From positions 1 through 64,000 of the forward strand of contig JAEUSP010000117.1 of NCBI GenBank assembly GCA_016788565.1: a stretch of DNA of 64,000 bases, read 5' to 3'. Both the position numbers and the translations under genes were made by a program. Below, piece by piece: positions 1-64,000 of the stretch (position 1 is its first letter; each line of letters starts with the position of its first letter). The notes under the pieces were generated by a model. That model was not told the DNA's origin. It did no database searches and saw only the letters and a list, made by a program, of their open reading frames with translations. This DNA is from Chlorobiota bacterium (GTDB lineage Bacteria > Bacteroidota > Ignavibacteria > OLB7).

Positions 1-73
1 TCTTGGCTTCATCAAGCATACGAAGTGCTTCGAGTTTAAACTCTTTGGTAAACGTCCTGCGTTGTTGTCCCAT
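1..73 (-). CDS. IS3-family transposase OrfA, N-terminal part (runs off window)
   Basis: Reading the minus strand from an ATG at 73 gives 24 codons beginning MGQQRRTFTKEFKLEALR. This is the usual start of the helix-turn-helix OrfA subunit (HTH_Tnp_1) of IS3-family transposases, which binds the element's ends. A good ribosome binding site (AGGAGG) sits about eight bases upstream of the ATG. The rest of the element lies outside the window. Its end must fall between this start codon and about position 125, where the sequence changes into a broken propeller gene on the other strand. I could not fix the exact terminal inverted repeat. The family call rests on only 24 residues, but the pattern is distinctive. 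Confidence 0.72.
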   Translation of the reverse strand, partial: MGQQRRTFTKEFKLEALRMLDEAK

Positions 74-74
74 G

Positions 75-124
75 GATAGTGCCTCCTGATGTTTGTAAAA
101 TACCCACTTATCTCCTTCTCCACT
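75..124. mobile_element. Terminal segment of the IS3-type element, approximate boundary
   Basis: These roughly 50 bases lie between the transposase start codon and the first recognisable propeller-repeat codons (FGGGSDE). They do not resemble the equivalent region of the four neighbouring paralogues, so they are most likely the non-coding end of the insertion sequence. The boundary is good only to about ten bases, and no target duplication can be assessed because the other end is outside the window. Confidence 0.45.
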
Positions 125-945
125 TTTTCGGGGGAGGTTCAGATGAATCTTCTGCTATCACCCAGACTATTGACGGTGGGTACATTGTTGCAGGATGGAG
201 TAAGTCTACTGATGGCGATGTGGTGGACCATCATGGATTATCGGATAGCTCTGATTATTGGATCGTGAAGCTGCGGAGTACTGGGGAGATCGAATGGCAA
301 CGGTCGCTTGGTGGTGGCAATGACGATGTTGCCACTTCCATTGTCCAGGCTAGCGACGGTGGGTACATTGTTACAGGATGGAGTAAGTCTACTGATGGCG
401 ATGTGGTAGGCCACCATGGATCATCTTTTTATCCTGATTACTGGATCGTGAAGCTGCGGAGTACTGGGGAGATCGAATGGCAACGGTCGCTTGGTGGAAA
501 GAGATGGGATGAAGCCAGATATATTGCCCCCACCAGCGACGGTGGGTACATTGTTGCAGGCTATAGTGATTCCAAAGATGGTGATGTAACTGGCTACGAT
601 AGACAATTTGCATCCTTTGACTACTGGATCGTAAAACTCGCCCCGGCTACGTCCGATGTCCAGCCAGAACCAGCCGCCAACCTATCCCCACTCACCATCC
701 ACCCCAACCCCGCCCACACCACCGCCATGCTGAACATCCAAAGCCCCGCCGAAGCAGAGTACACGATAGAGCTTATCTCACCCCTGGGCCAGGTGGTAAA
801 GCGGCAGAGTGCCCAGCTTGGCGTGGGAGAACAAACCGTCCATCTCACAAATCTGGAATCGCTTCCGGCAGGGAGTTATGAGGTGATTGTTTCTGGCGGG
901 GGCAAGCAGGTTGCTCGCGGGAGGTTGGTTCTTTTGGGAGAGTAG
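124..945 (+). pseudogene. 5'-truncated propeller-repeat protein with T9SS sorting domain
   Basis: The reading frame holds three copies of the motif family QTxDGGYIVAG ... DGDV ... DYWIVKL, followed by an 80-residue C-terminal domain with the PNPAHTTA and YTIEL signatures of T9SS type A sorting domains. The four intact paralogues downstream each have a signal peptide and seven repeats. This copy has lost the signal peptide and four repeats, and its 5' edge abuts the IS3-type end, so insertion or an IS-linked deletion removed the front. A GTG at 79 keeps the frame open, but the 15 residues it adds look IS-derived and would not form an export signal. I treat it as a pseudogene that may still act as donor DNA for recombination with its neighbours. 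Confidence 0.8.
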
Positions 946-985
946 TTTCCAGAGTCTCATTCATTCAACAACCTTTGATCCCACA

Positions 986-2593
986 ATGGTACACCTTCAA
1001 CATCTTCCCCTGCTGGCATGGTCAGTGCTTGCCGTTCTCCTTCTACCCCAAATCTCAAACGCCCAGCAGAATCCGCCAGTGATTGAGTGGCAGAAGTCGT
1101 TTGGCGGAAGTGGCCTTGATGCGGCCAACTCCATCCAGCAAACCAGCGACGGTGGGTACATTGTTGCTGGTGCAAGTTTCTCCAGTAATGGCGATGTCAC
1201 CGAAAATCATGGATCATCAGATTCCGCAGATTTCTGGATTGTGAAACTCACCAACGCGGGGGAGCTTGAATGGCAGCGGCCGCTTGGTGGAAGTGACTAC
1301 GATGGAGCCAACTCCATCCAGCAAACCAGCGATGGTGGCTACATTGTTGCCGGAGGGAGTGGCTCCGAAGATGGCGATGTTACCGGCCTTCATGGAGGGT
1401 ATGATTTCTGGATTGTGAAGCTGACAAGCACAGGAGTGATCGAGTGGCAGCGGGCGTTGGGTGGATGGGCTGATGATGAGGCTAACTTCATCCAGCAAAC
1501 CCGCGACGGCGGGTACATTGTTGCCGGCGAGAGTAATTCCCGCGATGGTGACGTGCGTGGCAACCATGGAGGCTATGATTACTGGATTGTGAAGCTGACA
1601 AGCACCGGGGTGATCCAGTGGCAGCAGTCGCTGGGTGCAAGCCGCAATGACTATGCCGAATCCATTGCCCAGACCAGCGATGGCGGCTACATAGTTGCGG
1701 GTGCAAGCCATTCCACGGATGGTTCTGATGACCCTAATGCTTGGCTGGTGAAGCTGACGGAAGCGGGGGGGATCCAGTGGCAAAAGTCGCTGGGCGGAAG
1801 TGAGATTGATGAAGCTACATCCATCGTCCAGACCGGCGACGGTGGGTACATCGTTGGTGGTGGCAGTCACTCCACCGATGGGGATGCAAGCGACAACCAT
1901 GGGTCATCGGATTACTGGATTGTGAAGCTGACGGGTACGGGGGAAATCGAATGGCAGAAATCGCTTGGTGGAAGTGGCTATGATTTTGCCACGTCCATCA
2001 CCCCAACCCGCGACGGTGGATACATAGTTGCGGGGTACAGTTACTCCACCGATGGCGACGTGACCGGCAACCATGAATATGCCGATTACTGGATCGTGAA
2101 GCTGACAAGTTCCGGGGTGATCGAATGGCAGCAGTCGCTTGGTGGCACCGAGCATGATATCGCCAACTCCATCGTCCAGACCAGCGACCGTGGGTGCGTA
2201 GTGGCAGGCTGGAGTCTTTCCAATAATGGCGATGTGACTGGCCACCACGGATCATCAGATTCCTCCGACTACTGGATCGTAAAACTCGGCCCCATCACCT
2301 CCGATGTCCAGCCAGAACCAGCCGAAAGCATGGCCCCACTCACCATCCACCCCAACCCCGCCCACACCACTGCCATGCTGAAAATCCAACCCCCCGACGA
2401 AGCAGAGTACACGATAGAGCTTATCTCACCCCTGAGCCAGGTGGTAAAGCGGCAGAGTGCCCAGCTTGGCCTGGGAGAACAGAGCGTGCACCTCACAAAT
2501 CTGGAGTCGCTTCCGGCAGGGAGTTATGAGGTGATTGTTTCTGGTGGGGGCAAGCAAGTTGCCCACAGCAGGCTGGTTCTTTTGGGAGAGTAG
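986..2593 (+). CDS. Secreted seven-repeat propeller-like protein, T9SS-sorted (paralogue 1)
   Basis: 535 residues. The start is the ATG at 986, because it begins a clear signal peptide (MVHLQHLPLLAWSVLAVLLL, cleavage near SNA/QQN). The longer frame upstream only reads through the previous gene's tail. Residues about 30-450 contain seven repeats of roughly 57 residues, each running WQKSLGG ... SIxQTSDGGYIVAG ... GDV ... DYWIVKL. Seven such units suggest a seven-bladed beta-propeller. The last 80 residues form a T9SS sorting domain (HPNPAHTTA, YTIELISPL, LPAGSYEVIV), so the protein should cross the outer membrane and be surface-anchored or released. Its ligand is unknown. The final repeat is almost identical in DNA and protein to that of the next paralogue. 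Confidence 0.85.
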   Translation: MVHLQHLPLLAWSVLAVLLLPQISNAQQNPPVIEWQKSFGGSGLDAANSIQQTSDGGYIVAGASFSSNGDVTENHGSSDSADFWIVKLTNAGELEWQRPLGGSDYDGANSIQQTSDGGYIVAGGSGSEDGDVTGLHGGYDFWIVKLTSTGVIEWQRALGGWADDEANFIQQTRDGGYIVAGESNSRDGDVRGNHGGYDYWIVKLTSTGVIQWQQSLGASRNDYAESIAQTSDGGYIVAGASHSTDGSDDPNAWLVKLTEAGGIQWQKSLGGSEIDEATSIVQTGDGGYIVGGGSHSTDGDASDNHGSSDYWIVKLTGTGEIEWQKSLGGSGYDFATSITPTRDGGYIVAGYSYSTDGDVTGNHEYADYWIVKLTSSGVIEWQQSLGGTEHDIANSIVQTSDRGCVVAGWSLSNNGDVTGHHGSSDSSDYWIVKLGPITSDVQPEPAESMAPLTIHPNPAHTTAMLKIQPPDEAEYTIELISPLSQVVKRQSAQLGLGEQSVHLTNLESLPAGSYEVIVSGGGKQVAHSRLVLLGE

Positions 2594-2636
2594 TTTCTGG
2601 AGTTTCATTCATTCAACAACCTTGACAACAACAACC

Positions 2637-4262
2637 ATGACACACCTTCAACATCTTCGCCAGTTGGCATCAGCATTGCTTGCCATTCTCCTTCTCTCCC
2701 AAACACTGCCTGCCCAGCAGAATCCACCGGCGATTGAGTGGGAAAAATCACTTGGCGGAAGTGACAATGATGGGGCTACTTCCATCGAACAGACCAGCGA
2801 TGGTGGGTACATAGTTGCGGGATTGAGTTATTCCAATGATGGTGATGTTACTGGTCATCATGGGGCATCGGATAAATCTGATTACTGGATTGTGAAGCTG
2901 ACTGGTGCTGGGGTGATCCAGTGGGAGAAATCGCTTGGCGGGAGTGGGGTTGACTATGCCAGTTCCATCGAACAGACCAGCGATGGTGGGTATATAGTTG
3001 CGGGATCGAGTTATTCCACAGATGGTGATGTTATCAGTCATTTTAGGGCGTGGGTTGAATCTGATTACTGGATCGTGAAGCTGACTAATGCAGGGGATAT
3101 CCAGTGGGAGAAATCGCTTGGTGGGAGTGGGAATGATTATGCCGCTTCCATCGAACAAACCAGCGATGGTGGGTACATAGTTGCGGGATGGAGTTCTTCC
3201 ACAGAAGGTGATGTTACTGGTCATCATGGGACACACTATAAATCTGATTACTGGATCGTGAAGCTCACTAGTGCTGGGGATATCCAGTGGCAAAAATCGC
3301 TTGGTGGAAGTGATGACGACGCGGCCACTTCCATCGAACAGACCAGCGATGGTGGGTATATAGTTGCGGGAGAGAGTGCTTCCAAAGACGGCGATGTTAC
3401 CGGAAGGGATGTTTTTTCTACCTGGATAGTGAAACTGACAGATGCCGGGGTGATCCAGTGGAATAAATCGCTTAATGGGCAGAGCCCGAAGTCCATCCAA
3501 CAAACCAATGATGGTGGGTACATAGTTGCGAATTATGCTTTTTCCTCTTCTGGCGGAGGCAATGATATTAACTACCAAATCATAAAACTAATGAGTACAG
3601 GTTTGATCCAGTGGCAGAAATCGCTTGGTGGGGGTAGGGCCGATGCGGCCACTTCCATCGAACAGACCAGCGATGGTGGGTACATAGTTGCGGGATTGAG
3701 TTCTTCCAATGATGGTGATGTTACCGGTCATCATGGGGCATCGGATAAATCTGATTACTGGATTGTGAAGCTGACCAGTACCGGGGATATCCAGTGGGAG
3801 AAATCGCTTGGTGGGAGTGGGGTTGACTATGCCAACTCCATCGTCCAGACCAGCGACCGTGGGTGCGTCGTTGCAGGCTGGAGTCTTTCCAATAATGGCG
3901 ATGTGACTGGCCACCACGGATCATCAGATTCCTCCGACTACTGGATCGTAAAACTCGGCCCCATCACCTCCGATGTCCAGCCAGAACCTACCGCCAACCT
4001 ATCCCCACTCACCATCCTCCCCAACCCCGCCCACACCACCGCCATGCTGAACATCCAAAGCCCCGCCGAAGCAGAGTACACGATAGAGCTTATCTCACCC
4101 CTCGGCGAAGTGTTGAAGCGGCAGAGTGCCCAGCTTGGCCTGGGAGAACAAACCGTGCCTCTCACAAATCTGGAGTCGCTTCCGGCGGGGAGTTATGAGG
4201 TGATTGTTTCTGGCGGGGGGAAGCAGGTTGCTCGCGGGAGGCTGGTTCTTTTGGGAGAGTAG
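2637..4262 (+). CDS. Secreted seven-repeat propeller-like protein, T9SS-sorted (paralogue 2)
   Basis: 541 residues from the ATG at 2637, which starts the signal peptide (MTHLQHLRQLASALLAILLL, likely cut after LPA). There are seven repeat units. The fifth is the most divergent (QTNDGGYIVANYAF with a glycine-rich loop) and the fourth is shortened after DGDVTG. Most units use the SIEQTSDGGYIVAG variant, so they resemble each other more than units of other paralogues do, a sign of internal duplication. The seventh unit (QTSDRGCVVAGWSLSNNGDV) instead matches paralogue 1. The C-terminal T9SS domain begins near SPLTILPNPAHTTA. The gap from paralogue 1 is 43 bases, so co-transcription is plausible. 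Confidence 0.85.
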   Translation: MTHLQHLRQLASALLAILLLSQTLPAQQNPPAIEWEKSLGGSDNDGATSIEQTSDGGYIVAGLSYSNDGDVTGHHGASDKSDYWIVKLTGAGVIQWEKSLGGSGVDYASSIEQTSDGGYIVAGSSYSTDGDVISHFRAWVESDYWIVKLTNAGDIQWEKSLGGSGNDYAASIEQTSDGGYIVAGWSSSTEGDVTGHHGTHYKSDYWIVKLTSAGDIQWQKSLGGSDDDAATSIEQTSDGGYIVAGESASKDGDVTGRDVFSTWIVKLTDAGVIQWNKSLNGQSPKSIQQTNDGGYIVANYAFSSSGGGNDINYQIIKLMSTGLIQWQKSLGGGRADAATSIEQTSDGGYIVAGLSSSNDGDVTGHHGASDKSDYWIVKLTSTGDIQWEKSLGGSGVDYANSIVQTSDRGCVVAGWSLSNNGDVTGHHGSSDSSDYWIVKLGPITSDVQPEPTANLSPLTILPNPAHTTAMLNIQSPAEAEYTIELISPLGEVLKRQSAQLGLGEQTVPLTNLESLPAGSYEVIVSGGGKQVARGRLVLLGE

Positions 4263-4301
4263 TTTCAGTTCCATTCCTTCAACAAATCTTGGAAACCCAC
4301 A

Positions 4302-5951
4302 ATGACACACCTTCAACATCTTCCTCTGCTGGCATGGTCAGTGCTTGCCGTTCTCCTGTTACCCCAAATCTCAAACGCCCAGCAGAATCCGCCAGTGATT
4401 GAGTGGCAGAAGACACTGGGTGGAAGTGGCCGTGATCGAGCCTATTCCATCGCCCAGACGAGCGACGGTGGGTACATAGTTGCAGGGGTGAGTTGGTCTA
4501 AGGATGGCGATGTCACCGAAAACCATGGATCATCAGAATCCCATGATTACTGGATTGTGAAGCTGACAAACACCGGGGAGCTTGATTGGCAGCGGTCGCT
4601 TGGTGGGAGTGAAGCTGATATTGCTACTTCTATCGCTCAGACCAACGATGGTGGCTACATAGTTGCAGGATGGAGTGCTTCCACAGATGGCGATGTGACT
4701 GGCCACCACGGATCATCATATAACTATGATTACTGGATCGTGAAGCTGACGGGAAGGGGGGCAATCCAGTGGGAGACGTCGCTGGGTGGAAGTAGCGATG
4801 ATCTGGCCAATCTCATCGTCCGGACAACTGACGGTGGGTACATAGTTGCAGGAGGGAGTTCTTCCGATGATGGCGATGTTACCGGCCACCATGGAGTGTC
4901 TGATTACTGGCTCGTGAAGCTGACGATTACGGGGGCAATCCAGTGGCAGAAATCGCTGGGTGGAAGTAATGAGGATTGGGCCAACTCTATCCAACAAACC
5001 AGTGATGGCGGGTACATTGTTGCAGGCTGGAGTATTTCCACAAATGGCGATGTTACAAGCCACCATGGATCATTGGGTAACGCTGATTACTGGATTGTGA
5101 AATTGACGAATACGGGGGTAATTGAATGGCAGAAGACGCTTGGTGGAAGTCGCCATGATGTAGCCTACTCCATCACCCAGGCCATTGACCGCGGGTACAT
5201 AGTTGCAGGCTATAGTTATTCCAATAATGGTGATGTTACTGGTCACCATGGATCATCAGATTCCACTGATTACTGGATCGTGAAGCTAACAGAAACGGGA
5301 GTAATCGAGTGGGAAAAATCGCTTGGTGGGAGTAACGATGATGTCGCCGAATCCATCGTGCAGACCCGCGACGGTGGGTATATAGTTGCAGGAGGGAGTG
5401 GTTCCACCGATGGTGGTATTACCAGCCACCATGGATTATCAGACTCCACTGATTACTGGATCGTGAAGCTATCAAGCGTAGGAGCGATCCAGTGGCAGAA
5501 GTCGTTTGGTGGCAGTAGGGAGGATTGCGCCTATTCCATTGCCCAGACCAGAGACAGTGGGCATATAATTGCAGGTTTTAGTAATTCCACCGATGGTGAT
5601 GTTACCGGAAGCCATGGAGACTATGATTCCTGGATCGTAAAACTCGCTCCCCCCACCTCCGATGTTCAGCAGGAGCCAACAGCAACCCTGGCGGCACTCA
5701 CCATCCTCCCCAACCCCGCCCACACCACCGCCATGCTGAAAATCCAAACCCCCGCCGAAGCAGAGTACACGATAGAGCTTATCTTACCTCTGGGCGAAGT
5801 GGTAAAACGGCAAAGTGCCCAGCTTGGCCTGGGAGAACAAACCGTGCCTCTCACCAATCTGGAGTCGCTTCCGGCAGGGAGTTATGAGGTGATTGTCGCT
5901 GGCGGGGGCAAGCAAGTTGCCCACAGCAGGCTGGTTCTTTTGGGAGAGTAG
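4302..5951 (+). CDS. Secreted seven-repeat propeller-like protein, T9SS-sorted (paralogue 3)
   Basis: 549 residues with a signal peptide almost identical to paralogue 1 (MTHLQHLPLLAWSVLAVLLL, cleavage near SNA/QQN). Seven repeats follow. The fifth (ITQAIDRGYIVAGYSY) and seventh (QTRDSGHIIAGFSN) depart most from the consensus, and the sixth ends GGITSHHG instead of GDVTGHHG. The C-terminal sorting domain starts near AALTILPNPAHTTA. The ATG at 4302 lies 39 bases after the preceding stop and has no obvious Shine-Dalgarno sequence, like its siblings. Function is inferred only as an exported, surface-displayed repeat protein. Confidence 0.85.
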   Translation: MTHLQHLPLLAWSVLAVLLLPQISNAQQNPPVIEWQKTLGGSGRDRAYSIAQTSDGGYIVAGVSWSKDGDVTENHGSSESHDYWIVKLTNTGELDWQRSLGGSEADIATSIAQTNDGGYIVAGWSASTDGDVTGHHGSSYNYDYWIVKLTGRGAIQWETSLGGSSDDLANLIVRTTDGGYIVAGGSSSDDGDVTGHHGVSDYWLVKLTITGAIQWQKSLGGSNEDWANSIQQTSDGGYIVAGWSISTNGDVTSHHGSLGNADYWIVKLTNTGVIEWQKTLGGSRHDVAYSITQAIDRGYIVAGYSYSNNGDVTGHHGSSDSTDYWIVKLTETGVIEWEKSLGGSNDDVAESIVQTRDGGYIVAGGSGSTDGGITSHHGLSDSTDYWIVKLSSVGAIQWQKSFGGSREDCAYSIAQTRDSGHIIAGFSNSTDGDVTGSHGDYDSWIVKLAPPTSDVQQEPTATLAALTILPNPAHTTAMLKIQTPAEAEYTIELILPLGEVVKRQSAQLGLGEQTVPLTNLESLPAGSYEVIVAGGGKQVAHSRLVLLGE

Positions 5952-5988
5952 TTTCAGTTCCATTCAATCAACAATCTTGAAAACCACA

Positions 5989-7599
5989 ATGGTACACCTT
6001 CAACATCTTCCTCTGCTGGCATGGTCAGTGCTTTTGATTCCCCTTTTGTTCCAAATCTCAAACGCCCAGCAGAATCCGCCAGTGATTGAGTGGCAGAAGT
6101 CTTTTGGTGGAAACAGTATGGATATAGCCAATTCCATCCAGCAGACCCGCGACGGTGGGTACATTGTTGCTGGCAAGAGCTGTTTCACTGATATTGGAAT
6201 GAGCAAAATCTATGACTCTACTGATTACTGGATTGTGAAATTGACGAGCATGGGGGAGATGGAATGGCAACGTCCGTTTGGTGGAATGGACTACGATGAG
6301 GCCAAGTCCATTAAGCAGACGAGCGACGGTGGGTACATAGTTGCTGGAGTGAGTTCTGGCGATTATTGGATCGTGAAGCTGACAAACAAGGGGATGGTAG
6401 AATGGCACCGGTTGCTCGGTGGCAGTGGTGGTGAGGTGGCAAGTTCGATTACCCAGACCAGCGACGGTGGGTACATAGTTGCAGGAGCATGTACTTCCAA
6501 TGATAGAGATGTTACCGGTCACCATGAACCACTGTATAACTATGATATCTGGATCGTGAAGCTAACGAATACAGGGGTGATCCAGTGGCAGAAGTCGCTT
6601 GGAGGAAGTGAATCGGATGGTGCCAATTCCATCATCCAGACCAGCGACGGTGGGTTCATAGTTGCTGGGTCAAGTGAATCCGATGATGGCGATGTTACTG
6701 GCCATCATAGAACATCAGATTCCTCCGACCACTTTAATTACTCTGATTTCTGGGTCGTGAAGCTGACGAGTACGGGGCAGATCGAATGGGAAAAATCGCT
6801 TGGTGGAGGTTATGATGATGTTGCCAAATCCATCATCCAGACGAGTGAGGGTGGGTACATAGTTGCAGGATCAAGTGAATCCGATGATGGTGAAGTTACC
6901 GGTCACCATGGCGCATATAGACTCGCTGATTATTGGATCGTGAAGCTGACGAATACGGGGGAGATCGAGTGGAGAAAGTCGCTTGGTGGCAGTGGTGGTG
7001 AGGTAGCAAATTCTATCGCCCAGACGAGCGATGGTGGATACATAGTTGCAGGATGGAGTTGGTCTAATGATGGTGATGTTTCCGGAATCTATCTACACGT
7101 TAATTACTGGGTCGTGAAGTTATCGAATACAGGGGGGATCGAATGGCAAAAAATGCTTGGTGGAACGGGTGATGATCGTGCTAATTCCATCGCCCAGACG
7201 AGCGATGGTGGATACATAGTTGCAGGATGGAGTTGGTCTGTTGATGGCAATATCACTGAACACCGTGGGGCTGCTGATTTCTGGATCGTAAAACTCGCCC
7301 GGGCTACGTCCGATGTTCAGCAGGAGCCAACAGCAAGCATGGCCCCACTCACCATTCACCCCAACCCCGCCCACACCACCGCCATGCTGAAACTCCAAAC
7401 CCCCGCCGAAGCAGAGTACACGATAGAGCTTATCTCACCCCTCGGCGAAGTGGTAAAGCGGCAAAGTGCCCAGCTTGGCCTGGGTGAACAAACCGTCCAT
7501 CTCACCAATCTGGAGTCGCTTCCGGCAGGGAGTTATGAGGTGATTGTTTCTGGCGGAGGCAAGCAGGTTGCTCGCGGGAGGTTGGTGGTGGGGAAGTAG
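5989..7599 (+). CDS. Secreted seven-repeat propeller-like protein, T9SS-sorted (paralogue 4)
   Basis: 536 residues from the ATG at 5989, chosen because it opens the conserved signal peptide (MVHLQHLPLLAWSVL). Seven repeat motifs are present, but the second unit is strongly shortened: the usual DGDVTGHH segment is missing and the sequence runs straight from YIVAGVSSGD to YWIVKL. The fourth unit carries a longer loop (TSDSSDHFNYSDFW). The sorting domain ends GRLVVGK, differing from the VLLGE ending of the other copies, as expected for the last member of the array. A strong inverted repeat at 7643-7676 follows and probably ends transcription. Confidence 0.85.
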   Translation: MVHLQHLPLLAWSVLLIPLLFQISNAQQNPPVIEWQKSFGGNSMDIANSIQQTRDGGYIVAGKSCFTDIGMSKIYDSTDYWIVKLTSMGEMEWQRPFGGMDYDEAKSIKQTSDGGYIVAGVSSGDYWIVKLTNKGMVEWHRLLGGSGGEVASSITQTSDGGYIVAGACTSNDRDVTGHHEPLYNYDIWIVKLTNTGVIQWQKSLGGSESDGANSIIQTSDGGFIVAGSSESDDGDVTGHHRTSDSSDHFNYSDFWVVKLTSTGQIEWEKSLGGGYDDVAKSIIQTSEGGYIVAGSSESDDGEVTGHHGAYRLADYWIVKLTNTGEIEWRKSLGGSGGEVANSIAQTSDGGYIVAGWSWSNDGDVSGIYLHVNYWVVKLSNTGGIEWQKMLGGTGDDRANSIAQTSDGGYIVAGWSWSVDGNITEHRGAADFWIVKLARATSDVQQEPTASMAPLTIHPNPAHTTAMLKLQTPAEAEYTIELISPLGEVVKRQSAQLGLGEQTVHLTNLESLPAGSYEVIVSGGGKQVARGRLVVGK

Positions 7600-7642
7600 A
7601 GTGCTGAGTTTTGCCTTCAGCACAACAGGTGCTTCGTTAAAC

Positions 7643-7676
7643 AACACGCCCCGAACAGCAATGCTCGGGGCGTGTT
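7643..7676. terminator. Inverted repeat between convergent genes
   Basis: Twelve-base arms (AACACGCCCCGA / TCGGGGCGTGTT) around a ten-base loop lie between the end of the last propeller gene and the end of the convergent glycosyltransferase gene. A clear U-tract is lacking, so this is a hairpin terminator only by position and stem strength, and could serve both directions. Confidence 0.6.
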
Positions 7677-7698
7677 CAGTTGGAACTGGATGAACCCT

Positions 7699-9018
7699 CT
7701 ATCCGATAAACCGCTCCAGCAACCCCGCCAACTCCCCCGTCACATTCTTCCGCTCGTAACGGGCAATGGCTTGTTGGTTGGGGGCCACGGCAGCTTCCCC
7801 CGTCACCCATGCTTGATAGAGTTTCCCGAACGCTTCGGCAATGCCAGCAATGTTCGATTGATGCGCCACAAAACCGCTTTCGGTCTCGGCAATCAACTCC
7901 GCAATCGCGCTCCGTTCCGGCGCAACCGCCAGCACCGGGCGGCCCGAACCAATGTACTCATACACCTTCCCTGGAACCACTTCATCGCTCCCTTCATACT
8001 CATCCACCACCAACAACACCGCGTCGGAAAGAAGCAACCGGCGGATGCTCTCCTTGTGGGGCATATATCCAACAACCTCAATCGCGCTCCCCAAACTGCT
8101 CCCCCGGAACATCTCCATCACCTCCTCGCCAAACCGCCCAATAAACTGCAACCGCAGCCTTGCCGGGTCAATCGCCCCGCTGGTTGTTAGCGATTCCACA
8201 GCCTTCAAAAAAGCGTCGGGATTGCGGCGGCCGTACATCGAGCCGGTGTAGGTGATGGTGAACCTCAGGTCGCTCCGTTCGGCAAGGCTGATCTCGGGAA
8301 TATCTGCGCTGTCGTAGCCGTTGGGAAGGTGGTGAAATTTCTGCCGTGGCAGCTCCGGATATTTCCCCAACACATCGTTCATAATCCCAAGCCACGCCAC
8401 CTCAACCGCATCGGCTTCGGTGAACACCGAACGCTCCAATCGGCGGTCAATCGCTGCGGGAATAGCCCAACGGTTTGGGGTGGTGATAAACCCCGTCCAC
8501 GGGTCGCGGAAACCGGCTATCCAGGGGAGTTTGCTTTTCCGCTTCAGCGCGCGTGCAATCAGCGAGCAGGTGTAGGGGGGGGATGAGCTGTAAATCGCTT
8601 TAATCTCCCCTTTGTTGATCTCCTCCATCCCTGCTTTCACCGCGTGGCGCAGCCAGCCAATTCGGGCATCGGGGATGAAGAGCGTGGCGCGGATAAACTC
8701 CGACAACCGCTCGGAAAAAGGGAGCTTCGTCCCTTCCTTGCGGATGGTGTTTACGTCAATGGCCGTGCCCTGCTTTTTCCCGGTCAGTTTCCGGTACAGG
8801 TCGTACGGCTCGAAAATTTCGGTGCGGATTACCTTCACCCCTTCGGGGATTTCTTTCAGAAGCGATTCATCCCGTGCCGGGAAATTTCCGTCGCGCACCG
8901 TCAGCACCACTGGTTCCCAGTTGAACTGCCGCAAATACTGCACGAATTTCAACACACGCTGCACCCCAGGGCCGCCAGAAGGGGGGAAGTAGTAGGCCAC
9001 AATCAGGACTTTGTTCAT
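7699..9018 (-). CDS. Family 4 glycosyltransferase
   Basis: 439 residues from the ATG at 9018. I chose this start because MNKVLIVAYYFPPSGGPGVQ is the typical first strand and glycine-rich donor-side loop of GT-B fold, family 4 enzymes; the longer frame upstream adds repeat-derived sequence. The C-terminal half has the expected nucleotide-sugar binding region (TYTGSMYGRRNPDAFLKA, then VVGYMPHKESIRRLLLSDAV and the acidic stretch DEYEGSDEVVPGKVYEYIGS). The sugar and acceptor cannot be told. It stands alone, far from the main polysaccharide locus, convergent with the propeller array and divergent from the NUDIX gene. Confidence 0.82.
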   Translation of the reverse strand: MNKVLIVAYYFPPSGGPGVQRVLKFVQYLRQFNWEPVVLTVRDGNFPARDESLLKEIPEGVKVIRTEIFEPYDLYRKLTGKKQGTAIDVNTIRKEGTKLPFSERLSEFIRATLFIPDARIGWLRHAVKAGMEEINKGEIKAIYSSSPPYTCSLIARALKRKSKLPWIAGFRDPWTGFITTPNRWAIPAAIDRRLERSVFTEADAVEVAWLGIMNDVLGKYPELPRQKFHHLPNGYDSADIPEISLAERSDLRFTITYTGSMYGRRNPDAFLKAVESLTTSGAIDPARLRLQFIGRFGEEVMEMFRGSSLGSAIEVVGYMPHKESIRRLLLSDAVLLVVDEYEGSDEVVPGKVYEYIGSGRPVLAVAPERSAIAELIAETESGFVAHQSNIAGIAEAFGKLYQAWVTGEAAVAPNQQAIARYERKNVTGELAGLLERFIG

Positions 9019-9071
9019 AGGCTGGCAAAGATAAAAAAGAAGCCAGCGAAACGGTGGAAAGTGAGCAAGAA

Positions 9072-9216
9072 TCATCGCCTCGTCGTCGCGAGGAGTCTTC
9101 GACGAAGCGATCTCGCGGATGGCTGAGAGAACATCGGGCGCAGTGCCACGCGCCCGATGGGCTTCGCCGCTGCTTCGCGGTGCCACGTCGCAATCGCTCC
9201 TTGGGATGACGGTGCT
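9072..9216. repeat. Dispersed palindromic repeat (family F, first copy)
   Basis: This spacer carries GCGAGGAGTCTTCGACGAAG followed by CGATCTCGCGG, then a GC-rich inverted repeat (CATCGGGCGCA ... TGCGCC-like arms). The same GAGGAGTCTTCGACGAAGCG string recurs at about 18736. The DNA is non-coding and palindrome-rich, as in REP-type elements. Confidence 0.6.
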
Positions 9217-9239
9217 TGAGTTTTGGAGAACCATCTATT

Positions 9240-9270
9240 TATTCTTGCAAACCACTTTGTTCGGAGTATA
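9240..9270 (+). repeat. Solitary right end of the TATACTC inverted-repeat element (copy E)
   Basis: The sequence TTGCAAACCACTTTGTTCGG followed by AGTATA matches the right terminal repeat of the elements at 10972, 42157 and 57779. No left end is visible upstream, so this is a solo end or a copy with a replaced body. It lies ten bases before the NUDIX start codon. Confidence 0.55.
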
Positions 9271-9279
9271 ACTTGCCCC

Positions 9280-9774
9280 ATGATTATGCTGCACGACGGT
9301 GAGAATGTTTTCAACTACCGGGTTGCCGGGGTTGCCACCCACAACGGCAAGGTGTTGGTGCACCGTGGGCCGGGGGATGATTTCTGGGCATTCCCGGGCG
9401 GGCGCGGCGAAATGGGGGAATCCGCTGCCGACACACTGCGCCGTGAGATGTTGGAGGAGCTACAAACCTCCGTTCACGTTGGCAATCTGCTCTGGTTGGT
9501 GGAGAATTTTTTTGAGTACAACGGCCAGCACTATCACGAGCTTGGCCTCTATTTCGCCTTCTCCTTCCCGCCCGATTCGCCGTTGTTGGAGTTGGAAGAA
9601 AGCGAATTTTGCGACGAGCTTGGAGTAAAATTGATCTTCCGCTGGCAGCCGTTAGATGCGCTCGATCAGATCACCATTGTGCCAGCCTGCCTTCTGCCAC
9701 GCCTCTCCGCGCTGGAAAACCCGATGGAACATCTGGTAAATCGCGAAAACGGAGCGGGGAAGAGCCAGATGTAG
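9280..9774 (+). CDS. NUDIX hydrolase
   Basis: 164 residues from the ATG at 9280. The Nudix box reads GRGEMGESAADTLRREMLEE, matching G-x5-E-x7-R-E-U-x-E-E. The last conserved glycine of the box (G in EExGU) is not kept. Such enzymes hydrolyse a nucleoside diphosphate linked to another group and need a divalent metal held by the REUxEE glutamates. The substrate is not predictable. The start follows directly after a solo end of the dispersed inverted-repeat element, which may influence expression. A decayed copy of the 3' end of a related gene is found at 13368-13443. Confidence 0.85.
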   Translation: MIMLHDGENVFNYRVAGVATHNGKVLVHRGPGDDFWAFPGGRGEMGESAADTLRREMLEELQTSVHVGNLLWLVENFFEYNGQHYHELGLYFAFSFPPDSPLLELEESEFCDELGVKLIFRWQPLDALDQITIVPACLLPRLSALENPMEHLVNRENGAGKSQM

Positions 9775-9999
9775 ATCAACCGAGACTCGGTAAGCAAAAA
9801 CTGAGGCAGTGAACGCTTGGCAAAAAGGTCTGTTGGGTCTATATTGGGACAACTACTCATCCGCATCTCATCTTCAGATCACGGAACAGGTTCTCTGGAT
9901 ACCCTGAACACACAAGTAAAGTAACCGCAGTATGGTTTACCGAAGGTAGATGTGATGAATATATCCAGCTGTTTTACACCGTTTTAATACATCACGACA

Positions 10000-10695
10000 A
10001 TGAATAGAAAAGCGGATATCGAAGCTCTTCTTAATGGGGCTGGTCGAACACTTCTGACAATTCACGAGAAGTATAATAATTCTCTCCACTCCATGACTAT
10101 TTCCGCAGACCTTAAAATTGACTTAAAAAACTACTTCGGAAATTTGCGTTCAGTTCTCGACTATTTAGCTCGATGTATTGTTGATAAATATTGTCCGAAT
10201 GCAAATTCAAAGAACAATTTATATTTCCCAATTCGAAAAAATCAATCTTTGTTCGACGACGTAATGAGAACATCATATCCAGATTTGCAGAAAAACTGCA
10301 AATACGTTTATGATATTCTTGAAGCATTCCAGCCATTTAAAAAAACGGAGAATGCTTGGTTAGTACATTTCAATGAAATAAACAATAAAAATAAACATGA
10401 ACGGCTTGTCCCACAAAAAGCGATTCAGACAGAAAGAGTAACCGTTCAAATTAAAGGAGGTGGTAAGGTTTCTTGGAATGCATCCGCAGTGAAATTTGGT
10501 TCAGGCGTTTCTATTGGCGGTGTTCCGATCAATCCTTATACACAAATGCCATATCCTTCAAACACTCAAACAGTGAAAATTGAAGATTGGGTTGATTTTC
10601 AGTTTGAGGGTACTAAAGTTTCTGCAATTTGGCTGATAAGAGAAAGTTTTGAGCATATTCAAAAAATTTACAGTGACCTTAAAGACAAGATATAA
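10000..10695 (+). CDS. Hypothetical protein in an A+T-rich island
   Basis: 231 residues. I do not recognise a family with certainty. The N-terminal 130 residues are predicted helical, with a patch (LRSVLDYLARCIVDKY, then FPIRKN and a later INNKNKHERL) that recalls helical-bundle proteins of the HEPN type, but a canonical HEPN RxxxxH motif is not obvious. The C-terminal 90 residues look beta-rich (VTVQIKGGGKVSW, VKIEDWVDFQFEG). Codon use is much richer in A and T than in flanking genes, which suggests horizontal acquisition. No export signal or membrane segment is visible. Confidence 0.65.
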   Translation: MNRKADIEALLNGAGRTLLTIHEKYNNSLHSMTISADLKIDLKNYFGNLRSVLDYLARCIVDKYCPNANSKNNLYFPIRKNQSLFDDVMRTSYPDLQKNCKYVYDILEAFQPFKKTENAWLVHFNEINNKNKHERLVPQKAIQTERVTVQIKGGGKVSWNASAVKFGSGVSIGGVPINPYTQMPYPSNTQTVKIEDWVDFQFEGTKVSAIWLIRESFEHIQKIYSDLKDKI

Positions 10696-10971
10696 AAAAC
10701 GGTGCATACCATGACACGGGTTTTGCTTCAGCCCGGATGTCGTACTTTTCTACTTCGGAACCTGATCGAATACAAAGCCCAAAAACGTTTTACTCGGAAT
10801 ATTGGAGTTTGCGAAATTTGATAAAATAGATACCTGTGTTCACGGGCATGGCAGATGAAGGATTTTCGCATTCTCCTTTTATTTGAGTGTAAAACCTGCT
10901 TATTACAAGCAAATTGAAGTCGAATTGAGTTATGTCTAAAAGAGAACCCAACTTGCTTCTATCAGATATTC
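10696..10971. other. A+T-rich intergenic spacer with a possible decayed element end
   Basis: No gene is seen here. At 10789-10820 the string TACTCGGAATATTGG followed by AGTTTGCGAAA resembles the left terminal repeat of the element that begins at 10972, so an older, degraded copy may lie here. The remainder has no recognisable feature. Confidence 0.3.
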
Positions 10972-11106
10972 TATACTCTCACGAAAGTGATTTGCGACAA
11001 AACCCGCGCTGTCATTCCCGCGAAAGCGGGAGCCGAAGGCCTGCGAAGCGTATCCATAGCACACATAGCTGAGTAGAGTTTCGCAAACCAATTTGCGCCG
11101 AGTATA
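10972..11106 (+). mobile_element. Inverted-repeat miniature element, copy A
   Basis: A 135-base non-coding element bounded by TATACTC ... TTTGCGA on the left and TTTCGCAAACCAATTTGCGC plus CGAGTATA on the right; the two ends are imperfect reverse complements over about 28 bases. The interior holds CATTCCCGCGAAAGCGGGAG, itself a hairpin, and GAAGCGTATCCATAGCAC. Copies with the same ends occur at 42157 and 57779 and a diverged one at 13220. It encodes nothing, so it would need a transposase supplied elsewhere. The right end contains TATAAAT, facing the cupin gene 65 bases on. Confidence 0.72.
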
Positions 11107-11171
11107 AATCTAAACGACCTTAACCTATTGGTCTCTACTTCGCCATTTCCTCCCTTACAGAGCAAAAAAAT

Positions 11172-11579
11172 ATGAAAACAAATAAAAACGAATTAGAAGC
11201 CATTTTTCCTCAAGATGAAAAAGGTTCGGATCAGTACTTTACAGGAAATTCCTACAATTACACCTTAGTTGATGTTGACTCGGTCTTCACTACGGCAATC
11301 GGAAATGTCTATTTTGAACCTGGAGCAAGAAGCAACTGGCATTCACATCCTGCTGGACAAATCCTGATTATCACTGATGGAATTGGCTACCATCAAATTG
11401 AAGGACAACCTATTGAGATTATCAAAAAAGGAGATGTTGTAAAATGCCCTCCTAATGTTAGGCATTGGCATGGTGCAAGTCCCGATGTTGGGTTACAGCA
11501 ATTGTACATCGTACCCAATACCGAAAAAGGAATTGTGGTTTGGCAGGAAGCAGTCACAAATGAACAATATCGAAAATAA
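11172..11579 (+). CDS. Cupin-domain protein
   Basis: 135 residues forming a single cupin barrel. Motif 1 is visible as NWHSHPAGQILIITDG with metal-ligand histidines, and motif 2 as PPNVRHWHGASP. Single-domain cupins of this type often bind a divalent metal and act as small dioxygenase, isomerase or nitrile-lyase-like enzymes, but the reaction cannot be deduced. The gene is A+T-rich, lies 40 bases before the antiporter gene on the same strand, and the two are bracketed by copies of the inverted-repeat element. That arrangement suggests a transferred two-gene cassette. Confidence 0.82.
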   Translation: MKTNKNELEAIFPQDEKGSDQYFTGNSYNYTLVDVDSVFTTAIGNVYFEPGARSNWHSHPAGQILIITDGIGYHQIEGQPIEIIKKGDVVKCPPNVRHWHGASPDVGLQQLYIVPNTEKGIVVWQEAVTNEQYRK

Positions 11580-11619
11580 TAATAGCAAGGCGGGAAAATA
11601 AAATTATTTTCATAAAACT

Positions 11620-13203
11620 ATGGAAAACACTTTTCTCTTATTCATATTCTTAGTTCTGGTTGTGATTGGCATCATTATGATAGCCAAAAAAGTTAATGTT
11701 GCCTATCCGGTATTATTGGTAATCACAGGCTTACTCTTTAGTCTAATTCCGAATTTGCCCAAAATAGAATTGAAACCGGAAATTGTTTTCATTCTTTTTT
11801 TGCCTCCAATTTTATATGAAGCAGCATGGGCTTGCTCATTCAGAGAATTGTTTAAATGGCGAAGAATTATTCTTAGTTTTGCTTTCATTGTAGTATTTAT
11901 AACAGCAGTTAGTGTAGCTTTTACGGCTTATTGGTTTATACCGGGATTTACTTTGGCATTAGGTTTTTTATTGGGTGGAATAGTTTCTCCACCTGACGCA
12001 GTGAGTGCTAATGCTATAATGAAATTTGTAAAAACACCTAAACGGTTTTCCACTATTTTAGAAGGCGAAAGTTTATTGAACGATGCATCTTCACTTATCA
12101 TTATGCAATTTGCCATTGTGGCAGTTGCTACCGGAAGTTTTGATATCCCTCAAGCCGCACTAAAGTTTTTATGGATGATTGTAGGTGGTGTAGGCTGCGG
12201 ACTTTTATTGGGTTATGTATTTACCAAACTACATAAAGTATTGCCCACAGATGCCAATATGGATGTAATCCTAACCTTTATCACCCCGTATTTAATGTAT
12301 ATTTTGGCAGAAGAAGTACACGGTTCCGGTGTTTTATCTGTAGTTGCCGGAGGGTTGTTCGTATCCCAAAAGCGGTATGAATTTATAGGGGCATCGTCAC
12401 GTGTGAGAGGTGTCAATGTTTGGCAGAGTTTTATCTTTCTACTCAACGGTATTGTATTTATTCTTATTGGTCTCGATTTACCGCAGATTACGGAAGGCTT
12501 GGGGGATACCAATCTGATTACGGCAATTGGTTATGGTGTCTTGGTAACAGTAGTTGTGGTTGTAGTAAGAATCATTAGCTCCTTTGGTGCTGTTGGTGTT
12601 ACGATGATTATGCGAAATTTTATAAAAGTGGCCGATCCCAATCATCCCGGGAACAAAGCTCCTTTAATTATCGGTTGGGCGGGAATGAGAGGTGTTGTTT
12701 CGTTAGCTGCTGCTTTGTCAATCCCATTTTATTTAGACAATGGAATAGCTTTTCCACAAAGAGATTTAATTCTATTTATTACTTTTATTGTAATTCTGTT
12801 AACTCTAACTATTCAGGGACTAACATTGCCTGTATTAATAAAAAAAGCCGAATTAAAGGAAATGGACTATCCTGAATCAGAACACAAAGTAGGTTTGTAT
12901 TTAGATAAAGAACTATTTAGAATTTCTTTGGATTACTTGCAAAGTATTTTTTCGCAGAAGGAACAAAAAAAGAAACACTATCATGACATTGTCACCATTT
13001 TAAAAGAGCAATTGAATGAAGAAAAAGATCTGAGTATAGATTCAAAAGTTAGTGAAGTGTATTGCACACTCATTGACCTGCAAAGAAGTCACCTCATCCA
13101 AATCAATAAAACACAAACCAATATAGATGAAGAAATTATCCATAAAAAAATGATGATTCTAGACTACCAAGAAGAACGACTGAAGTTAAGGTTTGAACTG
13201 TAA
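11620..13203 (+). CDS. CPA1-family Na+/H+ antiporter
   Basis: 527 residues with about twelve hydrophobic membrane spans up to residue 410 and a soluble helical C-terminal tail of about 115 residues. Family landmarks are visible: FILFLPPILYEAAW in the first third, the acidic transport-site region GGIVSPPDAVSANAI, then EGESLLNDASSLI, and the re-entrant GWAGMRGVVSLAAALSIP. These are characteristic of bacterial NhaP-type exchangers, which export Na+ in return for protons and help with pH and salt tolerance at the inner membrane. Base composition is A+T-rich, like the upstream cupin gene, and unlike the surrounding chromosome. The stop codon is followed 17 bases later by the diverged element copy B. 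Confidence 0.9.
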   Translation: MENTFLLFIFLVLVVIGIIMIAKKVNVAYPVLLVITGLLFSLIPNLPKIELKPEIVFILFLPPILYEAAWACSFRELFKWRRIILSFAFIVVFITAVSVAFTAYWFIPGFTLALGFLLGGIVSPPDAVSANAIMKFVKTPKRFSTILEGESLLNDASSLIIMQFAIVAVATGSFDIPQAALKFLWMIVGGVGCGLLLGYVFTKLHKVLPTDANMDVILTFITPYLMYILAEEVHGSGVLSVVAGGLFVSQKRYEFIGASSRVRGVNVWQSFIFLLNGIVFILIGLDLPQITEGLGDTNLITAIGYGVLVTVVVVVVRIISSFGAVGVTMIMRNFIKVADPNHPGNKAPLIIGWAGMRGVVSLAAALSIPFYLDNGIAFPQRDLILFITFIVILLTLTIQGLTLPVLIKKAELKEMDYPESEHKVGLYLDKELFRISLDYLQSIFSQKEQKKKHYHDIVTILKEQLNEEKDLSIDSKVSEVYCTLIDLQRSHLIQINKTQTNIDEEIIHKKMMILDYQEERLKLRFEL

Positions 13204-13219
13204 ACCATGTTCAGTATCT

Positions 13220-13354
13220 TCGGAACAGAGTGATTTGTGAAAATTATGGTTATTGTAATTCCCGCGAAATAGGGAGCCGTTGTCCTGCGAATCACATTCA
13301 TGATAGGGAGCAATACCTCAATGTTGATAGATTTTCGCAAACCAATTTGTTCGG
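13220..13354 (+). mobile_element. Inverted-repeat miniature element, diverged copy B
   Basis: The left end CGGAACAGAGTGATTTGTGA and the right end TTTTCGCAAACCAATTTGTT plus CGG are partial reverse complements. The inside keeps ATTCCCGCGAAATAGGGAGC and TCCTGCGAATCAC, recognisably the interior of copy A with substitutions. The terminal TATACTC is lost, so this copy is likely old and immobile. With copy A it brackets the cupin-antiporter pair. Confidence 0.55.
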
Positions 13355-13367
13355 AACACTTGTGTAC

Positions 13368-13443
13368 TCCTGACCGGTCTTCCACCCCTCCTCTCCGCGC
13401 TGGATAACCCGATTAAGCATCTGGTACACCGCGAAAACTGATG
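13368..13443 (+). pseudogene. 3' remnant of a NUDIX hydrolase gene
   Basis: This stretch translates as LPPLLSALDNPIKHLVHREN then a stop. The C-terminal end of the NUDIX protein encoded at 9280-9774 reads LPRLSALENPMEHLVNREN, so the two are clearly homologous in DNA and protein. No Nudix box precedes the remnant; diverged element copy B stands there instead. It is best read as the tail of a second NUDIX gene destroyed when the A+T-rich island or its elements arrived. Confidence 0.6.
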
Positions 13444-13509
13444 AAGGGGAACCTGCAAACAGCAAAATGATTCCCGCCCATTTCTCCGCCCACTAACCAC
13501 CGTACTGCC

Positions 13510-14115
13510 ATGCCTGAATTTCTCCAAGAGTGCGATGTCTGGCTGTTCTATCTCATCAACCATGGAACCTCCAACCCCGTGTTTGATCTGGTGATGCCGT
13601 TTATCAGCGAGGTTCGGTATTTCTACATCCCCTACGCGCTGCTGTTTTTGGTGCTGCTCTGGAAAGGTGGGGCGGCTGGCCGTTGGTGCGCGTTGGCGTT
13701 GGCCGCAACCGTGGCCATCACCGACCCGCTGAACAGTCGCGTGATAAAGGAGGCCGTAGCCCGGGTTCGTCCTTGCCGAACATTGCCCGATGTCCGCACG
13801 TTGGCTCCGTGCGGCGAAGGGAAGTCGTTCCCTTCCTCCCATGCCGCCAACAATCTTGCTGCAGCGGTGGTTATCGTATTTTATTTCCGGCGGTGGTGGT
13901 GGGTGGCGTTCGGTTTTGCGGTTGCGGTTGCTTTCTCACGGGTGTATCTGGGCGTTCACTATCCGGCGGATGTGATCGGTGGCGGGGTGGAGGGGGCCTT
14001 GATTGCTCTGCTGGTGGTCTGGCTTATCGAACAGCTTCGCAGCTATCTGCGCCGCCGCAAAACAAAAAAGGCTGCCGAAGATTCCTCTTCAACAGCCTTA
14101 AGTTCCGATGCTTGA
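13510..14115 (+). CDS. PAP2-family membrane phosphatase
   Basis: 201 residues with several membrane spans. The three-part PAP2 signature is complete: KEAVARVRP (K-x6-R-P), FPSSHAANN (PSxH) and SRVYLGVHYPADVIGG (S-R-x5-H-x3-D). The active site would lie at the periplasmic face, and typical substrates are phosphatidic acid, phosphatidylglycerol phosphate or undecaprenyl pyrophosphate. Undecaprenyl-PP recycling is attractive given the nearby polysaccharide locus, but the sequence alone does not decide. The C-terminal tail is hydrophilic and basic, then serine-rich. Confidence 0.85.
   Translation: MPEFLQECDVWLFYLINHGTSNPVFDLVMPFISEVRYFYIPYALLFLVLLWKGGAAGRWCALALAATVAITDPLNSRVIKEAVARVRPCRTLPDVRTLAPCGEGKSFPSSHAANNLAAAVVIVFYFRRWWWVAFGFAVAVAFSRVYLGVHYPADVIGGGVEGALIALLVVWLIEQLRSYLRRRKTKKAAEDSSSTALSSDA
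14067..14102 (+). terminator. Possible terminator stem overlapping the PAP2 gene end
   Basis: The arms AAGGCTG and CAGCCTT are separated by about 17 bases within the last codons of the PAP2 gene, just before the convergent desaturase gene. The stem is short and no U-tract follows, so this is tentative. Confidence 0.3.
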
Positions 14116-14137
14116 AATTTTGTCGCCCGGGGAAATG

Positions 14138-15124
14138 CTACGCTCCTTCGGAGGCCGGCTTCCGCTGCTTGATTGCTGCGGTCAACTCCTCAATCCCCTC
14201 GCTAATTCCTTCCTGAATTTCTGGAAGTGAAGGAAGCTCTGGAAGGTGGATGCTATGCTTGTTCTGGCGTGCTTCATCGTAGATTTTTTTTGGCGGCTTG
14301 CGCAAATCGTGAACCAGCCCAACCCACGAAAACATGGTGAGGATATAATGTGAGATGTCAATCTCCCACCAATAAAACCCTTGCCGTTCGCTGGTCATGT
14401 AGCGGTGGTGGTTGTTGTGCCAGCCTTCCCCCAACGTAATCAGCGCGATAAAAAGGTTGTTGCGGCTTTCGTCGGTGGTGTTGAACCGGCGGCTTCCCCA
14501 AACGTGGGCAAGTGAGTTGACGGTGAACACCCCGTGGTAGAGCAACGTGGTGCTGATAAAAAATCCCCACGCAAGAAGCTGCGGCCCATCGGTTCCCAAG
14601 CCTGGGGCCTGGACGGCAAGCAGTTCCCCAAGCCCGAACAGCCCAACGCCAAGAAGCGTCAGCACCACTGCATGGCCCCAGTCCAGCATCCGAAGCTCCG
14701 GATATTTGGCAAGGTCGCGGACGCTGTTGTCGTCGTAATCAACAAATTTTTTGGAGAGAATCCACCCCATGTGCGACCACCAAAAACTACCAGTGACTGG
14801 CGAGTGAACATCCTCCTCCGTATCGGAGTAACGATGATGGTGGCGATGTTTTGCCGCCCACCACAACGGCCCATTTTGCCCTGCCGAAGCACCCAGCAAC
14901 GCCATCAGGAATTGGAAGACGCGGCTGGTTTTGTACGAACGGTGGGAGAAGTAGCGGTGATATCCTGCCGTCAATCCGAACATTCGGATGAAGTAAAGGA
15001 AGCAGCAAACCCCAACAGCAAACCAGCTTACGCCAGTCCAGATAGGGAGCAAGCAACCAAGATGAACGATCAGGAACCAAGAGTTAAGAATGTGGAAGCG
15101 GGTCTGCTGAGAGATTAGCGACAT
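14138..15124 (-). CDS. Acyl-lipid/acyl-CoA delta-9-type fatty acid desaturase
   Basis: 328 residues. Three histidine boxes that bind the di-iron centre are present: HRYFSH (56-61), HRHHH (93-97) and HNNHH (236-240), with membrane spans in front of and between them. This is the layout of the stearoyl-CoA desaturase superfamily, which inserts a cis double bond into saturated acyl chains using oxygen, so the host has an aerobic lifestyle or at least access to O2. The role would be membrane fluidity control. The C-terminal 40 residues are hydrophilic and rich in Glu, Pro and Lys, an ordinary extension. It converges on the PAP2 gene. Confidence 0.9.
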   Translation of the reverse strand: MSLISQQTRFHILNSWFLIVHLGCLLPIWTGVSWFAVGVCCFLYFIRMFGLTAGYHRYFSHRSYKTSRVFQFLMALLGASAGQNGPLWWAAKHRHHHRYSDTEEDVHSPVTGSFWWSHMGWILSKKFVDYDDNSVRDLAKYPELRMLDWGHAVVLTLLGVGLFGLGELLAVQAPGLGTDGPQLLAWGFFISTTLLYHGVFTVNSLAHVWGSRRFNTTDESRNNLFIALITLGEGWHNNHHRYMTSERQGFYWWEIDISHYILTMFSWVGLVHDLRKPPKKIYDEARQNKHSIHLPELPSLPEIQEGISEGIEELTAAIKQRKPASEGA

Positions 15125-15539
15125 TGAGCGGCGTTAGTCAACGATGAATCGGTGCATGGGAATGGCAGCGCACAAAAATGGGGGAAAAGATTGAGGTGGC
15201 AGCAGCAGCACCCCGTAAAATCACCGCCGTGCATCATGTTGTCACACAGGCTCATCTATTGTTCGCCACCAACGGGGATTGGAGGCGGTGGAGTGTTTGG
15301 CGAATGTTGGAGGCGAAGAAGGGAAAGAACCACAGAGGCACAGAGAGCACAGAGGGGGAGAAAGAGAGGTGGAGTATCGCCGATACCGTTTTTCCCTTTG
15401 CACCCAAATTATCCAGATGCGCCAGCATCTTTACCCTTTGCATCTTCCCAACTTCCGGTTCTGGCCGTACTTTTATCGCCGATTTCCACCGCAGCGGTTG
15501 TTTCCGCTGCCCACTTACAGCACTCACACATCAGCAATC
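15125..15539. other. Intergenic region upstream of prfB with a dispersed repeat
   Basis: No gene is supported here. An in-frame stretch from 15178 would extend the main prfB frame upstream, but it lacks release-factor similarity. The string ACCACAGAGGCACAGAGAGC plus ACAGAGG at about 15330 recurs at about 18640 (CCACAGAGGCACAGAGGGCA), so it is a dispersed repeat. The divergent promoters of the desaturase gene and prfB should lie in this space. Confidence 0.5.
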
Positions 15540-16686
15540 ATGTACGAAGGATTTTCATCAGCATTGGCCCAGCAACGCGAGCGGATCACCCTGCTCCGGA
15601 GGTATCTTTGACCTTGACCGCAAAGAACGTGAGATAGCCGAGTTTCAGGCAAGAACCGAGCAGCCTGATTTCTGGAACGATAATATCGCCGCGCAAAAAA
15701 CAATGCGCGAAATCAGTGCCCGCAAGGAGTGGGTGGATGCCTGGAACGCCACCAACCAGCGCGCAAACGATATCGGCGCGCTGATTGAGTTAGGGGAAGA
15801 AGCAGGGGATGATTCGCTGGAAACGGAGCTTCGCCACGAATCCGATCAGCTTGCCGCCCAAATTGCCGACCTTGAGTTCCGCAACATGCTGTCGGACCCC
15901 GATGACGTGCGTGATGCAATCCTGAAAGTGCAGGCCGGCGCCGGCGGTACCGAAGCCCAAGATTGGACGCAAATGCTGCTGCGGATGTACATGCGTTGGG
16001 CCGAACGGAAAGGCTACAACATTGCGTTGCTGGATGAGTTGGAAGGGGAGGCCGCCGGGCTGAAATCGGCCTCCATCGAAATCAGCGGAGCCTACGCATT
16101 CGGGCGGTTGAAATCGGAAAACGGGGTGCATCGCCTTGTTCGTATTTCGCCGTTCGACTCCAACGCGCGCCGCCACACCTCGTTCGCCAGCGTCTTCGTC
16201 TATCCTGTGGTGGATGAAGATGTCCCGATTGAAATTAACCCCGCCGATGTTGAGTTGGAGACCTTCCGCTCCGGCGGAAAAGGGGGGCAGAACGTGAATA
16301 AAGTGGAAACCGCCGTGCGGCTGCGCTACCGTTACGTTAGCCCTCGCGGTGCCGAACACATGCTGATTGTTAGCTGCCAAGAAGAACGCTCGCAACTTCA
16401 GAACCGCGAGCGTGCGATGAAAATGCTGAAATCGGAAGTGTATGAAATTCTTCGGCGTGAGGAGGAGGAAAGAAAAGCGGCGATTGAAGGCTCCAAAAAA
16501 CGTATTGAATGGGGAAGCCAAGTCCGTAATTACGTTTTCCAGCCATACACGCTGGTGAAAGATTTGCGAACCAACACCGAGACGTTCGATGTCCAGGCCG
16601 TGATGGATGGAGAAATTGATGATTTCATCAAAGCATTTTTGATGGAATATTCCGGCAATAACCAACCTGAAGACACCGTTTTCTAA
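15540..16686 (+). CDS. prfB: Peptide chain release factor 2, with programmed +1 frameshift
   Basis: RF2 recognises UGA and UAA and releases the finished peptide. The first frame starts at ATG 15540 (MYEGFSSALAQQRERITLLR...) and meets an in-frame TGA at 15609-15611. The sequence there is CGGAGGTATCTTTGAC: an internal Shine-Dalgarno-like AGG, a CTT slip codon, then TGA followed by C, the classic autoregulatory site. Slipping +1 continues with GAC at 15610, giving about 381 residues (15540..15608 joined to 15610..16686). The SPF stop-codon motif (203-205) and the GGQ catalytic motif (248-250) fall where expected for the family. A gene model starting further upstream in the second frame is wrong. 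It leads a compact set with the AtuA-like gene, aroQ and aroC. Confidence 0.95.
15597..15612 (+). promoter_or_regulatory. prfB programmed +1 frameshift site
   Basis: CGGAGGTATCTTTGAC matches the known bacterial arrangement: a Shine-Dalgarno-like purine run a few bases before CTT, then an in-frame UGA in the weak UGAC context. Low RF2 slows termination and favours the +1 slip, giving negative feedback on RF2 level. Confidence 0.95.
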
Positions 16687-16702
16687 CCAAATAATATCCG
16701 CA

Positions 16703-17035
16703 ATGAAAAAAATCCAACTGCTACAACTTGCGCACGCACGTTCCGGCGATAAAGGGGATGCTGGCAATGTTGGCGTAATTGCACGCCGCGCCGAATGGTA
16801 TCCAATTATCGCCCAAGCATTAACTGCCGAGCGGGTGAAAGAGCATTTTACCGGAATTTGCAACGGCCCAGTGGAGCGGTTTGAATTGCCAAATTTATGG
16901 GCATTAAATTTCTTGCTCCACAACACACTTGGCGGCGGCGGAACCGTCTCGCTAAAATTAGATGCCCAGGGGAAAACACTCTCCTCCGCAATGCTCAGAA
17001 TGGAAATTGAAGTGCCGGATGAATTTGAACTGTAA
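16703..17035 (+). CDS. AtuA C-terminal-like domain protein
   Basis: 110 residues. The pattern LAHARSGDKGDAGNVGVIAR, then the LPNLWALNFLLHNTLGGGGT region and VSLKLDAQGKTLSSAMLRME, matches the small ferredoxin-fold domain usually found at the C-terminus of AtuA-type acyclic terpene utilisation proteins. Here it is a stand-alone protein, as occurs next to acyl-CoA carboxylase or enoyl-CoA genes in other bacteria. Its biochemical role is not established. It sits 16 bases after prfB and 3 bases before aroQ, so it is probably co-transcribed. Confidence 0.7.
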   Translation: MKKIQLLQLAHARSGDKGDAGNVGVIARRAEWYPIIAQALTAERVKEHFTGICNGPVERFELPNLWALNFLLHNTLGGGGTVSLKLDAQGKTLSSAMLRMEIEVPDEFEL

Positions 17036-17038
17036 GCC

Positions 17039-17485
17039 ATGAATATCCACATCATTAATGGCCCCAATTTGAATCTGCTTGGCGTGCGCCAGCCAGAAAT
17101 TTATGGCCACGAAACGCTGGGCGATATTGAAAAAAAAATGCGGCAGAGATTTGAGCCAACTGGCGTTGCTCTGCATTTTTTTCAATCCAATTCCGAAGGG
17201 GGGATTATTGATGCTTTGCACGCCGCACGCTACGCCCACAATGCCGATGCCGTGGTGATAAATCCGGGGGCCTACACCCACTACTCCATTGCCATTCGCG
17301 ACGCTATTTCTGCAATTCAAATTCCGGTAGTTGAGGTCCACCTTTCCAACATCCACGCACGCGAGCCGTTCCGCGAAGGTTCGGTTGTTGCTGCGGTTTG
17401 CCGTGGCAGAATTGAAGGGCTGGGGTGGCGGGGCTACCTGCTGGCGGTTGAGTATCTGCGGGATATTCTTGAACCGAAATCCTAA
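17039..17485 (+). CDS. aroQ: Type II 3-dehydroquinate dehydratase
   Basis: 148 residues, the normal size for the type II enzyme. It catalyses the third step of the shikimate pathway, 3-dehydroquinate to 3-dehydroshikimate, as a dodecamer in the cytoplasm. Hallmarks are INGPNLNLLGVRQPEIYG with the catalytic Tyr, SNSEGGIIDALH, NPGAYTHYSIAIRDA and VEVHLSNIHAREPFR with the active-site His and Arg. It lies 15 bases before aroC, another shikimate gene, so the two steps are likely co-expressed. Confidence 0.95.
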   Translation: MNIHIINGPNLNLLGVRQPEIYGHETLGDIEKKMRQRFEPTGVALHFFQSNSEGGIIDALHAARYAHNADAVVINPGAYTHYSIAIRDAISAIQIPVVEVHLSNIHAREPFREGSVVAAVCRGRIEGLGWRGYLLAVEYLRDILEPKS

Positions 17486-17500
17486 CCCTGGCGCAACGCA

Positions 17501-18592
17501 ATGGCGAACACGTTCGGCACACTGTTCCGGCTGACAACATTTGGCGAATCGCACGGCGCGGGCGTTGGTGCGGTGATTGATGGCTGCCCTGCGGGAATCG
17601 TGTTCGATCTGGAGTTGCTCCGCCGCGACCTTTCCCGCCGCCGCCCGGGCCAAGCCCTAACCACACAACGGAACGAACCCGACGAACCAGAAATCCTCAG
17701 CGGCCTGTTTGAAGGGCGCACCACTGGCGCGCCCATTGCCGTGCTGGTGCGCAACAGCGACCAACGCTCGCGCGATTATGCCCACCTTGCCGATCTCTAC
17801 CGCCCATCCCATGCCGATTTCACCTACTCCAAAAAATATGGCGTGCGCGACCACCGCGGCGGCGGACGTGCTTCCGCACGGGAGACATTGGCGCGGGTGA
17901 TTGGTGGCGCGGTGGCGCGGATGCTACTGCATAACCAGATGCCTTCGGTGGAGCTTCGGGTTGCCGTCACAACGCTGGGGGGAATTGTTGCCCAACGTGA
18001 TGTTGCCCAGATGGCCCCCGCCCAAATCTACGCCTCACCCGTCCGCTGCGACGATCCCGAAACCGCGCCAGCAATGACCGCCTTGCTGGAGGAATTGCGC
18101 GCCGCTGGCGACTCTACCGGTGGGATTATTTCGGTGCAGGCCGATGGCTTGCCCGCCGGGCTTGGCGAGCCGATTTACGACAAACTGAACGCACGGCTTG
18201 CTGCGGCGATGATCTCCATCAACGGCGCGATGGGCTTCGAGATGGGAGCCGGGTTTGCGGTTGGAAACCGGCGCGGTTCGGCAAACAACGACCCGTTTGT
18301 TGAAGCTGAAGGAGCGTTGCGGACGGGGACGAATAACTCCGGCGGTGTGCAAGGGGGAATCTCGAATGGAATGCCGTTGCGGTTTCGGGTGGCGTTCAAA
18401 CCTCCATCATCCATTGCGATTCCGCAGCAGCATGGTAGCGGCGCAGGTGAGGTGGTGACGCATGCGATTGAGGGGCGACACGATCCCTCCATTGTGGTGC
18501 GCGCCGTGCCGGTGGTGGAGGCGATGACCCTGATGACCCTTGCCGACCTTTGGTTGATGGGGAGGGCGGCGGTCAATGCTGGCTTAGAGTAG
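17501..18592 (+). CDS. aroC: Chorismate synthase
   Basis: 363 residues. It converts 5-enolpyruvylshikimate 3-phosphate to chorismate using reduced FMN. Signature segments are visible: FGESHGAGVGAVIDGCPAG near the N-terminus, the arginine-rich DLSRRRPGQ, VRDHRGGGRASARETLARV, and GMPLRFRVAFKPPSSIA in the C-terminal half. The middle is normal in length. The start at 17501 gives MANTFGTLFRLTTFGESHG, the standard family beginning. It ends the prfB-aroC gene group. Confidence 0.96.
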   Translation: MANTFGTLFRLTTFGESHGAGVGAVIDGCPAGIVFDLELLRRDLSRRRPGQALTTQRNEPDEPEILSGLFEGRTTGAPIAVLVRNSDQRSRDYAHLADLYRPSHADFTYSKKYGVRDHRGGGRASARETLARVIGGAVARMLLHNQMPSVELRVAVTTLGGIVAQRDVAQMAPAQIYASPVRCDDPETAPAMTALLEELRAAGDSTGGIISVQADGLPAGLGEPIYDKLNARLAAAMISINGAMGFEMGAGFAVGNRRGSANNDPFVEAEGALRTGTNNSGGVQGGISNGMPLRFRVAFKPPSSIAIPQQHGSGAGEVVTHAIEGRHDPSIVVRAVPVVEAMTLMTLADLWLMGRAAVNAGLE

Positions 18593-18599
18593 AAGGTGA

Positions 18600-18815
18600 T
18601 GTTCTGGGGAGCCTCTGCGGTTAGTTTTTAAAAAACCACAGAGGCACAGAGGGCACAGAGGGAAGAGGAAGAGAGGGGGGGGAGGAAAGGGGCTGTGAGT
18701 ATCAGAAGTCGTTAGCTGAGAGGCGGTCATCGCGAGGAGTCTTCGACGAAGCGATCCCGCGGGTTTCTGGGAGAGCATCGGACACACTGCCACCCGCAAG
18801 ATCGCCGCCTCGTTT
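18600..18815. repeat. Dispersed intergenic repeats (families 'cacagagg' and F)
   Basis: Two repeat types lie between the convergent aroC and asd genes. CCACAGAGGCACAGAGGGCA at about 18640 matches the sequence near 15330. GAGGAGTCTTCGACGAAGCG at about 18736, flanked by GGCGGTCATCGC and GATCGCCGCC, matches the element near 9090 and forms imperfect inverted arms. No coding signal is present. Confidence 0.6.
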
Positions 18816-18831
18816 ATCACAGAAGAGAAAT

Positions 18832-19827
18832 TTACACCCGCCCTTCCCGTATCAGCAATTCCGCAATCTGCACCGCGTTGGTGGCCGCGCCTTTTCGGAC
18901 GTTATCGGCCACCACCCACAGGTTCAGCGTGTTCGGCTGCGAAGCGTCGCGGCGGATGCGCCCAACAAAAACTTCATCCCGCCCGCCGGCATCCAACACC
19001 GTTGGATAGTTGTCGGCAGCCGGGGAATCCATCACCACAATCCCTTCTGCGCGCTCCAACACCTTCCGTGCTTTGGCTAGCGTGACCGGTTGCTCAAACT
19101 CCACATTCACCGATTCGGCATGGGCGGCCAGCGTCGGGATTCGGACACAGGTCATGGTGGTTGCCAGCTTCGGCAATCCCATGATTTTCCGCGTCTCGTT
19201 CATCATTTTGTTCTCTTCTTCGGTGTAATCGCTTCCGTCCAGAAAGCTGTGGAAGATGGTGTTGAACGCTGCCGGGCGGCTGAACTTGGGTTTCGCGGGT
19301 GGCTTCCCTTTCAGCTCGGCCATCAACTGATCCACCCCACTTTGTCCGGCTCCAGAAATTGCTTGATAGGTTGAAACCACCACTCGCTTCAGCCCAAAGG
19401 CTTCGTGCAATGGCTTCAGCGCAACCACAAGTTGGATGGTGGAGCAGTTCGGGTTGGCGATTATTCCGCGGTGCTTCAGTGCCGCATCGGGGTTGACTTC
19501 GGGGACCACCAGCGGGACTTTTTTATCCATCCGCCACGCGCTGCTGTTATCAATGGCAACCGCACCAGCGGCGGCGGCTATCGGGCAGTAGTGGCGGCTG
19601 ACGCTTCCCCCGGCCGAGAACAACGCTATCTGAACTCCGGCAAACGAGTCCGGGGTGAGTTCTTGGACGGTGTGGTTTTTCCCACGGAACTTCACCTTCT
19701 TCCCCGCAGAGTTTTTGGAGGCAAGCAGGGTCAGGCGATCAACAGGGATATTCCGTTCTTCAAGGACTTGCAGCATCGTGCGGCCAACAAGCCCGGTTGC
19801 GCCAACAACGGCAATCGAGTAGCTCAT
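18832..19827 (-). CDS. asd: Aspartate-semialdehyde dehydrogenase
   Basis: 331 residues. It reduces beta-aspartyl phosphate to aspartate semialdehyde with NADPH, feeding lysine/diaminopimelate, threonine and methionine synthesis. The NADP-binding loop VGATGLVGR is at 8-16, the phosphate-binding DNSSAWRM segment follows, and the catalytic cysteine is Cys128 in NPNCSTIQ. The AISGAGQSGVDQL and VRIPTLAAHAESV segments fit the Gram-negative/Bacteroidota type. It is a monocistronic minus-strand gene by spacing; the nearest same-strand neighbour is the DUF4397 lipoprotein gene 30 bases upstream. Confidence 0.95.
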   Translation of the reverse strand: MSYSIAVVGATGLVGRTMLQVLEERNIPVDRLTLLASKNSAGKKVKFRGKNHTVQELTPDSFAGVQIALFSAGGSVSRHYCPIAAAAGAVAIDNSSAWRMDKKVPLVVPEVNPDAALKHRGIIANPNCSTIQLVVALKPLHEAFGLKRVVVSTYQAISGAGQSGVDQLMAELKGKPPAKPKFSRPAAFNTIFHSFLDGSDYTEEENKMMNETRKIMGLPKLATTMTCVRIPTLAAHAESVNVEFEQPVTLAKARKVLERAEGIVVMDSPAADNYPTVLDAGGRDEVFVGRIRRDASQPNTLNLWVVADNVRKGAATNAVQIAELLIREGRV

Positions 19828-19857
19828 GGATGGTTGATTAGAAAATGGAGGTAAGGC

Positions 19858-21435
19858 CTACGGGATAAAGACTTCTTCGGGGATGACCGAGATCACCTTG
19901 CCGTTGCCATCGGCTCCGTTGGAGTAGCCCAGCATGTAGTTGTTACCCGGCTGAAGCGTGATGCCGTTACGGGTGGCCACCAAATTTCCTGAAGCATCAA
20001 TCACCTCGGCGGTGAGGGTTCCGGCCGGGACTTGCACCGATGCTGACAGAGTATTGCCAGGGGAAGTCGCATACGATTGCAGCGGCGTTGTCATCCCGCT
20101 TACCCGAAGCTGCAAGGTCTTGGTGGAATCCTTGAACCCTGCGTGGAAGAACCGCAACCGGGCATTGCCGGCGGCGGCGGCTGGCAGGTTATCGGCAACA
20201 ACCGTGGAGCGCGCCTTTGTGGTGTCGAACGGGCCGCTGACGTAGATGGTGTAGCGGTTGTTCGGCTCCATTTTCAGCGGCTGCGGGCCATCAACCAGTG
20301 GAGTACTGTAGCGGAAATTGAAGATATCCCAGTTGGGGTAGGGCTTGTCAATCTCAACCCTGTACGGCCAGTCGCGGCGGAAGAGTAGGCTGAGTAGGAA
20401 GTAGGAGCCTTTCTTCCCAATGGTATCAGCATCAGGCACAAACTCCCAATATCGGCGTTCGTGCACCACTCCTTGCCTTACTGTAAAATCCCGGCGGTAG
20501 TACTCGTTGGCAGCGTACTTCGCCAAGCGGTTGGGGTCGTAGAAGGTTGTGGTGACAGTGCTATCCCCCATTGCTGCAAGGTTGATAGTCCGCACCGCGC
20601 CGAAGTCAATGCGGAAGGGGAGGCCACCGTAGATTTTGTTGTTATCGGGGCCGCGGTTTTCTTGGAACAGGTTGAAGAACAAGAACGGCTGTTCCCCTTT
20701 TGGCCGTGCGTTTCCGGTCATCACAATGGTGAAAACGGCGGTGCCGGGAAGATTCACAAAGGGGGCTGGCAAATCAAATAAGCTGTTGGATGTCCCAGCA
20801 GCCAGCACATACAACCCCGTCCCTTGCCCAAGCAGGTACGCCTTGCTTCGGACGTACTGGCTGGCTTGGCCGTACTGCAAGTTAGTCATCACCAATGGAG
20901 CTGTATTCTTATCGTCGCCAACCTTCACATCCACCGCGCCAGCATCGGGGGAGAGGTGGATAATCCGGTATCGTGCCGAGTCAATGGCCGGCGTGGGGAA
21001 CAACGTGTCGCTGGTGAACAGCACGCGATAATCGCCCAAGACTCCGTACAAGTAAGCGGTGTAAAATGCGCCGCTATCCAGCCGCACGGTTTGCTGCGCC
21101 ACCAGCGTGCCAGCGTTCAGAAAAGCAAGCGTTTTGCCTGCCACGCCAGTGGTATCCACCGGATAGTATTTGGCTTCGTTGATATTGGTTTGGAAGAAAA
21201 GATACCGCTGTGGCGTGTTGCCGAACAGCAGCTGTCCGGCAAGGCTGATGGTGACATCGGGGGCATCGGGGGAAGCGTGAACAACCCGCAGAAAGGCTTT
21301 CCCTTTCAGGCTGACAACTGTGTCGCCCGGTTTGGGGGTTGGGGTGAAAGGGTCATCGGGTGAGCAGGAACCAAGAAGCAATCCCACAACGAAAAATGTG
21401 GCAAGGCCGAAAATGCGGATCATGGTGCTGTTCAT
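19858..21435 (-). CDS. DUF4397-domain lipoprotein
   Basis: 525 residues from the ATG at 21435; a second ATG at 21423 is also possible. A lipoprotein signal peptide precedes the lipobox LLLGSC, with the lipidated Cys around residue 24, so the mature protein is membrane-anchored. Two obvious DUF4397-type units follow: LRVVHASPDAPDVTISLAGQ and YRIIHLSPDAGAVDVKVGDD. A third, weaker one is near LRFFHAGFKDSTKTLQLRVS. These beta-rich repeats occur in secreted and envelope proteins; no activity is known. No T9SS sorting domain is seen. The gene is upstream of asd on the same strand. Confidence 0.78.
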   Translation of the reverse strand: MNSTMIRIFGLATFFVVGLLLGSCSPDDPFTPTPKPGDTVVSLKGKAFLRVVHASPDAPDVTISLAGQLLFGNTPQRYLFFQTNINEAKYYPVDTTGVAGKTLAFLNAGTLVAQQTVRLDSGAFYTAYLYGVLGDYRVLFTSDTLFPTPAIDSARYRIIHLSPDAGAVDVKVGDDKNTAPLVMTNLQYGQASQYVRSKAYLLGQGTGLYVLAAGTSNSLFDLPAPFVNLPGTAVFTIVMTGNARPKGEQPFLFFNLFQENRGPDNNKIYGGLPFRIDFGAVRTINLAAMGDSTVTTTFYDPNRLAKYAANEYYRRDFTVRQGVVHERRYWEFVPDADTIGKKGSYFLLSLLFRRDWPYRVEIDKPYPNWDIFNFRYSTPLVDGPQPLKMEPNNRYTIYVSGPFDTTKARSTVVADNLPAAAAGNARLRFFHAGFKDSTKTLQLRVSGMTTPLQSYATSPGNTLSASVQVPAGTLTAEVIDASGNLVATRNGITLQPGNNYMLGYSNGADGNGKVISVIPEEVFIP

Positions 21436-21528
21436 CGGTGTAGAAATATGGCTTCTGTTCGGGAGAGAAGGAGAGTTCCGCCCCCGCGTTGCTGGCATGA
21501 CACAAGATAACGCCGATGGTGAACAATC

Positions 21529-21559
21529 CCGTAGGGGTGTGGCAAGGGATTACACCCCT
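21529..21559. repeat. Intergenic inverted repeat
   Basis: GTAGGGGTGT and ACACCCCTAC form perfect ten-base arms around an eleven-base loop between the lipoprotein gene and the 3' end of rlmN. It may be a small dispersed palindrome or a terminator; no U-tract follows. Confidence 0.45.
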
Positions 21560-21733
21560 ACAAGGTTGGGTAGTGGTTCACTTCGGTGAGTCGCTGAAGA
21601 TGATGACGATGCAGGAACAGCACGCTAAATTCGAGAATTCCCCCCACTATGAGCCACTACCTATTTCGGCATTTGCCACCCACCTCACTCAACATTTTCC
21701 TCACTCTCCATTCGACATTCGAGATTCCACAGC

Positions 21734-22873
21734 TCACATCTCACTCTTCAACGTCGCCGCCCCGTGCTTCACCGCCAGCTGGCCGCAGGCCGCCTCAATA
21801 TCTTGGCCGGAACTTGAGCGCACCATCACTTGCACGCCGTGGGCGCGGAGCATCGCCACAAAATTGTCGAACTGCTGGCGGGTGGTGGGGTGCAGCCGCG
21901 CCGAAATTCCGGTTGGGTTGGTGAAGTTGATGCTGTGAAACGGGATGATGTTCACCTTGCTGGGGACACGCCGCGTCAGTTTGGCAATGCGCCGCGCATC
22001 CTCCTCGGTGTCGTTCAATCCCTCGAACAAGATATACTCAAACGTGATGGTTCTGCGGGTTTTGCGGTAGTAGTACTCCACCGCGTCCATCACCTCCGAC
22101 AGATCATGCCGCCGATTGATCGGCATCAACTCACTCCGCAGCCCGTTGGTGGAGGCGTGCAAGGAGATTGCCAGCTTGATCTTCTCCCCCTCATCGGCCA
22201 TTCGTCGAATCCCCTCCACTAAGCCGGAAGTGGAGATGGTGATGCGCGAGGCGGGAACAAAGTCGTTCTCGGGGTCGGTGAACAAGGCCACCGCGCGGAA
22301 CACTGCATCATAATTCAGCATCGGTTCCCCCATTCCCATAAACACAATGTTGGTGATTTCCTGCTGGGCCACTTCCTGCACCCGCAAAAATTGCTCAAGG
22401 ATTTCCCCAGCGGCCAAATTCCGTTTCAGTTTCATGGATGCTGTTGCACAGAACTTGCAATCCAGCGGGCAGCCAACTTGGGTGGAGATGCAGATGGTGC
22501 GGCGTTTCGGTTCGTCTTGGTCGTCGCGGGCCTCGCTGGGGATCAGCACCGACTCGATGTTGAAACCATCATGCGTGCGGAACAGGAACTTGATGGTTCC
22601 ATCCTCGCTGGTTTGCTGGTCGGCAAGGGTAAGGGTTCGGAGCGTTGTGGTTTCGGCAATGCGGCGGCGCAGTTGCTGGCTGAAGCTGGTGATTGCCATC
22701 ACATCGGCTGCACGGCGGCGGTACAGCCATTCGTGAAGCTGTTTTGCCCGGTAGTTCGGCTCACCGATTGCGGCCACAACGGTTTCCAGTTCGGCAAGGT
22801 TCATCCCAAGCAGCGATTGCCGCGTGGAGCCATCGGGCGCGGTAAGCAAAATGGAGGAAGGAGCAGGTTTCAT
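21734..22873 (-). CDS. rlmN: 23S rRNA (adenine2503-C2)/tRNA (adenine37-C2) methyltransferase
   Basis: 379 residues. RlmN is a radical-SAM enzyme that methylates C2 of A2503 in 23S rRNA and A37 in some tRNAs, supporting translational fidelity. The radical-SAM cysteines are Cys135, Cys139 and Cys142 in GCPLDCKFC. The C-terminal resolving cysteine is near residue 363 in SSGQDIEAACGQL. Other family segments are NIVFMGMGEPMLNYD, ITISTSGLVEGIRRM and INIIPFH-like KVNIIPFHSINF. The start gives the usual hydrophilic leader before LLGMNLAELE. It is divergent from the membrane Fe-S gene. Confidence 0.95.
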   Translation of the reverse strand: MKPAPSSILLTAPDGSTRQSLLGMNLAELETVVAAIGEPNYRAKQLHEWLYRRRAADVMAITSFSQQLRRRIAETTTLRTLTLADQQTSEDGTIKFLFRTHDGFNIESVLIPSEARDDQDEPKRRTICISTQVGCPLDCKFCATASMKLKRNLAAGEILEQFLRVQEVAQQEITNIVFMGMGEPMLNYDAVFRAVALFTDPENDFVPASRITISTSGLVEGIRRMADEGEKIKLAISLHASTNGLRSELMPINRRHDLSEVMDAVEYYYRKTRRTITFEYILFEGLNDTEEDARRIAKLTRRVPSKVNIIPFHSINFTNPTGISARLHPTTRQQFDNFVAMLRAHGVQVMVRSSSGQDIEAACGQLAVKHGAATLKSEM

Positions 22874-22920
22874 AAGTGGCGTAAGTTACAAGAAGTGGGG
22901 GGGATGTGGTTGTGCTATTG

Positions 22921-22966
22921 CAGAAGGCAATACCTTCTGATTTGTGCAGCAACCTGCTGCACAAAT
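22921..22966. promoter_or_regulatory. Two adjacent hairpins in a divergent promoter region
   Basis: CAGAAGG-caata-CCTTCTG (22921-22939) is followed at once by ATTTGTGCAGC-aacct-GCTGCACAAAT (22940-22966), both with perfect arms of 7 and 11 bases. They lie between the start of rlmN and the start of the divergent membrane Fe-S gene. They could be operators, a leader hairpin, or a short palindromic repeat. Confidence 0.4.
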
Positions 22967-23061
22967 TCTTCGGGGTACGCTCCCTCGTAACACTATCCCC
23001 ACCACTGCGGTCTTATTCCACGCTGCCAGCTCTTCTCAATAACCCATTCAGGTGTCTCGCC

Positions 23062-24048
23062 ATGAAGGTCAATACCACATCAACTTCCTCTGTTTGGCGT
23101 GGGCTGCAGTATTTCTCTGTAGTCTCTGCCGTTGCCCTCATCATCGTTCTGCTGGTTCGCCCGCGTTTGGGGCTTTTCATCGCTTGGGATGTTCTGATTC
23201 CCCTTGTGCCGATCATGCTGCTGGTTGCGCCAATGTTGTGGCGCAACGTTTGTCCAATCGCCGTCGTCGGTCAATTTTTCGAGCGTTTTGGTCTTTCCCG
23301 TCGGCGCAAACTTCCGCGGTGGCTGCAACGGGTTGCCCCCACAATCTCCATCTTTTTGCTGTTTGCGCTGGTTCCGCTGCGGCTGGTGCTGTTCAACCTT
23401 GATGCCACCTCGCTTGCTCTGTTGATGGTGGTGACGGTCGTTGTTTCGTTGGTAGGGGGGGCGATCATCACCGGCAAAGCTGCGTGGTGCGCAACGTTCT
23501 GCCCTGTGCTTCCGGTCGAGCGGCTGTACGGGCAGCGTGCGTTGGTCAATCTCCCCCATGCCCACTGCGAAACGTGTTCTGGCTGTACCCGCGCCTGCTT
23601 TGATCTGATCCCATCGCGGTCGCTTTCGGTACTTGCCGATAGCCACAACAAGAGCCATAACAAGAAATCGCCGCTGCGCCCGATGTCATTATTTGCCGTA
23701 GCATTTCCGGGGTTTGTACTTGGCTACTACACAGCCCCAGCCGGCATCTCAATCTTGCTGATTTACCTCTGGATTTTGATGATGAGTGTGATCCCCGCCG
23801 TTACCTTCACGATCATTCAGCGGATGTTCAGCTTGGAGCGCACCACGCTTCACCGGATCTGCGCAGCGCTGGCCATCAGCATCTACTACTGGTTCACGAT
23901 TCCGGCAATCGCGCTGGCGGTGGTGGAGACTTTTGGTACCAATGCGGGGAGCGTCTGGCTTATCAATTCGGTTCGCGGTGTTCTGCTTGTGGTGGCTGCT
24001 ATCTGGCTGGCCGCCGGATTGCGTAATCGTGCGGTAATTGCAGTATAG
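23062..24048 (+). CDS. Membrane-bound 4Fe-4S protein (NapH/NosR-like)
   Basis: 328 residues from the ATG at 23062; the longer frame upstream contains the intergenic hairpins. About seven hydrophobic spans are visible. One ferredoxin-type cluster motif, CETCSGCTRAC, has cysteines at 169, 172, 175 and 179, and a second cysteine pair appears as CATFCP (143, 147). This Cx3CP-plus-ferredoxin layout is typical of NapH, NosR and FixG-like integral membrane electron carriers. Only one complete four-cysteine motif is present, fewer than in NapH. The redox partner is not in the window. Confidence 0.68.
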   Translation: MKVNTTSTSSVWRGLQYFSVVSAVALIIVLLVRPRLGLFIAWDVLIPLVPIMLLVAPMLWRNVCPIAVVGQFFERFGLSRRRKLPRWLQRVAPTISIFLLFALVPLRLVLFNLDATSLALLMVVTVVVSLVGGAIITGKAAWCATFCPVLPVERLYGQRALVNLPHAHCETCSGCTRACFDLIPSRSLSVLADSHNKSHNKKSPLRPMSLFAVAFPGFVLGYYTAPAGISILLIYLWILMMSVIPAVTFTIIQRMFSLERTTLHRICAALAISIYYWFTIPAIALAVVETFGTNAGSVWLINSVRGVLLVVAAIWLAAGLRNRAVIAV

Positions 24049-24060
24049 TAAATCTCTCAT

Positions 24061-24150
24061 AAGCCCTCCCTCGCCCCGCGGGGGAGGGTTGGGTGGGGGT
24101 ACAAGGCAGGAGCGCACAGAAAAAAACACGTTCTCAAAACCCGCCCTCCC
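24061..24150 (+). repeat. Left 90-bp direct repeat flanking the DUF559 gene
   Basis: It begins AAGCCCTCCCTCGCCCCGCG, continues GGGGAGGGTTGGGTGGGGGT and ends AAAACCCGCCCTCCC. A second copy with the same order of motifs is at 24620-24709, on the other side of the DUF559 gene. The CCCTCCC and GGGAGGG parts of each copy are complementary, so each can form a hairpin. A further short partial copy follows at 24143-24170. Confidence 0.7.
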
Positions 24151-24201
24151 TCGCCATGCAGGGGAAGGGGAAAACCGCAACCAACCAACCACACCACCAC
24201 C

Positions 24202-24594
24202 ATGCCGCATCATCACTGGAAATGCCCGCCACATCTATGGGCGCGACTTCGGCCAATCGCTGGCCAGATGCGAACAAACCCGACCCCAGCCGAGAAAGCT
24301 CTTTGGGTTCGGCTCCGCAACTGCCAAGTGTTGGGCTGTAAATTCAGGCGGCAACATTCCCTCGAGCGATTCATCGTGGATTTTTACTCATCCGAAGCCA
24401 TGCTGGTCATTGAAGTAGATGGAGATATTCACCTTCAAACTCAAGAGGCCGATGCGATTCGCCAAGAAGTATTAGAATCCATGGGGCTTCACGTCCTGCG
24501 TTTCACCAATGACCAGGTATTGACAGAAATTGAGGAAGTGGTGGAGCAAATTGGGATGATAGTAGAACTACGAATCAAACAGCAAGAGCCATAA
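24202..24594 (+). CDS. DUF559-family endonuclease-like protein
   Basis: 130 residues; the ATG at 24202 gives MPHHHWKCPPHLWARLRPIA, a common opening of this family. The core shows NPTPAEKALWVRLRN, then KFRRQHSLERFIVDFYSSEA, LVIEVDGDIH and VLRFTNDQVLTEIEEVVEQI. This is the small DUF559 fold, related to the very-short-patch repair (Vsr) and restriction-endonuclease-like nucleases; IEVDG would supply an acidic metal ligand and the nearby basic KFRRQH could contact DNA. Nuclease activity is inference. The gene stands alone between two 90-bp direct repeats, which suggests that gene plus repeats form one unit. Confidence 0.82.
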   Translation: MPHHHWKCPPHLWARLRPIAGQMRTNPTPAEKALWVRLRNCQVLGCKFRRQHSLERFIVDFYSSEAMLVIEVDGDIHLQTQEADAIRQEVLESMGLHVLRFTNDQVLTEIEEVVEQIGMIVELRIKQQEP

Positions 24595-24619
24595 CTAACC
24601 AAAGCCCCATTGGGCCATT

Positions 24620-24709
24620 AAGCCCTCCCTTGCTTTGCGGGGGAGGGTTGGGTTGGGGTGCAAGCGGGAGAATGCAGCAAAAGCCACCTACCCAAAACCC
24701 GCCGCCCCC
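24620..24709 (+). repeat. Right 90-bp direct repeat flanking the DUF559 gene
   Basis: It starts AAGCCCTCCCTTGCTTTGCG, continues GGGGAGGGTTGGGTTGGGGT and ends CCCAAAACCCGCCGCCCC, matching the left copy in order and length with scattered differences. It ends three bases before the end of the convergent Fic-family gene. Confidence 0.7.
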
Positions 24710-24712
24710 TCA

Positions 24713-26095
24713 TCACCTCCACACCTCACGCCACGCCTTGTATTCCGATGGCCGAAGCCGGTAGCGGGCGATATTCCCTTCATGCAGGGAGATTAGCTCA
24801 ATCTGAACGACCTCGGCGAAGCGTAAACGGTCAGATTCTGGTAGGCTTTGTGCACGATGCACGATATGGATAGAGGCACGTTTTTTATCTATCAGGCTTT
24901 TGACTATTTCACTCACGGTGTGCATCAGCACTGTTCGGTAGCGCATCCGGAACGGGTCAGGTTCGCCAAGCGATTCCTGGGCTGCCGCATAACGTGCGCT
25001 GGAACGTTCGTATGCCCAGATAAAAACGTCCCGCAAAAGGTCAACATTGTTCAACTCATACACCCCTAACAACCCGTTGATATATGTGCGGACTGGCACT
25101 TCCACAAAAGAAATTGGGCTTAGGTTCCGGCGTATCAATGGGATATTAGCGGCAAGCCGCGAGACTCGTTTATTCACATCCTCGAACGGTTGCAAATATG
25201 GAAAATGAACCATTGCAAAAAAGGCTTGTTCGAAGGGGTCGTTAATTGCTTCGGCAGTATCCAAAACCTGCTGGAAGCATTCCTCGATCACCTGCGGTCC
25301 TTCCAACGGAAAAAAGGTTGAGTTGGTGATGCCCACTGGCCGTGATCGAAGCCGCCCACCAGCTGTGGGATCGGCCAACAGGTTGTCGGAGAGCAATGCA
25401 TGAAGGTTGCAGATGGTGTAGCGGTTGAAACCAATCTCATCAGCCTGTTCCACCAGCAACTCAATGGCGGCCTTGTGATTGATAATCATCTGTGTTTCCT
25501 GCGGACTCTTTCCTTCGGGGTCTTCTCCTGCATACAGCAGCCGCTCAGTTTCCAACAGCGAGTACGTGTTTCCTTCAAGTCGGCTGGAGTTCCACGTTAG
25601 GTCAATCAGTACTCGGTTGAATATCTGCCGCACGTATGTTCCCGCTGGAAGGTCTGCTCCCAGGGGGTGCCCCACTTTCATCAGATGCCCACGAATATCA
25701 GCCGATAGATAGAACGACTCGTTGGGGCGATAGGAATCAAGGAAACTCCGGACGTACCCAACCGGTTGCCGTTTCTGGATTGGCTGGCACACAGAATCCT
25801 GAACTAACTTGCCAGCGTCCGAAAGCGGTAATACCTCTTCGGCAAAGACTTCCTCACGACCGGATGTTGAGCTCTGGCTTCCTTGATTGGTAATCTTGTA
25901 GCGGCGGGCGCGGGCTTGTCCTTCCGTTATTACCTTGTTTTGGCCAACCAAGTCATTCAGCCGCCGCTGCAATGTGCGTCGTGAAAACGTCAATTCCAGC
26001 ACCGCCAGCAACTCATCTATTGAAGCTCCATTCGGAAAACCAGATAAGGCCTGTAGGATAGCGGTTGTGTCGGTGGGCGGTATCTTCTGTGGCAT
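24713..26095 (-). CDS. Fic-family protein with N-terminal winged-helix domain
   Basis: 460 residues from the ATG at 26095; an ATG at 26116 would add seven. Residues 1-70 look like a winged helix (ASIDELLAVLELTFSRRTLQ, then RLNDLVGQNKV), so the protein may bind DNA. The Fic domain follows. An inhibitory motif of class II type is visible, SSRLEGN (170-176). The active-site loop reads QPFEDVNKRVSR (302-313), where the standard motif is HPFx(D/E)GN(G/K)RxxR: the catalytic His is Gln and the first Gly is Val, while Asn and both Arg remain. AMP transfer may therefore be weak or absent. An iterated operator-like array lies just upstream, consistent with autoregulation. Confidence 0.85.
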   Translation of the reverse strand: MPQKIPPTDTTAILQALSGFPNGASIDELLAVLELTFSRRTLQRRLNDLVGQNKVITEGQARARRYKITNQGSQSSTSGREEVFAEEVLPLSDAGKLVQDSVCQPIQKRQPVGYVRSFLDSYRPNESFYLSADIRGHLMKVGHPLGADLPAGTYVRQIFNRVLIDLTWNSSRLEGNTYSLLETERLLYAGEDPEGKSPQETQMIINHKAAIELLVEQADEIGFNRYTICNLHALLSDNLLADPTAGGRLRSRPVGITNSTFFPLEGPQVIEECFQQVLDTAEAINDPFEQAFFAMVHFPYLQPFEDVNKRVSRLAANIPLIRRNLSPISFVEVPVRTYINGLLGVYELNNVDLLRDVFIWAYERSSARYAAAQESLGEPDPFRMRYRTVLMHTVSEIVKSLIDKKRASIHIVHRAQSLPESDRLRFAEVVQIELISLHEGNIARYRLRPSEYKAWREVWR

Positions 26096-26108
26096 TGTGG
26101 GCCTGCTA

Positions 26109-26224
26109 TGTGGCATTGCAAAATCGCGCCACAAAAATAGTCTTACTGTCGCGATTCCCAGTATCGCGCCACAAAAAACATCAAATGTGTCGCGATTCTC
26201 ACTATCACGCCACAAAAAACATCA
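26109..26224 (-). promoter_or_regulatory. Iterated operator-like array upstream of the Fic-family gene
   Basis: On the plus strand TGTCGCGATTCCCAGTATCG then CGCCACAAAAAACATCA (26147-26183) is repeated 41 bases later as TGTCGCGATTCTCACTATCA then CGCCACAAAAAACATCA (26188-26224). A third, shorter version (AAATCGCGCCACAAAAAT) ends near 26139. Each full unit contains opposed half-sites, TGTCGCGAT and ATCGCGCCACA. The array ends within about 15-50 bases of the candidate starts of the Fic gene, whose product has a winged-helix N-terminus. Confidence 0.6.
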
Positions 26225-26299
26225 GAACAACGCCCCCTCGCACCGATAAAGAGGTTTCGGTGGTGGTGAAAGGCCGAACAGCACAGCAAAAGGTGTGTG

Positions 26300-26338
26300 A
26301 AAAAAAGAACGACGGCGAAGAACGCTCTTCGCCGTCGT
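26300..26338 (-). terminator. Rho-independent terminator after tRNA-Leu
   Basis: On the minus strand a perfect 13-base stem (ACGACGGCGAAGA / TCTTCGCCGTCGT) with a GCGT loop is followed by TCTTTTTTT. It lies 15 bases downstream of the tRNA gene and also separates it from the Fic gene. Confidence 0.9.
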
Positions 26339-26352
26339 ATCTTGTTTCTGGG

Positions 26353-26436
26353 TGCCCGGAACAGGAATCGAACCTGCACGTCCGTACGGACACTACACCC
26401 TGAATATAGCGCGTCTGCCAGTTCCGCCATCCGGGC
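26353..26436 (-). tRNA. tRNA-Leu, anticodon CAG
   Basis: The minus strand folds as a class II tRNA of 84 bases: acceptor arm GCCCGGA / TTCCGGGC, D-arm with GGCAGACGCGC, anticodon arm CTATA-TTCAGGG-TGTAG with anticodon CAG in the loop, a long variable arm GTGTCCGTACGGAC, and the T-arm GCAGGTTCGATTCCTGT. The long variable arm and loop match leucine tRNAs, and CAG reads the CUG codon. CCA is not encoded in full; the bases after the discriminator A are CCC, so the tail must be added enzymatically. The T-loop and acceptor end show no defects. Confidence 0.94.
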
Positions 26437-26516
26437 AACTCCACCATGAAAATGGGACGGCAAATATACGCCCGACCAGCCCAATCCAAACGCTTTTGGC
26501 CACAGAAAACTGTATC

Positions 26517-27410
26517 ATGAAATTTCTCTCCGCCTTCGCTCTCCTTTTCCTGATCGCCAGTTCCACCGCTGCCGCGCAAACCAAGTCCTTCTCACCGCTG
26601 GTCCCCCGCGATAAGTTGGAGTACATCGTGGTGCTGGAAAGCGGCGACCGATTCCGTGGAAACGTGATTGCCTCCGGCGATACCTTCCAGATCAAAACGG
26701 AGTTCGACATCATCCGCGTTCCCAAAAACATGATTAAGGAGTTCATCCCCATCACCTTCCCCCGCGATACCTACCTGCACCGCTCCCAGCATTTCCTGAT
26801 GCCAACCGCTTCCCCAGCCGGCCCTGGATTCAGCCTCACTAACTATGAGCTTGGCTTCCTGTACGCCACCTTTGGGTTGGGATATGGAGCAACCATCAAC
26901 GCCGGGGCAACCATTGTCCCAACGGTTTCGCTGAAGTCGCAACTCTATCACGTCAACGCAAAATTTACCGTGGAGCGGGAGAAGGATTTGGAGTTCGCGG
27001 TGGGGGGGGCCTACACCTTCTTCACCACCGATCACCCCTACGCCCACATCTACGGGGTGGGAACGTTTGCGCTGGGGACGGGGCGATACTCAGCGATGAT
27101 CTTCTACAAAGCCGCCGGCGATGAGCAATCATTAGTGAACATCCTTGGGCCGGGCCAGGACACCACCCAATTCACACTCTACTATCAAGGTGGGATGGGG
27201 GCTGCATTCGGTTTCGACGCGCCCGCTTTTGGACGCGATGATATGTTCTGGGTGGGTGAGATTGCCACCAACGATTTCTCCCGTCCGGAGAACACCACCT
27301 CGATGATTGGCATCCGGTTGATGAACGAGCATCTTTCTGCAGACTTCGGCATTGCCCTTTCCGCCGCGCCCCTGGTGTTGCCGGTGACCAGTTTTCGGTA
27401 TCGGTTTTAG
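26517..27410 (+). CDS. Exported protein, probable outer-membrane or envelope protein of unknown function
   Basis: 297 residues from the ATG at 26517, chosen because it opens a clean signal peptide (MKFLSAFALLFLIASSTAAA, cleavage before QTKSF). The longer frame upstream runs across the tRNA gene on the other strand and is not real. After an initial small domain with YIVVLESGDRFRGNVIASGD, like the SH3-type loops of some envelope proteins, the remainder has alternating hydrophobic strands (YELGFLYATFGLGYGA, HIYGVGTFALGTGRYSA) and ends in the aromatic-rich TSFRYRF. That pattern suggests an outer-membrane beta-barrel with a C-terminal Phe. No family name can be given. Confidence 0.72.
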   Translation: MKFLSAFALLFLIASSTAAAQTKSFSPLVPRDKLEYIVVLESGDRFRGNVIASGDTFQIKTEFDIIRVPKNMIKEFIPITFPRDTYLHRSQHFLMPTASPAGPGFSLTNYELGFLYATFGLGYGATINAGATIVPTVSLKSQLYHVNAKFTVEREKDLEFAVGGAYTFFTTDHPYAHIYGVGTFALGTGRYSAMIFYKAAGDEQSLVNILGPGQDTTQFTLYYQGGMGAAFGFDAPAFGRDDMFWVGEIATNDFSRPENTTSMIGIRLMNEHLSADFGIALSAAPLVLPVTSFRYRF

Positions 27411-27463
27411 CGGGGGAGTGGGGTGAGGTGAAAGGGGGAAGGGTGCAGGCGATCAAAGCAAAC

Positions 27464-27497
27464 AAAAAGCCATCCACAAATCTGTGGATGGCTTTTT
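27464..27497. terminator. Bidirectional rho-independent terminator
   Basis: AAAAAGCCATCCACA-aatc-TGTGGATGGCTTTTT forms a perfect stem with A and T runs on its outer sides, so it can stop transcription from the exported-protein gene on the left and from rplS on the right. Confidence 0.92.
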
Positions 27498-27525
27498 AAT
27501 GTTCGCGCGATGCTGCGGGCTGCCG

Positions 27526-27906
27526 TTAGGTTGTTTTGGAGCGAACAGCCTTGGTGGAAAGATTGCGCAAGTAGTAGAGTTTTGCGCGGCGAACCTTCCC
27601 TTCGCGGACGATGCGAACGCCCTGGATGGTTGGCGAGTGAACCGGGAAAATCCGCTCCACGCCAACGCCGTTGCTCACTTTCCGCACGGTGAAGGTTTCG
27701 CTGGAGCCTGCGCCCCGGCGCGAGATCACGATCCCTTCAAAATTCTGTGTCCGCTCCTTTCCCCCTTCCACAACACGAACGGCAATGTTGATCATATCCC
27801 CCGGACGGAAGGAAGGGATCACCACATCGGCATCGTTGTTTTTGGCGCGGCGGTTTGCGGCGGTCTGCGCAATCACCTGCTGGGTTAGTTCTTCGATTTC
27901 TTTCAT
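27526..27906 (-). CDS. rplS: 50S ribosomal protein L19
   Basis: 126 residues. L19 sits at the 30S-50S interface. Characteristic sequence is seen throughout: [50 protein letters not shown] and the basic tail [20 protein letters not shown]. It is the last gene of the conserved ffh-rpsP-rimM-trmD-rplS cluster. The 185-base gap from trmD is unusually large for this operon and holds a dispersed repeat element. The bidirectional terminator at 27464 follows. Confidence 0.97.
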
Positions 27907-27964
27907 GGTATAACTCCGTGTATCTGTTGTCTGTTGCTGAAAAATTTTCTGGCTCGCTTATGGT

Positions 27965-28090
27965 TCGTGTGCAAAAGCTACCGAATAGTCTCCCCGCTCA
28001 TGCTGAGCTCCGTCGAAGTATGAGCGGAGCCACCGAACGGAGAAGCAACCGATGCACCACCTACAGCTTTCTCTTTGGCACGCTACCTGA
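27965..28090 (-). repeat. Dispersed hairpin element (family G), copy 1, inside the trmD-rplS gap
   Basis: The core CCGCTCATGCTGAGCTCCGT then CGAAGTATGAGCGG forms an imperfect hairpin. The outer ends, GTGTGCAAAAGCTACC and GGCACGCTACCTGAC, resemble the ends of the copies at 32349 and 32528, where they are AGTTAGCGTGCAAAAG and CACACGCTAACT, inverted relative to each other. The element lies between two genes of a ribosomal operon. Confidence 0.65.
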
Positions 28091-28091
28091 C

Positions 28092-28808
28092 TTACTCCTC
28101 CAACATATCTGGCCTGCGTTGGCGGGTGCGCTCAAGCGACATGGATTCGCGCCAAGCCGCAATGTTGGCGTGGTCGCCGCTTTGCAGTACTTCTGGGACG
28201 CGCATGCCCCGAAACTCAGCCGGCTTGGTGTACTGCGGCGCGTCCAGAAAGCCAGTTTGGAAGGAATCCCCCAATGCTGACTCGCTATCCCCCATCGCGC
28301 CGGGAAGCAGCCGCACCACCGCATCGGTCAGCACTAACGCAGGAAGCTCGCCGCCGGTCAGCACGTAATCGCCAATGGAGATTTCGCGGGTGACTAATCC
28401 CTGGCGAACCCGCTCATCCACCCCTTTGTAGTGGCCACAAAGAAGCAGAAGGTTTGTGGCCATCGAAAGGCGGTTGGCAACTGGCTGAGTAAGCTGCTCG
28501 CCGTCGGGGGTTAGGAAAATCACCTCGTCGTACTGGCGTTCGGATTGCAGCCGTTCCACACATTCAAAGATCGGTTCGGGGCGAAGCACCATTCCGGCTC
28601 CGCCGCCATACGGGGTGTCATCTACCTGCTTGTAGCGGCCCAAGCCGTAGTCGTGCAGGTTGTGGATGTTGATCTCCACAAGGTTGGCCTTGCGCGCACG
28701 GCTGATGATGGAGGAATCCAACACGCTGCCGAACGTTTGTGGCACAACGCTTACAATGTCAATCCGCAGCAATGGGGTATCGCGGCGGGGGGGAAGGGGC
28801 TTACTCAT
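28092..28808 (-). CDS. trmD: tRNA (guanine37-N1)-methyltransferase
   Basis: 238 residues. TrmD makes m1G37 next to the anticodon, preventing frameshifts, and forms a SPOUT trefoil-knot dimer. Hallmarks: [20 protein letters not shown], then [47 protein letters not shown] and [20 protein letters not shown], the knot and SAM-binding segments. The N-terminal nine residues are a short proline-rich extension. The start overlaps the end of rimM by eight bases, indicating translational coupling. Confidence 0.97.
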
Positions 28809-29331
28809 CTTCGTCCAACTCCATCATCCCGGGGATTGTCCGCACGGTTGCTGTTTGCCCCTCTGGGTTCAAACTCACAACAAATTGGGGGACTGCCGGA
28901 AACAGCCATTCTTGCTCGCGGCTCTGCACCGTCCAAACCGCGTGGGCCGCCGTTTGCTGAAGCCCAATGATCTCACCAATCGGCTGGCCGTCGGGTGAGT
29001 AGAGTTGGTAGCCAACAATGCCGGGGTCGGTAAAAGGGTCGGCGTAGCAAATGGCTGTCGGCTCCAGAAACAGAGCTTGATCCAGCATCCCTTCGGCAGC
29101 CTCCATTGTGGCAACTCCATCGAAGGTGCAAAGAAGGTCGCCACCGTGCGCTTGGCATCCGGCCAACTGAACTGGGCGGGCAAAGGTTGCGGAGTAGCCT
29201 AACCATGCCAAGCAAGGGGTTGCAATCTGCGGGATCACGTCGTGATCTAATTTGCAGCGCAGCCGTCCTTCCAGGCCAAACGTGCGGGTCAGCACACCAA
29301 GCCGAACAAGCGTTGAAGGTTGATTGCCCAT
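28801..29331 (-). CDS. rimM: Ribosome maturation factor RimM
   Basis: 176 residues from the ATG at 29331; starting further upstream would add residues with no family similarity. RimM assists assembly of the 30S head domain around S19. The N-terminal RimM domain shows [20 protein letters not shown], and the C-terminal PRC-barrel shows [20 protein letters not shown] and [13 protein letters not shown]. The protein ends in an acidic tail (MMELDEDE). It sits between rpsP (52 bases away) and trmD (overlapping), as in most bacteria. Confidence 0.92.
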
Positions 29332-29382
29332 AATTGATAGCAGGGAAGAAGGGGAACCAACTTCCCCGCTACTGTTGAACAA

Positions 29383-30003
29383 TTATCCTGCGGCTTCTTC
29401 GGAAGCTGGTGCTTCTTCGGCGGCTGGTGCTTCTTCGGCGGCGGCTGGTGCTTCCTCGGAAGCGGCTGGTGCAGCGGCTTCGGCGGCAGCAGCCGCTTCA
29501 GCTTCAGCTTTTGCAGCGGCTTCGGCAGCAGCGGCGGCTTCGGCCTCAGCTTTTGCAGCGGCTTCGGCGGCGGCGGCAGCAGCGGCGGCTTCAGCTTCGG
29601 CTTTTGCGACGGCCTCGGCTTCGGCTTTGGCTTTTTCAGCGGCGGCGGCAGCGGCGGCTAATTTCGTTTTCTCGTCGCTGGAGCGTTTGCTGTCAAGGTG
29701 GGATTCCACAGCTTTTGCGACGGCATCGGCGGCAACGCCTTTGCGGAGCAGGTATCGCTCCATGATCACGCCTTCGCGGCTGAGCAAATTGCGGACGGTG
29801 TCGGTTGGTTGCGCACCGCTGTTCAGCCAGTAGTGAACGCGGTCGCGTTGAAGGATGGTGATCGGGTTGCCGGCCACCAGTGGATTGTACTGACCGATCT
29901 TCTCAAGGAAGCGGCCATCGCGTGTGTTACGGCTGTCGGCGGCCACGATGTCATAGATCGGAGCCTTTTTCCGTCCCATTCTTCTCAAGCGGAGCTTGAC
30001 CAT
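29383..30003 (-). CDS. rpsP: 30S ribosomal protein S16 with long Ala/Glu-rich tail
   Basis: 206 residues, more than twice the usual S16 length of about 80-90. Residues 1-85 are a normal S16: [20 protein letters not shown], then [19 protein letters not shown] and [20 protein letters not shown]. From about residue 110 to the end the sequence is a low-complexity chain of Ala, Glu and Lys ([20 protein letters not shown]-type), then [17 protein letters not shown]-like repeats. The middle is predicted to be a long charged helix and the end disordered. Its DNA is repetitive too. Similar though shorter tails occur in some Bacteroidota; the purpose is unknown. Operon position between ffh and rimM is standard. 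Confidence 0.95.
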
Positions 30004-30068
30004 GTTTCTGCGTTGGTTGAGTTAGTGTTGTATTGTCTGAAAAAATTGTCTGCGTCGTTTGTTGGGGC

Positions 30069-31409
30069 TTATCGTTTCCGTCCCATCAGCCCTTTTGCGG
30101 CCATTCCGGCCATGCGGCCCATTCCGCCACCGCTAAGTTGGCGCATCATCTTTCGCATTTCGTCGAACTGTTTCAGCAGCCGGTTCACATCTTGGAGTGT
30201 TGTCCCGCTTCCGGCAGCAATCCGTTTACGGCGGCTGGCGTTGATGATCTCCGGCTTGTCGCGCTCTTCTTTGGTCATCGAGGTGATCATTGCCTCCAAC
30301 CGCCCCATTGCTTTGTCATCAACTTCCACCCCTTTCATCGCCCTGTCCATTCCGGGAAGCATCCCCAGCAGGTCGCGGATGGACCCCATTTTTTTGATCT
30401 GCTGAAGCTGCTGGTAGAAGTCTTCCAGGGTGAACTGGTTCTTGCGGAACTTCTCCTCCAACTTCCGCGCTTCGGCTTCATCATATTGCTGCTGGGCTTT
30501 TTCCACCAGCGAAACCACATCGCCCATCCCCAAAATTCGGGAGGCCATGCGGTCGGGATAGAACTGCTCCAGCGCCTCCATTTTTTCGCCAACGCCGATG
30601 AACTTGATCGGTTTTTCCACCACCGAGCGGATGGAGAGTGCCGCGCCGCCGCGGGTGTCGCCGTCAAGTTTGGTGAGGATAACGCCGTCGAAGTTCAGCC
30701 GCTGGTTGAAGGCTTTTGCGGTTGTGACGGCATCCTGGCCGATCATGGCATCCACCACAAACAGAATTTCGTTCGGGCGGGTACGCTCTTTGATCTTGGC
30801 GACTTCCTCCATCATCGCTTCGTCAATCGTCAGGCGGCCGGCGGTATCAATGATGATGACATCTTTCCCCAACCGCTTGGCTTCAACAACGGAGCGTTCG
30901 GCAATCGCAACCGGGCTTTCACCTTCAAGGTTGAAGACCGGAACCCCGATCTGCTCGCCCAGGGTTTTCAGCTGGTCAATGGCTGCCGGGCGATAGGTGT
31001 CGGCAGCAACCAGAAACGGCTGGCGGCCTTTCCCTTTGAAGTAGCTGGCAAGTTTGGCCGAGTGGGTTGTTTTGCCGGAGCCTTGCAGCCCGCACATCAT
31101 AATGATGGTGGGGCCAGCCGGGGCCATTTTGATTTCGGCAAGGTTGTTCCCCATCAGCTCCACCAACTCATCGTAGATGATCTTCACGATCATCTGGCCC
31201 GGCGTCACCGAGGCGACCACATTCCGCCCAAGCGCTTTTTTCTGCACGTCATCCACGAACTTCCGGGTTACTTGGAAGTTCACATCGGCATCAAGCAGTG
31301 CGCGGCGGACTTCGCGCAGTGCCTCGGATATATTCTCTTCGGTTAGCCGCGCTTCGCCGCTGATCCGGCGGATTGCTGCATCAAGTTTAGCACTAAGGTT
31401 CTCAAACAT
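30069..31409 (-). CDS. ffh: Signal recognition particle GTPase Ffh
   Basis: 446 residues. Ffh binds 4.5S RNA and N-terminal signal sequences and delivers ribosomes to FtsY at the inner membrane. The N domain covers about the first 85 residues. The G domain begins with GLQGSGKTTHSAKL (G1, near 107-120) and includes DTAGRLTIDEAMMEEV, TKLDGDTRGGAAL and GVGEKMEALEQF. The C-terminal M domain carries methionine-rich helices and ends GMGRMAGMAAKGLMGRKR, basic as needed for SRP RNA. It is first in the ribosomal cluster, 65 bases ahead of rpsP. Confidence 0.97.
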   Translation of the reverse strand: MFENLSAKLDAAIRRISGEARLTEENISEALREVRRALLDADVNFQVTRKFVDDVQKKALGRNVVASVTPGQMIVKIIYDELVELMGNNLAEIKMAPAGPTIIMMCGLQGSGKTTHSAKLASYFKGKGRQPFLVAADTYRPAAIDQLKTLGEQIGVPVFNLEGESPVAIAERSVVEAKRLGKDVIIIDTAGRLTIDEAMMEEVAKIKERTRPNEILFVVDAMIGQDAVTTAKAFNQRLNFDGVILTKLDGDTRGGAALSIRSVVEKPIKFIGVGEKMEALEQFYPDRMASRILGMGDVVSLVEKAQQQYDEAEARKLEEKFRKNQFTLEDFYQQLQQIKKMGSIRDLLGMLPGMDRAMKGVEVDDKAMGRLEAMITSMTKEERDKPEIINASRRKRIAAGSGTTLQDVNRLLKQFDEMRKMMRQLSGGGMGRMAGMAAKGLMGRKR

Positions 31410-31631
31410 TCGGTACGTCTCTATCGGTGGCGGCTGGGCGCAGCGTGGCGGCCAGCAGCATCAATCGCAGTGTTCAATACAGTCTTTTCCCCCTTTTGGG
31501 TAAAGGACTACAAAAATAGTCCGGCGGGGTGCGGCGGCAAAACAAAAGTTGGTAGTGGAATGGCGGGGGGAACAACCTGAAACATGGGGGGGAAGTGAGT
31601 AAATTTTCTCAAAGTTTTGTTTCTCTCTCTG

Positions 31632-31639
31632 TACTTTTG
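31632..31639 (+). promoter_or_regulatory. Possible Bacteroidota-type -7 box (TACTTTTG)
   Basis: TACTTTTG matches the TAnnTTTG consensus of Bacteroidota promoters and lies about 62 bases before the start of the small exported-protein gene. No well-spaced -33 TTG element is present; the nearest TTTTG is only 12 bases upstream, so support is limited. Confidence 0.3.
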
Positions 31640-31700
31640 CCCCGATTGTCAGAAGCAAGCGCAAGTCATCAAGCATACCTAACCAGAGGTGAGGTTCATT

Positions 31701-32330
31701 ATGAGAAAAGCAACGTGGTTCTTAGCCGTTGGGTTGTTCTTGTCGTGCTATTCCGTTAGTAGGGCAGAGTTGGGTTTGCCACCAACGATAATTTTTGGGC
31801 CATTCTGCGAAGCGGGGAGCAAAATTCAGCGGACATTTAACATGTACGTTGATAGGGACGGAAATGGGGTGTATGATTACATCATGCTTGCTAACGGTGA
31901 TGGAACTATCAGCGGCCACAACTGGAACCCAAGTGTTGGGCAAGGAAGCCAAGATCACGAGTGGACAGTCCCTGTTGGCGGGCCATTCCGCGCAGAGTTG
32001 GCATCGCAACAATGCCAGTCGGGCAGCTATTCGTGGGACCTTGCGTTTGTGGACGTTGGGACCAACATCACTGCTTGCACAATTTCTGGGGATTGCACCG
32101 GGCAAATTACCAGCACCTGCGAGTTACTCAGCATGTTGCCACCAACGACGGGTGGGCGGCAGAGTACTGTTTGGGAGAGAATGCTGCAAGGCTCCACAAC
32201 CGCGCAGCAACAGGTGGTCCCGTGGCGGCATGAATCTTTCACAACAGTAATAACAGTAGGCTCGCTTCCAGCAACAAGCAATCAAACTGGCGTTGCAACG
32301 CCGCAGCTGGCACGGCCAAACGTTGAATAG
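31701..32330 (+). CDS. Small exported protein of unknown function
   Basis: 209 residues from the ATG at 31701, preceded by AGAGGTGAGG, one of the clearer Shine-Dalgarno sequences in the window. The signal peptide is MRKATWFLAVGLFLSCYSVS then RA/ELG. It contains a Cys at position 15, which could suggest a lipobox but the context LFLSCYS is imperfect. The mature part has NMYVDRDGNGVYDYIMLANG, resembling a calcium-binding DxDxDG loop, and six cysteines in the second half. Lacking a known domain or a T9SS tail, it can only be called secreted. The gene stands alone between repeats. Confidence 0.68.
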   Translation: MRKATWFLAVGLFLSCYSVSRAELGLPPTIIFGPFCEAGSKIQRTFNMYVDRDGNGVYDYIMLANGDGTISGHNWNPSVGQGSQDHEWTVPVGGPFRAELASQQCQSGSYSWDLAFVDVGTNITACTISGDCTGQITSTCELLSMLPPTTGGRQSTVWERMLQGSTTAQQQVVPWRHESFTTVITVGSLPATSNQTGVATPQLARPNVE

Positions 32331-32348
32331 ATGTTCTTGGCTCATCTC

Positions 32349-32425
32349 AAGTTAGCGTGCAAAAGCCACCGAATCTGGCCTCCGCTCATGCTGAGCTACG
32401 TCGAAGTATGAGCGGAGCCACCGCA
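32349..32425 (+). repeat. Dispersed hairpin element (family G), truncated copy 2
   Basis: It starts AGTTAGCGTGCAAAAGCCAC and holds the core TCCGCTCATGCTGAGCTACG then TCGAAGTATGAGCGGA. The right end is missing; after ACCGCATC the sequence switches to another repeat (CCCCCTGCTTCGCTCTGGCG at 32437-32456) that also occurs inverted near 42300. Confidence 0.65.
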
Positions 32426-32527
32426 TCTTGCAGCCTCGCCCCCCTGCTTCGCTCTGGCGAGCTTCGCGTCCCCCCAATTCTGGGGGGAAAGGTGGGGAGT
32501 TGGAAATAGGAGTGAGGAAATAGAATC

Positions 32528-32640
32528 AAGCGTACATGCCACCGAATTTAGCTCTCCGCTCATGCTGAGCCCCGTCGAAGTATGAGCGCGAGCCACCGAA
32601 TAGAGAAACTACTGATGTCCACCTACGGCACACGCTAACT
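32528..32640 (+). repeat. Dispersed hairpin element (family G), copy 3
   Basis: It begins AAGCGTACATGCCACCGAAT, carries CTCCGCTCATGCTGAGCCCC then GTCGAAGTATGAGCGCGAG, and ends CGGCACACGCTAACT. That right end is the reverse complement of the left end of copy 2 (AGTTAGCGTG), which defines terminal inverted repeats and a full length of about 113 bases. Confidence 0.65.
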
Positions 32641-32668
32641 GTAGTTGAACCACATTCTAAAAAACAAC

Positions 32669-32694
32669 GGCGAGGAGCCAGCATTGGCTCCTCG
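32669..32694 (+). terminator. Strong hairpin, possible terminator
   Basis: GCGAGGAGCCA-gcat-TGGCTCCTCGC is a perfect 11-base stem with a four-base loop. Only a short T-rich run (TTATCATAT) follows, so it may be a terminator for the small exported-protein gene or part of a repeat. Confidence 0.5.
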
Positions 32695-32824
32695 CTTATC
32701 ATATCCTCCCACTTCCGCTGCTCCCATCCCCCCTCACATTTCGTTGTTGCCTACCCCACCTTGCCCGCCGTAGCTTGCCGACTTGGTATGGCAATACGGT
32801 CTGTTTTTCCCGGAATCCAGCACA

Positions 32825-35800
32825 ATGGCGGCACGCAAGAAATCGGCAACCTCACCCTCGGCTTCCTCCAGCAGCAGCGCAAGCAACGCAACGGAGCAGA
32901 CGGCAACCTCACCCTCGGCTTCCTCCAGCAGCAGCGCAAGCAACGCAACGGAGCAGGCGGCCACCTCACCCAAAACTTCCCGCAAGAAGAAAGGGGAAAC
33001 CGCTGTTGCTACCCCCGTGATTGCTGCAACCGACCCCACCCCCGCCACCGCAAAAAAACGCGCAACCCGCCAAAAATCGCCCAAAACTGAGGTGTCGCCC
33101 CAGGCTTCCGAAACCGCGAACCCAGCCAACGCCGCAGCAAGCAACGGCGTTTCGCTCCGCTACCGCGCTTTGCGGGGGAATGGAGTTGCTGCCCAGAAAG
33201 CAGGGGATCGCAATGGCCGCCAGCAGCAAAACCGCACGCTGGTTATCCGCAACGCCAACGTCCACAATTTGAAGTCGGTGTCGCTGGAGCTTCCGCGCAA
33301 CCAGTTGATTGTGGTGACGGGGGTTTCTGGTTCGGGGAAGTCATCGCTGGCGTTCGATACCATCTATGCCGAAGGGCAGCGGCGGTTTGTGGAGTCCCTC
33401 TCCTCCTACGCCCGCCAGTTCCTTGCGCGAATGCCAAAGCCCGATGTGGAAAGCATCACCGGGCTTGCTCCGGCAATCGCTATCGAACAGAAAACCATCA
33501 GCAAAAACCCGCGCTCGCTGGTGGCCACCACCACCGAGGTCTATGATTTCTTGCGGGTGTTCTACGCCCGCATCGGCACGACGATTTGCAAGAACTGCAA
33601 CCAGCCAGTCCGGAAGGATACGCCGCGCACGGTGCAGGAACGGCTGCGCCAGCTTCCCGACGGAGCGCGGCTGCACGTCCTGTTCCCGCTTCACGCGCAC
33701 GACAAACACACGCTCCCCCAGGAGTTCGAAAATCTTCGGCAGAAAGGCTTCTTCCGGGTGACGATTGGGGAATCTGCCGAGATCATTGACCTGAACGAGA
33801 ACCCTCCAAACAACGTGGCGAAGGATGACCTGTTTGTCCTTGCCGACCGATTGGTGAAACGGGATGACCCCGAAACCATGACCCGCATTGCCGACGCAGT
33901 GCAAACAGCCTTCAACGAAGGAGATGGGCGCGCAGTGGTGGCGGTGCTGGAAACCGGCGAACACCTCCGGTTCAGCACTCGCTACGAGTGCGCCGGCTGC
34001 GGAATCCGCTACGAGGAACCTTCCCCGAAACTTTTCAGCTTCAACAACCCGTTTGGTGCCTGCCCGGAATGCCAGGGATTTGGCCGCGCCGTTGGGATTG
34101 ATATGGAGCTTGTCTTCCCCGACCCCATCAAAACAATTCGGCAGGGGGCAATCTCACCGTTCACCACCCCCAAGCATTCCGAACACTACAACAAGCTGCT
34201 GAAAGTTGCCCCAAAAGCTGGGCTGCGGTTGGATGTCCCGATGGGCCAACTCACCGAGCAGGAGTGGGGGATGCTGATGGATGGATTCGATGGCTACATC
34301 GGGGTGAACGGATTTTTTAAGATGGTGGATGAGCAGACCTACAAGATGCACTACCGCGTCTTCCTTTCGCGCTATCGCGGCTACACCACCTGCCCAAAGT
34401 GCAAAGGGGCGCGGCTGCGAACCTCGGCGGCGCGGGTGTTCGTCCACGGGAAATCTATCCCGAACCTGATTGCCATGACCATCCAGCAAGCCAACGATTG
34501 GTTTGCCCAGCTTCAGCTAACCCAGTACGAACAGGACGTTGCCGACCGACTTCTGACAGAAATTCGCGGGCGGCTACGGTTGCTGGACGACGTTGGCTTG
34601 GGCTACCTTCGGCTGGATCGCCTTAGCCACACCCTGAGCGGTGGCGAATCGCAGCGGATCAATCTGGCAACCTCCATCGGCTCCAAATTGGTGGGGGCAA
34701 TGTACGTGTTGGATGAGCCTTCCATCGGGCTGCACAGCCGCGACACCGAGCGGCTGATCCGAATCATGAAATCGCTGCGTGATTTGGGAAACACCGTGAT
34801 TGTGGTGGAACACGACCCCGACATCATCCGCGCTGCCGATCTGGTGGTGGACATCGGCCCAAAGGCGGGTGAGCATGGCGGAACAATCACCTTCCAGGGA
34901 AGCGTCCCGCAACTGCTGCGCGCCGAAAACTCCCTAACCGGAGCCTATCTAACCGGAGCCAAAAGCGTTGATCTGCCAAAGCAACGGCGCAAGCCCGGAA
35001 AGGAGCAGATTACCCTGCGCGGCGCAAGCGAGCACAATCTGAAAAGCATTGATGTCACCTTCCCACTGCGAACCCTGACGGTGGTGACGGGCGTTTCCGG
35101 TTCGGGAAAATCAACGCTGGTGCATGAGATTCTGTACCCCGCGCTGGCCCACCTGAAAGGGGATAGCGGCAAGCTGCCGAAACGCCTGGCCGGAATAGAT
35201 GGAGCGCAGTTTGTCGGTGGGGTGGAGATGGTGGATCAATCCCCGATTGGCCGCACCCCACGCTCGAACCCCATCACCTACGTGAAAGCTTTCGATGCCA
35301 TTCGCGACCTGTACGCGCTAACCCCGGGTGCGCGGCTGCATGGCTGGAAGCCGGGATATTTCAGCTTCAACGTCCCCGGTGGCCGGTGCGAGGCATGCCA
35401 GGGGGAAGGGGTGGTGAAAGTGGAGATGCAATTCTTGGCCGACCTCTATCTCACCTGCGAGGTCTGCAAAGGGCGCAGATTTAACCGCGAGGTGCTGAAC
35501 GCAACCTGGCGCGGAAAAAACATTGTGGATGTTCTGGGAATGACCGTGGATGAAGCCTTGGAGTTCTTCCACGGCGAACGCCGCGTGACCAGCCGACTGA
35601 AGGGATTGCACGATGTTGGGCTTGGCTACATCAGGCTTGGCCAGCCGGCAACCACACTTAGCGGCGGCGAAGCCCAGCGGGTGAAACTGGCCGCCAACCT
35701 TGTTGCGCCCGCACACGATCACACCCTGTTCATTCTGGATGAGCCAACAACCGGGCTTCATTTCGATGACATCGCCACGCTGCTCCGCTCCTTCAACGCG

Positions 35801-36013
35801 CTGATTGATGCCGGCCACTCGCTGATTGTGATCGAGCACAACCTGGACGTAATCCGCGCCGCCGATTGGGTGATTGATTTGGGGCCGGAAGCCGGCGAAT
35901 CGGGCGGCCACGTGATTGCCGAAGGAACACCCGAACAGGTGGCACAATCGGAGCAATCGCACACCGGGCAATTTCTCCGCAAGGTGCTGGCCACAGGAAA
36001 GCCAAAAAAATAG
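32825..36013 (+). CDS. uvrA: UvrABC excinuclease subunit A
   Basis: 1062 residues from the ATG at 32825. UvrA dimer scans DNA for damage and loads UvrB. Two ABC ATPase modules are evident: Walker A GVSGSGKS at 166-173 and again in the second half, with signature motifs LSGGESQRINLATSIG and LSGGEAQRVKLAANL. Zinc-binding cysteines occur in CAGCGIRYEE ... CPECQGFG and CEACQGEG ... CEVCKGRRF. The protein is about 120 residues longer than typical UvrA because of an N-terminal extension (1-135) rich in Ser, Ala, Thr and Lys. That extension includes an almost perfect 57-base tandem duplication at 32845-32958. Such a tail is probably disordered; its role is unknown. Confidence 0.95.
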   Translation: MAARKKSATSPSASSSSSASNATEQTATSPSASSSSSASNATEQAATSPKTSRKKKGETAVATPVIAATDPTPATAKKRATRQKSPKTEVSPQASETANPANAAASNGVSLRYRALRGNGVAAQKAGDRNGRQQQNRTLVIRNANVHNLKSVSLELPRNQLIVVTGVSGSGKSSLAFDTIYAEGQRRFVESLSSYARQFLARMPKPDVESITGLAPAIAIEQKTISKNPRSLVATTTEVYDFLRVFYARIGTTICKNCNQPVRKDTPRTVQERLRQLPDGARLHVLFPLHAHDKHTLPQEFENLRQKGFFRVTIGESAEIIDLNENPPNNVAKDDLFVLADRLVKRDDPETMTRIADAVQTAFNEGDGRAVVAVLETGEHLRFSTRYECAGCGIRYEEPSPKLFSFNNPFGACPECQGFGRAVGIDMELVFPDPIKTIRQGAISPFTTPKHSEHYNKLLKVAPKAGLRLDVPMGQLTEQEWGMLMDGFDGYIGVNGFFKMVDEQTYKMHYRVFLSRYRGYTTCPKCKGARLRTSAARVFVHGKSIPNLIAMTIQQANDWFAQLQLTQYEQDVADRLLTEIRGRLRLLDDVGLGYLRLDRLSHTLSGGESQRINLATSIGSKLVGAMYVLDEPSIGLHSRDTERLIRIMKSLRDLGNTVIVVEHDPDIIRAADLVVDIGPKAGEHGGTITFQGSVPQLLRAENSLTGAYLTGAKSVDLPKQRRKPGKEQITLRGASEHNLKSIDVTFPLRTLTVVTGVSGSGKSTLVHEILYPALAHLKGDSGKLPKRLAGIDGAQFVGGVEMVDQSPIGRTPRSNPITYVKAFDAIRDLYALTPGARLHGWKPGYFSFNVPGGRCEACQGEGVVKVEMQFLADLYLTCEVCKGRRFNREVLNATWRGKNIVDVLGMTVDEALEFFHGERRVTSRLKGLHDVGLGYIRLGQPATTLSGGEAQRVKLAANLVAPAHDHTLFILDEPTTGLHFDDIATLLRSFNALIDAGHSLIVIEHNLDVIRAADWVIDLGPEAGESGGHVIAEGTPEQVAQSEQSHTGQFLRKVLATGKPKK
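32845..32958 (+). repeat. 57-bp tandem duplication within uvrA
   Basis: The unit encoding ATSPSASSSSSASNATEQT occurs twice in a row with almost no change. The 57-base period keeps the frame, so slippage between copies would change the length of the tail without breaking the gene. Confidence 0.85.
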
Positions 36014-36236
36014 GGACAAAAAATTGCCTTACTGGTAAGTGAGGTTTGTCGTAATTCGCGCCGCCGTTGCCGGGGCGCATGCGCAAAGTCCAGTAGAGTG
36101 GATGGCAAGAGTTGTGGTATCGGCAGGGGGAACTCACTTTCGTATGTTTGCGCTTCGGCCAAATTGGTGCTGGGGTTTATTCAGCATCGTTGCATCTCCA
36201 TAAAACAGCATTGAACAACACACAGGACATGGTGGC

Positions 36237-37559
36237 ATGAGCCTTCTTGAACAGATCAATCAGAAACAGTTTTCGGTTGCCGTCATTGGCTTGGGATATG
36301 TGGGGCTTCCCCTTGCGGTGGAGTTTGCCAAAGCTGGCATTCCAACGCTTGGCATTGACGTGGACCCCGAAAAAATAGCCACGCTGAACCGTGGCGAAAA
36401 CTACATTCAGGACCTTGATTCGGGGGTGGTTGGGGGCGTTCTGGAAAACGGAACCTTGCGCGCCAGCACCGACGAAACGCTCCTTCCCAACTACGACATC
36501 ATCTACATCTGCGTCCCAACTCCATTCTCGGCCAACAAGGACCCCGACATCTCCTACGTGCTGCAAGCCGCCGAATCGGTTCAGCGGAATTTGCGCGATG
36601 GGCAGTGCATCATCCTGAAAAGCACAACCTTCCCCAACACCACCGAAGGCCACGTCCAACCAATTCTGGAACGTGGTGGAAAGAAGGTCGGAACCGATTT
36701 TTACCTTGCCTTCTCCCCCGAACGGATTGATCCCGGGAACAAAGTCTGGCACACCGCCAACACCCCCATTGTGGTTGGTGGCGTAACCGAAGAATGCACC
36801 CGGATTGCCGCGGCAGCAAACCGCGTCATCATCGAAAAAGTGGTGGAGGTTAGCAGCCCAAAAGTTGCCGAAATGGAGAAGCTGCTGGAGAACATTTTCC
36901 GCTCGGTGAACATTGCCTTAGTCAACGAGCTTGCGCAACTCTGCGACCGGATGGGGGGGGTGAATATCTGGGAAGTGGTGGAGGCCGCAGCAACAAAACC
37001 GTTCGGCTTCATGCCGTTTTTCCCCGGCCCGGGAATCGGAGGCCACTGCATCCTGATTGACCCCTACTACCTTAGCTGGCAAGCGCGCCAGTACGACTTC
37101 GTCACCAACTTCATCACCCTTGCTGCCGAGGTGAACGAGTCCATGCCGTTCTACGTGCAGCGGATGGTGATCCGGCAGATTGCCAACTCCACCGTCCGCC
37201 TGCAGGATGCCAAAATTCTGATCTGCGGCGTGGCCTTCAAACGGGATGTTGACGACCTTCGCCACAGCCCCGCGCTGCGGGTGATGGAGCTTCTGAAACA
37301 GGACGGCGCAGCCAACCTTTGCTACGTGGACCCCTACATCCCAACCGTGGATGTTCACGGCACGGTGCTGCACGCCCAACCCTACTCCGACCAACTGATT
37401 GCCGACAGCGATGTTGTGGTGATCACCACCGACCACACCAACTTCGATTACGAAGCCATTGTCCGCAACGCAAAAGTGGTGATTGACACCCGCAACGCCA
37501 CCAAGCACGTCCGCCAGGGGCGGGAGAAAATTCACTTGCTGGGGAGCGGCAACGGATGA
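36237..37559 (+). CDS. UDP-N-acetylhexosamine 6-dehydrogenase (WbpA/WecC type)
   Basis: 440 residues. These enzymes oxidise C6 of a UDP-amino sugar twice with NAD+ to give the uronic acid. The N-terminal Rossmann fold shows VAVIGLGYVGLPLAVEFAKA, the middle has SPERIDPGNK, and the catalytic cysteine is in GPGIGGHCILIDPYYLSW. The GHCI-x-DPYYL form resembles UDP-GlcNAc and UDP-ManNAc dehydrogenases more than UDP-glucose dehydrogenase. Next door is a UDP-GlcNAc 2-epimerase gene overlapping by four bases (ATGA), so UDP-ManNAcA is the likely joint product. It opens the polysaccharide locus. Confidence 0.88.
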   Translation: MSLLEQINQKQFSVAVIGLGYVGLPLAVEFAKAGIPTLGIDVDPEKIATLNRGENYIQDLDSGVVGGVLENGTLRASTDETLLPNYDIIYICVPTPFSANKDPDISYVLQAAESVQRNLRDGQCIILKSTTFPNTTEGHVQPILERGGKKVGTDFYLAFSPERIDPGNKVWHTANTPIVVGGVTEECTRIAAAANRVIIEKVVEVSSPKVAEMEKLLENIFRSVNIALVNELAQLCDRMGGVNIWEVVEAAATKPFGFMPFFPGPGIGGHCILIDPYYLSWQARQYDFVTNFITLAAEVNESMPFYVQRMVIRQIANSTVRLQDAKILICGVAFKRDVDDLRHSPALRVMELLKQDGAANLCYVDPYIPTVDVHGTVLHAQPYSDQLIADSDVVVITTDHTNFDYEAIVRNAKVVIDTRNATKHVRQGREKIHLLGSGNG

Positions 37560-38632
37560 CCATTATCTCGGTGGTGGGGGCGCGCCCAAATTTTATGAAG
37601 GCCGCCCCAGTGAAACACGCCTTCGACCGCGTGGATGGAGTTCGCCACGTGCTGGTGCATACCGGCCAGCACTACGACCCCAATATGTCCGATGTCTTCT
37701 TTGAAGATTTGGGGATGGGGAAGCCCGATCTCTTCCTGGGCGTTGGCTCCGGCAGCCATGCCGAGCAGACCGCGCGGGTGATGGTGGAGTTCGAAAAAAT
37801 CTGCACTGCCGAACGCCCCGCAATGGTGATCGTCTATGGTGACGTGAACTCCACAATGGCGGCGGCAATCGTGGCGAAGAAACTTCACATCCCGGTGGCG
37901 CACGTCGAATCGGGATTGCGAAGTTTTGACCGGGGGATGCCGGAAGAAATCAACCGGATTGTCACCGACTCCATCACCGACCTCTACTTCGTCACCGAGG
38001 AAAGCGGACGGCAGAATTTGCTGATGGATGGCGTTCGCCCGCAGCGCATTCATCTGGTGGGAAACACCATGATTGACTCCCTTGCACGGCTAACCGAACG
38101 CATCGGAAACACACGCACGCCGGGGGACTACATCGTCCTGACGCTTCACCGCCCAAGCAACGTTGATGACCCCGCCGCGCTTGCCCGTTTGATTACAGCC
38201 ATTGAAGAAGGCGCGCAAAGCTGCAACGTCCGCTTCCCGGTTCACCCGCGAACCGAATCGGTGCTGCAATCCTCCGGAATCCGCCAGCGGATGCTGGACA
38301 ACGGACGTTGGGAGCTGCTTCCGCCGGCGGGCTACCGCCAGTTCATCCAGATGGTGATGAACGCCCGCGCCGTTGTCACCGATTCCGGTGGAATCCAAGA
38401 AGAGACAACCTGGCTGGGGGTCCCATGCGTTACCCTGCGGGAAACCACCGAGCGGCCTTCCACGGTTGAGCTTGGGACCAACGACCTTGTGGGGATTGCC
38501 CCAAACGCAGTCCGTGAAGGGGTGCGGCGCGCTGTTGCAGGCGCGGGTCGCATGGGCCACACCATTCCGCCGCTGTGGGATGGCCACGCTGCCGAGCGGA
38601 TCGTTCGCGTGGTTCTTCAGTTCCTTCAATAA
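37556..38632 (+). CDS. wecB: Non-hydrolysing UDP-N-acetylglucosamine 2-epimerase
   Basis: 358 residues of GT-B-like fold. It interconverts UDP-GlcNAc and UDP-ManNAc. Signature segments: VVGARPNFMKAAPVKHAFDR at the N-terminus, HTGQHYDPNMSDVFFEDLG, VYGDVNSTMAAAIVAKKL, HVESGLRSFDRGMPEEINR, and the C-terminal VTDSGGIQEETTWLGVPCVT then LRETTERP. The ATGA overlap with the dehydrogenase gene implies translational coupling. The 23 bases following lead to the exporter gene. Confidence 0.93.
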   Translation: MTIISVVGARPNFMKAAPVKHAFDRVDGVRHVLVHTGQHYDPNMSDVFFEDLGMGKPDLFLGVGSGSHAEQTARVMVEFEKICTAERPAMVIVYGDVNSTMAAAIVAKKLHIPVAHVESGLRSFDRGMPEEINRIVTDSITDLYFVTEESGRQNLLMDGVRPQRIHLVGNTMIDSLARLTERIGNTRTPGDYIVLTLHRPSNVDDPAALARLITAIEEGAQSCNVRFPVHPRTESVLQSSGIRQRMLDNGRWELLPPAGYRQFIQMVMNARAVVTDSGGIQEETTWLGVPCVTLRETTERPSTVELGTNDLVGIAPNAVREGVRRAVAGAGRMGHTIPPLWDGHAAERIVRVVLQFLQ

Positions 38633-38655
38633 TTGTCCAACCTTTAAAACTCTTC

Positions 38656-40458
38656 ATGCCGGTTCAACACGTTCGCATCGTTCCTTCCCTGCTCCGCGCT
38701 GCTGTTCTGCTGCTGTTGCTTATTGCTGGGGCGGCCACGCTTCTTGCTCAGCCAAAACCGGTCACCGGCGAACAGACCACTTCCGCCGGAAGCCAAGAAT
38801 CTCCGTTTGGAAAAATGGAAGCGGGGAAGGCGGTTGATCTGAAAGAAATTCTTCCGGTGGAACGGCAGATTAACGCAGCAACCTACCGGCTTGGCCCCAC
38901 CGATCAACTGATCCTTTCCATCCCCGGATTTGAGCAAACCAACGGCGGGCAATTCCCGCTGGTGGTGGGGATGGACAACACCGTGCTGCTTCCGCGCGGC
39001 CTTCCGCTGGTGGATGTTCGCGGCATGACGTTGGCGGCCTTCCGCCAAACGGTGGATTCGCTGTTCCAAGTTCGTGGCGGGAAGCTCTATCAGTCGGGCG
39101 TTGCCGTCGCGCTGATTAGCCCACGCGCAATCTACGTCCGCGTCAGCGGCGATGTCCCTTCGCCGGGGCCGTACGTGTTGAGTGCCGCCGACCGTGCAAG
39201 CACCGCAATCGGCGCGGCAAACCGGCTGCCGAAGGACCTTCCCGACAAACAAAAAGGGGAGCTTGAACGGGTGGAGTATCAGCGGAACCAAAGCGGCATC
39301 GGGACCCGCGACATCGGCTACACGCTGAACGGAAACCGCATCGTTCGCCGCCTGGTGATCCGCCACAACGACGGAACCAGCGACTACGCCGACCTTGTCC
39401 GCTACCGCGCCTTCGGCAACGATTCCGACAACCCAACCTTGCGCGAAGGGGATGAAGTTGTGGTGGAAAAAACCTCACCGTTCGACCCCACCATTGCCAT
39501 TGCTGGCGCGGTGAACGCCACCAGCGAAATCCCCTACCGCCCAGGCGATAACGCCTTGATGATGCTCCGCCTTGCCAGCGGCATTCGCGAGGATGCGGAC
39601 CTTGATGGAGCCTACATTGCACGCTACTCATCGGCCAGCGCGCAACGCGTTCCGCTGAACGTCCGCGACACGTTGGCACTGGCTTCGCAGCAGCTTTCCC
39701 CTGGCGACCAGATTGTGATCCCGCGAAAAGTAACCGTGCGCACCGCCGCCCGCACCGGCTTTGTGACGGTGGAGGGTGAGGTGATGAACCCGTCGGTCTA
39801 TCCGGTGGTCAATGGCCAGACGAAACTCTCGGAAGTCATCACCGCCGCTGGCGGAATGACCCCGAACGCATCCCTTTCCGGTGCCCACATCATCCGCGGC
39901 CTGGACCCCAACAAGTACCGCACCAAACCGCTCCTTTCCGACCCCATTGCCGGCATGGCCAACAGCACCCTGAATCTTGAGGACTCCACCCGATTCAAAT
40001 TCGATAACGAGCTTCAGGAGAACCGCGTCTCGGTGGATTTTGTTGAGCTGTTCGCCAAAGGAAACCAGGCGCAAGATGTCACCTTGCTCAGCGGTGATGA
40101 GATCATCATCCCCCGCGACCCCGGCGGCGTGTACGTGTATGGCCGGGTGCAACGCCCCGGGTGGGTGGCAATCAAGGAAGGGGTGGAGAACGAGTACTAC
40201 GTGAAGGCTGCCGGCGGCTACACCGAAGCCGCAAACGCCGACCGTGTGATTGTGGAGAAATATGGAACCGGCGTGTGGGAGGACATCTGCTGCACGCAGA
40301 TCACCTCCGGCGACCGAATCTACGTCCCGGGCGACCGCGACACGCCGGCGCGAACTTCGTTAGAAATTGCCGGGACCATCATCGGCATCACATCGGGCAT
40401 TCTGCTGATTGCCAACACCGTCATCAACATCATTGATGCGCTCACCAAAAAGGAGTAA
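38656..40458 (+). CDS. Polysaccharide export outer-membrane protein (Wza-like, multiple SLBB)
   Basis: 600 residues from the ATG at 38656, chosen for its signal peptide (RIVPSLLRAAVLLLLLIAGA, cleavage near LLA/QPK). The Poly_export domain begins at YRLGPTDQLILSIPGF. Several SLBB-type beta-grasp units follow, recognisable at VRVSGDVPSPGPYVLSAADR, IAGAVNATSEIPYRPGDNAL, FVTVEGEVMNPSVYPVVNGQ and VYVYGRVQRPGWVAIKEGVE. The length and four SLBB units exceed enterobacterial Wza (about 380) and match the longer form common in Bacteroidota/Chlorobiota. A hydrophobic helix near the C-terminus could form the outer-membrane pore. No lipobox cysteine is evident. Confidence 0.85.
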   Translation: MPVQHVRIVPSLLRAAVLLLLLIAGAATLLAQPKPVTGEQTTSAGSQESPFGKMEAGKAVDLKEILPVERQINAATYRLGPTDQLILSIPGFEQTNGGQFPLVVGMDNTVLLPRGLPLVDVRGMTLAAFRQTVDSLFQVRGGKLYQSGVAVALISPRAIYVRVSGDVPSPGPYVLSAADRASTAIGAANRLPKDLPDKQKGELERVEYQRNQSGIGTRDIGYTLNGNRIVRRLVIRHNDGTSDYADLVRYRAFGNDSDNPTLREGDEVVVEKTSPFDPTIAIAGAVNATSEIPYRPGDNALMMLRLASGIREDADLDGAYIARYSSASAQRVPLNVRDTLALASQQLSPGDQIVIPRKVTVRTAARTGFVTVEGEVMNPSVYPVVNGQTKLSEVITAAGGMTPNASLSGAHIIRGLDPNKYRTKPLLSDPIAGMANSTLNLEDSTRFKFDNELQENRVSVDFVELFAKGNQAQDVTLLSGDEIIIPRDPGGVYVYGRVQRPGWVAIKEGVENEYYVKAAGGYTEAANADRVIVEKYGTGVWEDICCTQITSGDRIYVPGDRDTPARTSLEIAGTIIGITSGILLIANTVINIIDALTKKE

Positions 40459-40461
40459 GCC

Positions 40462-42156
40462 ATGAACCGTTGGCTCCTTCTGTTTTTTGGATTGCTGCTT
40501 TGCGGTGGGCAATGGGCGGCGGCGCAAACCGAGCTTCTTCCGGTGGATCACCCGGCAACCCGCACGCTGATTCGCGCACGCGAGTTCGGCGGCATTCCTG
40601 AGTTCCCCCGCGAGCATCTTCCAATCTCACGCCGCGATGCCTTGCGGTTTCTGGATGCCGCCGCTGCCGACACGATGCTCCCCAACAGCATCCGCCAAAG
40701 TGCTGCGTACCATGCCGCCAGCATCGGGGCCGATACCGCGCGAACCCCCGTGGCGGTGCTGTTCAAAACCGGAAGCGATTCGCCAAGCCAGCTGATTGTT
40801 GATGACCTGTTCAGCAACCTTCCGCTGGCTTATTTCGAGTTCCGCGACACCGCCCGTGGCGTGCGGGTGATTGCCGAACCGATCCTTGATGGCCAGCTTC
40901 GGGCTGCCCCAAACGATGACTTGCAGGCGATCATTCTGCAGGCCGGGGCCCAGCTTCGCGGCACACTGCTGGATCACGTTGGATTTGGCGCACGGCTTAC
41001 CAACGGAACAATCGCCGGCGACACACTGCTGGCACTTCGGGACCCACGGCTGAAACGTGCCGGAAAATTTGGGGTGATTGGCCAGGGGCGCGATGTTGAT
41101 TTTTCATCGGGGCATTTGCGGGTTCAGTTTGGTGGCTTGGCTGCCGAGCTTGGTCGCGAACGGGTCCAGCTTGGCGGCGGCCTTCAGGAAAGCCTTCTGC
41201 TTGGTTCGCTGCTCCCGTCCAACTTCGACTATCTTCGGCTGACGGCGCAGTTTGGGCGTTTTGCTTTCAGCCACATTCACGCATCGCTGCTGGCCGATGC
41301 CACGCTGGAGCGGGGGACGCTCCCCTTCGGTCCGTTTGCCGAAATCCCGCCGAAATATGTGGCAGCTCACTTACTCAGTTTCGGCCCCTTTGCTGGGCTG
41401 CGCGGGTCGTTGGGCGAGGCGGTGATCTACAGCGGTCGCCCGTTCGAGATCGGCTATCTGAACCCGTTCAATTTCCTGAAATCGCAGGAGCATTACCTGC
41501 GCGACCGCGACAATTCCTTCATGTACGCCAGCCTGAGCGCGAACCCGTTCGATGGAGTTTTTTTGGAAGGGGAGTTCATGTTGGATGATTTGATTTTTGG
41601 CAACATCGGGACCAATTATTGGGGAAATAAAACCGCCTGGCGCGTGGGGGGGAAAGCGGTTGCCTTCCCGATTGAGCAATCGGACATTTCCGTTAGCTAC
41701 ACCCGGATCGAGCCATACACCTACACCCATTTCGACTCCATCGGTGCCTACGTCCACGACGGCGCGCCCCTTGCAGCCGGCGGGCTTGAGCCAAACTCCT
41801 ACATGATTGAAGGGAAAATAGAGTTGGTGATTCTTCCCAACTTGACAGCAACAATCGGGGCCGCGTATGGCCAGCATGGCGCGAACGTCGTGGCCGACAC
41901 CGGGCTTGTGAGGAACGTTGGCGGCAACATCCGCCAGGGGTTCCAGGGGGGGCGCGATTCCTACGAAGTCACCTTCTTGGATGGCAACATCCAGAAATTA
42001 ACACGGCTGCGATTGGAGGTTGAGTACGAAATTCTTCGCGATGTTCACATCCGTTTCACTGGCTTCCGCAACGCCACAACCAGCAACCAACCAGCCGCAA
42101 CCGAAGAAGACGTGCAAGGGTGGTTTGGGGTGCGAATTGGAGGCGGGGGGAATTGA
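40462..42156 (+). CDS. Outer-membrane beta-barrel, possible Wzi-like capsule assembly protein
   Basis: 564 residues; the signal peptide is MNRWLLLFFGLLLCGGQWAA then A/QTE. It starts three bases after the exporter gene. After a soluble N-terminal 100 residues, the rest is strand-rich and barrel-like. The region LGRERVQLGGGLQESLLLGS and YLRLTAQFGRFAFSHIHASL resembles the RD-x(8)-GSLLLS landmark of Wzi/capsule-assembly barrels, and the adjacent RSLxxx-ending of strands fits. Similarity is weak enough that another barrel family remains possible. Its place between Wza-like and Wzz-like genes supports a role in surface retention or export of the polysaccharide. Confidence 0.62.
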   Translation: MNRWLLLFFGLLLCGGQWAAAQTELLPVDHPATRTLIRAREFGGIPEFPREHLPISRRDALRFLDAAAADTMLPNSIRQSAAYHAASIGADTARTPVAVLFKTGSDSPSQLIVDDLFSNLPLAYFEFRDTARGVRVIAEPILDGQLRAAPNDDLQAIILQAGAQLRGTLLDHVGFGARLTNGTIAGDTLLALRDPRLKRAGKFGVIGQGRDVDFSSGHLRVQFGGLAAELGRERVQLGGGLQESLLLGSLLPSNFDYLRLTAQFGRFAFSHIHASLLADATLERGTLPFGPFAEIPPKYVAAHLLSFGPFAGLRGSLGEAVIYSGRPFEIGYLNPFNFLKSQEHYLRDRDNSFMYASLSANPFDGVFLEGEFMLDDLIFGNIGTNYWGNKTAWRVGGKAVAFPIEQSDISVSYTRIEPYTYTHFDSIGAYVHDGAPLAAGGLEPNSYMIEGKIELVILPNLTATIGAAYGQHGANVVADTGLVRNVGGNIRQGFQGGRDSYEVTFLDGNIQKLTRLRLEVEYEILRDVHIRFTGFRNATTSNQPAATEEDVQGWFGVRIGGGGN

Positions 42157-42272
42157 TATACTCCAAACAGAATGGTTTGCGAAAAACCTAGTCGTTGTCA
42201 TTCCCGCGAAAGCGGGAATCCATAGCGAACCTAGCTGAGTAGAGTTTCGCAAACCAATTTGCGCCGAGTATA
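42157..42272 (+). mobile_element. Inverted-repeat miniature element, copy C
   Basis: A 116-base element that begins immediately after the stop codon of the barrel gene. Left end TATACTCCAAACAGAATGGT then TTGCGAAA; right end TTTCGCAAACCAATTTGCGC then CGAGTATA. The interior is CATTCCCGCGAAAGCGGGAA then TCCATAGCGAACC, shorter than in copies A and D. The right edge reads GAGTATAATT, a near-ideal -10 sequence pointing at the chain-length gene. Confidence 0.75.
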
Positions 42273-42277
42273 ATTGG

Positions 42278-42330
42278 GGGGAGGGACGCGCAGCTTGCGC
42301 CAGAGCGAAGCAGGGGGGCGCGCAGAGTGG
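42278..42330 (-). repeat. G+C-rich dispersed repeat, inverted relative to 32437-32490
   Basis: Reverse-complemented, this stretch contains CCCCCCTGCTTCGCTCTGGC then GCAAGCTGCGCGTCCCTCCC, the same order of motifs as 32437-32490. It lies between the copy C element and the chain-length gene. Confidence 0.5.
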
Positions 42331-42406
42331 ATGTGAGTTTGAAGCTGCTTGAAAAAAATTACGCTGGCAACCGTTTGCACAGCTACGATTCTACCGACGA
42401 TACACA

Positions 42407-43717
42407 ATGCCTTCTTCACGAGAACAACTGATCATTGAGCAACCGGACGAGCGGATGAAACTGAGCGGCCAGGTGATGCTGTTCGAGCAGTACCGATTGC
42501 TCCGCAAAACATGGTTTTGGGTGTTGCTCCTTTCGCTGATGGCCACCGCAGGGATGGCCTACTACGCCTACTATGTTGTGGAACCAGAGTTTATGGCTTC
42601 GGTGGTGGCGGTTCCGCCAAACAAGTCGGGCACGCCGCTGGATAACTTGTTCGGCAACATTGCCGCCAGCCTGAAAGATGCTGCACTTGGGCGGTTGGTT
42701 GGGCGTTCGGGGAGCGAAAACGGCTACACCCGTACTGCGTTGCTGATGAGCCGCTCGGTCCAGGATAGCCTGATTGCCCGCTACGACCTGTACCGCCACT
42801 ACGACATCCCCAAGGATCGCCCCGACTTGATGTACGGCAAGATCACCGAGAACATAGACATCGAGCCGCAGAACGAAGGTCCCATCACCATCAGCGTCTA
42901 TGACACCGACCCGAAGCTGGCGCAGAAAATGGCCAGCGATATTGTGGGAATCGCCAACTCCATCTCGCGCGAGTTGAACCGCCGCGAATCGGAGCCGATT
43001 ACCCAGTACGTTGAGCAACGCTACCTGCAAGTCAAGCGGATGCAAGATTCGCTGCAACTTCGGTTGGGGGGATTTATGGAATCCACGCGGCTGTTCGCGC
43101 CCGAAGAACAAGCCGCAGTGATCAGCGAGTCGGTGCAGAAAACGGAGATTGAAATCGGAAGGCAACGGGCGCGGGTGCAAGTCCTGACCGAACAGCTTGG
43201 CCCCGACGACCCGCAAGTGCTGGTGGAAAAAACCGTGCTTGCCCAGCTGGAAGAACAAGGGCGGAAATTCGCCGCCGGAAACGTTGGTGTGCTTCCCGGG
43301 GTGAAGCTGAACTCACTCCCAAAATCAGCGGTGGACTACTTGGACATTAAAGGGAACTACGAGGTCAACGCAAAAGTGCTGGCGTTGCTGGAACCGATGT
43401 ACGAGCAGATGAAGCTGGAAGAAGTGCGGAACATCCCCGTGCTGAATATCCTTGATGCCCCGTTTGTTCCCCCCACCAAAGCGCGCCCCAAACGTGCGTT
43501 GATGGTTGGCGGTGGGTTTCTTGGTGCCTTCATTGCGTGCTATCTGGTTATCGCGATTGTTAGCTATTTCCAAAATTTCAACCGCCGCTACCGTGCCTAC
43601 GTTGTTGGCAGCGCGCCGCCAATGATTGCCAACACTTCCGCAGCCCCGTTGCCGCTGCAACCGCCGCCAGCGGAAGCGGGGAAGAAGGTGGTTCAGAAAA
43701 TAGAGGGGCAGAAATAG
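42407..43717 (+). CDS. Wzz-like polysaccharide co-polymerase / chain-length determinant
   Basis: 436 residues. One membrane span lies near the N-terminus (TWFWVLLLSLMATAGMAYYA) and one near residue 365 (ALMVGGGFLGAFIACYLVIA), with a large periplasmic helical region between containing the coiled-coil candidate QRYLQVKRMQDSLQLRLGGF. This is the topology of Wzz/PCP proteins that set glycan length together with Wzy. The C-terminal 50 residues are proline-rich and carry no Walker motif or tyrosine cluster, so no BY-kinase is fused. It follows copy C and precedes the polymerase gene by 100 bases. Confidence 0.85.
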   Translation: MPSSREQLIIEQPDERMKLSGQVMLFEQYRLLRKTWFWVLLLSLMATAGMAYYAYYVVEPEFMASVVAVPPNKSGTPLDNLFGNIAASLKDAALGRLVGRSGSENGYTRTALLMSRSVQDSLIARYDLYRHYDIPKDRPDLMYGKITENIDIEPQNEGPITISVYDTDPKLAQKMASDIVGIANSISRELNRRESEPITQYVEQRYLQVKRMQDSLQLRLGGFMESTRLFAPEEQAAVISESVQKTEIEIGRQRARVQVLTEQLGPDDPQVLVEKTVLAQLEEQGRKFAAGNVGVLPGVKLNSLPKSAVDYLDIKGNYEVNAKVLALLEPMYEQMKLEEVRNIPVLNILDAPFVPPTKARPKRALMVGGGFLGAFIACYLVIAIVSYFQNFNRRYRAYVVGSAPPMIANTSAAPLPLQPPPAEAGKKVVQKIEGQK

Positions 43718-43818
43718 AGAGAGGGGGGGGGGGAGGAAATAGAAAATAGTGAGTAGTGAGTAGGAAATAGAGGTTCAGAAACAGCAAGAAGTACCCAGCC
43801 GACAACAACCAGCCATCG

Positions 43819-45351
43819 GTGTCCAGCATCACACATAATCATCCGATTCCCTCCATCATCCCAACCGGAAAAACGTTCACGGTTTGGACGGTGCTGGCGT
43901 TGGTGGTTGGGTTGGTGGCCACGTGGTACGCGGGGAAAATTGGCTTTGAGATGACCGGGGTTGAGGTGATGTTCCTTGCGCTTCCGGTGGGGATGCTGGC
44001 GTTGGTGTGCATTTGGCATAACGAGCGGCTGTGGGTCTATTCGGCAGTGTTGGGCCAGGCGCTGAATCTGCTTGGCGGCGGAAGGGGGATCACCGCTGGT
44101 GATGCGGCGTTTGGTGTGTGGGTGATTGGCGGCGTGCTGATCTGGCTCTGCAAGGAACTTCTGGTCTATCGCCGCCCCATCATCCGCTCCAGCTTCGACT
44201 TTCTGTTCATCTCATTTTTTCTCTTTTCCACCTTCCTCTCCATCATCACCTCCAGCATCAACGGTGCGCTGGTGTCGCGGTTTTTCACCGAGTGGTTATC
44301 GGTGGCCAACCTACTGCTCTACTTCCCGATTCGTTCAATTTTGAACAACCGCAAAGATGTGGTCTGGTTGCTGGTTGCCTTCTCGGTTGTTGCGCTGGCC
44401 AACAGTGTGTTTGCCATTACCATGTACAAGCACAAGCTGCTGGATGCTGTGATCGAGGCGGAGCTGATGACCACCCGTTCCGTCTCGCACGAGAATGTGG
44501 CAATGGCCTGGATGCTGATCTGCGCAGTGGTGTTTGGCTACGCCCGCAATCTGCGGGTTGGCTTGCTTGCGTTGCTGGGGATGGGAATGGCGTTTGTTGG
44601 GCTGCTAATCAGTTTGTCGCGCGGGCCAATTTTTTCCGGCTTTGGCGCGCTGGTGATGATGCTGTTTTTGGTGGAATCCAAAATCCGAAAAAAACTTCTT
44701 CTTGCCATCTGCTTGATGCTGCTTGGCGGGGTTGGATTGGGATATGCCATGTTCCCCGCCATGATTGAAACGATTGGGTCCGGTGTGGTGAAGCGATTGG
44801 CAAGCGTGAACCAAGCCAGCAGCGACCGCTCGTTGCAGTCGCGCGAGCGTGAGCAAGTTGCTGCGGTGCGGTACATCGCACGCTCGCCGCTGATTGGCTA
44901 CGGCTACGGGGTGGTGTATCACTACTACGACAACGCCCCTGGCCGCACGGGGACCCAGTACTCCTCCTTCTTTCACAACGGTTGGTTGTGGCCGTTCTAC
45001 AAGTTTGGGATTCCGCTGGGGCTGTTCTTTTTGTTCATGTATTTCTATCCAACAGCGCGCCTGATGTTGCGCTATCCCTCAAAGGAACATCAGTTTCTGC
45101 GGGGGATTGCGGTTGGTTCGCTCTGCTTCTTTGTGGCTTCGTCCCTGACCAACACAACCTCCAACCAAGTCAGCGAGTTCAGCGGGACGTTCACCATCTT
45201 GGTGTCGTGGGCGTTGCTTGATTTTGTGAACCGAAGCCTGTACGCTGCGCAATCGCTTGGCACGGCCCTGCCGGCAGCATTGCCGCAACCCGCTGGGGAA
45301 CAGAATCGTGGTTCGGATGCCCTGGCCACGGCCTTACCAGGGGGCCAGTAA
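43819..45351 (+). CDS. O-antigen/exopolysaccharide polymerase (Wzy/WaaL-type)
   Basis: 510 residues starting at a GTG. About eleven membrane spans are predicted by hydrophobicity. The large periplasmic loop between late spans carries SREREQVAAVRYIARSPLIG then YGYGVV and FHNGWLWPFYKFGIPLG; the R-x3-W/A and H-N-G-W features match the Wzy_C (O-antigen ligase/polymerase) superfamily. It would link lipid-carried repeat units in the periplasm. The final 40 residues are hydrophilic and low-complexity. The flippase gene begins three bases later, so both are in one operon. Confidence 0.85.
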   Translation: MSSITHNHPIPSIIPTGKTFTVWTVLALVVGLVATWYAGKIGFEMTGVEVMFLALPVGMLALVCIWHNERLWVYSAVLGQALNLLGGGRGITAGDAAFGVWVIGGVLIWLCKELLVYRRPIIRSSFDFLFISFFLFSTFLSIITSSINGALVSRFFTEWLSVANLLLYFPIRSILNNRKDVVWLLVAFSVVALANSVFAITMYKHKLLDAVIEAELMTTRSVSHENVAMAWMLICAVVFGYARNLRVGLLALLGMGMAFVGLLISLSRGPIFSGFGALVMMLFLVESKIRKKLLLAICLMLLGGVGLGYAMFPAMIETIGSGVVKRLASVNQASSDRSLQSREREQVAAVRYIARSPLIGYGYGVVYHYYDNAPGRTGTQYSSFFHNGWLWPFYKFGIPLGLFFLFMYFYPTARLMLRYPSKEHQFLRGIAVGSLCFFVASSLTNTTSNQVSEFSGTFTILVSWALLDFVNRSLYAAQSLGTALPAALPQPAGEQNRGSDALATALPGGQ

Positions 45352-45353
45352 GG

Positions 45354-46811
45354 ATGTTCGCCAAACGATTCCGTGGGGTTAGTGTTGGCCCCGATATGCT
45401 GCTGGGGATTATCCTGCAAGGGCTGAACGCCGTAACCGCTTTTACGCTGATGCTGGTGCTGGCGCGAACGCTTCCGAAGGAGGAGTTCGGGTTGTACAGC
45501 CTTGCGTTGGCTCCGTTGGTGATTGCCGCTGGGATTGCCGATTTTGGCCTTGTTGCAACGCTGATGCCCCGAATGGCCATTGCCCGCGACACCCCAAACC
45601 CAGCATTCCGCACCGGGCTGCTGCTGCGTGGGTTGCTGATTGTGGTTGCATGGGTTGGGATGAATCTGTACCTGCTTCCGGTGGCCGAAACCCGATTTCT
45701 TCTGCTGGTCAATTTGGGCTATCTGGCCATCCTCTTCTCAAGCAAACTGACGGGGCTGCGCCAGATGTTCGAGGTGATATGGCGGCTGAAGGGAAGGGGC
45801 TACATGGTTAGCCTGTTCGCGCTGGCCGATGGGGTGCTGATCCTGACCGGGGTGCTGCTGATCCGTTGGAACGGGACCCTGACCCCCGAGCGTGTGATGC
45901 TGTGCACCGCCATTGCCGGAATCCCCGGATTCCTTGCAATGATGCTTCCGGTGGTGATCCGCCTGTGGCGGCGCGGATTGTGGGTGAAAGCTCCCAAACG
46001 ATATTTTACCGGTGTGCTTCGTGCGGCTTCCCCCATCGCGCTGTTTGCTGCCGTTGCCCAGATGCAAGGGCAGATTGAAACGCTGGTGGTAAGCCAGTTC
46101 GGAAACCTTCAGCAGGTTGCTGCTATTAGTGTCCCGATTCGGGTGCTTCAGGGGACGTTGTTCATGGCAACCATTGCCAGCTTCACGCTAAGCCCAGTGA
46201 TTGCACAACTTCATAAACGCCGCCGTACCGATCTTGCGATGGATCAAATCGCTTCCGTTGCGGTCCGTTTGATTGGGAGCGTTGGGCTGGCAATCGCGGT
46301 GTTCTGCGTGCTGTTCGCGCCGCAACTGATGATGATCTTTGGTGATGAGTATGCTACCGATACCGAACTTCTGCGGCTGTACAGCATTGCCAACGCCCTC
46401 ACCTTCCTGGTCATCACGCTGGATCAAATGCTGATGGCGATTGGATACCGCACACGGGTGCTGTACGGGGTGCTGATTGGGCTGGCGATCTCGGTGGTGC
46501 TGGAGGTGGTTGCCGTCCTGGTGGTTGGTTCGTTGGAGTCGTTAATCGTGGCAAAAATTTGTTCGATTGCTATTCTTGTCACCATGCAAACCTTCTTCCT
46601 TCCGGGGTCGGCGCGTGGCGCGGCGCAACGGGGATTGCTGCGGGTTGGCGCGGTGATGTCCGCGCTTGTGGCTTCGGCCTGGCTTGTCCCGGGCCACCTT
46701 GTTTGGGTGCGCGCTGGTTTCATTATTCTGGCCGTTGCGGTTGCTGCCATTGGCGGGCGGCTGATGACGCTCAGCGATCTGAAATTACTTCGGGCGGTGC
46801 GTGCAACATGA
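45354..46811 (+). CDS. Polysaccharide flippase (Wzx, MOP superfamily)
   Basis: 485 residues with about twelve to fourteen membrane spans. The opening segment LQGLNAVTAFTLMLVLARTL then PKEEFGLYSLALA is typical of Polysacc_synt flippases, which move undecaprenyl-PP-linked repeat units across the inner membrane. A second internal half begins near AASPIALFAAVAQMQGQIET, consistent with the two-bundle MOP fold. Its stop overlaps the start of the next glycosyltransferase gene by four bases (ATGA). Confidence 0.88.
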   Translation: MFAKRFRGVSVGPDMLLGIILQGLNAVTAFTLMLVLARTLPKEEFGLYSLALAPLVIAAGIADFGLVATLMPRMAIARDTPNPAFRTGLLLRGLLIVVAWVGMNLYLLPVAETRFLLLVNLGYLAILFSSKLTGLRQMFEVIWRLKGRGYMVSLFALADGVLILTGVLLIRWNGTLTPERVMLCTAIAGIPGFLAMMLPVVIRLWRRGLWVKAPKRYFTGVLRAASPIALFAAVAQMQGQIETLVVSQFGNLQQVAAISVPIRVLQGTLFMATIASFTLSPVIAQLHKRRRTDLAMDQIASVAVRLIGSVGLAIAVFCVLFAPQLMMIFGDEYATDTELLRLYSIANALTFLVITLDQMLMAIGYRTRVLYGVLIGLAISVVLEVVAVLVVGSLESLIVAKICSIAILVTMQTFFLPGSARGAAQRGLLRVGAVMSALVASAWLVPGHLVWVRAGFIILAVAVAAIGGRLMTLSDLKLLRAVRAT

Positions 46812-47776
46812 GTACTCTTCGCGGCGGTTCGCAACCTGATGTCAGCGTTATCTTCGTCAGCTACAACACCCGTGAACTGACGCTGCAAGCCATTGCTTCG
46901 GTGTTCGATTCGGTGGTTGATCCGGGTTTTGCGGTGGAAGTCATCGTGGTTGATAACGCCAGCCACGATGGCAGCAGCGATGCGGTTCGCCAGCGATTCC
47001 CGTCCGTGAAGGTGATTGATGCCGGGGGAAATTTGGGTTTCGGAAGGGGGAATAATTTGGGAGCAGAGTCCGCAACCGGAACGGCGTTGCTTCTGCTGAA
47101 CACCGACACGATTGTGCAGCCCGGGGCGATTGAGGCAATGGCCAACACCCTGCGCCAAACGCCAAGCTGCGGTGTGGTGGGGGCGTTGCTGCTGAACGCG
47201 GATGGCAGCTACCAAGATTGCATCTTGAACTATCCAACTGCCTGGCGAATTTTTTGCGAATACTTCTGGCTTAGCCGTTGTGCGGGGTGGCTCCCCATTT
47301 TCAGCGGGTTGTTTGCCCCAAAACCGAAGCAGGGGTTTGGCGAACGCCACGCTGTCCCGGTTGTGCATGGCGCGGCGTTGATGATCCCCGCAGAACTTTT
47401 CCGAACAGTTGGTGGGTTCGATCCCGCGTTCTTCATGTACTTTGAAGAGAGCGACCTTTGCAAACGGATTTCCGACCGTGGCTTGCAGGTGATTCACCAG
47501 CCGGATGCGCGGGTGATTCACCTTATCAGCCAAAGCTCGCGAAGCCACCCGTGGTGGTTCTACCGGATTGTTCGCCGCTCGCGTCGGGTGTTTGCGCGGA
47601 AGCACCTCACTCTTCCCGGAAGGGTGCTATCGGAGCTGTTTGTTCACGTGGGAAATCTGCTGCGTGTGGTGATCTACCCGATTGCCGGATTGCTTCACCC
47701 AAGCGCGGCCAGCACCGGAAAAAACATTGCCAACTCCTACTTGAAACGGGATACCCCAATCACAATTAGCCAATAA
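46808..47776 (+). CDS. Family 2 glycosyltransferase (rhamnosyltransferase-like)
   Basis: 322 residues from the ATG at 46808, which overlaps the flippase stop. The GT-A core shows VSVIFVSYNTRELTLQAIAS, VIVVDNASHDGSSDAV and NLGFGRGNNLGAESATGTAL, with the metal-binding LLNTDT (DxD equivalent) and the acceptor-side PVVHGAALMIP ... FFMYFEESDLCKR. This pattern is shared with rhamnosyl and other deoxysugar transferases acting on lipid-linked acceptors. A short basic and hydrophobic C-terminal region may anchor it to the inner face of the membrane. Confidence 0.9.
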   Translation: MSTLRGGSQPDVSVIFVSYNTRELTLQAIASVFDSVVDPGFAVEVIVVDNASHDGSSDAVRQRFPSVKVIDAGGNLGFGRGNNLGAESATGTALLLLNTDTIVQPGAIEAMANTLRQTPSCGVVGALLLNADGSYQDCILNYPTAWRIFCEYFWLSRCAGWLPIFSGLFAPKPKQGFGERHAVPVVHGAALMIPAELFRTVGGFDPAFFMYFEESDLCKRISDRGLQVIHQPDARVIHLISQSSRSHPWWFYRIVRRSRRVFARKHLTLPGRVLSELFVHVGNLLRVVIYPIAGLLHPSAASTGKNIANSYLKRDTPITISQ

Positions 47777-47807
47777 ACGATTGCGCTGGTGCTCCTTCCC
47801 TCTATCC

Positions 47808-49022
47808 ATGAACATTCTTGGCATCACATCCCGCGTTCCCTATCCGCCAACCGATGGTGCGCGCATCTGCATGTACCAAGCTGTCCGTAGCCTTGCCGCG
47901 CTGGGCCACACGGTGCATCTGGTTGCGGTGGAGGATGAGGAGGTGGATGCCGGTCCGTTGGCGCAATTCTGCACGCTTCACCAAGTTCGGTTCAGGCCTA
48001 TTCCAACAATGCTGGGCGCGGGGCTGACGTTGTTCAACGAACGCCCCTACACCGTCTGGAAGAAGGATATTGACCGGGTCTATCCGTTGCTCGATTCCTT
48101 GCAGGCCCAACATCAGTTCGATGCCATGTATGTGGATCAAGCTCACGTTGCGCAATACGGGGCCTACATGAAATCGCGCTACGGGCTTCCCTATTTTCTG
48201 CGAAGCCACAACGTTGAGCATGAGATTTACCGCCGTCACCTTTCCCGCGTGACCAACCCGCTGATGCGCCGCTACCTTGCGCTGCAATCCAGCCGCTGGC
48301 AACGGTTTGAAGTTGAGCAAACCCGCCGCGCCGATACGTGCGCGGCAATCACCCAGCGGGACCTTGAAGCAATCCGTGCGTTCGCGCCCGGGCTTCCGCT
48401 TCAGACGATCCCCGCAGCGGTGGACCTTTCCGCGTTTCCGTTCCGCCCGGTTGCCCAGCGCGAAACCAACTCCATGATTATGCTGGGGAATATGGGGTGG
48501 GCGCCAAACCGCGATTCAGCAATCTGGTTCGCCAACGAAATTCTTCCCCTGATTGCCCAGAAATTTCCGTCGGCAATCTGCCACCTGGTTGGTGCCGATC
48601 CGCCGCTTCGCCAGCTGCCAACCGACTCACCAAACCTGAAAATCCACGGCAGGGTCAGCTCCATTCGCGAACTGTACGACCGCGTTGCAATCGGCTTGAT
48701 TCCGCTGCGGGTTGGCGGGGGGATGCGGGTGAAGATGGTGGAGATGATGTCCGCCGGAATCCCCATCGTCAGCACTGCAATCGGTGCCGAAGGGAACAGC
48801 GCGGAACCTGGCCGCCACTATCTTTCCGCCGACCAACCAGAAGCCTTCGCCGATGCGGTGGTGCAGTTGCTGAACGATGCCGAGCTTCGCGCCAGCCTTT
48901 CCCAAGCTGCATTCCAGTTGGCCCAACGCCACTACTCACTCGATTCCGTTGGTTGCCAATACCAGACGATGATCCAGCAAGCGGTGGACCTCTGCAGAAA
49001 AAGGGGGGAAGCCGCCGAATGA
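47808..49022 (+). CDS. Family 4 glycosyltransferase
   Basis: 404 residues from the ATG at 47808 (MNILGITSRVPYPPTDGARI), the typical first strand of a GT-B enzyme; an upstream ATG at 47781 adds residues without similarity. The C-terminal domain holds MIMLGNMGWAPNRDSAIWFA, the HGRVSSIRELYDRVAIGLIP region and the E-x7-E equivalent MRVKMVEMMSAGIPIVST. The layout is close to glycosyltransferases seen in exosortase-linked exopolysaccharide loci, though none of those partners is here. The stop overlaps the next gene's start (ATGA). Confidence 0.88.
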   Translation: MNILGITSRVPYPPTDGARICMYQAVRSLAALGHTVHLVAVEDEEVDAGPLAQFCTLHQVRFRPIPTMLGAGLTLFNERPYTVWKKDIDRVYPLLDSLQAQHQFDAMYVDQAHVAQYGAYMKSRYGLPYFLRSHNVEHEIYRRHLSRVTNPLMRRYLALQSSRWQRFEVEQTRRADTCAAITQRDLEAIRAFAPGLPLQTIPAAVDLSAFPFRPVAQRETNSMIMLGNMGWAPNRDSAIWFANEILPLIAQKFPSAICHLVGADPPLRQLPTDSPNLKIHGRVSSIRELYDRVAIGLIPLRVGGGMRVKMVEMMSAGIPIVSTAIGAEGNSAEPGRHYLSADQPEAFADAVVQLLNDAELRASLSQAAFQLAQRHYSLDSVGCQYQTMIQQAVDLCRKRGEAAE

Positions 49023-50206
49023 TGACCGCGATTGCTCTGCTCTTCTACGTGGCGGTTGCTTGGCTGCTGTACGTGTTCATCGCCTATCCACTGCTGATGG
49101 CGTTGCTTGCCAAGCTGCGGCCACGCCCGTTGCGGCTTGCCGCGGCTGAATCGGGCGCGCTCCCTTCGGTGACAATCGTGATGGCGGCCTACAACGAAGA
49201 ACGGCTGATTGCAGCCAAACTCCAGAACTATTTGGAGCTTGACTACCCGCGCGAACTGCTCACCTTCTTCATCGGCTCGGATGGCTCCACCGACCGCACC
49301 GATGCGATTATTCAGGAGTTTATCAGCAAGGATTCCAGCATCCAACTGCACCGGTTTCACCGCAGCGGCAAAACCCAAATTGTCTATCAGTTGGCCGATC
49401 AAGCCCGGTCGGAGTTGATTCTGTTCACCGATGCCGACGCGCTGTTCACCCCCGACGCGCTGGCGATCATCACCCGCTGTTTTACCGATCCCGATGTTGG
49501 CGGCGTGGTGGCGCGTGTTGTTCCGGTGGATGAAGCAATCAACGCCGGAAATCGGGGCGAGAGAAGCTATTTGGGAATGGAGGAACGGCTGCGTGCGAAC
49601 GAGTCGTTGGTGTGGTCCACCGTTGGCCCCACCGGCCAATGCTTTGCGGTCCGGCGCGGCGGATACGACCACCTGCACGACTACCGTTTATCGGACGACA
49701 CCCACTTGGTGATCAACATCCCGCTTCGGCCCAACGGGAAGCGCGTCTGGTTCCAGCCGTCGTTGTTGGTGCGGGAGATGAACCGCCGCACGCTGTGGAG
49801 CGAAACCCGGCGGCGGTTGCGGATGGGGCAGCAGGCCGCCGCAACGTTCCTTGCGTATCCGGGCACGCGGTTCCCGTGGCGTTCTTGGATCGGTTTCCAG
49901 ATTTGGTCGCATAAACTGCTGCGCCACCTTTCTTCAATTCCTGCGGTGTTGGTGTTCCTCACCAGCATCCCGCTTGCGTTGGTGTGTGGTGGGATTGGCT
50001 ACCAGGTTGTGGCGGGGTTTGCGGTGGCGTGGTTTCTTGCGGTTGCCGTGGGGTTGCTGTTGGAGCGGTTGCGGATGAACATTGCGTTGGTGCAATATCC
50101 CACCTACTTCACGCTGATGCTTCTTGGCCTCACCATCGGCTGTATGCGGACGGTTCTGCGTGGCGGTGGCTTGGCAATGTGGACAAGCCCACGGCTGGAA
50201 GAATAA
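49019..50206 (+). CDS. Membrane-anchored family 2 glycosyltransferase
   Basis: 395 residues from the ATG at 49019, overlapping the previous stop by four bases. There is an N-terminal membrane span (IALLFYVAVAWLLYVFIAYP), then the GT-A domain: VTIVMAAYNEERLIAAKLQN, FFIGSDGSTDRTDAI, ILFTDADALFTPDALAII and a later acceptor region ending RRRLRMGQQAA (Q/RxxRW-like). Two to three C-terminal spans follow. This is the topology of processive-type GT2 enzymes and of many capsule glycosyltransferases. Single-sugar transfer is as likely as processive synthesis. Confidence 0.87.
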   Translation: MMTAIALLFYVAVAWLLYVFIAYPLLMALLAKLRPRPLRLAAAESGALPSVTIVMAAYNEERLIAAKLQNYLELDYPRELLTFFIGSDGSTDRTDAIIQEFISKDSSIQLHRFHRSGKTQIVYQLADQARSELILFTDADALFTPDALAIITRCFTDPDVGGVVARVVPVDEAINAGNRGERSYLGMEERLRANESLVWSTVGPTGQCFAVRRGGYDHLHDYRLSDDTHLVINIPLRPNGKRVWFQPSLLVREMNRRTLWSETRRRLRMGQQAAATFLAYPGTRFPWRSWIGFQIWSHKLLRHLSSIPAVLVFLTSIPLALVCGGIGYQVVAGFAVAWFLAVAVGLLLERLRMNIALVQYPTYFTLMLLGLTIGCMRTVLRGGGLAMWTSPRLEE

Positions 50207-50262
50207 CCAACACTTGGGGTGGCGCGCGATGGCGATGAACATGCGATAGCCATGAACAACAG

Positions 50263-51756
50263 ATGAACAACAGCATAGCCGAACATCCAACACCAAGCCA
50301 ACGGTTCCCCGCTGCGGGAAGCCTTGCCGGGCTGTTGCTCCGTCCGTTCCGGCTTCCGCGTGCGGTGCTGTGGCTGGTGGTTGCGGTGGATGCCGTGATG
50401 GTGATGCTGGCCTTCTTTTGCTTCTATCTGGTGCGCGTCAACAGCGGTCTGTTCTCCGATTTGCAAGGGATGCCAGTGTTCCCGGTGCTGCTGATGATGG
50501 CCCTTGCGGTCGCGCCCTGGCTGCTGCTGTTTTGGTTTAGCGGCATCTACGTTGCGGTCCACAACCGCAGCTTCTTCGATGAGTTTTATTCGGTGCTGAA
50601 GGTGACGTTGTTTGGGTTTGCGGTGCTGTTTGTGGCGGTCTATCTTGATGCTGTCAGCGGAACCGGGGCCATGGAAAGCCGCCGCGTCATCTCCTTGCTG
50701 ATCTACTTTGCGTTGGTGATTGCTGCTGTTGGAATTGGCCGAAGCGCGGTCCGCCGCATCGTTCGCCGGTTGCGGAAACTTGGGTTCGGGTTGCGCCGCA
50801 CGCTGATTATTGGCGACTCCGCACAAAGCCGCCAGCTTCTGCAGATGCTGGCCGAAGGCCCCGAACTTGGCTACGATGTTGTTGGAACAATCGCCACACC
50901 AATCGGCGCAAGCGATCAGTTTCTGCGGCTGGCGGTGGGTGAAGTGGGGCAGATCAATCAGATTATCCGCGACCAAAACATTGAGGTGACAATTTTTGGG
51001 ATGAAGCATGAACACGACATGGCAATGCGGCTGATGATTGAAACCGCAGTGGCCGACACCTCCATCAAAATCATCCCCGATATGTACGACATCGTCAGCG
51101 GGCAAGCGCGGGCGCAGCATCTGTACGGCGTTCCGCTGATTGAGGTGAATCCACAAATTATGCCGGTCTGGGCCCAGCGGCTGAAACGGGCGTTCGATAT
51201 CATCTTCTCCACGCTGGTGCTGCTGCTTGGCCTTCCGCTCTGGTTATTGCTTGCCCTTCTGATCTGGCTGGAGGATCACGGCCCGGTGATCTACTCGCAA
51301 CAGCGCGTTGGGTTTGGTGGGAAGGCATTTATGATTCACAAATTCCGTTCGATGCGGGTGGATGCTGAGAAATTTGGGATCACTTGGGCGGCCACCAACG
51401 ACCCCCGCGTTACCCGAATCGGAAGGTTCATGCGCCAGTCTCACCTTGATGAAATCCCCCAATTTTGGAACGTGTTGTTGGGTGAGATGAGCATTGTTGG
51501 CCCACGCCCCGAACGCCCGTTTTTTGTTGAGAAATACACCGCGCTTCTCCCCTCGTATCCGCGCCGCCACCGTGTGAAACCGGGGCTAACCGGGTGGAAC
51601 CAAATCCAAGCCGAAGAGCTTGTGGAGAGCATCGAAATCGTCAGCGAAAAACTGCGCCACGATTTTTTTTACATCGAGAATATGTCGCTGCGCCTTGACT
51701 TCGAGATCGTGCTCCGCACGGTCATCCGAATCCTGAAACGGAAAGGGCAGACCTGA
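50263..51756 (+). CDS. Polyprenyl-phosphate sugar-1-phosphate transferase (initiating enzyme)
   Basis: 497 residues. Four N-terminal membrane spans, then a Rossmann-like domain (RRTLIIGDSAQSRQLLQMLA ... YDVVGTIATPIG), a fifth hydrophobic segment (FDIIFSTLVLLLGLPLWLLL), and the catalytic bac_transf domain with YSQQRVGFGGKAFMIHKFRS, HLDEIPQFWNVLLGEMSIVG and GPRPERP. This is the WbaP/WcaJ family, which transfers sugar-1-phosphate from a UDP-sugar to undecaprenyl phosphate and starts the repeat unit. The gene lies late in the locus, 56 bases after a glycosyltransferase gene. Confidence 0.93.
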   Translation: MNNSIAEHPTPSQRFPAAGSLAGLLLRPFRLPRAVLWLVVAVDAVMVMLAFFCFYLVRVNSGLFSDLQGMPVFPVLLMMALAVAPWLLLFWFSGIYVAVHNRSFFDEFYSVLKVTLFGFAVLFVAVYLDAVSGTGAMESRRVISLLIYFALVIAAVGIGRSAVRRIVRRLRKLGFGLRRTLIIGDSAQSRQLLQMLAEGPELGYDVVGTIATPIGASDQFLRLAVGEVGQINQIIRDQNIEVTIFGMKHEHDMAMRLMIETAVADTSIKIIPDMYDIVSGQARAQHLYGVPLIEVNPQIMPVWAQRLKRAFDIIFSTLVLLLGLPLWLLLALLIWLEDHGPVIYSQQRVGFGGKAFMIHKFRSMRVDAEKFGITWAATNDPRVTRIGRFMRQSHLDEIPQFWNVLLGEMSIVGPRPERPFFVEKYTALLPSYPRRHRVKPGLTGWNQIQAEELVESIEIVSEKLRHDFFYIENMSLRLDFEIVLRTVIRILKRKGQT

Positions 51757-51771
51757 AAAAAAACGGCTTGT

Positions 51772-51877
51772 GTAGAGTTAGCGAGCAATGCGGAAATGTC
51801 GGAATTCTCCCGACTTCCTTCTTCCCGACCCCCGACAACCGAAGAAGAATTGGAGTATCGCCGCTCGCGAACTCTAC
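51772..51877. mobile_element. Second family of inverted-repeat miniature element
   Basis: A 106-base segment with ends GTAGAGTTAGCGAGC and GCTCGCGAACTCTAC, reverse complements at 14 of 15 positions. The interior also shows opposed GGAATTCTCC and GGAGTATCGCC-type strings. It fills the space between the initiating transferase gene and the next gene and ends five bases before that start codon. Confidence 0.6.
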
Positions 51878-51881
51878 TCGA

Positions 51882-52688
51882 ATGGAACCAAAACAGCAAA
51901 CTGAACAGCAGAACTCTGAACGTAGGAATCCCGTGCCGAACCATGTAGTGCCGCAGCGTGCGTTGGTGATCATCCCCACGTACAACGAAATTGAGAACGT
52001 CCCCACCTTGATTGGCCAGGTGCTGGGAACTGATCCCCGTGTTCATATCCTGTTCGTTGACGACGGGTCGCCGGACGGAACTGGCGATTTTATCCGCAAG
52101 GTGATGGAAACCGAACCGCGTGTGCAGCTGCTGCAACGCCCCCGCAAAATGGGGCTTGGAACCGCCTACTGCCGTGGGTTCGAACACGCCATGGCCGAAG
52201 GCTACGATGTGGCAATGGAGATGGATGCCGACTTCAGCCACAACCCCGCCATGATCCCGCAATTCCTGAAGGAGATTGAGACGGCGGATTTGGTGATTGG
52301 CAGCCGTTACGTGCGTGGGGTGAACGTCATCAACTGGCCGATGAGTCGCCTGCTTCTCAGCTACTTCGCCAACATCTACTCCCGATTCGTCACCGGAATG
52401 CCACTGCACGACGGAACCGGCGGCTTCAAATGCTTCCGCACCGATGTGCTGCGGAAGATTGACCTTTCGCAAATCCGCTCCAACGGCTACAGCTTCCAGA
52501 TTGAGATGAACTTTTTAGTGTGGAGCATGGGGGGGGTGATTAAGGAGATTCCAATCGTCTTTGAAGAACGCCACAACGGGGTCTCCAAGATGTCCAAAAA
52601 CATCATCTACGAAGCCGCCGGTTTGGTCTGGAAACTCCGCTTCTCCAAAATATTCGGTCGGCTGAAAAAACGGTATCTGCCCGAATAA
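51882..52688 (+). CDS. Polyprenol-phosphate sugar transferase (DPM1-like GT2)
   Basis: 268 residues from the ATG at 51882; upstream codons come from the inverted-repeat element. The GT2 domain shows ALVIIPTYNEIENVPTLIGQ, ILFVDDGSPDGTGDFI, GLGTAYCRGFEHAM and MEMDADFSHNPAMIPQ (DxD), then VIGSRYVRGVNVINWP. This is the polyprenol monophosphomannose synthase pattern, giving lipid-P-mannose or a similar donor for periplasmic glycosylation. No C-terminal GtrA-like membrane domain is present. The donor may decorate the polysaccharide or glycosylate T9SS cargo; that is inference. Confidence 0.9.
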   Translation: MEPKQQTEQQNSERRNPVPNHVVPQRALVIIPTYNEIENVPTLIGQVLGTDPRVHILFVDDGSPDGTGDFIRKVMETEPRVQLLQRPRKMGLGTAYCRGFEHAMAEGYDVAMEMDADFSHNPAMIPQFLKEIETADLVIGSRYVRGVNVINWPMSRLLLSYFANIYSRFVTGMPLHDGTGGFKCFRTDVLRKIDLSQIRSNGYSFQIEMNFLVWSMGGVIKEIPIVFEERHNGVSKMSKNIIYEAAGLVWKLRFSKIFGRLKKRYLPE

Positions 52689-52734
52689 TTCACCAGCCCT
52701 GCGTACTCTATTTTCCCTCATCTATTTTCCTTTC

Positions 52735-54678
52735 ATGGAACTCTCCGTCGTCATCGTCAACTACAACGTCCGCGATCTGCTGCTGAACGCGGTGGCTTCG
52801 CTGCGGGTTGCCATGCGGGGAATTACGGGGGAGATTATTGTGGTGGATAACGCCAGCAGCGACGACGCAATCGCCGCGCTCAATCGTGAGTATCCCGATG
52901 TCATCACCATCCCGCTGGATGTGAATCTGGGTTTTGGCGGCGGGAACAACGTTGGTATCGAACGCGCAACGGGTGAGTTCATCCTGCTGATTAACCCCGA
53001 CACCATCGTCCGCGACGACACGCTGCGGGTGATGCTGGATTTCATGCGGGCGCACCCCGATGCCGGGTTTGCCGGGTGCAAAATCCTGAACCGCGATGGT
53101 AGTTTCGAGCCAGCCTCCAAGCGCGGGTTCCCCTCACCCTGGTCCTCCTTCTGCCGTGTGTTTGGGCTAAGCTATCTGTTCCCGCAATCCAAAATGTTCG
53201 GCGGCTACAACCTCACTTGGATTGATGACGACCACACCAGCAAGGTGGATGCCCTTTCCGGCTGCTTCATGTTCTGCCGTGGCGCGCTGCTGAAACAGCT
53301 TGGCGGCTTCGATACCGATTTCTTTCACTACGGCGAAGATTTAGACCTTTGCTACCGCGCCACCCTAACCGGGAAGAACAACTACTACCACCCGGCCACC
53401 TCCATCATGCACTTGCAGGGGGAGAGCACGCGGCGTAGCTCGTTGGATGCCATTGCCATGTTCTACCAGGCGATGGAGATTTTTGCGCGGAAGCATTTCC
53501 GGTCGCGGCTGCTGTTGCTGCCGATTCGTGCGGGGATTCGGCTGCGGCGCGGAATGGCGCGGGTCAATCAGCGCATCCCCAACTGGCCGTTTGTGATTCT
53601 GGATATTGTGGCAACCGTCATCGGTTTCAGCATCGGCGCGCAGATTCAGTTTGGCGGGCTGTTCACGCTGCCAAGCTACGCCTACCCGGAAGTGCTGATT
53701 GTTCCGCCGCTGCTGTTCGTTCTCACCGGAATGATTGCCCGAAGCTACGATGAATCGGACCGAATCCCCCGCAACGCTGCCTTCGGGTTTCTGCTCGGCT
53801 TTTTTGTGCTGAGCGCGCTTACCTACTTCTTCAAATCCTACGCCTTCAGCCGCGGTGTGGTGCTGGTGACAACGGGGATTGCGGCAACGATTGGGGTTGT
53901 AAGCCGATTCTTCTGGTTGCTGTACCAGCGGACGTTTGGTGGGGATTCCATCCGCCGCATCGCCTTCCTGACGGCCAGCGAACCGGGGGATGAAATCCAA
54001 GCCGCAGTCCGCCGAAATTTCTTCGGCAAACCGGTCTCGGTAGAAGGGCGCATCGCGCTCACCTTCGGCCAAGCCAGCGGCGGCGCAATGCCACTGCTGG
54101 GGTCCATCGAAAACGTTGGGAAAATTGCCCGGTCGCATCATCTTACCGACATCTTTGTGCTTGACACCAGCGTCAGTTACGGCGATGTTGTTCGGGCATT
54201 GGCCAACAGCGCGGGGCAGCCAACGCGGTTCCACATTCTGCGTGAAGGGGGCGAGTGGCTTGCGGCCGATTCGGCAATGCGCGGCAGTGGAAAAGGGGAT
54301 TCCGATGCCGGCGCGTTCCTCTCCAAACAGACTCGTGGGCGAATCCTTGCTGGGGTGCTGCTTTTGTTATGGCCGGTTGTATATTGGGCGCGCCCTTCTT
54401 CCATCACTGCGCGTGCGGTTGCTGGGGCGTTTTGGGGGAAACACCCGTTGGTTGGTGGTGGGGCATCGCGGCTGGGGAACCCGGTTTTTACCATGGCCGC
54501 CTTGTGTGGCGACGAACGTTTGAACGAGCGGGAATCGGCCACGATTGAAGGCTACTACGCGGCTCATCAATCGCTGCTGTTGGATTGCGAGATCATCCTT
54601 GCAACCGCCCGAATGCGGAAATCCCAGCAGCCACGCAGCCAATCCGCAATGGGCAAACGCCCCGTTGCCGAGCCATAA
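52735..54678 (+). CDS. GT2 glycosyltransferase fused to a sugar-transferase-like membrane module
   Basis: 647 residues. Residues 1-275 are a GT2 ([60 protein letters not shown]) with the acceptor loop [16 protein letters not shown]. From about 280 four membrane spans appear ([18 protein letters not shown] onward), then a Rossmann-like stretch ([20 protein letters not shown] ... [17 protein letters not shown]). That second half mirrors the N-terminal half of WbaP/WcaJ-type transferases, but the catalytic block (FRSM, DEIPQ, VGPRP) is absent. A last span and SRLGNP-type tail end the protein. The fused part may dock the glycosyltransferase next to the initiating enzyme. Confidence 0.78.
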
Positions 54679-54776
54679 ATAATCGCTGGATAACTCTATC
54701 ACTCCATTCCCCAATCGGGCGGCACAACGCGGCAACAAACAGCGAAACACAGCCAAACACAACATCAACAACAAGC

Positions 54777-55739
54777 ATGGCCAAATACATTCTGGAGTTT
54801 GAGAAGCCAATTTTAGAAATTGAAGAGAAGATTGCCGAGATGAGGTCCATGTCGGATCAGTTAGACATCGGGCCGGAGATTGAGGTGCTGGAGCAGAAAG
54901 TGGAGCGGCTTCGCAAAAGCGTTTACGAGCAACTAACCCGTTGGCAGCGGGTGCAGCTTGCGCGCCACCCCGACCGCCCCTACACGCTGGACTACATCGC
55001 CATGATCTGCGACGATTTTTTTGAGATGCACGGCGACCGCAGTTTCGGCGACGACAAGGCAATTGTTGGCGGGCTTGCGCAAATCAACGGGCGCAAGCTG
55101 GTGCTGATTGGCCAACAAAAAGGGCGCGACACCAACGAGCGGAAAATCCGCAACTTCGGGATGCCAAACCCGGAAGGCTACCGCAAAGCCTTACGGCTGA
55201 TGAAGCTGGCCGAGCGATTTTCCCTTCCTGTGGTCACGTTCATTGATACGCCAGGAGCCTACCCAGGAATCGAGGCCGAGGAGCGTGGCCAAGCCGAATC
55301 TATCGCCCGTAATTTGTTCGAGATGGCGCGGCTGCGAACGCCTATCATCAATGTGGTAATCGGCGAAGGGGCCAGCGGCGGGGCGTTGGGAATCGGGATG
55401 GGGGATACGCTGCTGATGATGGAGAACACCTGGTTCTCGGTTATCTCACCCGAATCGTGTTCCAGCATCCTCTGGAAAAGTTGGGATTACAAAGAACAAG
55501 CCGCCGAAGCCTTGCGCCTTACCGCCAGCGATTTAGTGGAAATGGGGATTGCCGATGGCATCATCCCCGAACCGATTGGTGGGGCGCATCGTTCGCCAAA
55601 AAACGCCGCCGACCTGCTGAAAACCGCGCTTCTTCAATCGCTGGATCAGCTTACCGAACAGCCGATTGCTCAACTGCTGCGCCAACGCCGCCAGCGGTAC
55701 GCAGCAATGGGGGTTTTTAATGATGTGGTGGCAGCATAG
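54777..55739 (+). CDS. accA: Acetyl-CoA carboxylase carboxyltransferase subunit alpha
   Basis: 320 residues from the ATG at 54777 ([20 protein letters not shown]), the family's usual start. With AccD it transfers the carboxyl group from biotin to acetyl-CoA, giving malonyl-CoA for fatty-acid synthesis. Landmarks include [80 protein letters not shown] and [20 protein letters not shown]. accD is not in the window. The gene follows the polysaccharide locus after about 100 bases. Confidence 0.96.
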
Positions 55740-55885
55740 CTTCTCATAGCCGCTGCCCAAATAATTCCGAACAGAAAACCCACTTCTTGATGTTTTGGAG
55801 ACAGATCAAGAAGGGATAACAAGCCCAACGCACACTGCGAACGAGCTTGGACCCAAAACACACTACTTTCCACCCAAGGGGAATC

Positions 55886-57763
55886 GTGAAACAGAAACGC
55901 AATTACGGGTATGCCGAAAATGGAGAGACGGGGAACGGCTACCCACAGCGGAACGGTAATGGAGGCCGTTCCCAACGCCAACGCACCGAAGGTGCGCAAC
56001 GCCGCCCACCGCGTGGTGGCCGCCGCACAGCAACGCCAGCCGTGGATGAATCAGCCGCACGCAAGCGCCGTCTGCGTGTCTTCTTCCCGCACAACTACAC
56101 CCGGCTTCCGTTGCCAAAACTGCTGACAAGAGCACGCTATCTATCGCCTGCATTGGCCAAGCAGTTTATCCTTGCCGGGCGTATCCGCATCAACGCTCGT
56201 GTGGTGACTTCACCGTTCTACGAAGTCAATCTGCGGAAAGAACGCGCCACCATTGATGAACTTCCCACCGAATATCCACGCCAATGCTACTACATGATCT
56301 TCCACAAACCGATTGGAATGGTCTGCGAGCGCGGCGACCCAAAATTCGATGAAGTATTCGAGCCAGAATCTACCTGGAGCTTCCCGTTCGGGCGGCTTAC
56401 TCGCGCAAGTTGCGGGCTGGTGATCCTGACGAACGACCCCCGATTTATCAAATCGCAGCACCACACCGATTCCGAAATTCAGAAGGAATATCTGGTGAAA
56501 ATCAACAAGGTACTTACCGAGCAACAGCTGTGGGCATTGAAATCGGGGGTGATGGTTGGCGACGATTATTTTGTGCCTTTCAGCCTTGAGGTGACGCAAA
56601 CCAACACCAACACCATGTGGCTCCGCTACATTCTGCTGGAAGATTCCTACCAAAACATTTTCAGTTCGCTGAAGGTTGTTGCTGCCGAAGTGCTCCGCAT
56701 CGAACGCACCCGAATCGGGATGCTGAACACGCAGATGATCCCAAACGGCGAGTGGCGCGAACTAATCAACTTCGAGATTTCGGCCTACAATCTTGAGCGG
56801 TTTATGTTCGGCGAGCTTCCCCCACTGCCGCCACCGCCCCCGCGCGAGCATCGCGACCGCGACAACTTCCGCCGCCGCAAACCGGAATCCCCAAAAGAAC
56901 GCCGCCGCCGCATTGCCGAAGAAAAGCGGAAAGCTGAAGAACGTGAGATGATTTTGCTGGATAATCCAAACGCCGTGTTCGACGACCGCCCACGGTTTGG
57001 CGGGCGTGGCGGCGGCGACCGTGACCGCAACCGCGATGGTGGTCGCGACCGGAATTACAGCCGTGATAACCGTCGCGACACCCCACGCGACCGCCAACGT
57101 GACGACCGCCCTCGCGACGAACGCCCCCGCAGCGACCGTCCGCGTGATGACCGCCAGCGTGACGACCGCCAGCGCAGCACCGACCGCCCACACGAGCCAC
57201 GCCGCGACGGCCGCCCAAACAGTGGCGCAAGGGATTTCCAGAAAGAGCGCAGACCCGACGCAGGGGGGCGGCCATACGGTAAGCAGGATGGGGGAAGCCG
57301 CGACCAACGTGAGTTCCGCCGCGACGCACCAGCTGGCGGGCCGCCGCAGCGTGATTTCCGCAAGCCTTCGTCCCCCCAAAACCGCCCGGAACGGCGCGGC
57401 GAAGGAGACCCAAGAAGCAGGACGCAAGGGAATTACGGCTCGCCAAGAACCAGCCCTCGTCCTGAGTCTGGTGGGATGGGGGAGCGCGGAAAACCATTCG
57501 CGCCCCGAAGCGACCGCCGCGACGGCGAGCAACATCCCAGGCCAGAAGCGAAGCCCCGCGAGAGTGGAAGCGTGAATCGTGGAGTGGAGCATCGGCCAAG
57601 CCCGCGGCCAGCCAGCCCGCCACCACCTCCACCGCCGGAGCGTCCAAAACCAGCTCAATCGCGCCCGCCGCAATCGGCAGGGGGGAACGAGGGGCAACCA
57701 CAGCCAGAATCGCGGCAAAAATTAGGAATGCGAACGCGCCGAGGTGGAGAGAGGGAGGAGTAG
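55886..57763 (+). CDS. RsuA/RluB-family pseudouridine-synthase homologue, probably inactive, with R/D-rich tail
   Basis: 625 residues. I chose the GTG at 55886 because AAGGGG lies just upstream; a TTG at 55847 is the alternative. Residues 76-112 form an S4-like RNA-binding segment and about 135-300 the RsuA/RluB catalytic-type fold (YMIFHKPIGMVCERGD). The usual catalytic GRLDxxTxGL reads GRLTRASCGL, so the essential Asp is Thr172 (codon ACT). The usual EGxNRQVRRM reads LEDSYQNIFSSL. QKEYLVKI and RIERTRIGML are kept. Residues about 315-625 are a disordered, Arg/Asp/Pro/Gly-rich tail. Hence a structured-RNA binding role is more likely than pseudouridylation. Confidence 0.83.
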   Translation: MKQKRNYGYAENGETGNGYPQRNGNGGRSQRQRTEGAQRRPPRGGRRTATPAVDESAARKRRLRVFFPHNYTRLPLPKLLTRARYLSPALAKQFILAGRIRINARVVTSPFYEVNLRKERATIDELPTEYPRQCYYMIFHKPIGMVCERGDPKFDEVFEPESTWSFPFGRLTRASCGLVILTNDPRFIKSQHHTDSEIQKEYLVKINKVLTEQQLWALKSGVMVGDDYFVPFSLEVTQTNTNTMWLRYILLEDSYQNIFSSLKVVAAEVLRIERTRIGMLNTQMIPNGEWRELINFEISAYNLERFMFGELPPLPPPPPREHRDRDNFRRRKPESPKERRRRIAEEKRKAEEREMILLDNPNAVFDDRPRFGGRGGGDRDRNRDGGRDRNYSRDNRRDTPRDRQRDDRPRDERPRSDRPRDDRQRDDRQRSTDRPHEPRRDGRPNSGARDFQKERRPDAGGRPYGKQDGGSRDQREFRRDAPAGGPPQRDFRKPSSPQNRPERRGEGDPRSRTQGNYGSPRTSPRPESGGMGERGKPFAPRSDRRDGEQHPRPEAKPRESGSVNRGVEHRPSPRPASPPPPPPPERPKPAQSRPPQSAGGNEGQPQPESRQKLGMRTRRGGEREE

Positions 57764-57778
57764 AAGCTGGCAAGGAAT

Positions 57779-57934
57779 TATACTCCACTGAAATTGGTTT
57801 GCGAAAAAACTTGCGCTATCATTCCCTGTTTACCCCAACCAGTCGGGGCGAAAACGGGAGCCGAATGCCTGCGAAGCGTATCCATAGCACATCTAGCTGA
57901 GTAGAGTTTCGCAAACCAATTTGCGCCGAGTATA
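57779..57934 (+). mobile_element. Inverted-repeat miniature element, copy D
   Basis: A 156-base element with left end TATACTCCACTGAAATTGGT then TTGCGAAAA and right end TTTCGCAAACCAATTTGCGC then CGAGTATA, imperfect reverse complements over about 29 bases. The interior includes GAAGCGTATCCATAGCACAT, shared with copy A, and an extra ACCCCAACCAGTCGGGGCG hairpin. The right edge is GAGTATAAAC, 64 bases before a cupin gene. Confidence 0.75.
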
Positions 57935-57998
57935 AACTTGGATAAATCCAACCCCCAAAAAACTTCTCTGCAAAAACTCAAAACAATGCACAAACCAA

Positions 57999-58550
57999 AT
58001 GAAAACCACACTACCGTTCACGATTGAAAGTGGGCATGGAGAAACGATAATTTTCAAGGAAATTATCAAGGAACCAGATGGTGATCGTGTTGTTCTGGAA
58101 GGGCGTTGTACCCCGAATGCCGGGCCAGCAATGCACGTCCATTACAAACAAGATGAGGGGTTAAGAGTAGTGAAAGGAAAAATGGGTTGCCAATTTTTAG
58201 GCAAAGAACCTGTTTATTTCACGGAAGGAGAGGAAACCGTATTTCTCCGCAACACACCACACCGATTTTGGAATGCAGGTGAGGAGGAGCTTGTTGTCAG
58301 CGGTTGGGTGAAACCAGCCAACAGCGTCATATTCTTCCTGACAACGCTCTATGCCGCATTCAAAAAATCAGCGAATGAAAGGCCCGAGGCTTTTGATTCT
58401 GCTTACTTGGTCGTTCGGTATAAAAATGAATATGGATTATCGGGGTTGCCTCCATTCGTGAAAAACGTCATTATTCCCATCACATATTTCATCGGCAAAT
58501 TGCTGGGCAAGTATAAAAAATTCAAGGATGCACCCGAGCCGTTGAAATAA
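57999..58550 (+). CDS. Cupin-domain protein
   Basis: 183 residues. Cupin motif 1 is GPAMHVHYKQDEGLRVVKGK and motif 2 is FLRNTPHRFWNAGEEELVVS; the two His of the first motif plus Glu and the His of the second can form a metal site. After the barrel, residues about 108-175 include hydrophobic stretches (SVIFFLTTLYAAFKK and VIIPITYFIGKLLGKY), so the protein may associate with membranes. It is less G+C-rich than its neighbours. As with the cupin gene at 11172, an inverted-repeat element ends about 65 bases upstream. The reaction is unknown. Confidence 0.8.
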   Translation: MKTTLPFTIESGHGETIIFKEIIKEPDGDRVVLEGRCTPNAGPAMHVHYKQDEGLRVVKGKMGCQFLGKEPVYFTEGEETVFLRNTPHRFWNAGEEELVVSGWVKPANSVIFFLTTLYAAFKKSANERPEAFDSAYLVVRYKNEYGLSGLPPFVKNVIIPITYFIGKLLGKYKKFKDAPEPLK

Positions 58551-58607
58551 GCATCGCTACCACGACCAGGGGTTTGGAGAAGCATCCATATCTCCACCAC
58601 GAACGCC

Positions 58608-58741
58608 GCTCTCGGCTCACGCTGCGCAGCGTCGAACCGAGCCGAGCCGAGCCGCCTTCACTGCCTGCCCTCACCCCCCGCCCTCTCCCAAACGGGTGAA
58701 GGTGCTGGTTGCCTCATATTGGTCGGGTGGGAGAGGGAGCC
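58608..58741. repeat. G+C-rich intergenic palindromes
   Basis: CGGCTCACGCTGCGCAGCGT then CGAACCGAGCCG forms imperfect arms near 58613-58645. Further on, CCGCCCTCTCCC (58678-58689) and GGGAGAGGGAGC (58729-58740) are opposed arms around about 40 bases. These resemble in composition the repeats flanking the DUF559 gene. No gene is supported between 58551 and 58836. Confidence 0.45.
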
Positions 58742-58836
58742 AAAGCCGGGGAGAACAAGGAAGGGGATTGGTTCAACACCCCATTCAACCTCCAACTCTT
58801 CCTGATATTCGCACCTCACGCTGTTCCAAGCATACC

Positions 58837-59634
58837 ATGAGCGAACCACCGCAACCGAACCCAGAAACCCGCCCGCCGCGCCGAATCGCGCTGCTGCTTG
58901 CCTACGACGGAACCGATTTCCACGGCTGGCAACGGCAGCCGAACGGAAGAAGCGTTCAGCAAACCGTGGAGGAGATGCTTACCCAACTCTGCAGTGGCGT
59001 TCCTGTCACCGTTGTCGGGTCTGGCCGGACTGATGCCGGGGTTCATGCCAATTATCAGGTTGCCCATGCCGATGTTGCAACGCAGCTGGGCGATGCCCAA
59101 CTGTTGCACGCATTGGGGCGAATGGCTCCGAACGATTTGGCAATCCGCGGGCTCCGCTCGGTTCCGGGTGATTTCCACGCACGGTTCCATGCCTTCCGCC
59201 GCACCTACCGCTACCGAATTATCACCGCGCCCAATCCATTCCTGGCTCGCTACGCCTACCGCTACGATGCCCTGCTGAACATTGACGCGCTTCACCAAAC
59301 CGCGCCGCTGCTGCTTGGCCAGCATGACTTCACCACACTCAGCAAGCACAACCCCGACACTCCAAACCCAGTGTGCGCGGTTGAGCGGAGCGAGTGGAGA
59401 GAGGTGGAGGGGGGGATGGAGTTCTGGGTGTCGTCAAACCGATTTTTGTACGGGATGGTCAGGCTGCTGGTTGGCATTCAGTTGGAGGTTGCGCGGGGGA
59501 AACGGCGCGCGCAGGAAATCCCCGAAATCATCCTCCTTCGCGACCGCGCACGGCAGGGGATGGCGGCCCCGGCACTGGGGTTGTCGCTGGTGAATGTGGA
59601 GTATCCAGCCCAGATTTTTACGGCAACTGCATAG
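58837..59634 (+). CDS. truA: tRNA pseudouridine(38-40) synthase
   Basis: 265 residues from the ATG at 58837, since upstream codons are repeat-derived. TruA isomerises uridines 38-40 in the anticodon stem-loop. The N-terminal strand is RRIALLLAYDGTDFHGWQRQ and the catalytic aspartate is Asp66 in GSGRTDAGVHA. The ARFHAFRRTYRYRI segment and the C-terminal FLYGMVRLLVGIQLEVARGK are also family landmarks. In contrast to the RsuA/RluB homologue at 55886, the active site here is intact. Confidence 0.95.
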   Translation: MSEPPQPNPETRPPRRIALLLAYDGTDFHGWQRQPNGRSVQQTVEEMLTQLCSGVPVTVVGSGRTDAGVHANYQVAHADVATQLGDAQLLHALGRMAPNDLAIRGLRSVPGDFHARFHAFRRTYRYRIITAPNPFLARYAYRYDALLNIDALHQTAPLLLGQHDFTTLSKHNPDTPNPVCAVERSEWREVEGGMEFWVSSNRFLYGMVRLLVGIQLEVARGKRRAQEIPEIILLRDRARQGMAAPALGLSLVNVEYPAQIFTATA

Positions 59635-59737
59635 CCGTACCAGACTGCCGCACCACCATTTGTGCGTTGCCCCAGCGGTGATTGCATCCAAACCATTATT
59701 TTCTGCCGGACCAGAACCGACAAACTTCATTTCTGCC

Positions 59738-60580
59738 ATGAACACACGCACCTTCTTCGCACGGCTTCAGCAAGCATTATCGGCACGGCTGCTGATTGCG
59801 CTGATCGCACTTTCTTCCCCTTTCACCCTTTCGCAATGCGGGCTGAACTTGTTCCCGGTAAGCGAGGATAGCAACATCGGCAAGCAGATGGATGCCGAAA
59901 TCCAAACGCATCCTGACCAATATCCAATTCTGCAGAACGAGGCGATTCAGGGCTACGTGCAGGGGATTGTGGACAAAATTATCCAATCGCCGCAAGTGAA
60001 ATTCCGTGGCAAGTTCCCCTACAAAGTCACCGTCATCAACGACGACAAAACCTTGAACGCCTTCTGCACACCGGGGGGCTACATCTACGTTTACACCGGG
60101 CTGATGCGGTTCCTTGACGATGAAGCCTCGCTGGCCGGGGTGCTTGGCCACGAGATTGCCCACGCCGAAGAACGCCACGGAACCGAACGAATGACCACTG
60201 CACTTGGCGCGCAAGTGGTGCTTTCGATTGCGCTGGGGGATAATCCTTCCAAACTGTCGGAGGTGGCCGGCAACGCCGCCGCGCTGCTGGCGGTGCTGCG
60301 GAACAGCCGCGACAACGAGCTGGAAGCCGACAGCCGTTCGTTCCAGTATCTGCAATCAACGCAGTATTGGCCCGGGGCAATCAAAGGGTTCTTTGTGAAG
60401 ATGATCGAAAAACGTGGCGGATCGGGGAGCGCGCTGGAGGAATGGACCAGCACCCACCCGCTGGATCAAACCCGCGTGGATAACGTCAACAAACTGCTCC
60501 GCGAAAACAACACCCCAGCCCCAACCCAGGCCACGCTGATGACCGAGCAATACAAGCAGATGCTGCGGAAGCTGAGGTAG
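59738..60580 (+). CDS. M48-family zinc metalloprotease, probable lipoprotein
   Basis: 280 residues from the ATG at 59738. The N-terminus (LLIALIALSSPFTLSQCGLN) looks like a lipoprotein signal with the lipidated Cys at 34, so the enzyme should be envelope-anchored. The zinc motif is HEIAH (138-142) within GVLGHEIAHAEERHG; the third ligand Glu is in NELEADSRSF. The TLNAFCTPGGYIYVYTGLM segment is typical of BepA/LoiP-like M48 peptidases, which handle misfolded outer-membrane proteins. No TPR tail follows, so it is the short LoiP-like form. Confidence 0.9.
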   Translation: MNTRTFFARLQQALSARLLIALIALSSPFTLSQCGLNLFPVSEDSNIGKQMDAEIQTHPDQYPILQNEAIQGYVQGIVDKIIQSPQVKFRGKFPYKVTVINDDKTLNAFCTPGGYIYVYTGLMRFLDDEASLAGVLGHEIAHAEERHGTERMTTALGAQVVLSIALGDNPSKLSEVAGNAAALLAVLRNSRDNELEADSRSFQYLQSTQYWPGAIKGFFVKMIEKRGGSGSALEEWTSTHPLDQTRVDNVNKLLRENNTPAPTQATLMTEQYKQMLRKLR

Positions 60581-60655
60581 AAAGGGAAGCCACCCGCTTC
60601 CCATCGTTCATCAACCAAATTCCCAAACTCCAAACTCTACACACAGAACTCAGAT

Positions 60656-61468
60656 ATGCCATTTCTTGACCGCTACGCCCAAGCGTTTGCGCGCACCGGA
60701 AGCCGGTTGTGCGTTGGGCTGGATACTGACCTTGCAATGCTTCCCGCGATTGTGCAGGAAGCCGATAACCCGATGCTTCTCTTCAACCAAGCTATCGTGG
60801 GTGCCACGGCCGATTTGGCCATTGCCTACAAACCGAACCTTGCGTTCTACGAAGCCGCCGGGCAGCGGGGGATGGACGCGCTGAAAGAAACATTGGCCGT
60901 AATCCCCCCCCACGTCATCAAAATTGCCGATGCCAAACGGGGTGATATTGGCAACACCGCCGAACGCTACGCCCAAGCATTCTTGGAAACACTGCCGTTC
61001 GATGCCATCACCGTCAATCCCTACATGGGGACTGATACGTTGAAGCCCTATTTCAAGTATGAAGGAACCTGCAAGTTCGTCCTTGCGCTTACTTCCAACC
61101 CTGGCTCGCATGAGTTCCAGCGGATTGAGTCGGCGGGGAAGCCAATGTACCTGCATGTGATTGACCGCTGCTTGGATGCCTTCGGCTCCACCGGCGATTT
61201 GGGCTTTGTGGTGGGCGCAACTCACCCGGAAGAGCTTGCACAAATCCGCGAACACGTTGGCCCAGATATTCCGTTGCTGATCCCCGGCGTTGGGGCGCAA
61301 GGGGGGGATGCAGCGGCGGTGATTGCTGCCAACAACCGTGGCGCAGCCTTCATCAACGTCTCGCGGGGGATTATTGCCGCAAGCAAGGGGGATGACTTCG
61401 CCGCCGCCGCACGCGCCGCCGCGCTGAAGTTCGCCGAAGAATTGCGGGATGAAGTCCCCGCCACCTAA
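60656..61468 (+). CDS. pyrF: Orotidine 5'-phosphate decarboxylase (type 2)
   Basis: 270 residues, the size of the longer type 2 subfamily. It decarboxylates OMP to UMP, the last step of pyrimidine synthesis. The catalytic Asp-Lys-Asp set is in IADAKRGDIGNTAERYAQAF. Other landmarks are RLCVGLDTDLAMLP, AIAYKPNLAFYEAAG, NPYMGTDTLKPYF, FVVGATHPEEL, IPGVGAQGGD and FINVSRGII, which cover the barrel's phosphate-binding end. It lies 75 bases after the M48 gene and 32 bases before the DUF2851 gene. Confidence 0.95.
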   Translation: MPFLDRYAQAFARTGSRLCVGLDTDLAMLPAIVQEADNPMLLFNQAIVGATADLAIAYKPNLAFYEAAGQRGMDALKETLAVIPPHVIKIADAKRGDIGNTAERYAQAFLETLPFDAITVNPYMGTDTLKPYFKYEGTCKFVLALTSNPGSHEFQRIESAGKPMYLHVIDRCLDAFGSTGDLGFVVGATHPEELAQIREHVGPDIPLLIPGVGAQGGDAAAVIAANNRGAAFINVSRGIIAASKGDDFAAAARAAALKFAEELRDEVPAT

Positions 61469-61500
61469 CGCACTTTTTTTTCACCGCTCCCTGCGCTGCA

Positions 61501-62793
61501 ATGGACGATCCCTGCACCAAAGAATCTGCCCTCTATCCGCTCTGGACCCAGCAGGCCGTGCCGGGGATGGAGTTCCTGTGCCGGGGCGGCGAGCGGATTC
61601 ATCTGCTTTCGCCGGGGCACCGCAACAATGGCCCCGGCCCAGATTTTTTGGATGCGGTGATGTTGGTGAACGGCGTGCTGAAAACCGGGGCCGTGGAGAT
61701 GCACCGCCAAGAAAGCGATTGGTTCCTGCATGGCCACCAGCACGACCCCGCCTACCAGCAGGTGATCCTTCACGTGGTTGCCCAGCTGTCGGGGACGGCG
61801 CAATTGCCGATTCCAACGCTCTGTTCGTCGCAATTGCTTTGCGCGCCGGAAACAGAATCGCCGCAATCGGTGTTCCCTGGTTCGGCTGCGGCTTCGGTTT
61901 CCTCCGATCTGCTTCGGGACCTTTCGTGGGGAAGATTTCTTCGGCGCGCAACCGAGATTGTACGGACGCGGCAGGATGCGCCAGTTGGAACTCACCTGCG
62001 CCACCAGTTCATCCGCCGGACGTTCGATGCGCTTGGTTTCAGCCGCAACCGTGCGCCGATGCAGCGGCTTGCCGATGAAGTTGCAATCGGCCAAGAACCA
62101 AGCCTTCGCGCCGCGTCGTTCCAGCAGCTTGCCCGTGCGATTATCGGGAGTGCCGGATATCCAACCGAACGGTTGCAACGGGTTGGCGCGGCGGTGTTCG
62201 GCCAGGGAAGAACCCAGGCAATGCTTGCTTCGCTTCCCGCGCCAATTTCTGGGCTTCAGTGGGATGCCCGTTCGCGCCCGCACAACTTGCCGGAGTATCG
62301 GTTGTGGTCGGCGGCGTTGCTGCTGTTCGACCTTCATCAGCATCAACTTCTCCCCGCTCTTTTCCAGATTTTGCTCAGCCAGCCAACTCCGTTTCAATCG
62401 TTGGTTGCGCGGCTGCAGCAGTGGGGTGGGCTTGGGGGATTGCTTGGCGACGACCGCGCCGGCGAAGTAGTTCTGAACGCCTTCCTTCCGGTGGCACTGG
62501 CCGGCGGCTTGCTGGCCGAACGGAACGATATACTCCGTGCCGCGTGCATCTGCTACCGAACATTGCCCACCTTCGTGACCAACCGATTGATCCGTTCGGT
62601 TGAGGAACGCTACCTTCGCCGGGAACGATTGGTTGGTGCGTTTTGGCAGCAAGGTGCTATCGAGTTCTACCAACGCTACGTCCAGCCGGACCGTTCGGGC
62701 CTTTCGTTTGTCGCCGATCCGTTCGGCAATCCTTACACTATTCAACAGCGATTTTCCAACTATGCCAACAGCCACGTTTACCAACTTTCTTGA
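61501..62793 (+). CDS. DUF2851-family protein
   Basis: 430 residues. The N-terminal part matches DUF2851: LYPLWTQQAVPGMEFLCRGG, SPGHRNNGPGPDFLDAVMLV, GAVEMHRQESDWFLHGHQHD and AYQQVILHVVAQLSG. The family is common in Bacteroidota and Chlorobiota. The GPDF and EMH ... DW ... H ... D signature has invariant acidic and histidine residues that could form a nuclease-like metal site, but no function has been shown. The last 32 bases overlap the start of the next gene in another frame, so the two are probably co-transcribed. Confidence 0.85.
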   Translation: MDDPCTKESALYPLWTQQAVPGMEFLCRGGERIHLLSPGHRNNGPGPDFLDAVMLVNGVLKTGAVEMHRQESDWFLHGHQHDPAYQQVILHVVAQLSGTAQLPIPTLCSSQLLCAPETESPQSVFPGSAAASVSSDLLRDLSWGRFLRRATEIVRTRQDAPVGTHLRHQFIRRTFDALGFSRNRAPMQRLADEVAIGQEPSLRAASFQQLARAIIGSAGYPTERLQRVGAAVFGQGRTQAMLASLPAPISGLQWDARSRPHNLPEYRLWSAALLLFDLHQHQLLPALFQILLSQPTPFQSLVARLQQWGGLGGLLGDDRAGEVVLNAFLPVALAGGLLAERNDILRAACICYRTLPTFVTNRLIRSVEERYLRRERLVGAFWQQGAIEFYQRYVQPDRSGLSFVADPFGNPYTIQQRFSNYANSHVYQLS

Positions 62794-64000
62794 CCGGTCG
62801 CGCACCCTCAGCGATGTACGCGCCGCAAGCTCACTGCTCCATTGGGATCAAGAAACCTACATGCCCGATGGAGCCGCCGCCGTCCGTGCCGAGCAATCGG
62901 CAACGCTGGATACCCTTGCCCACCAAATGTCCACCTCGGGTGAGTATGCCGCGCTGATGGAAACCGTCCGCGAAGAAGCAGAGCGGGGGGAATTGGAGCA
63001 GTGGGAGCAGGCGGTGGTGAAGGAATCCTACCGTGAGTTCGAGCGTTCCCGGAAACTTCCCGATGAGTTCGTTCGGGAGATGTCGCGGGCGCAATCGCTG
63101 GCGCATCATGCTTGGAAGAAAGGGCGCGAGCAGCAGGACTTCGGAATCTTTGCTCCATCGCTGGAGCAGATTGTTGCGCTGAAACGCCAAGCCGCCGAAT
63201 ACTACGGCTACACCGAAAACCCGTACGACGCGCTGATTGACCAGTACGAGCCGGGGATGACCGCCGCCGAATTGCGCCCAGTGTTCGACCGCCTGCGCGA
63301 AGGGACCGGGGCCTTGCTGCAAAAAATTGCTGGCTTCGGTGCTGCCCCCGACGACTCCGTTCTCTTCACCGATTTCGATGCCGACCAGCAGTTGGCGTTC
63401 TCCAAAAAGATCATTCAGCAACTCGGCTTCGATTTCAACATCGGGCGGGTTGATCTTTCGGCACATCCATTTTGCACCTCGTTCGGCAGCAGTGATGTTC
63501 GCCTAACAACCCGAATCTTCCGCAACGACCTTCGAAGCTGCCTGTTTGGGCTGATGCACGAAGCCGGGCATGGGATGTACGAGCAAGGGTTTGCGCCGCA
63601 CTTGATCCGCACGCCGCTGGCGGGGGGGGCCTCGATGGGAATCCACGAATCGCAGTCGTTGTTGTGGGAGAATATGGTTGGGCGTTCGGAAGAATTTTGG
63701 AGCTGGGCGTTCCCGCAGCTTGCCGCAACGTTCCCAACGCAGCTTGTCGGGCTTGATTCGTTCAGCTTCTTCCAAAGCATCAACGTGATGAAGCCAAGTT
63801 TCATCCGTGTGGAGGCCGACGAGCTGACCTACAACATGCACATCATCCTCCGGTTCCAGATTGAGGACGACCTGATAAACGGGCGGATGAGCGTGGCCGA
63901 CATCCCTGCGGTGTGGAATCAAAAAAGCCAGGAATATCTGGGCATTGTTCCGCCGAACGATTCGTTGGGGTGCTTGCAGGACATCCATTGGTCCTTTGGC
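62762..64000 (+). CDS. M32-family metallocarboxypeptidase, 3' end beyond window
   Basis: The frame is open from ATG 62762 to the window end (413 codons; the family is about 500). It removes C-terminal residues from peptides in the cytoplasm. The N-terminal helices read VRAASSLLHWDQETYMPDGA, the hallmark of thermostable carboxypeptidase 1 (Taq-type), and the zinc motif is HEAGH (266-270) in LMHEAGHGMYEQG. GGASMGIHESQSLLWENMVG follows with the downstream Glu ligand, then IRVEADELTYNMHIILRF. Start choice rests on similarity beginning immediately, despite the overlap with the preceding gene. Confidence 0.92.
   Translation, partial: MPTATFTNFLDRSRTLSDVRAASSLLHWDQETYMPDGAAAVRAEQSATLDTLAHQMSTSGEYAALMETVREEAERGELEQWEQAVVKESYREFERSRKLPDEFVREMSRAQSLAHHAWKKGREQQDFGIFAPSLEQIVALKRQAAEYYGYTENPYDALIDQYEPGMTAAELRPVFDRLREGTGALLQKIAGFGAAPDDSVLFTDFDADQQLAFSKKIIQQLGFDFNIGRVDLSAHPFCTSFGSSDVRLTTRIFRNDLRSCLFGLMHEAGHGMYEQGFAPHLIRTPLAGGASMGIHESQSLLWENMVGRSEEFWSWAFPQLAATFPTQLVGLDSFSFFQSINVMKPSFIRVEADELTYNMHIILRFQIEDDLINGRMSVADIPAVWNQKSQEYLGIVPPNDSLGCLQDIHWSFG

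Follow-up and report, generated by a model that had tools for sequence, protein, structure and literature searches.

A DUF559 nuclease gene bounded by triplex-type hairpins as a candidate minimal mobile element

A nuclease gene between matched repeats

The DNA analysed here (the window) is a 64,000-nucleotide stretch of contig JAEUSP010000117.1 from a Chlorobiota bacterium, and the locus of interest within it consists of one small gene and the repeats on its two sides:

24061-24154, plus strand: left repeat, with hairpin CCCTCCC..GGGAGGG at 24064-24088, a mirror (triplex-type) tail GGGTGGGGG at 24091-24099 and about 50 bp more
24143-24168, plus strand: third hairpin, a partial copy that overlaps the left repeat at its end
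24202-24594, plus strand: DUF559 (PF04480) nuclease gene, 130 aa, keeping the invariant residues E31, D60, E71, H77 and D84
24620-24713, plus strand: right repeat, with hairpin CCCTCCC..GGGAGGG at 24623-24647 and tail GGGTTGGGG, oriented as the left repeat

The initial annotation had described repeats at 24061-24150 and 24620-24709, each with a CCCTCCC/GGGAGGG hairpin, and a Vsr-like DUF559 gene alone between them, and both statements hold; the third hairpin copy is an addition to that description. The repeats align with gaps at 79% identity over 94 columns (E=2.5e-17), 24060-24105 and 24619-24664 are 87% identical in an ungapped alignment, and the core repeat pattern had no match in dinucleotide shuffles of the window. 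The sole plausible gene between them, 24202-24594, scores 114.7 bits against PF04480 (Pfam gathering score, 20.6). Automated tail scoring left the window's two hairpins as untailed; it was direct reading that recognised the G-rich tails GGGTGGGGG and GGGTTGGGG, each approximating the mirror image of the hairpin 3′ arm and separated from the hairpin by TT. Directly downstream of the right repeat lies a gene for a Fic/DOC-family protein (24713-26215, minus strand).

The AF2 model of the window protein has a pLDDT of 91. By sequence, the PDB matches were 3hrl, a DUF559 structure (E=1.8e-33), 3r3p, the homing endonuclease I-Bth0305I (1e-7), and PvuRts1I (1e-3); Foldseek likewise ranked 3hrl and 3r3p (E=1e-4) best, with AbaSI/PvuRts1I among the weaker matches and Vsr (1cw0) at only E=1.2. 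The five residues listed above are invariant in 34 sequences, and the protein is predicted to have a nuclease fold with a conserved acidic/His site (DUF559 / PD-(D/E)XK, EDxHD, Vsr-like). No known strand-transfer domain was found in it, PADLOC defence families gave weak partial matches only (none for YcjD), and there is weak similarity to methyl-directed restriction enzymes. In Caulobacter, the DUF559 protein VsrA is required for SOS induction when the cytosine methylase is missing (PMC12907096), a result consistent with DNA cutting in vivo.

The source genome (4.58 Mb) has two DUF559 genes. The window's repeat type occurs once more in it, as a solo copy at C80:41635 with no DUF559 gene nearby, and the second DUF559 gene (contig C27) has on its flanks its own direct repeat of about 160 bp (93% identical, E=7e-54), whose core hairpin is found within this genome only at that gene. 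In the sister species, the closest relative of the window gene (67% identity) stands in a different genomic context and keeps upstream of it the same repeat of about 50 bp (88% identical), so that gene and repeat appear, from these comparisons, to move together. The initial annotation had also asked whether the unit is missing in relatives: in the sister species no DUF559 unit accompanies the ortholog of the upstream gene, but the downstream region differs at the place where the empty allele of the window's own site was sought.

Hairpins at DUF559 genes across genomes

A PF04480 search detected DUF559 in 35 of 61 genomes of the same class. Hairpins of GC-rich, C-first type lie within 250 bp on both sides of 36 of the 62 DUF559 genes in these relatives and on at least one side of 52, with 45 having one upstream and 43 one downstream. 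The proposition that DUF559 genes usually lie near such a repeat is thus borne out, and the opposite outcome, a majority of genes lacking it, did not appear. Neighbouring genes of the same loci have both-side hairpins in only 2 of 221 cases (p=2e-26). The same arrangement was seen at 1 of 24 GIY-YIG genes, which rejects small nuclease genes in general as hairpin carriers, and at none of 20 Y1_Tnp (RAYT) genes. Since the relatives had already been inspected once when the hairpin definition was fixed, cleaner tests come from the named-genome and plasmid sets. Among 74 named loci, from Bacteroidota, cyanobacteria, Chloroflexota, Verrucomicrobiota, Peribacteraceae and one Methanophagales archaeon (taxa as labelled, many of them MAGs), 32 have hairpins on both sides, vs 0 of 186 neighbours (p=9e-21). 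Twelve plasmid-collection loci together with E. coli all have a hairpin within 300 bp (13 of 13), and 7 of 13 have one on each side; these loci come from alpha-, beta- and gammaproteobacteria, including N. gonorrhoeae, cyanobacteria and Deinococcus, and some of the records resemble mislabelled chromosomes. Direct repeats were present in the flanks of 28 of 60 DUF559 loci vs 3 of 191 controls. In the relatives and the named set, some 16-18% of DUF559 loci are without a hairpin of this type up to 250 bp away, and G-first hairpins are rare; when a DUF559-like domain was part of another, usually larger protein, hairpins were absent (0 of 7 cases).

Several side observations belong here. Many DUF559 genes sit at contig ends (e.g., G008:C2:83, G052:C35:89 and G058:C44:132), as does the uvrC site discussed below in G061 and G064; these repeats are probably where draft assemblies break, so the DUF559 counts are likely underestimates. 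Pseudogenes and fragments with stop codons (L025, L069 and others), some of which keep their flanking repeats (L069), suggest gene turnover. A few GIY-YIG genes (L226, L216) have loop-4 hairpins of their own, CCTCCCGACTTGA and CATCCCGATTCAA, possibly another nuclease-repeat pairing.

The hairpins at a given locus are matched to each other. Their arms share 9.2 letters within a locus vs 6.1 between loci (6.07, sd 0.22), and since arms match so much better within a locus, its ends are probably of recent common descent. A mirror tail (at least 75%) accompanies 98 of 244 flanking hairpins (40%), vs 2.7% in the null. Where tails could be scored on both sides (24 loci), they point outward in 12, run direct in 9 and point inward in 3. 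The initial description of the flanks as direct repeats therefore fits the window, where both have the same orientation, but not DUF559 loci at large, where tails often point outward. Gene-less forms exist as well: among a handful inspected, L279, L281 and the K-12 alx-sstT interval carry inverted hairpin pairs with tails outward, and one genome (G045) has 38 exact CCCCTCTCCT..AGGAGAGGGG hairpins, with 0 in the reversed control, the 15 inspected including solo copies and inverted pairs.

Conserved genes and the E. coli triplex motif

DUF559 domains also occur in frame within host genes, flanked by hairpin-encoded peptides. Host genes, identified by motifs in translation, include uvrC, metH, recQ (C-terminal end), RNase HI (N-terminal end), hsdM and other methylases. 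The uvrC series, 11 genes of one genus, offers a graded set at one linker: empty in G018, G027, G067 and G068; a repeat unit with no gene in G045 and G069 (the latter cut by a contig end); the full repeat-DUF559-repeat in G036, G062 and G063; and a contig end in G061 and G064. The insertions are in frame in every case. In metH, four genomes of three genera (G039, G084, G104 and G110) have DUF559 at an identical position, the linker that joins the cap helices to the B12 domain; the same linker is empty in congeners of G039 and G110 and holds a repeat-like remnant in G100. This pattern fits either repeated insertion at one site or an old insertion with losses, and the enzyme with its extra nuclease domain presumably still works. 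The DUF559 copies at the shared metH linker (L237, L247, L249 and L260) are related to one another. In recN, an in-frame solo repeat is present in G045, G027 and G061 and the site is empty in 8 others; the G027 copy (L300) has a different hairpin, CCCGCTAAGCAGAAAAGCGGG, nested in the loop of the solo hairpin. Presence and absence at one site in related genomes, the mark of a homing endonuclease gene, is thus found at uvrC and metH. No clean target-site duplication could be resolved at recN or alx-sstT. The solo copies asked about in the initial annotation are represented by C80:41635 and by the uvrC and recN repeats.

The solo form (hairpin plus GGGGGTGAGGT) is, by sequence, the intrastrand triplex motif of Holder 2015 (PMC4666352), a purine-motif hairpin with a mirror-symmetric third strand. 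The design is the same, CCC(T/G)CNCC - loop - GGNGAGGG - TTA/CCG - GGGTGAGGG, and in that paper the motifs are abundant, linked to genome instability and present as inverted pairs, with 23 in E. coli MG1655. The difference is that its authors report no associated mobility gene and state that transposase or integrase remnants were never found near the motifs. Nuclease or DUF terms are absent from the paper's main text, and the portion accessible contains no description of the gene-carrying form or of in-gene insertions. One of the MG1655 motifs, number 9 (1351204-1351239), lies 168 bp from ycjD (b1289), whose product is a DUF559 protein (167 bits). In the part of the literature on DUF559, PF04480 and ycjD that we could consult, largely open-access, no description of a link to triplex repeats was found. 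Of the initial suggestion that this is an undescribed way of spreading intergenic repeats, the repeats themselves were therefore already known; their coupling to DUF559 appears to be new.

The E. coli sample comprised 60 records taken at even spacing down a ranking, one partial record being dropped. The median number of motif sites is 23 (16-30, n=37) in ycjD carriers, counting the ycjD site itself, vs 4.5 (2-19, n=22) in the other genomes; the contrast (p=2.5e-9) takes genomes as independent, which they are not, and is confounded by lineage. Because ycjD follows phylogroup, occurring in A, B1 and C plus ST69 and ST182, with eefRABCD elsewhere (PMC12817139), much of the contrast probably reflects phylogroup B2. 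Among the 61 relatives, the median hairpin excess is 5 with DUF559 and 0 without. The repeats are thus unequally distributed, as the initial annotation had required, with G031, G040 and G046 as exceptions that have many such hairpins and no DUF559. The fabI-sapF interval of E. coli holds either ycjD and a triplex motif or an RND efflux operon (L288, L289 and L290 vs L287), and similarity between the alternatives stops just before the triplex motif. At the zntA-tusA motif site, no empty allele was present among the sampled E. coli.

Origin and spread of the repeats

The association of DUF559 with these hairpins, and the mobility of the two, are well supported. The reading we consider probable is that a DUF559 nuclease gene standing on its own, together with the matched C-first hairpins and triplex-type tails at its two ends, makes up a minimal mobile element that spreads by homing-like cutting and repair and has gene-less copies as non-autonomous derivatives. 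Mechanistically, we infer that DUF559 would recognise the hairpin or triplex motif, perhaps while extruded or single-stranded during replication, and would nick or break it at unoccupied or partner copies; host recombination would then copy repeat-gene-repeat, or the repeat alone, into the break, in the manner of a homing endonuclease gene. Solo hairpins and inverted hairpin pairs would be the element's non-autonomous derivatives. The proposed copying would cover sites that already have a repeat, and not first insertion at a repeat-free site.

The main rival puts the repeats first, spread by RAYT, replication slippage or recombination, with DUF559 a homing-type parasite harboured in them; we regard it as rather unlikely, though it has real points in its favour. 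The DUF559 fold is a homing endonuclease fold, the three exceptional genomes are rich in hairpins without DUF559, and 2-19 motif sites persist in ycjD-negative E. coli. Per-genome hairpin excess correlates with both DUF559 number (rho 0.40) and Y1_Tnp number (0.51); the partial correlations, which ignore the kinship of genomes, are 0.30 (p=0.02) and 0.45 (p=3e-4), respectively. In G046 we observed 32 hairpins of CCCCTCTCC..GGAGAGGGG type in tandem and inverted, BIME-like clusters (e.g., C15:435032-435485 and C7:5-200), and 4 Y1_Tnp genes. Against a repeats-first origin, RAYT genes of the same genomes have their own, different hairpins of the AGCCCACGGC type and in none of 20 cases C-first hairpins on both sides; the source genome has its second repeat type at the corresponding DUF559 gene and nowhere else, and a single solo copy of the first; and the same motif accompanies DUF559 across phyla. 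RAYT as the mobiliser was accordingly rejected on the evidence of its flanks, although the genome counts do correlate. Gene-level evidence favours DUF559, while genome-level counts do not separate DUF559 from RAYT.

The parallel with RAYT transposases beside REP palindromes, drawn in the initial annotation, thus extends no further than function, given that the RAYTs of these genomes come with hairpins of another kind. Like the DUF559 units, REP/RAYT (TnpA_REP) systems and REPINs have short palindromes that bear an unpaired tag and occur both singly and as inverted pairs; they too have a dedicated gene between repeats and some insertions in repair genes. The RAYT enzyme, however, is an HUH tyrosine transposase, whereas the repeat-flanked gene here is PF04480, a PD-(D/E)XK/EDxHD nuclease, and hairpin and tag sequences differ. 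I-Bth0305I (EDxHD, Vsr-like; 3r3p) shares a homologous catalytic domain, same-site insertion in conserved genes and scattered presence; unlike it, the DUF559 units have no visible intron or intein, are read through in frame within host proteins and bring their own hairpin repeats. Rickettsia palindromic elements and CGTC REPs (PMC3733652) likewise include in-frame palindromes in DNA-repair genes with no dedicated transposase known, but they have AT pairs at the stem base and a CGTC end, and tag and stem differ from those here. Single genes with hairpins on both sides also called to mind integron cassettes (attC), a reading that was dropped on inspection.

A further alternative, in which a domesticated DUF559 enzyme serves repair or restriction (e.g., VSP repair alongside a cytosine methylase) and the hairpins are regulatory, as terminators or autoregulatory sites, strikes us as improbable. 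The Caulobacter VsrA result and the weak resemblance to methyl-directed restriction enzymes are in line with it, and in some lineages DUF559 may act in repair. The hairpins, however, are as common upstream as downstream (45 and 43 of 62), form locus-matched pairs and often have G-rich mirror tails; in-frame solo hairpins inside uvrC and recN weaken the idea further, and mobile genes typically show such patchy occurrence at shared sites. That GC-rich intergenic hairpins arise here by chance or composition can be dismissed as next to impossible: two-copy repeats are common, but the neighbouring-gene controls (2/221 and 0/186), the rarity of G-first hairpins and the zero matches in shuffles refute it.

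A broader version of the mobile-element reading is conceivable, and we hold it only tentatively: that DUF559 elements would be a separate class of autonomous mobile DNA, in which one Vsr-like nuclease would act on hairpin ends able to form triplexes, with no transposase, reverse transcriptase, intron or intein; that the triplex repeats of hundreds of bacterial genomes, E. coli K-12 included, would be their non-autonomous offspring; and that in-frame insertions would reshape uvrC, metH, recN, recQ and methylase genes. In any case, with ycjD beside a triplex motif in E. coli K-12, the DUF559 link provides a candidate for the enzyme that a widespread repeat had so far lacked. If the mobile-element reading is true, it would mean a function for a large family of "unknown function", a nuclease-only route by which intergenic repeats spread, and an origin for the short GEG-type peptides that lie in frame in conserved bacterial proteins. 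The findings point to an overlooked kind of mobile DNA, present across bacteria including E. coli.
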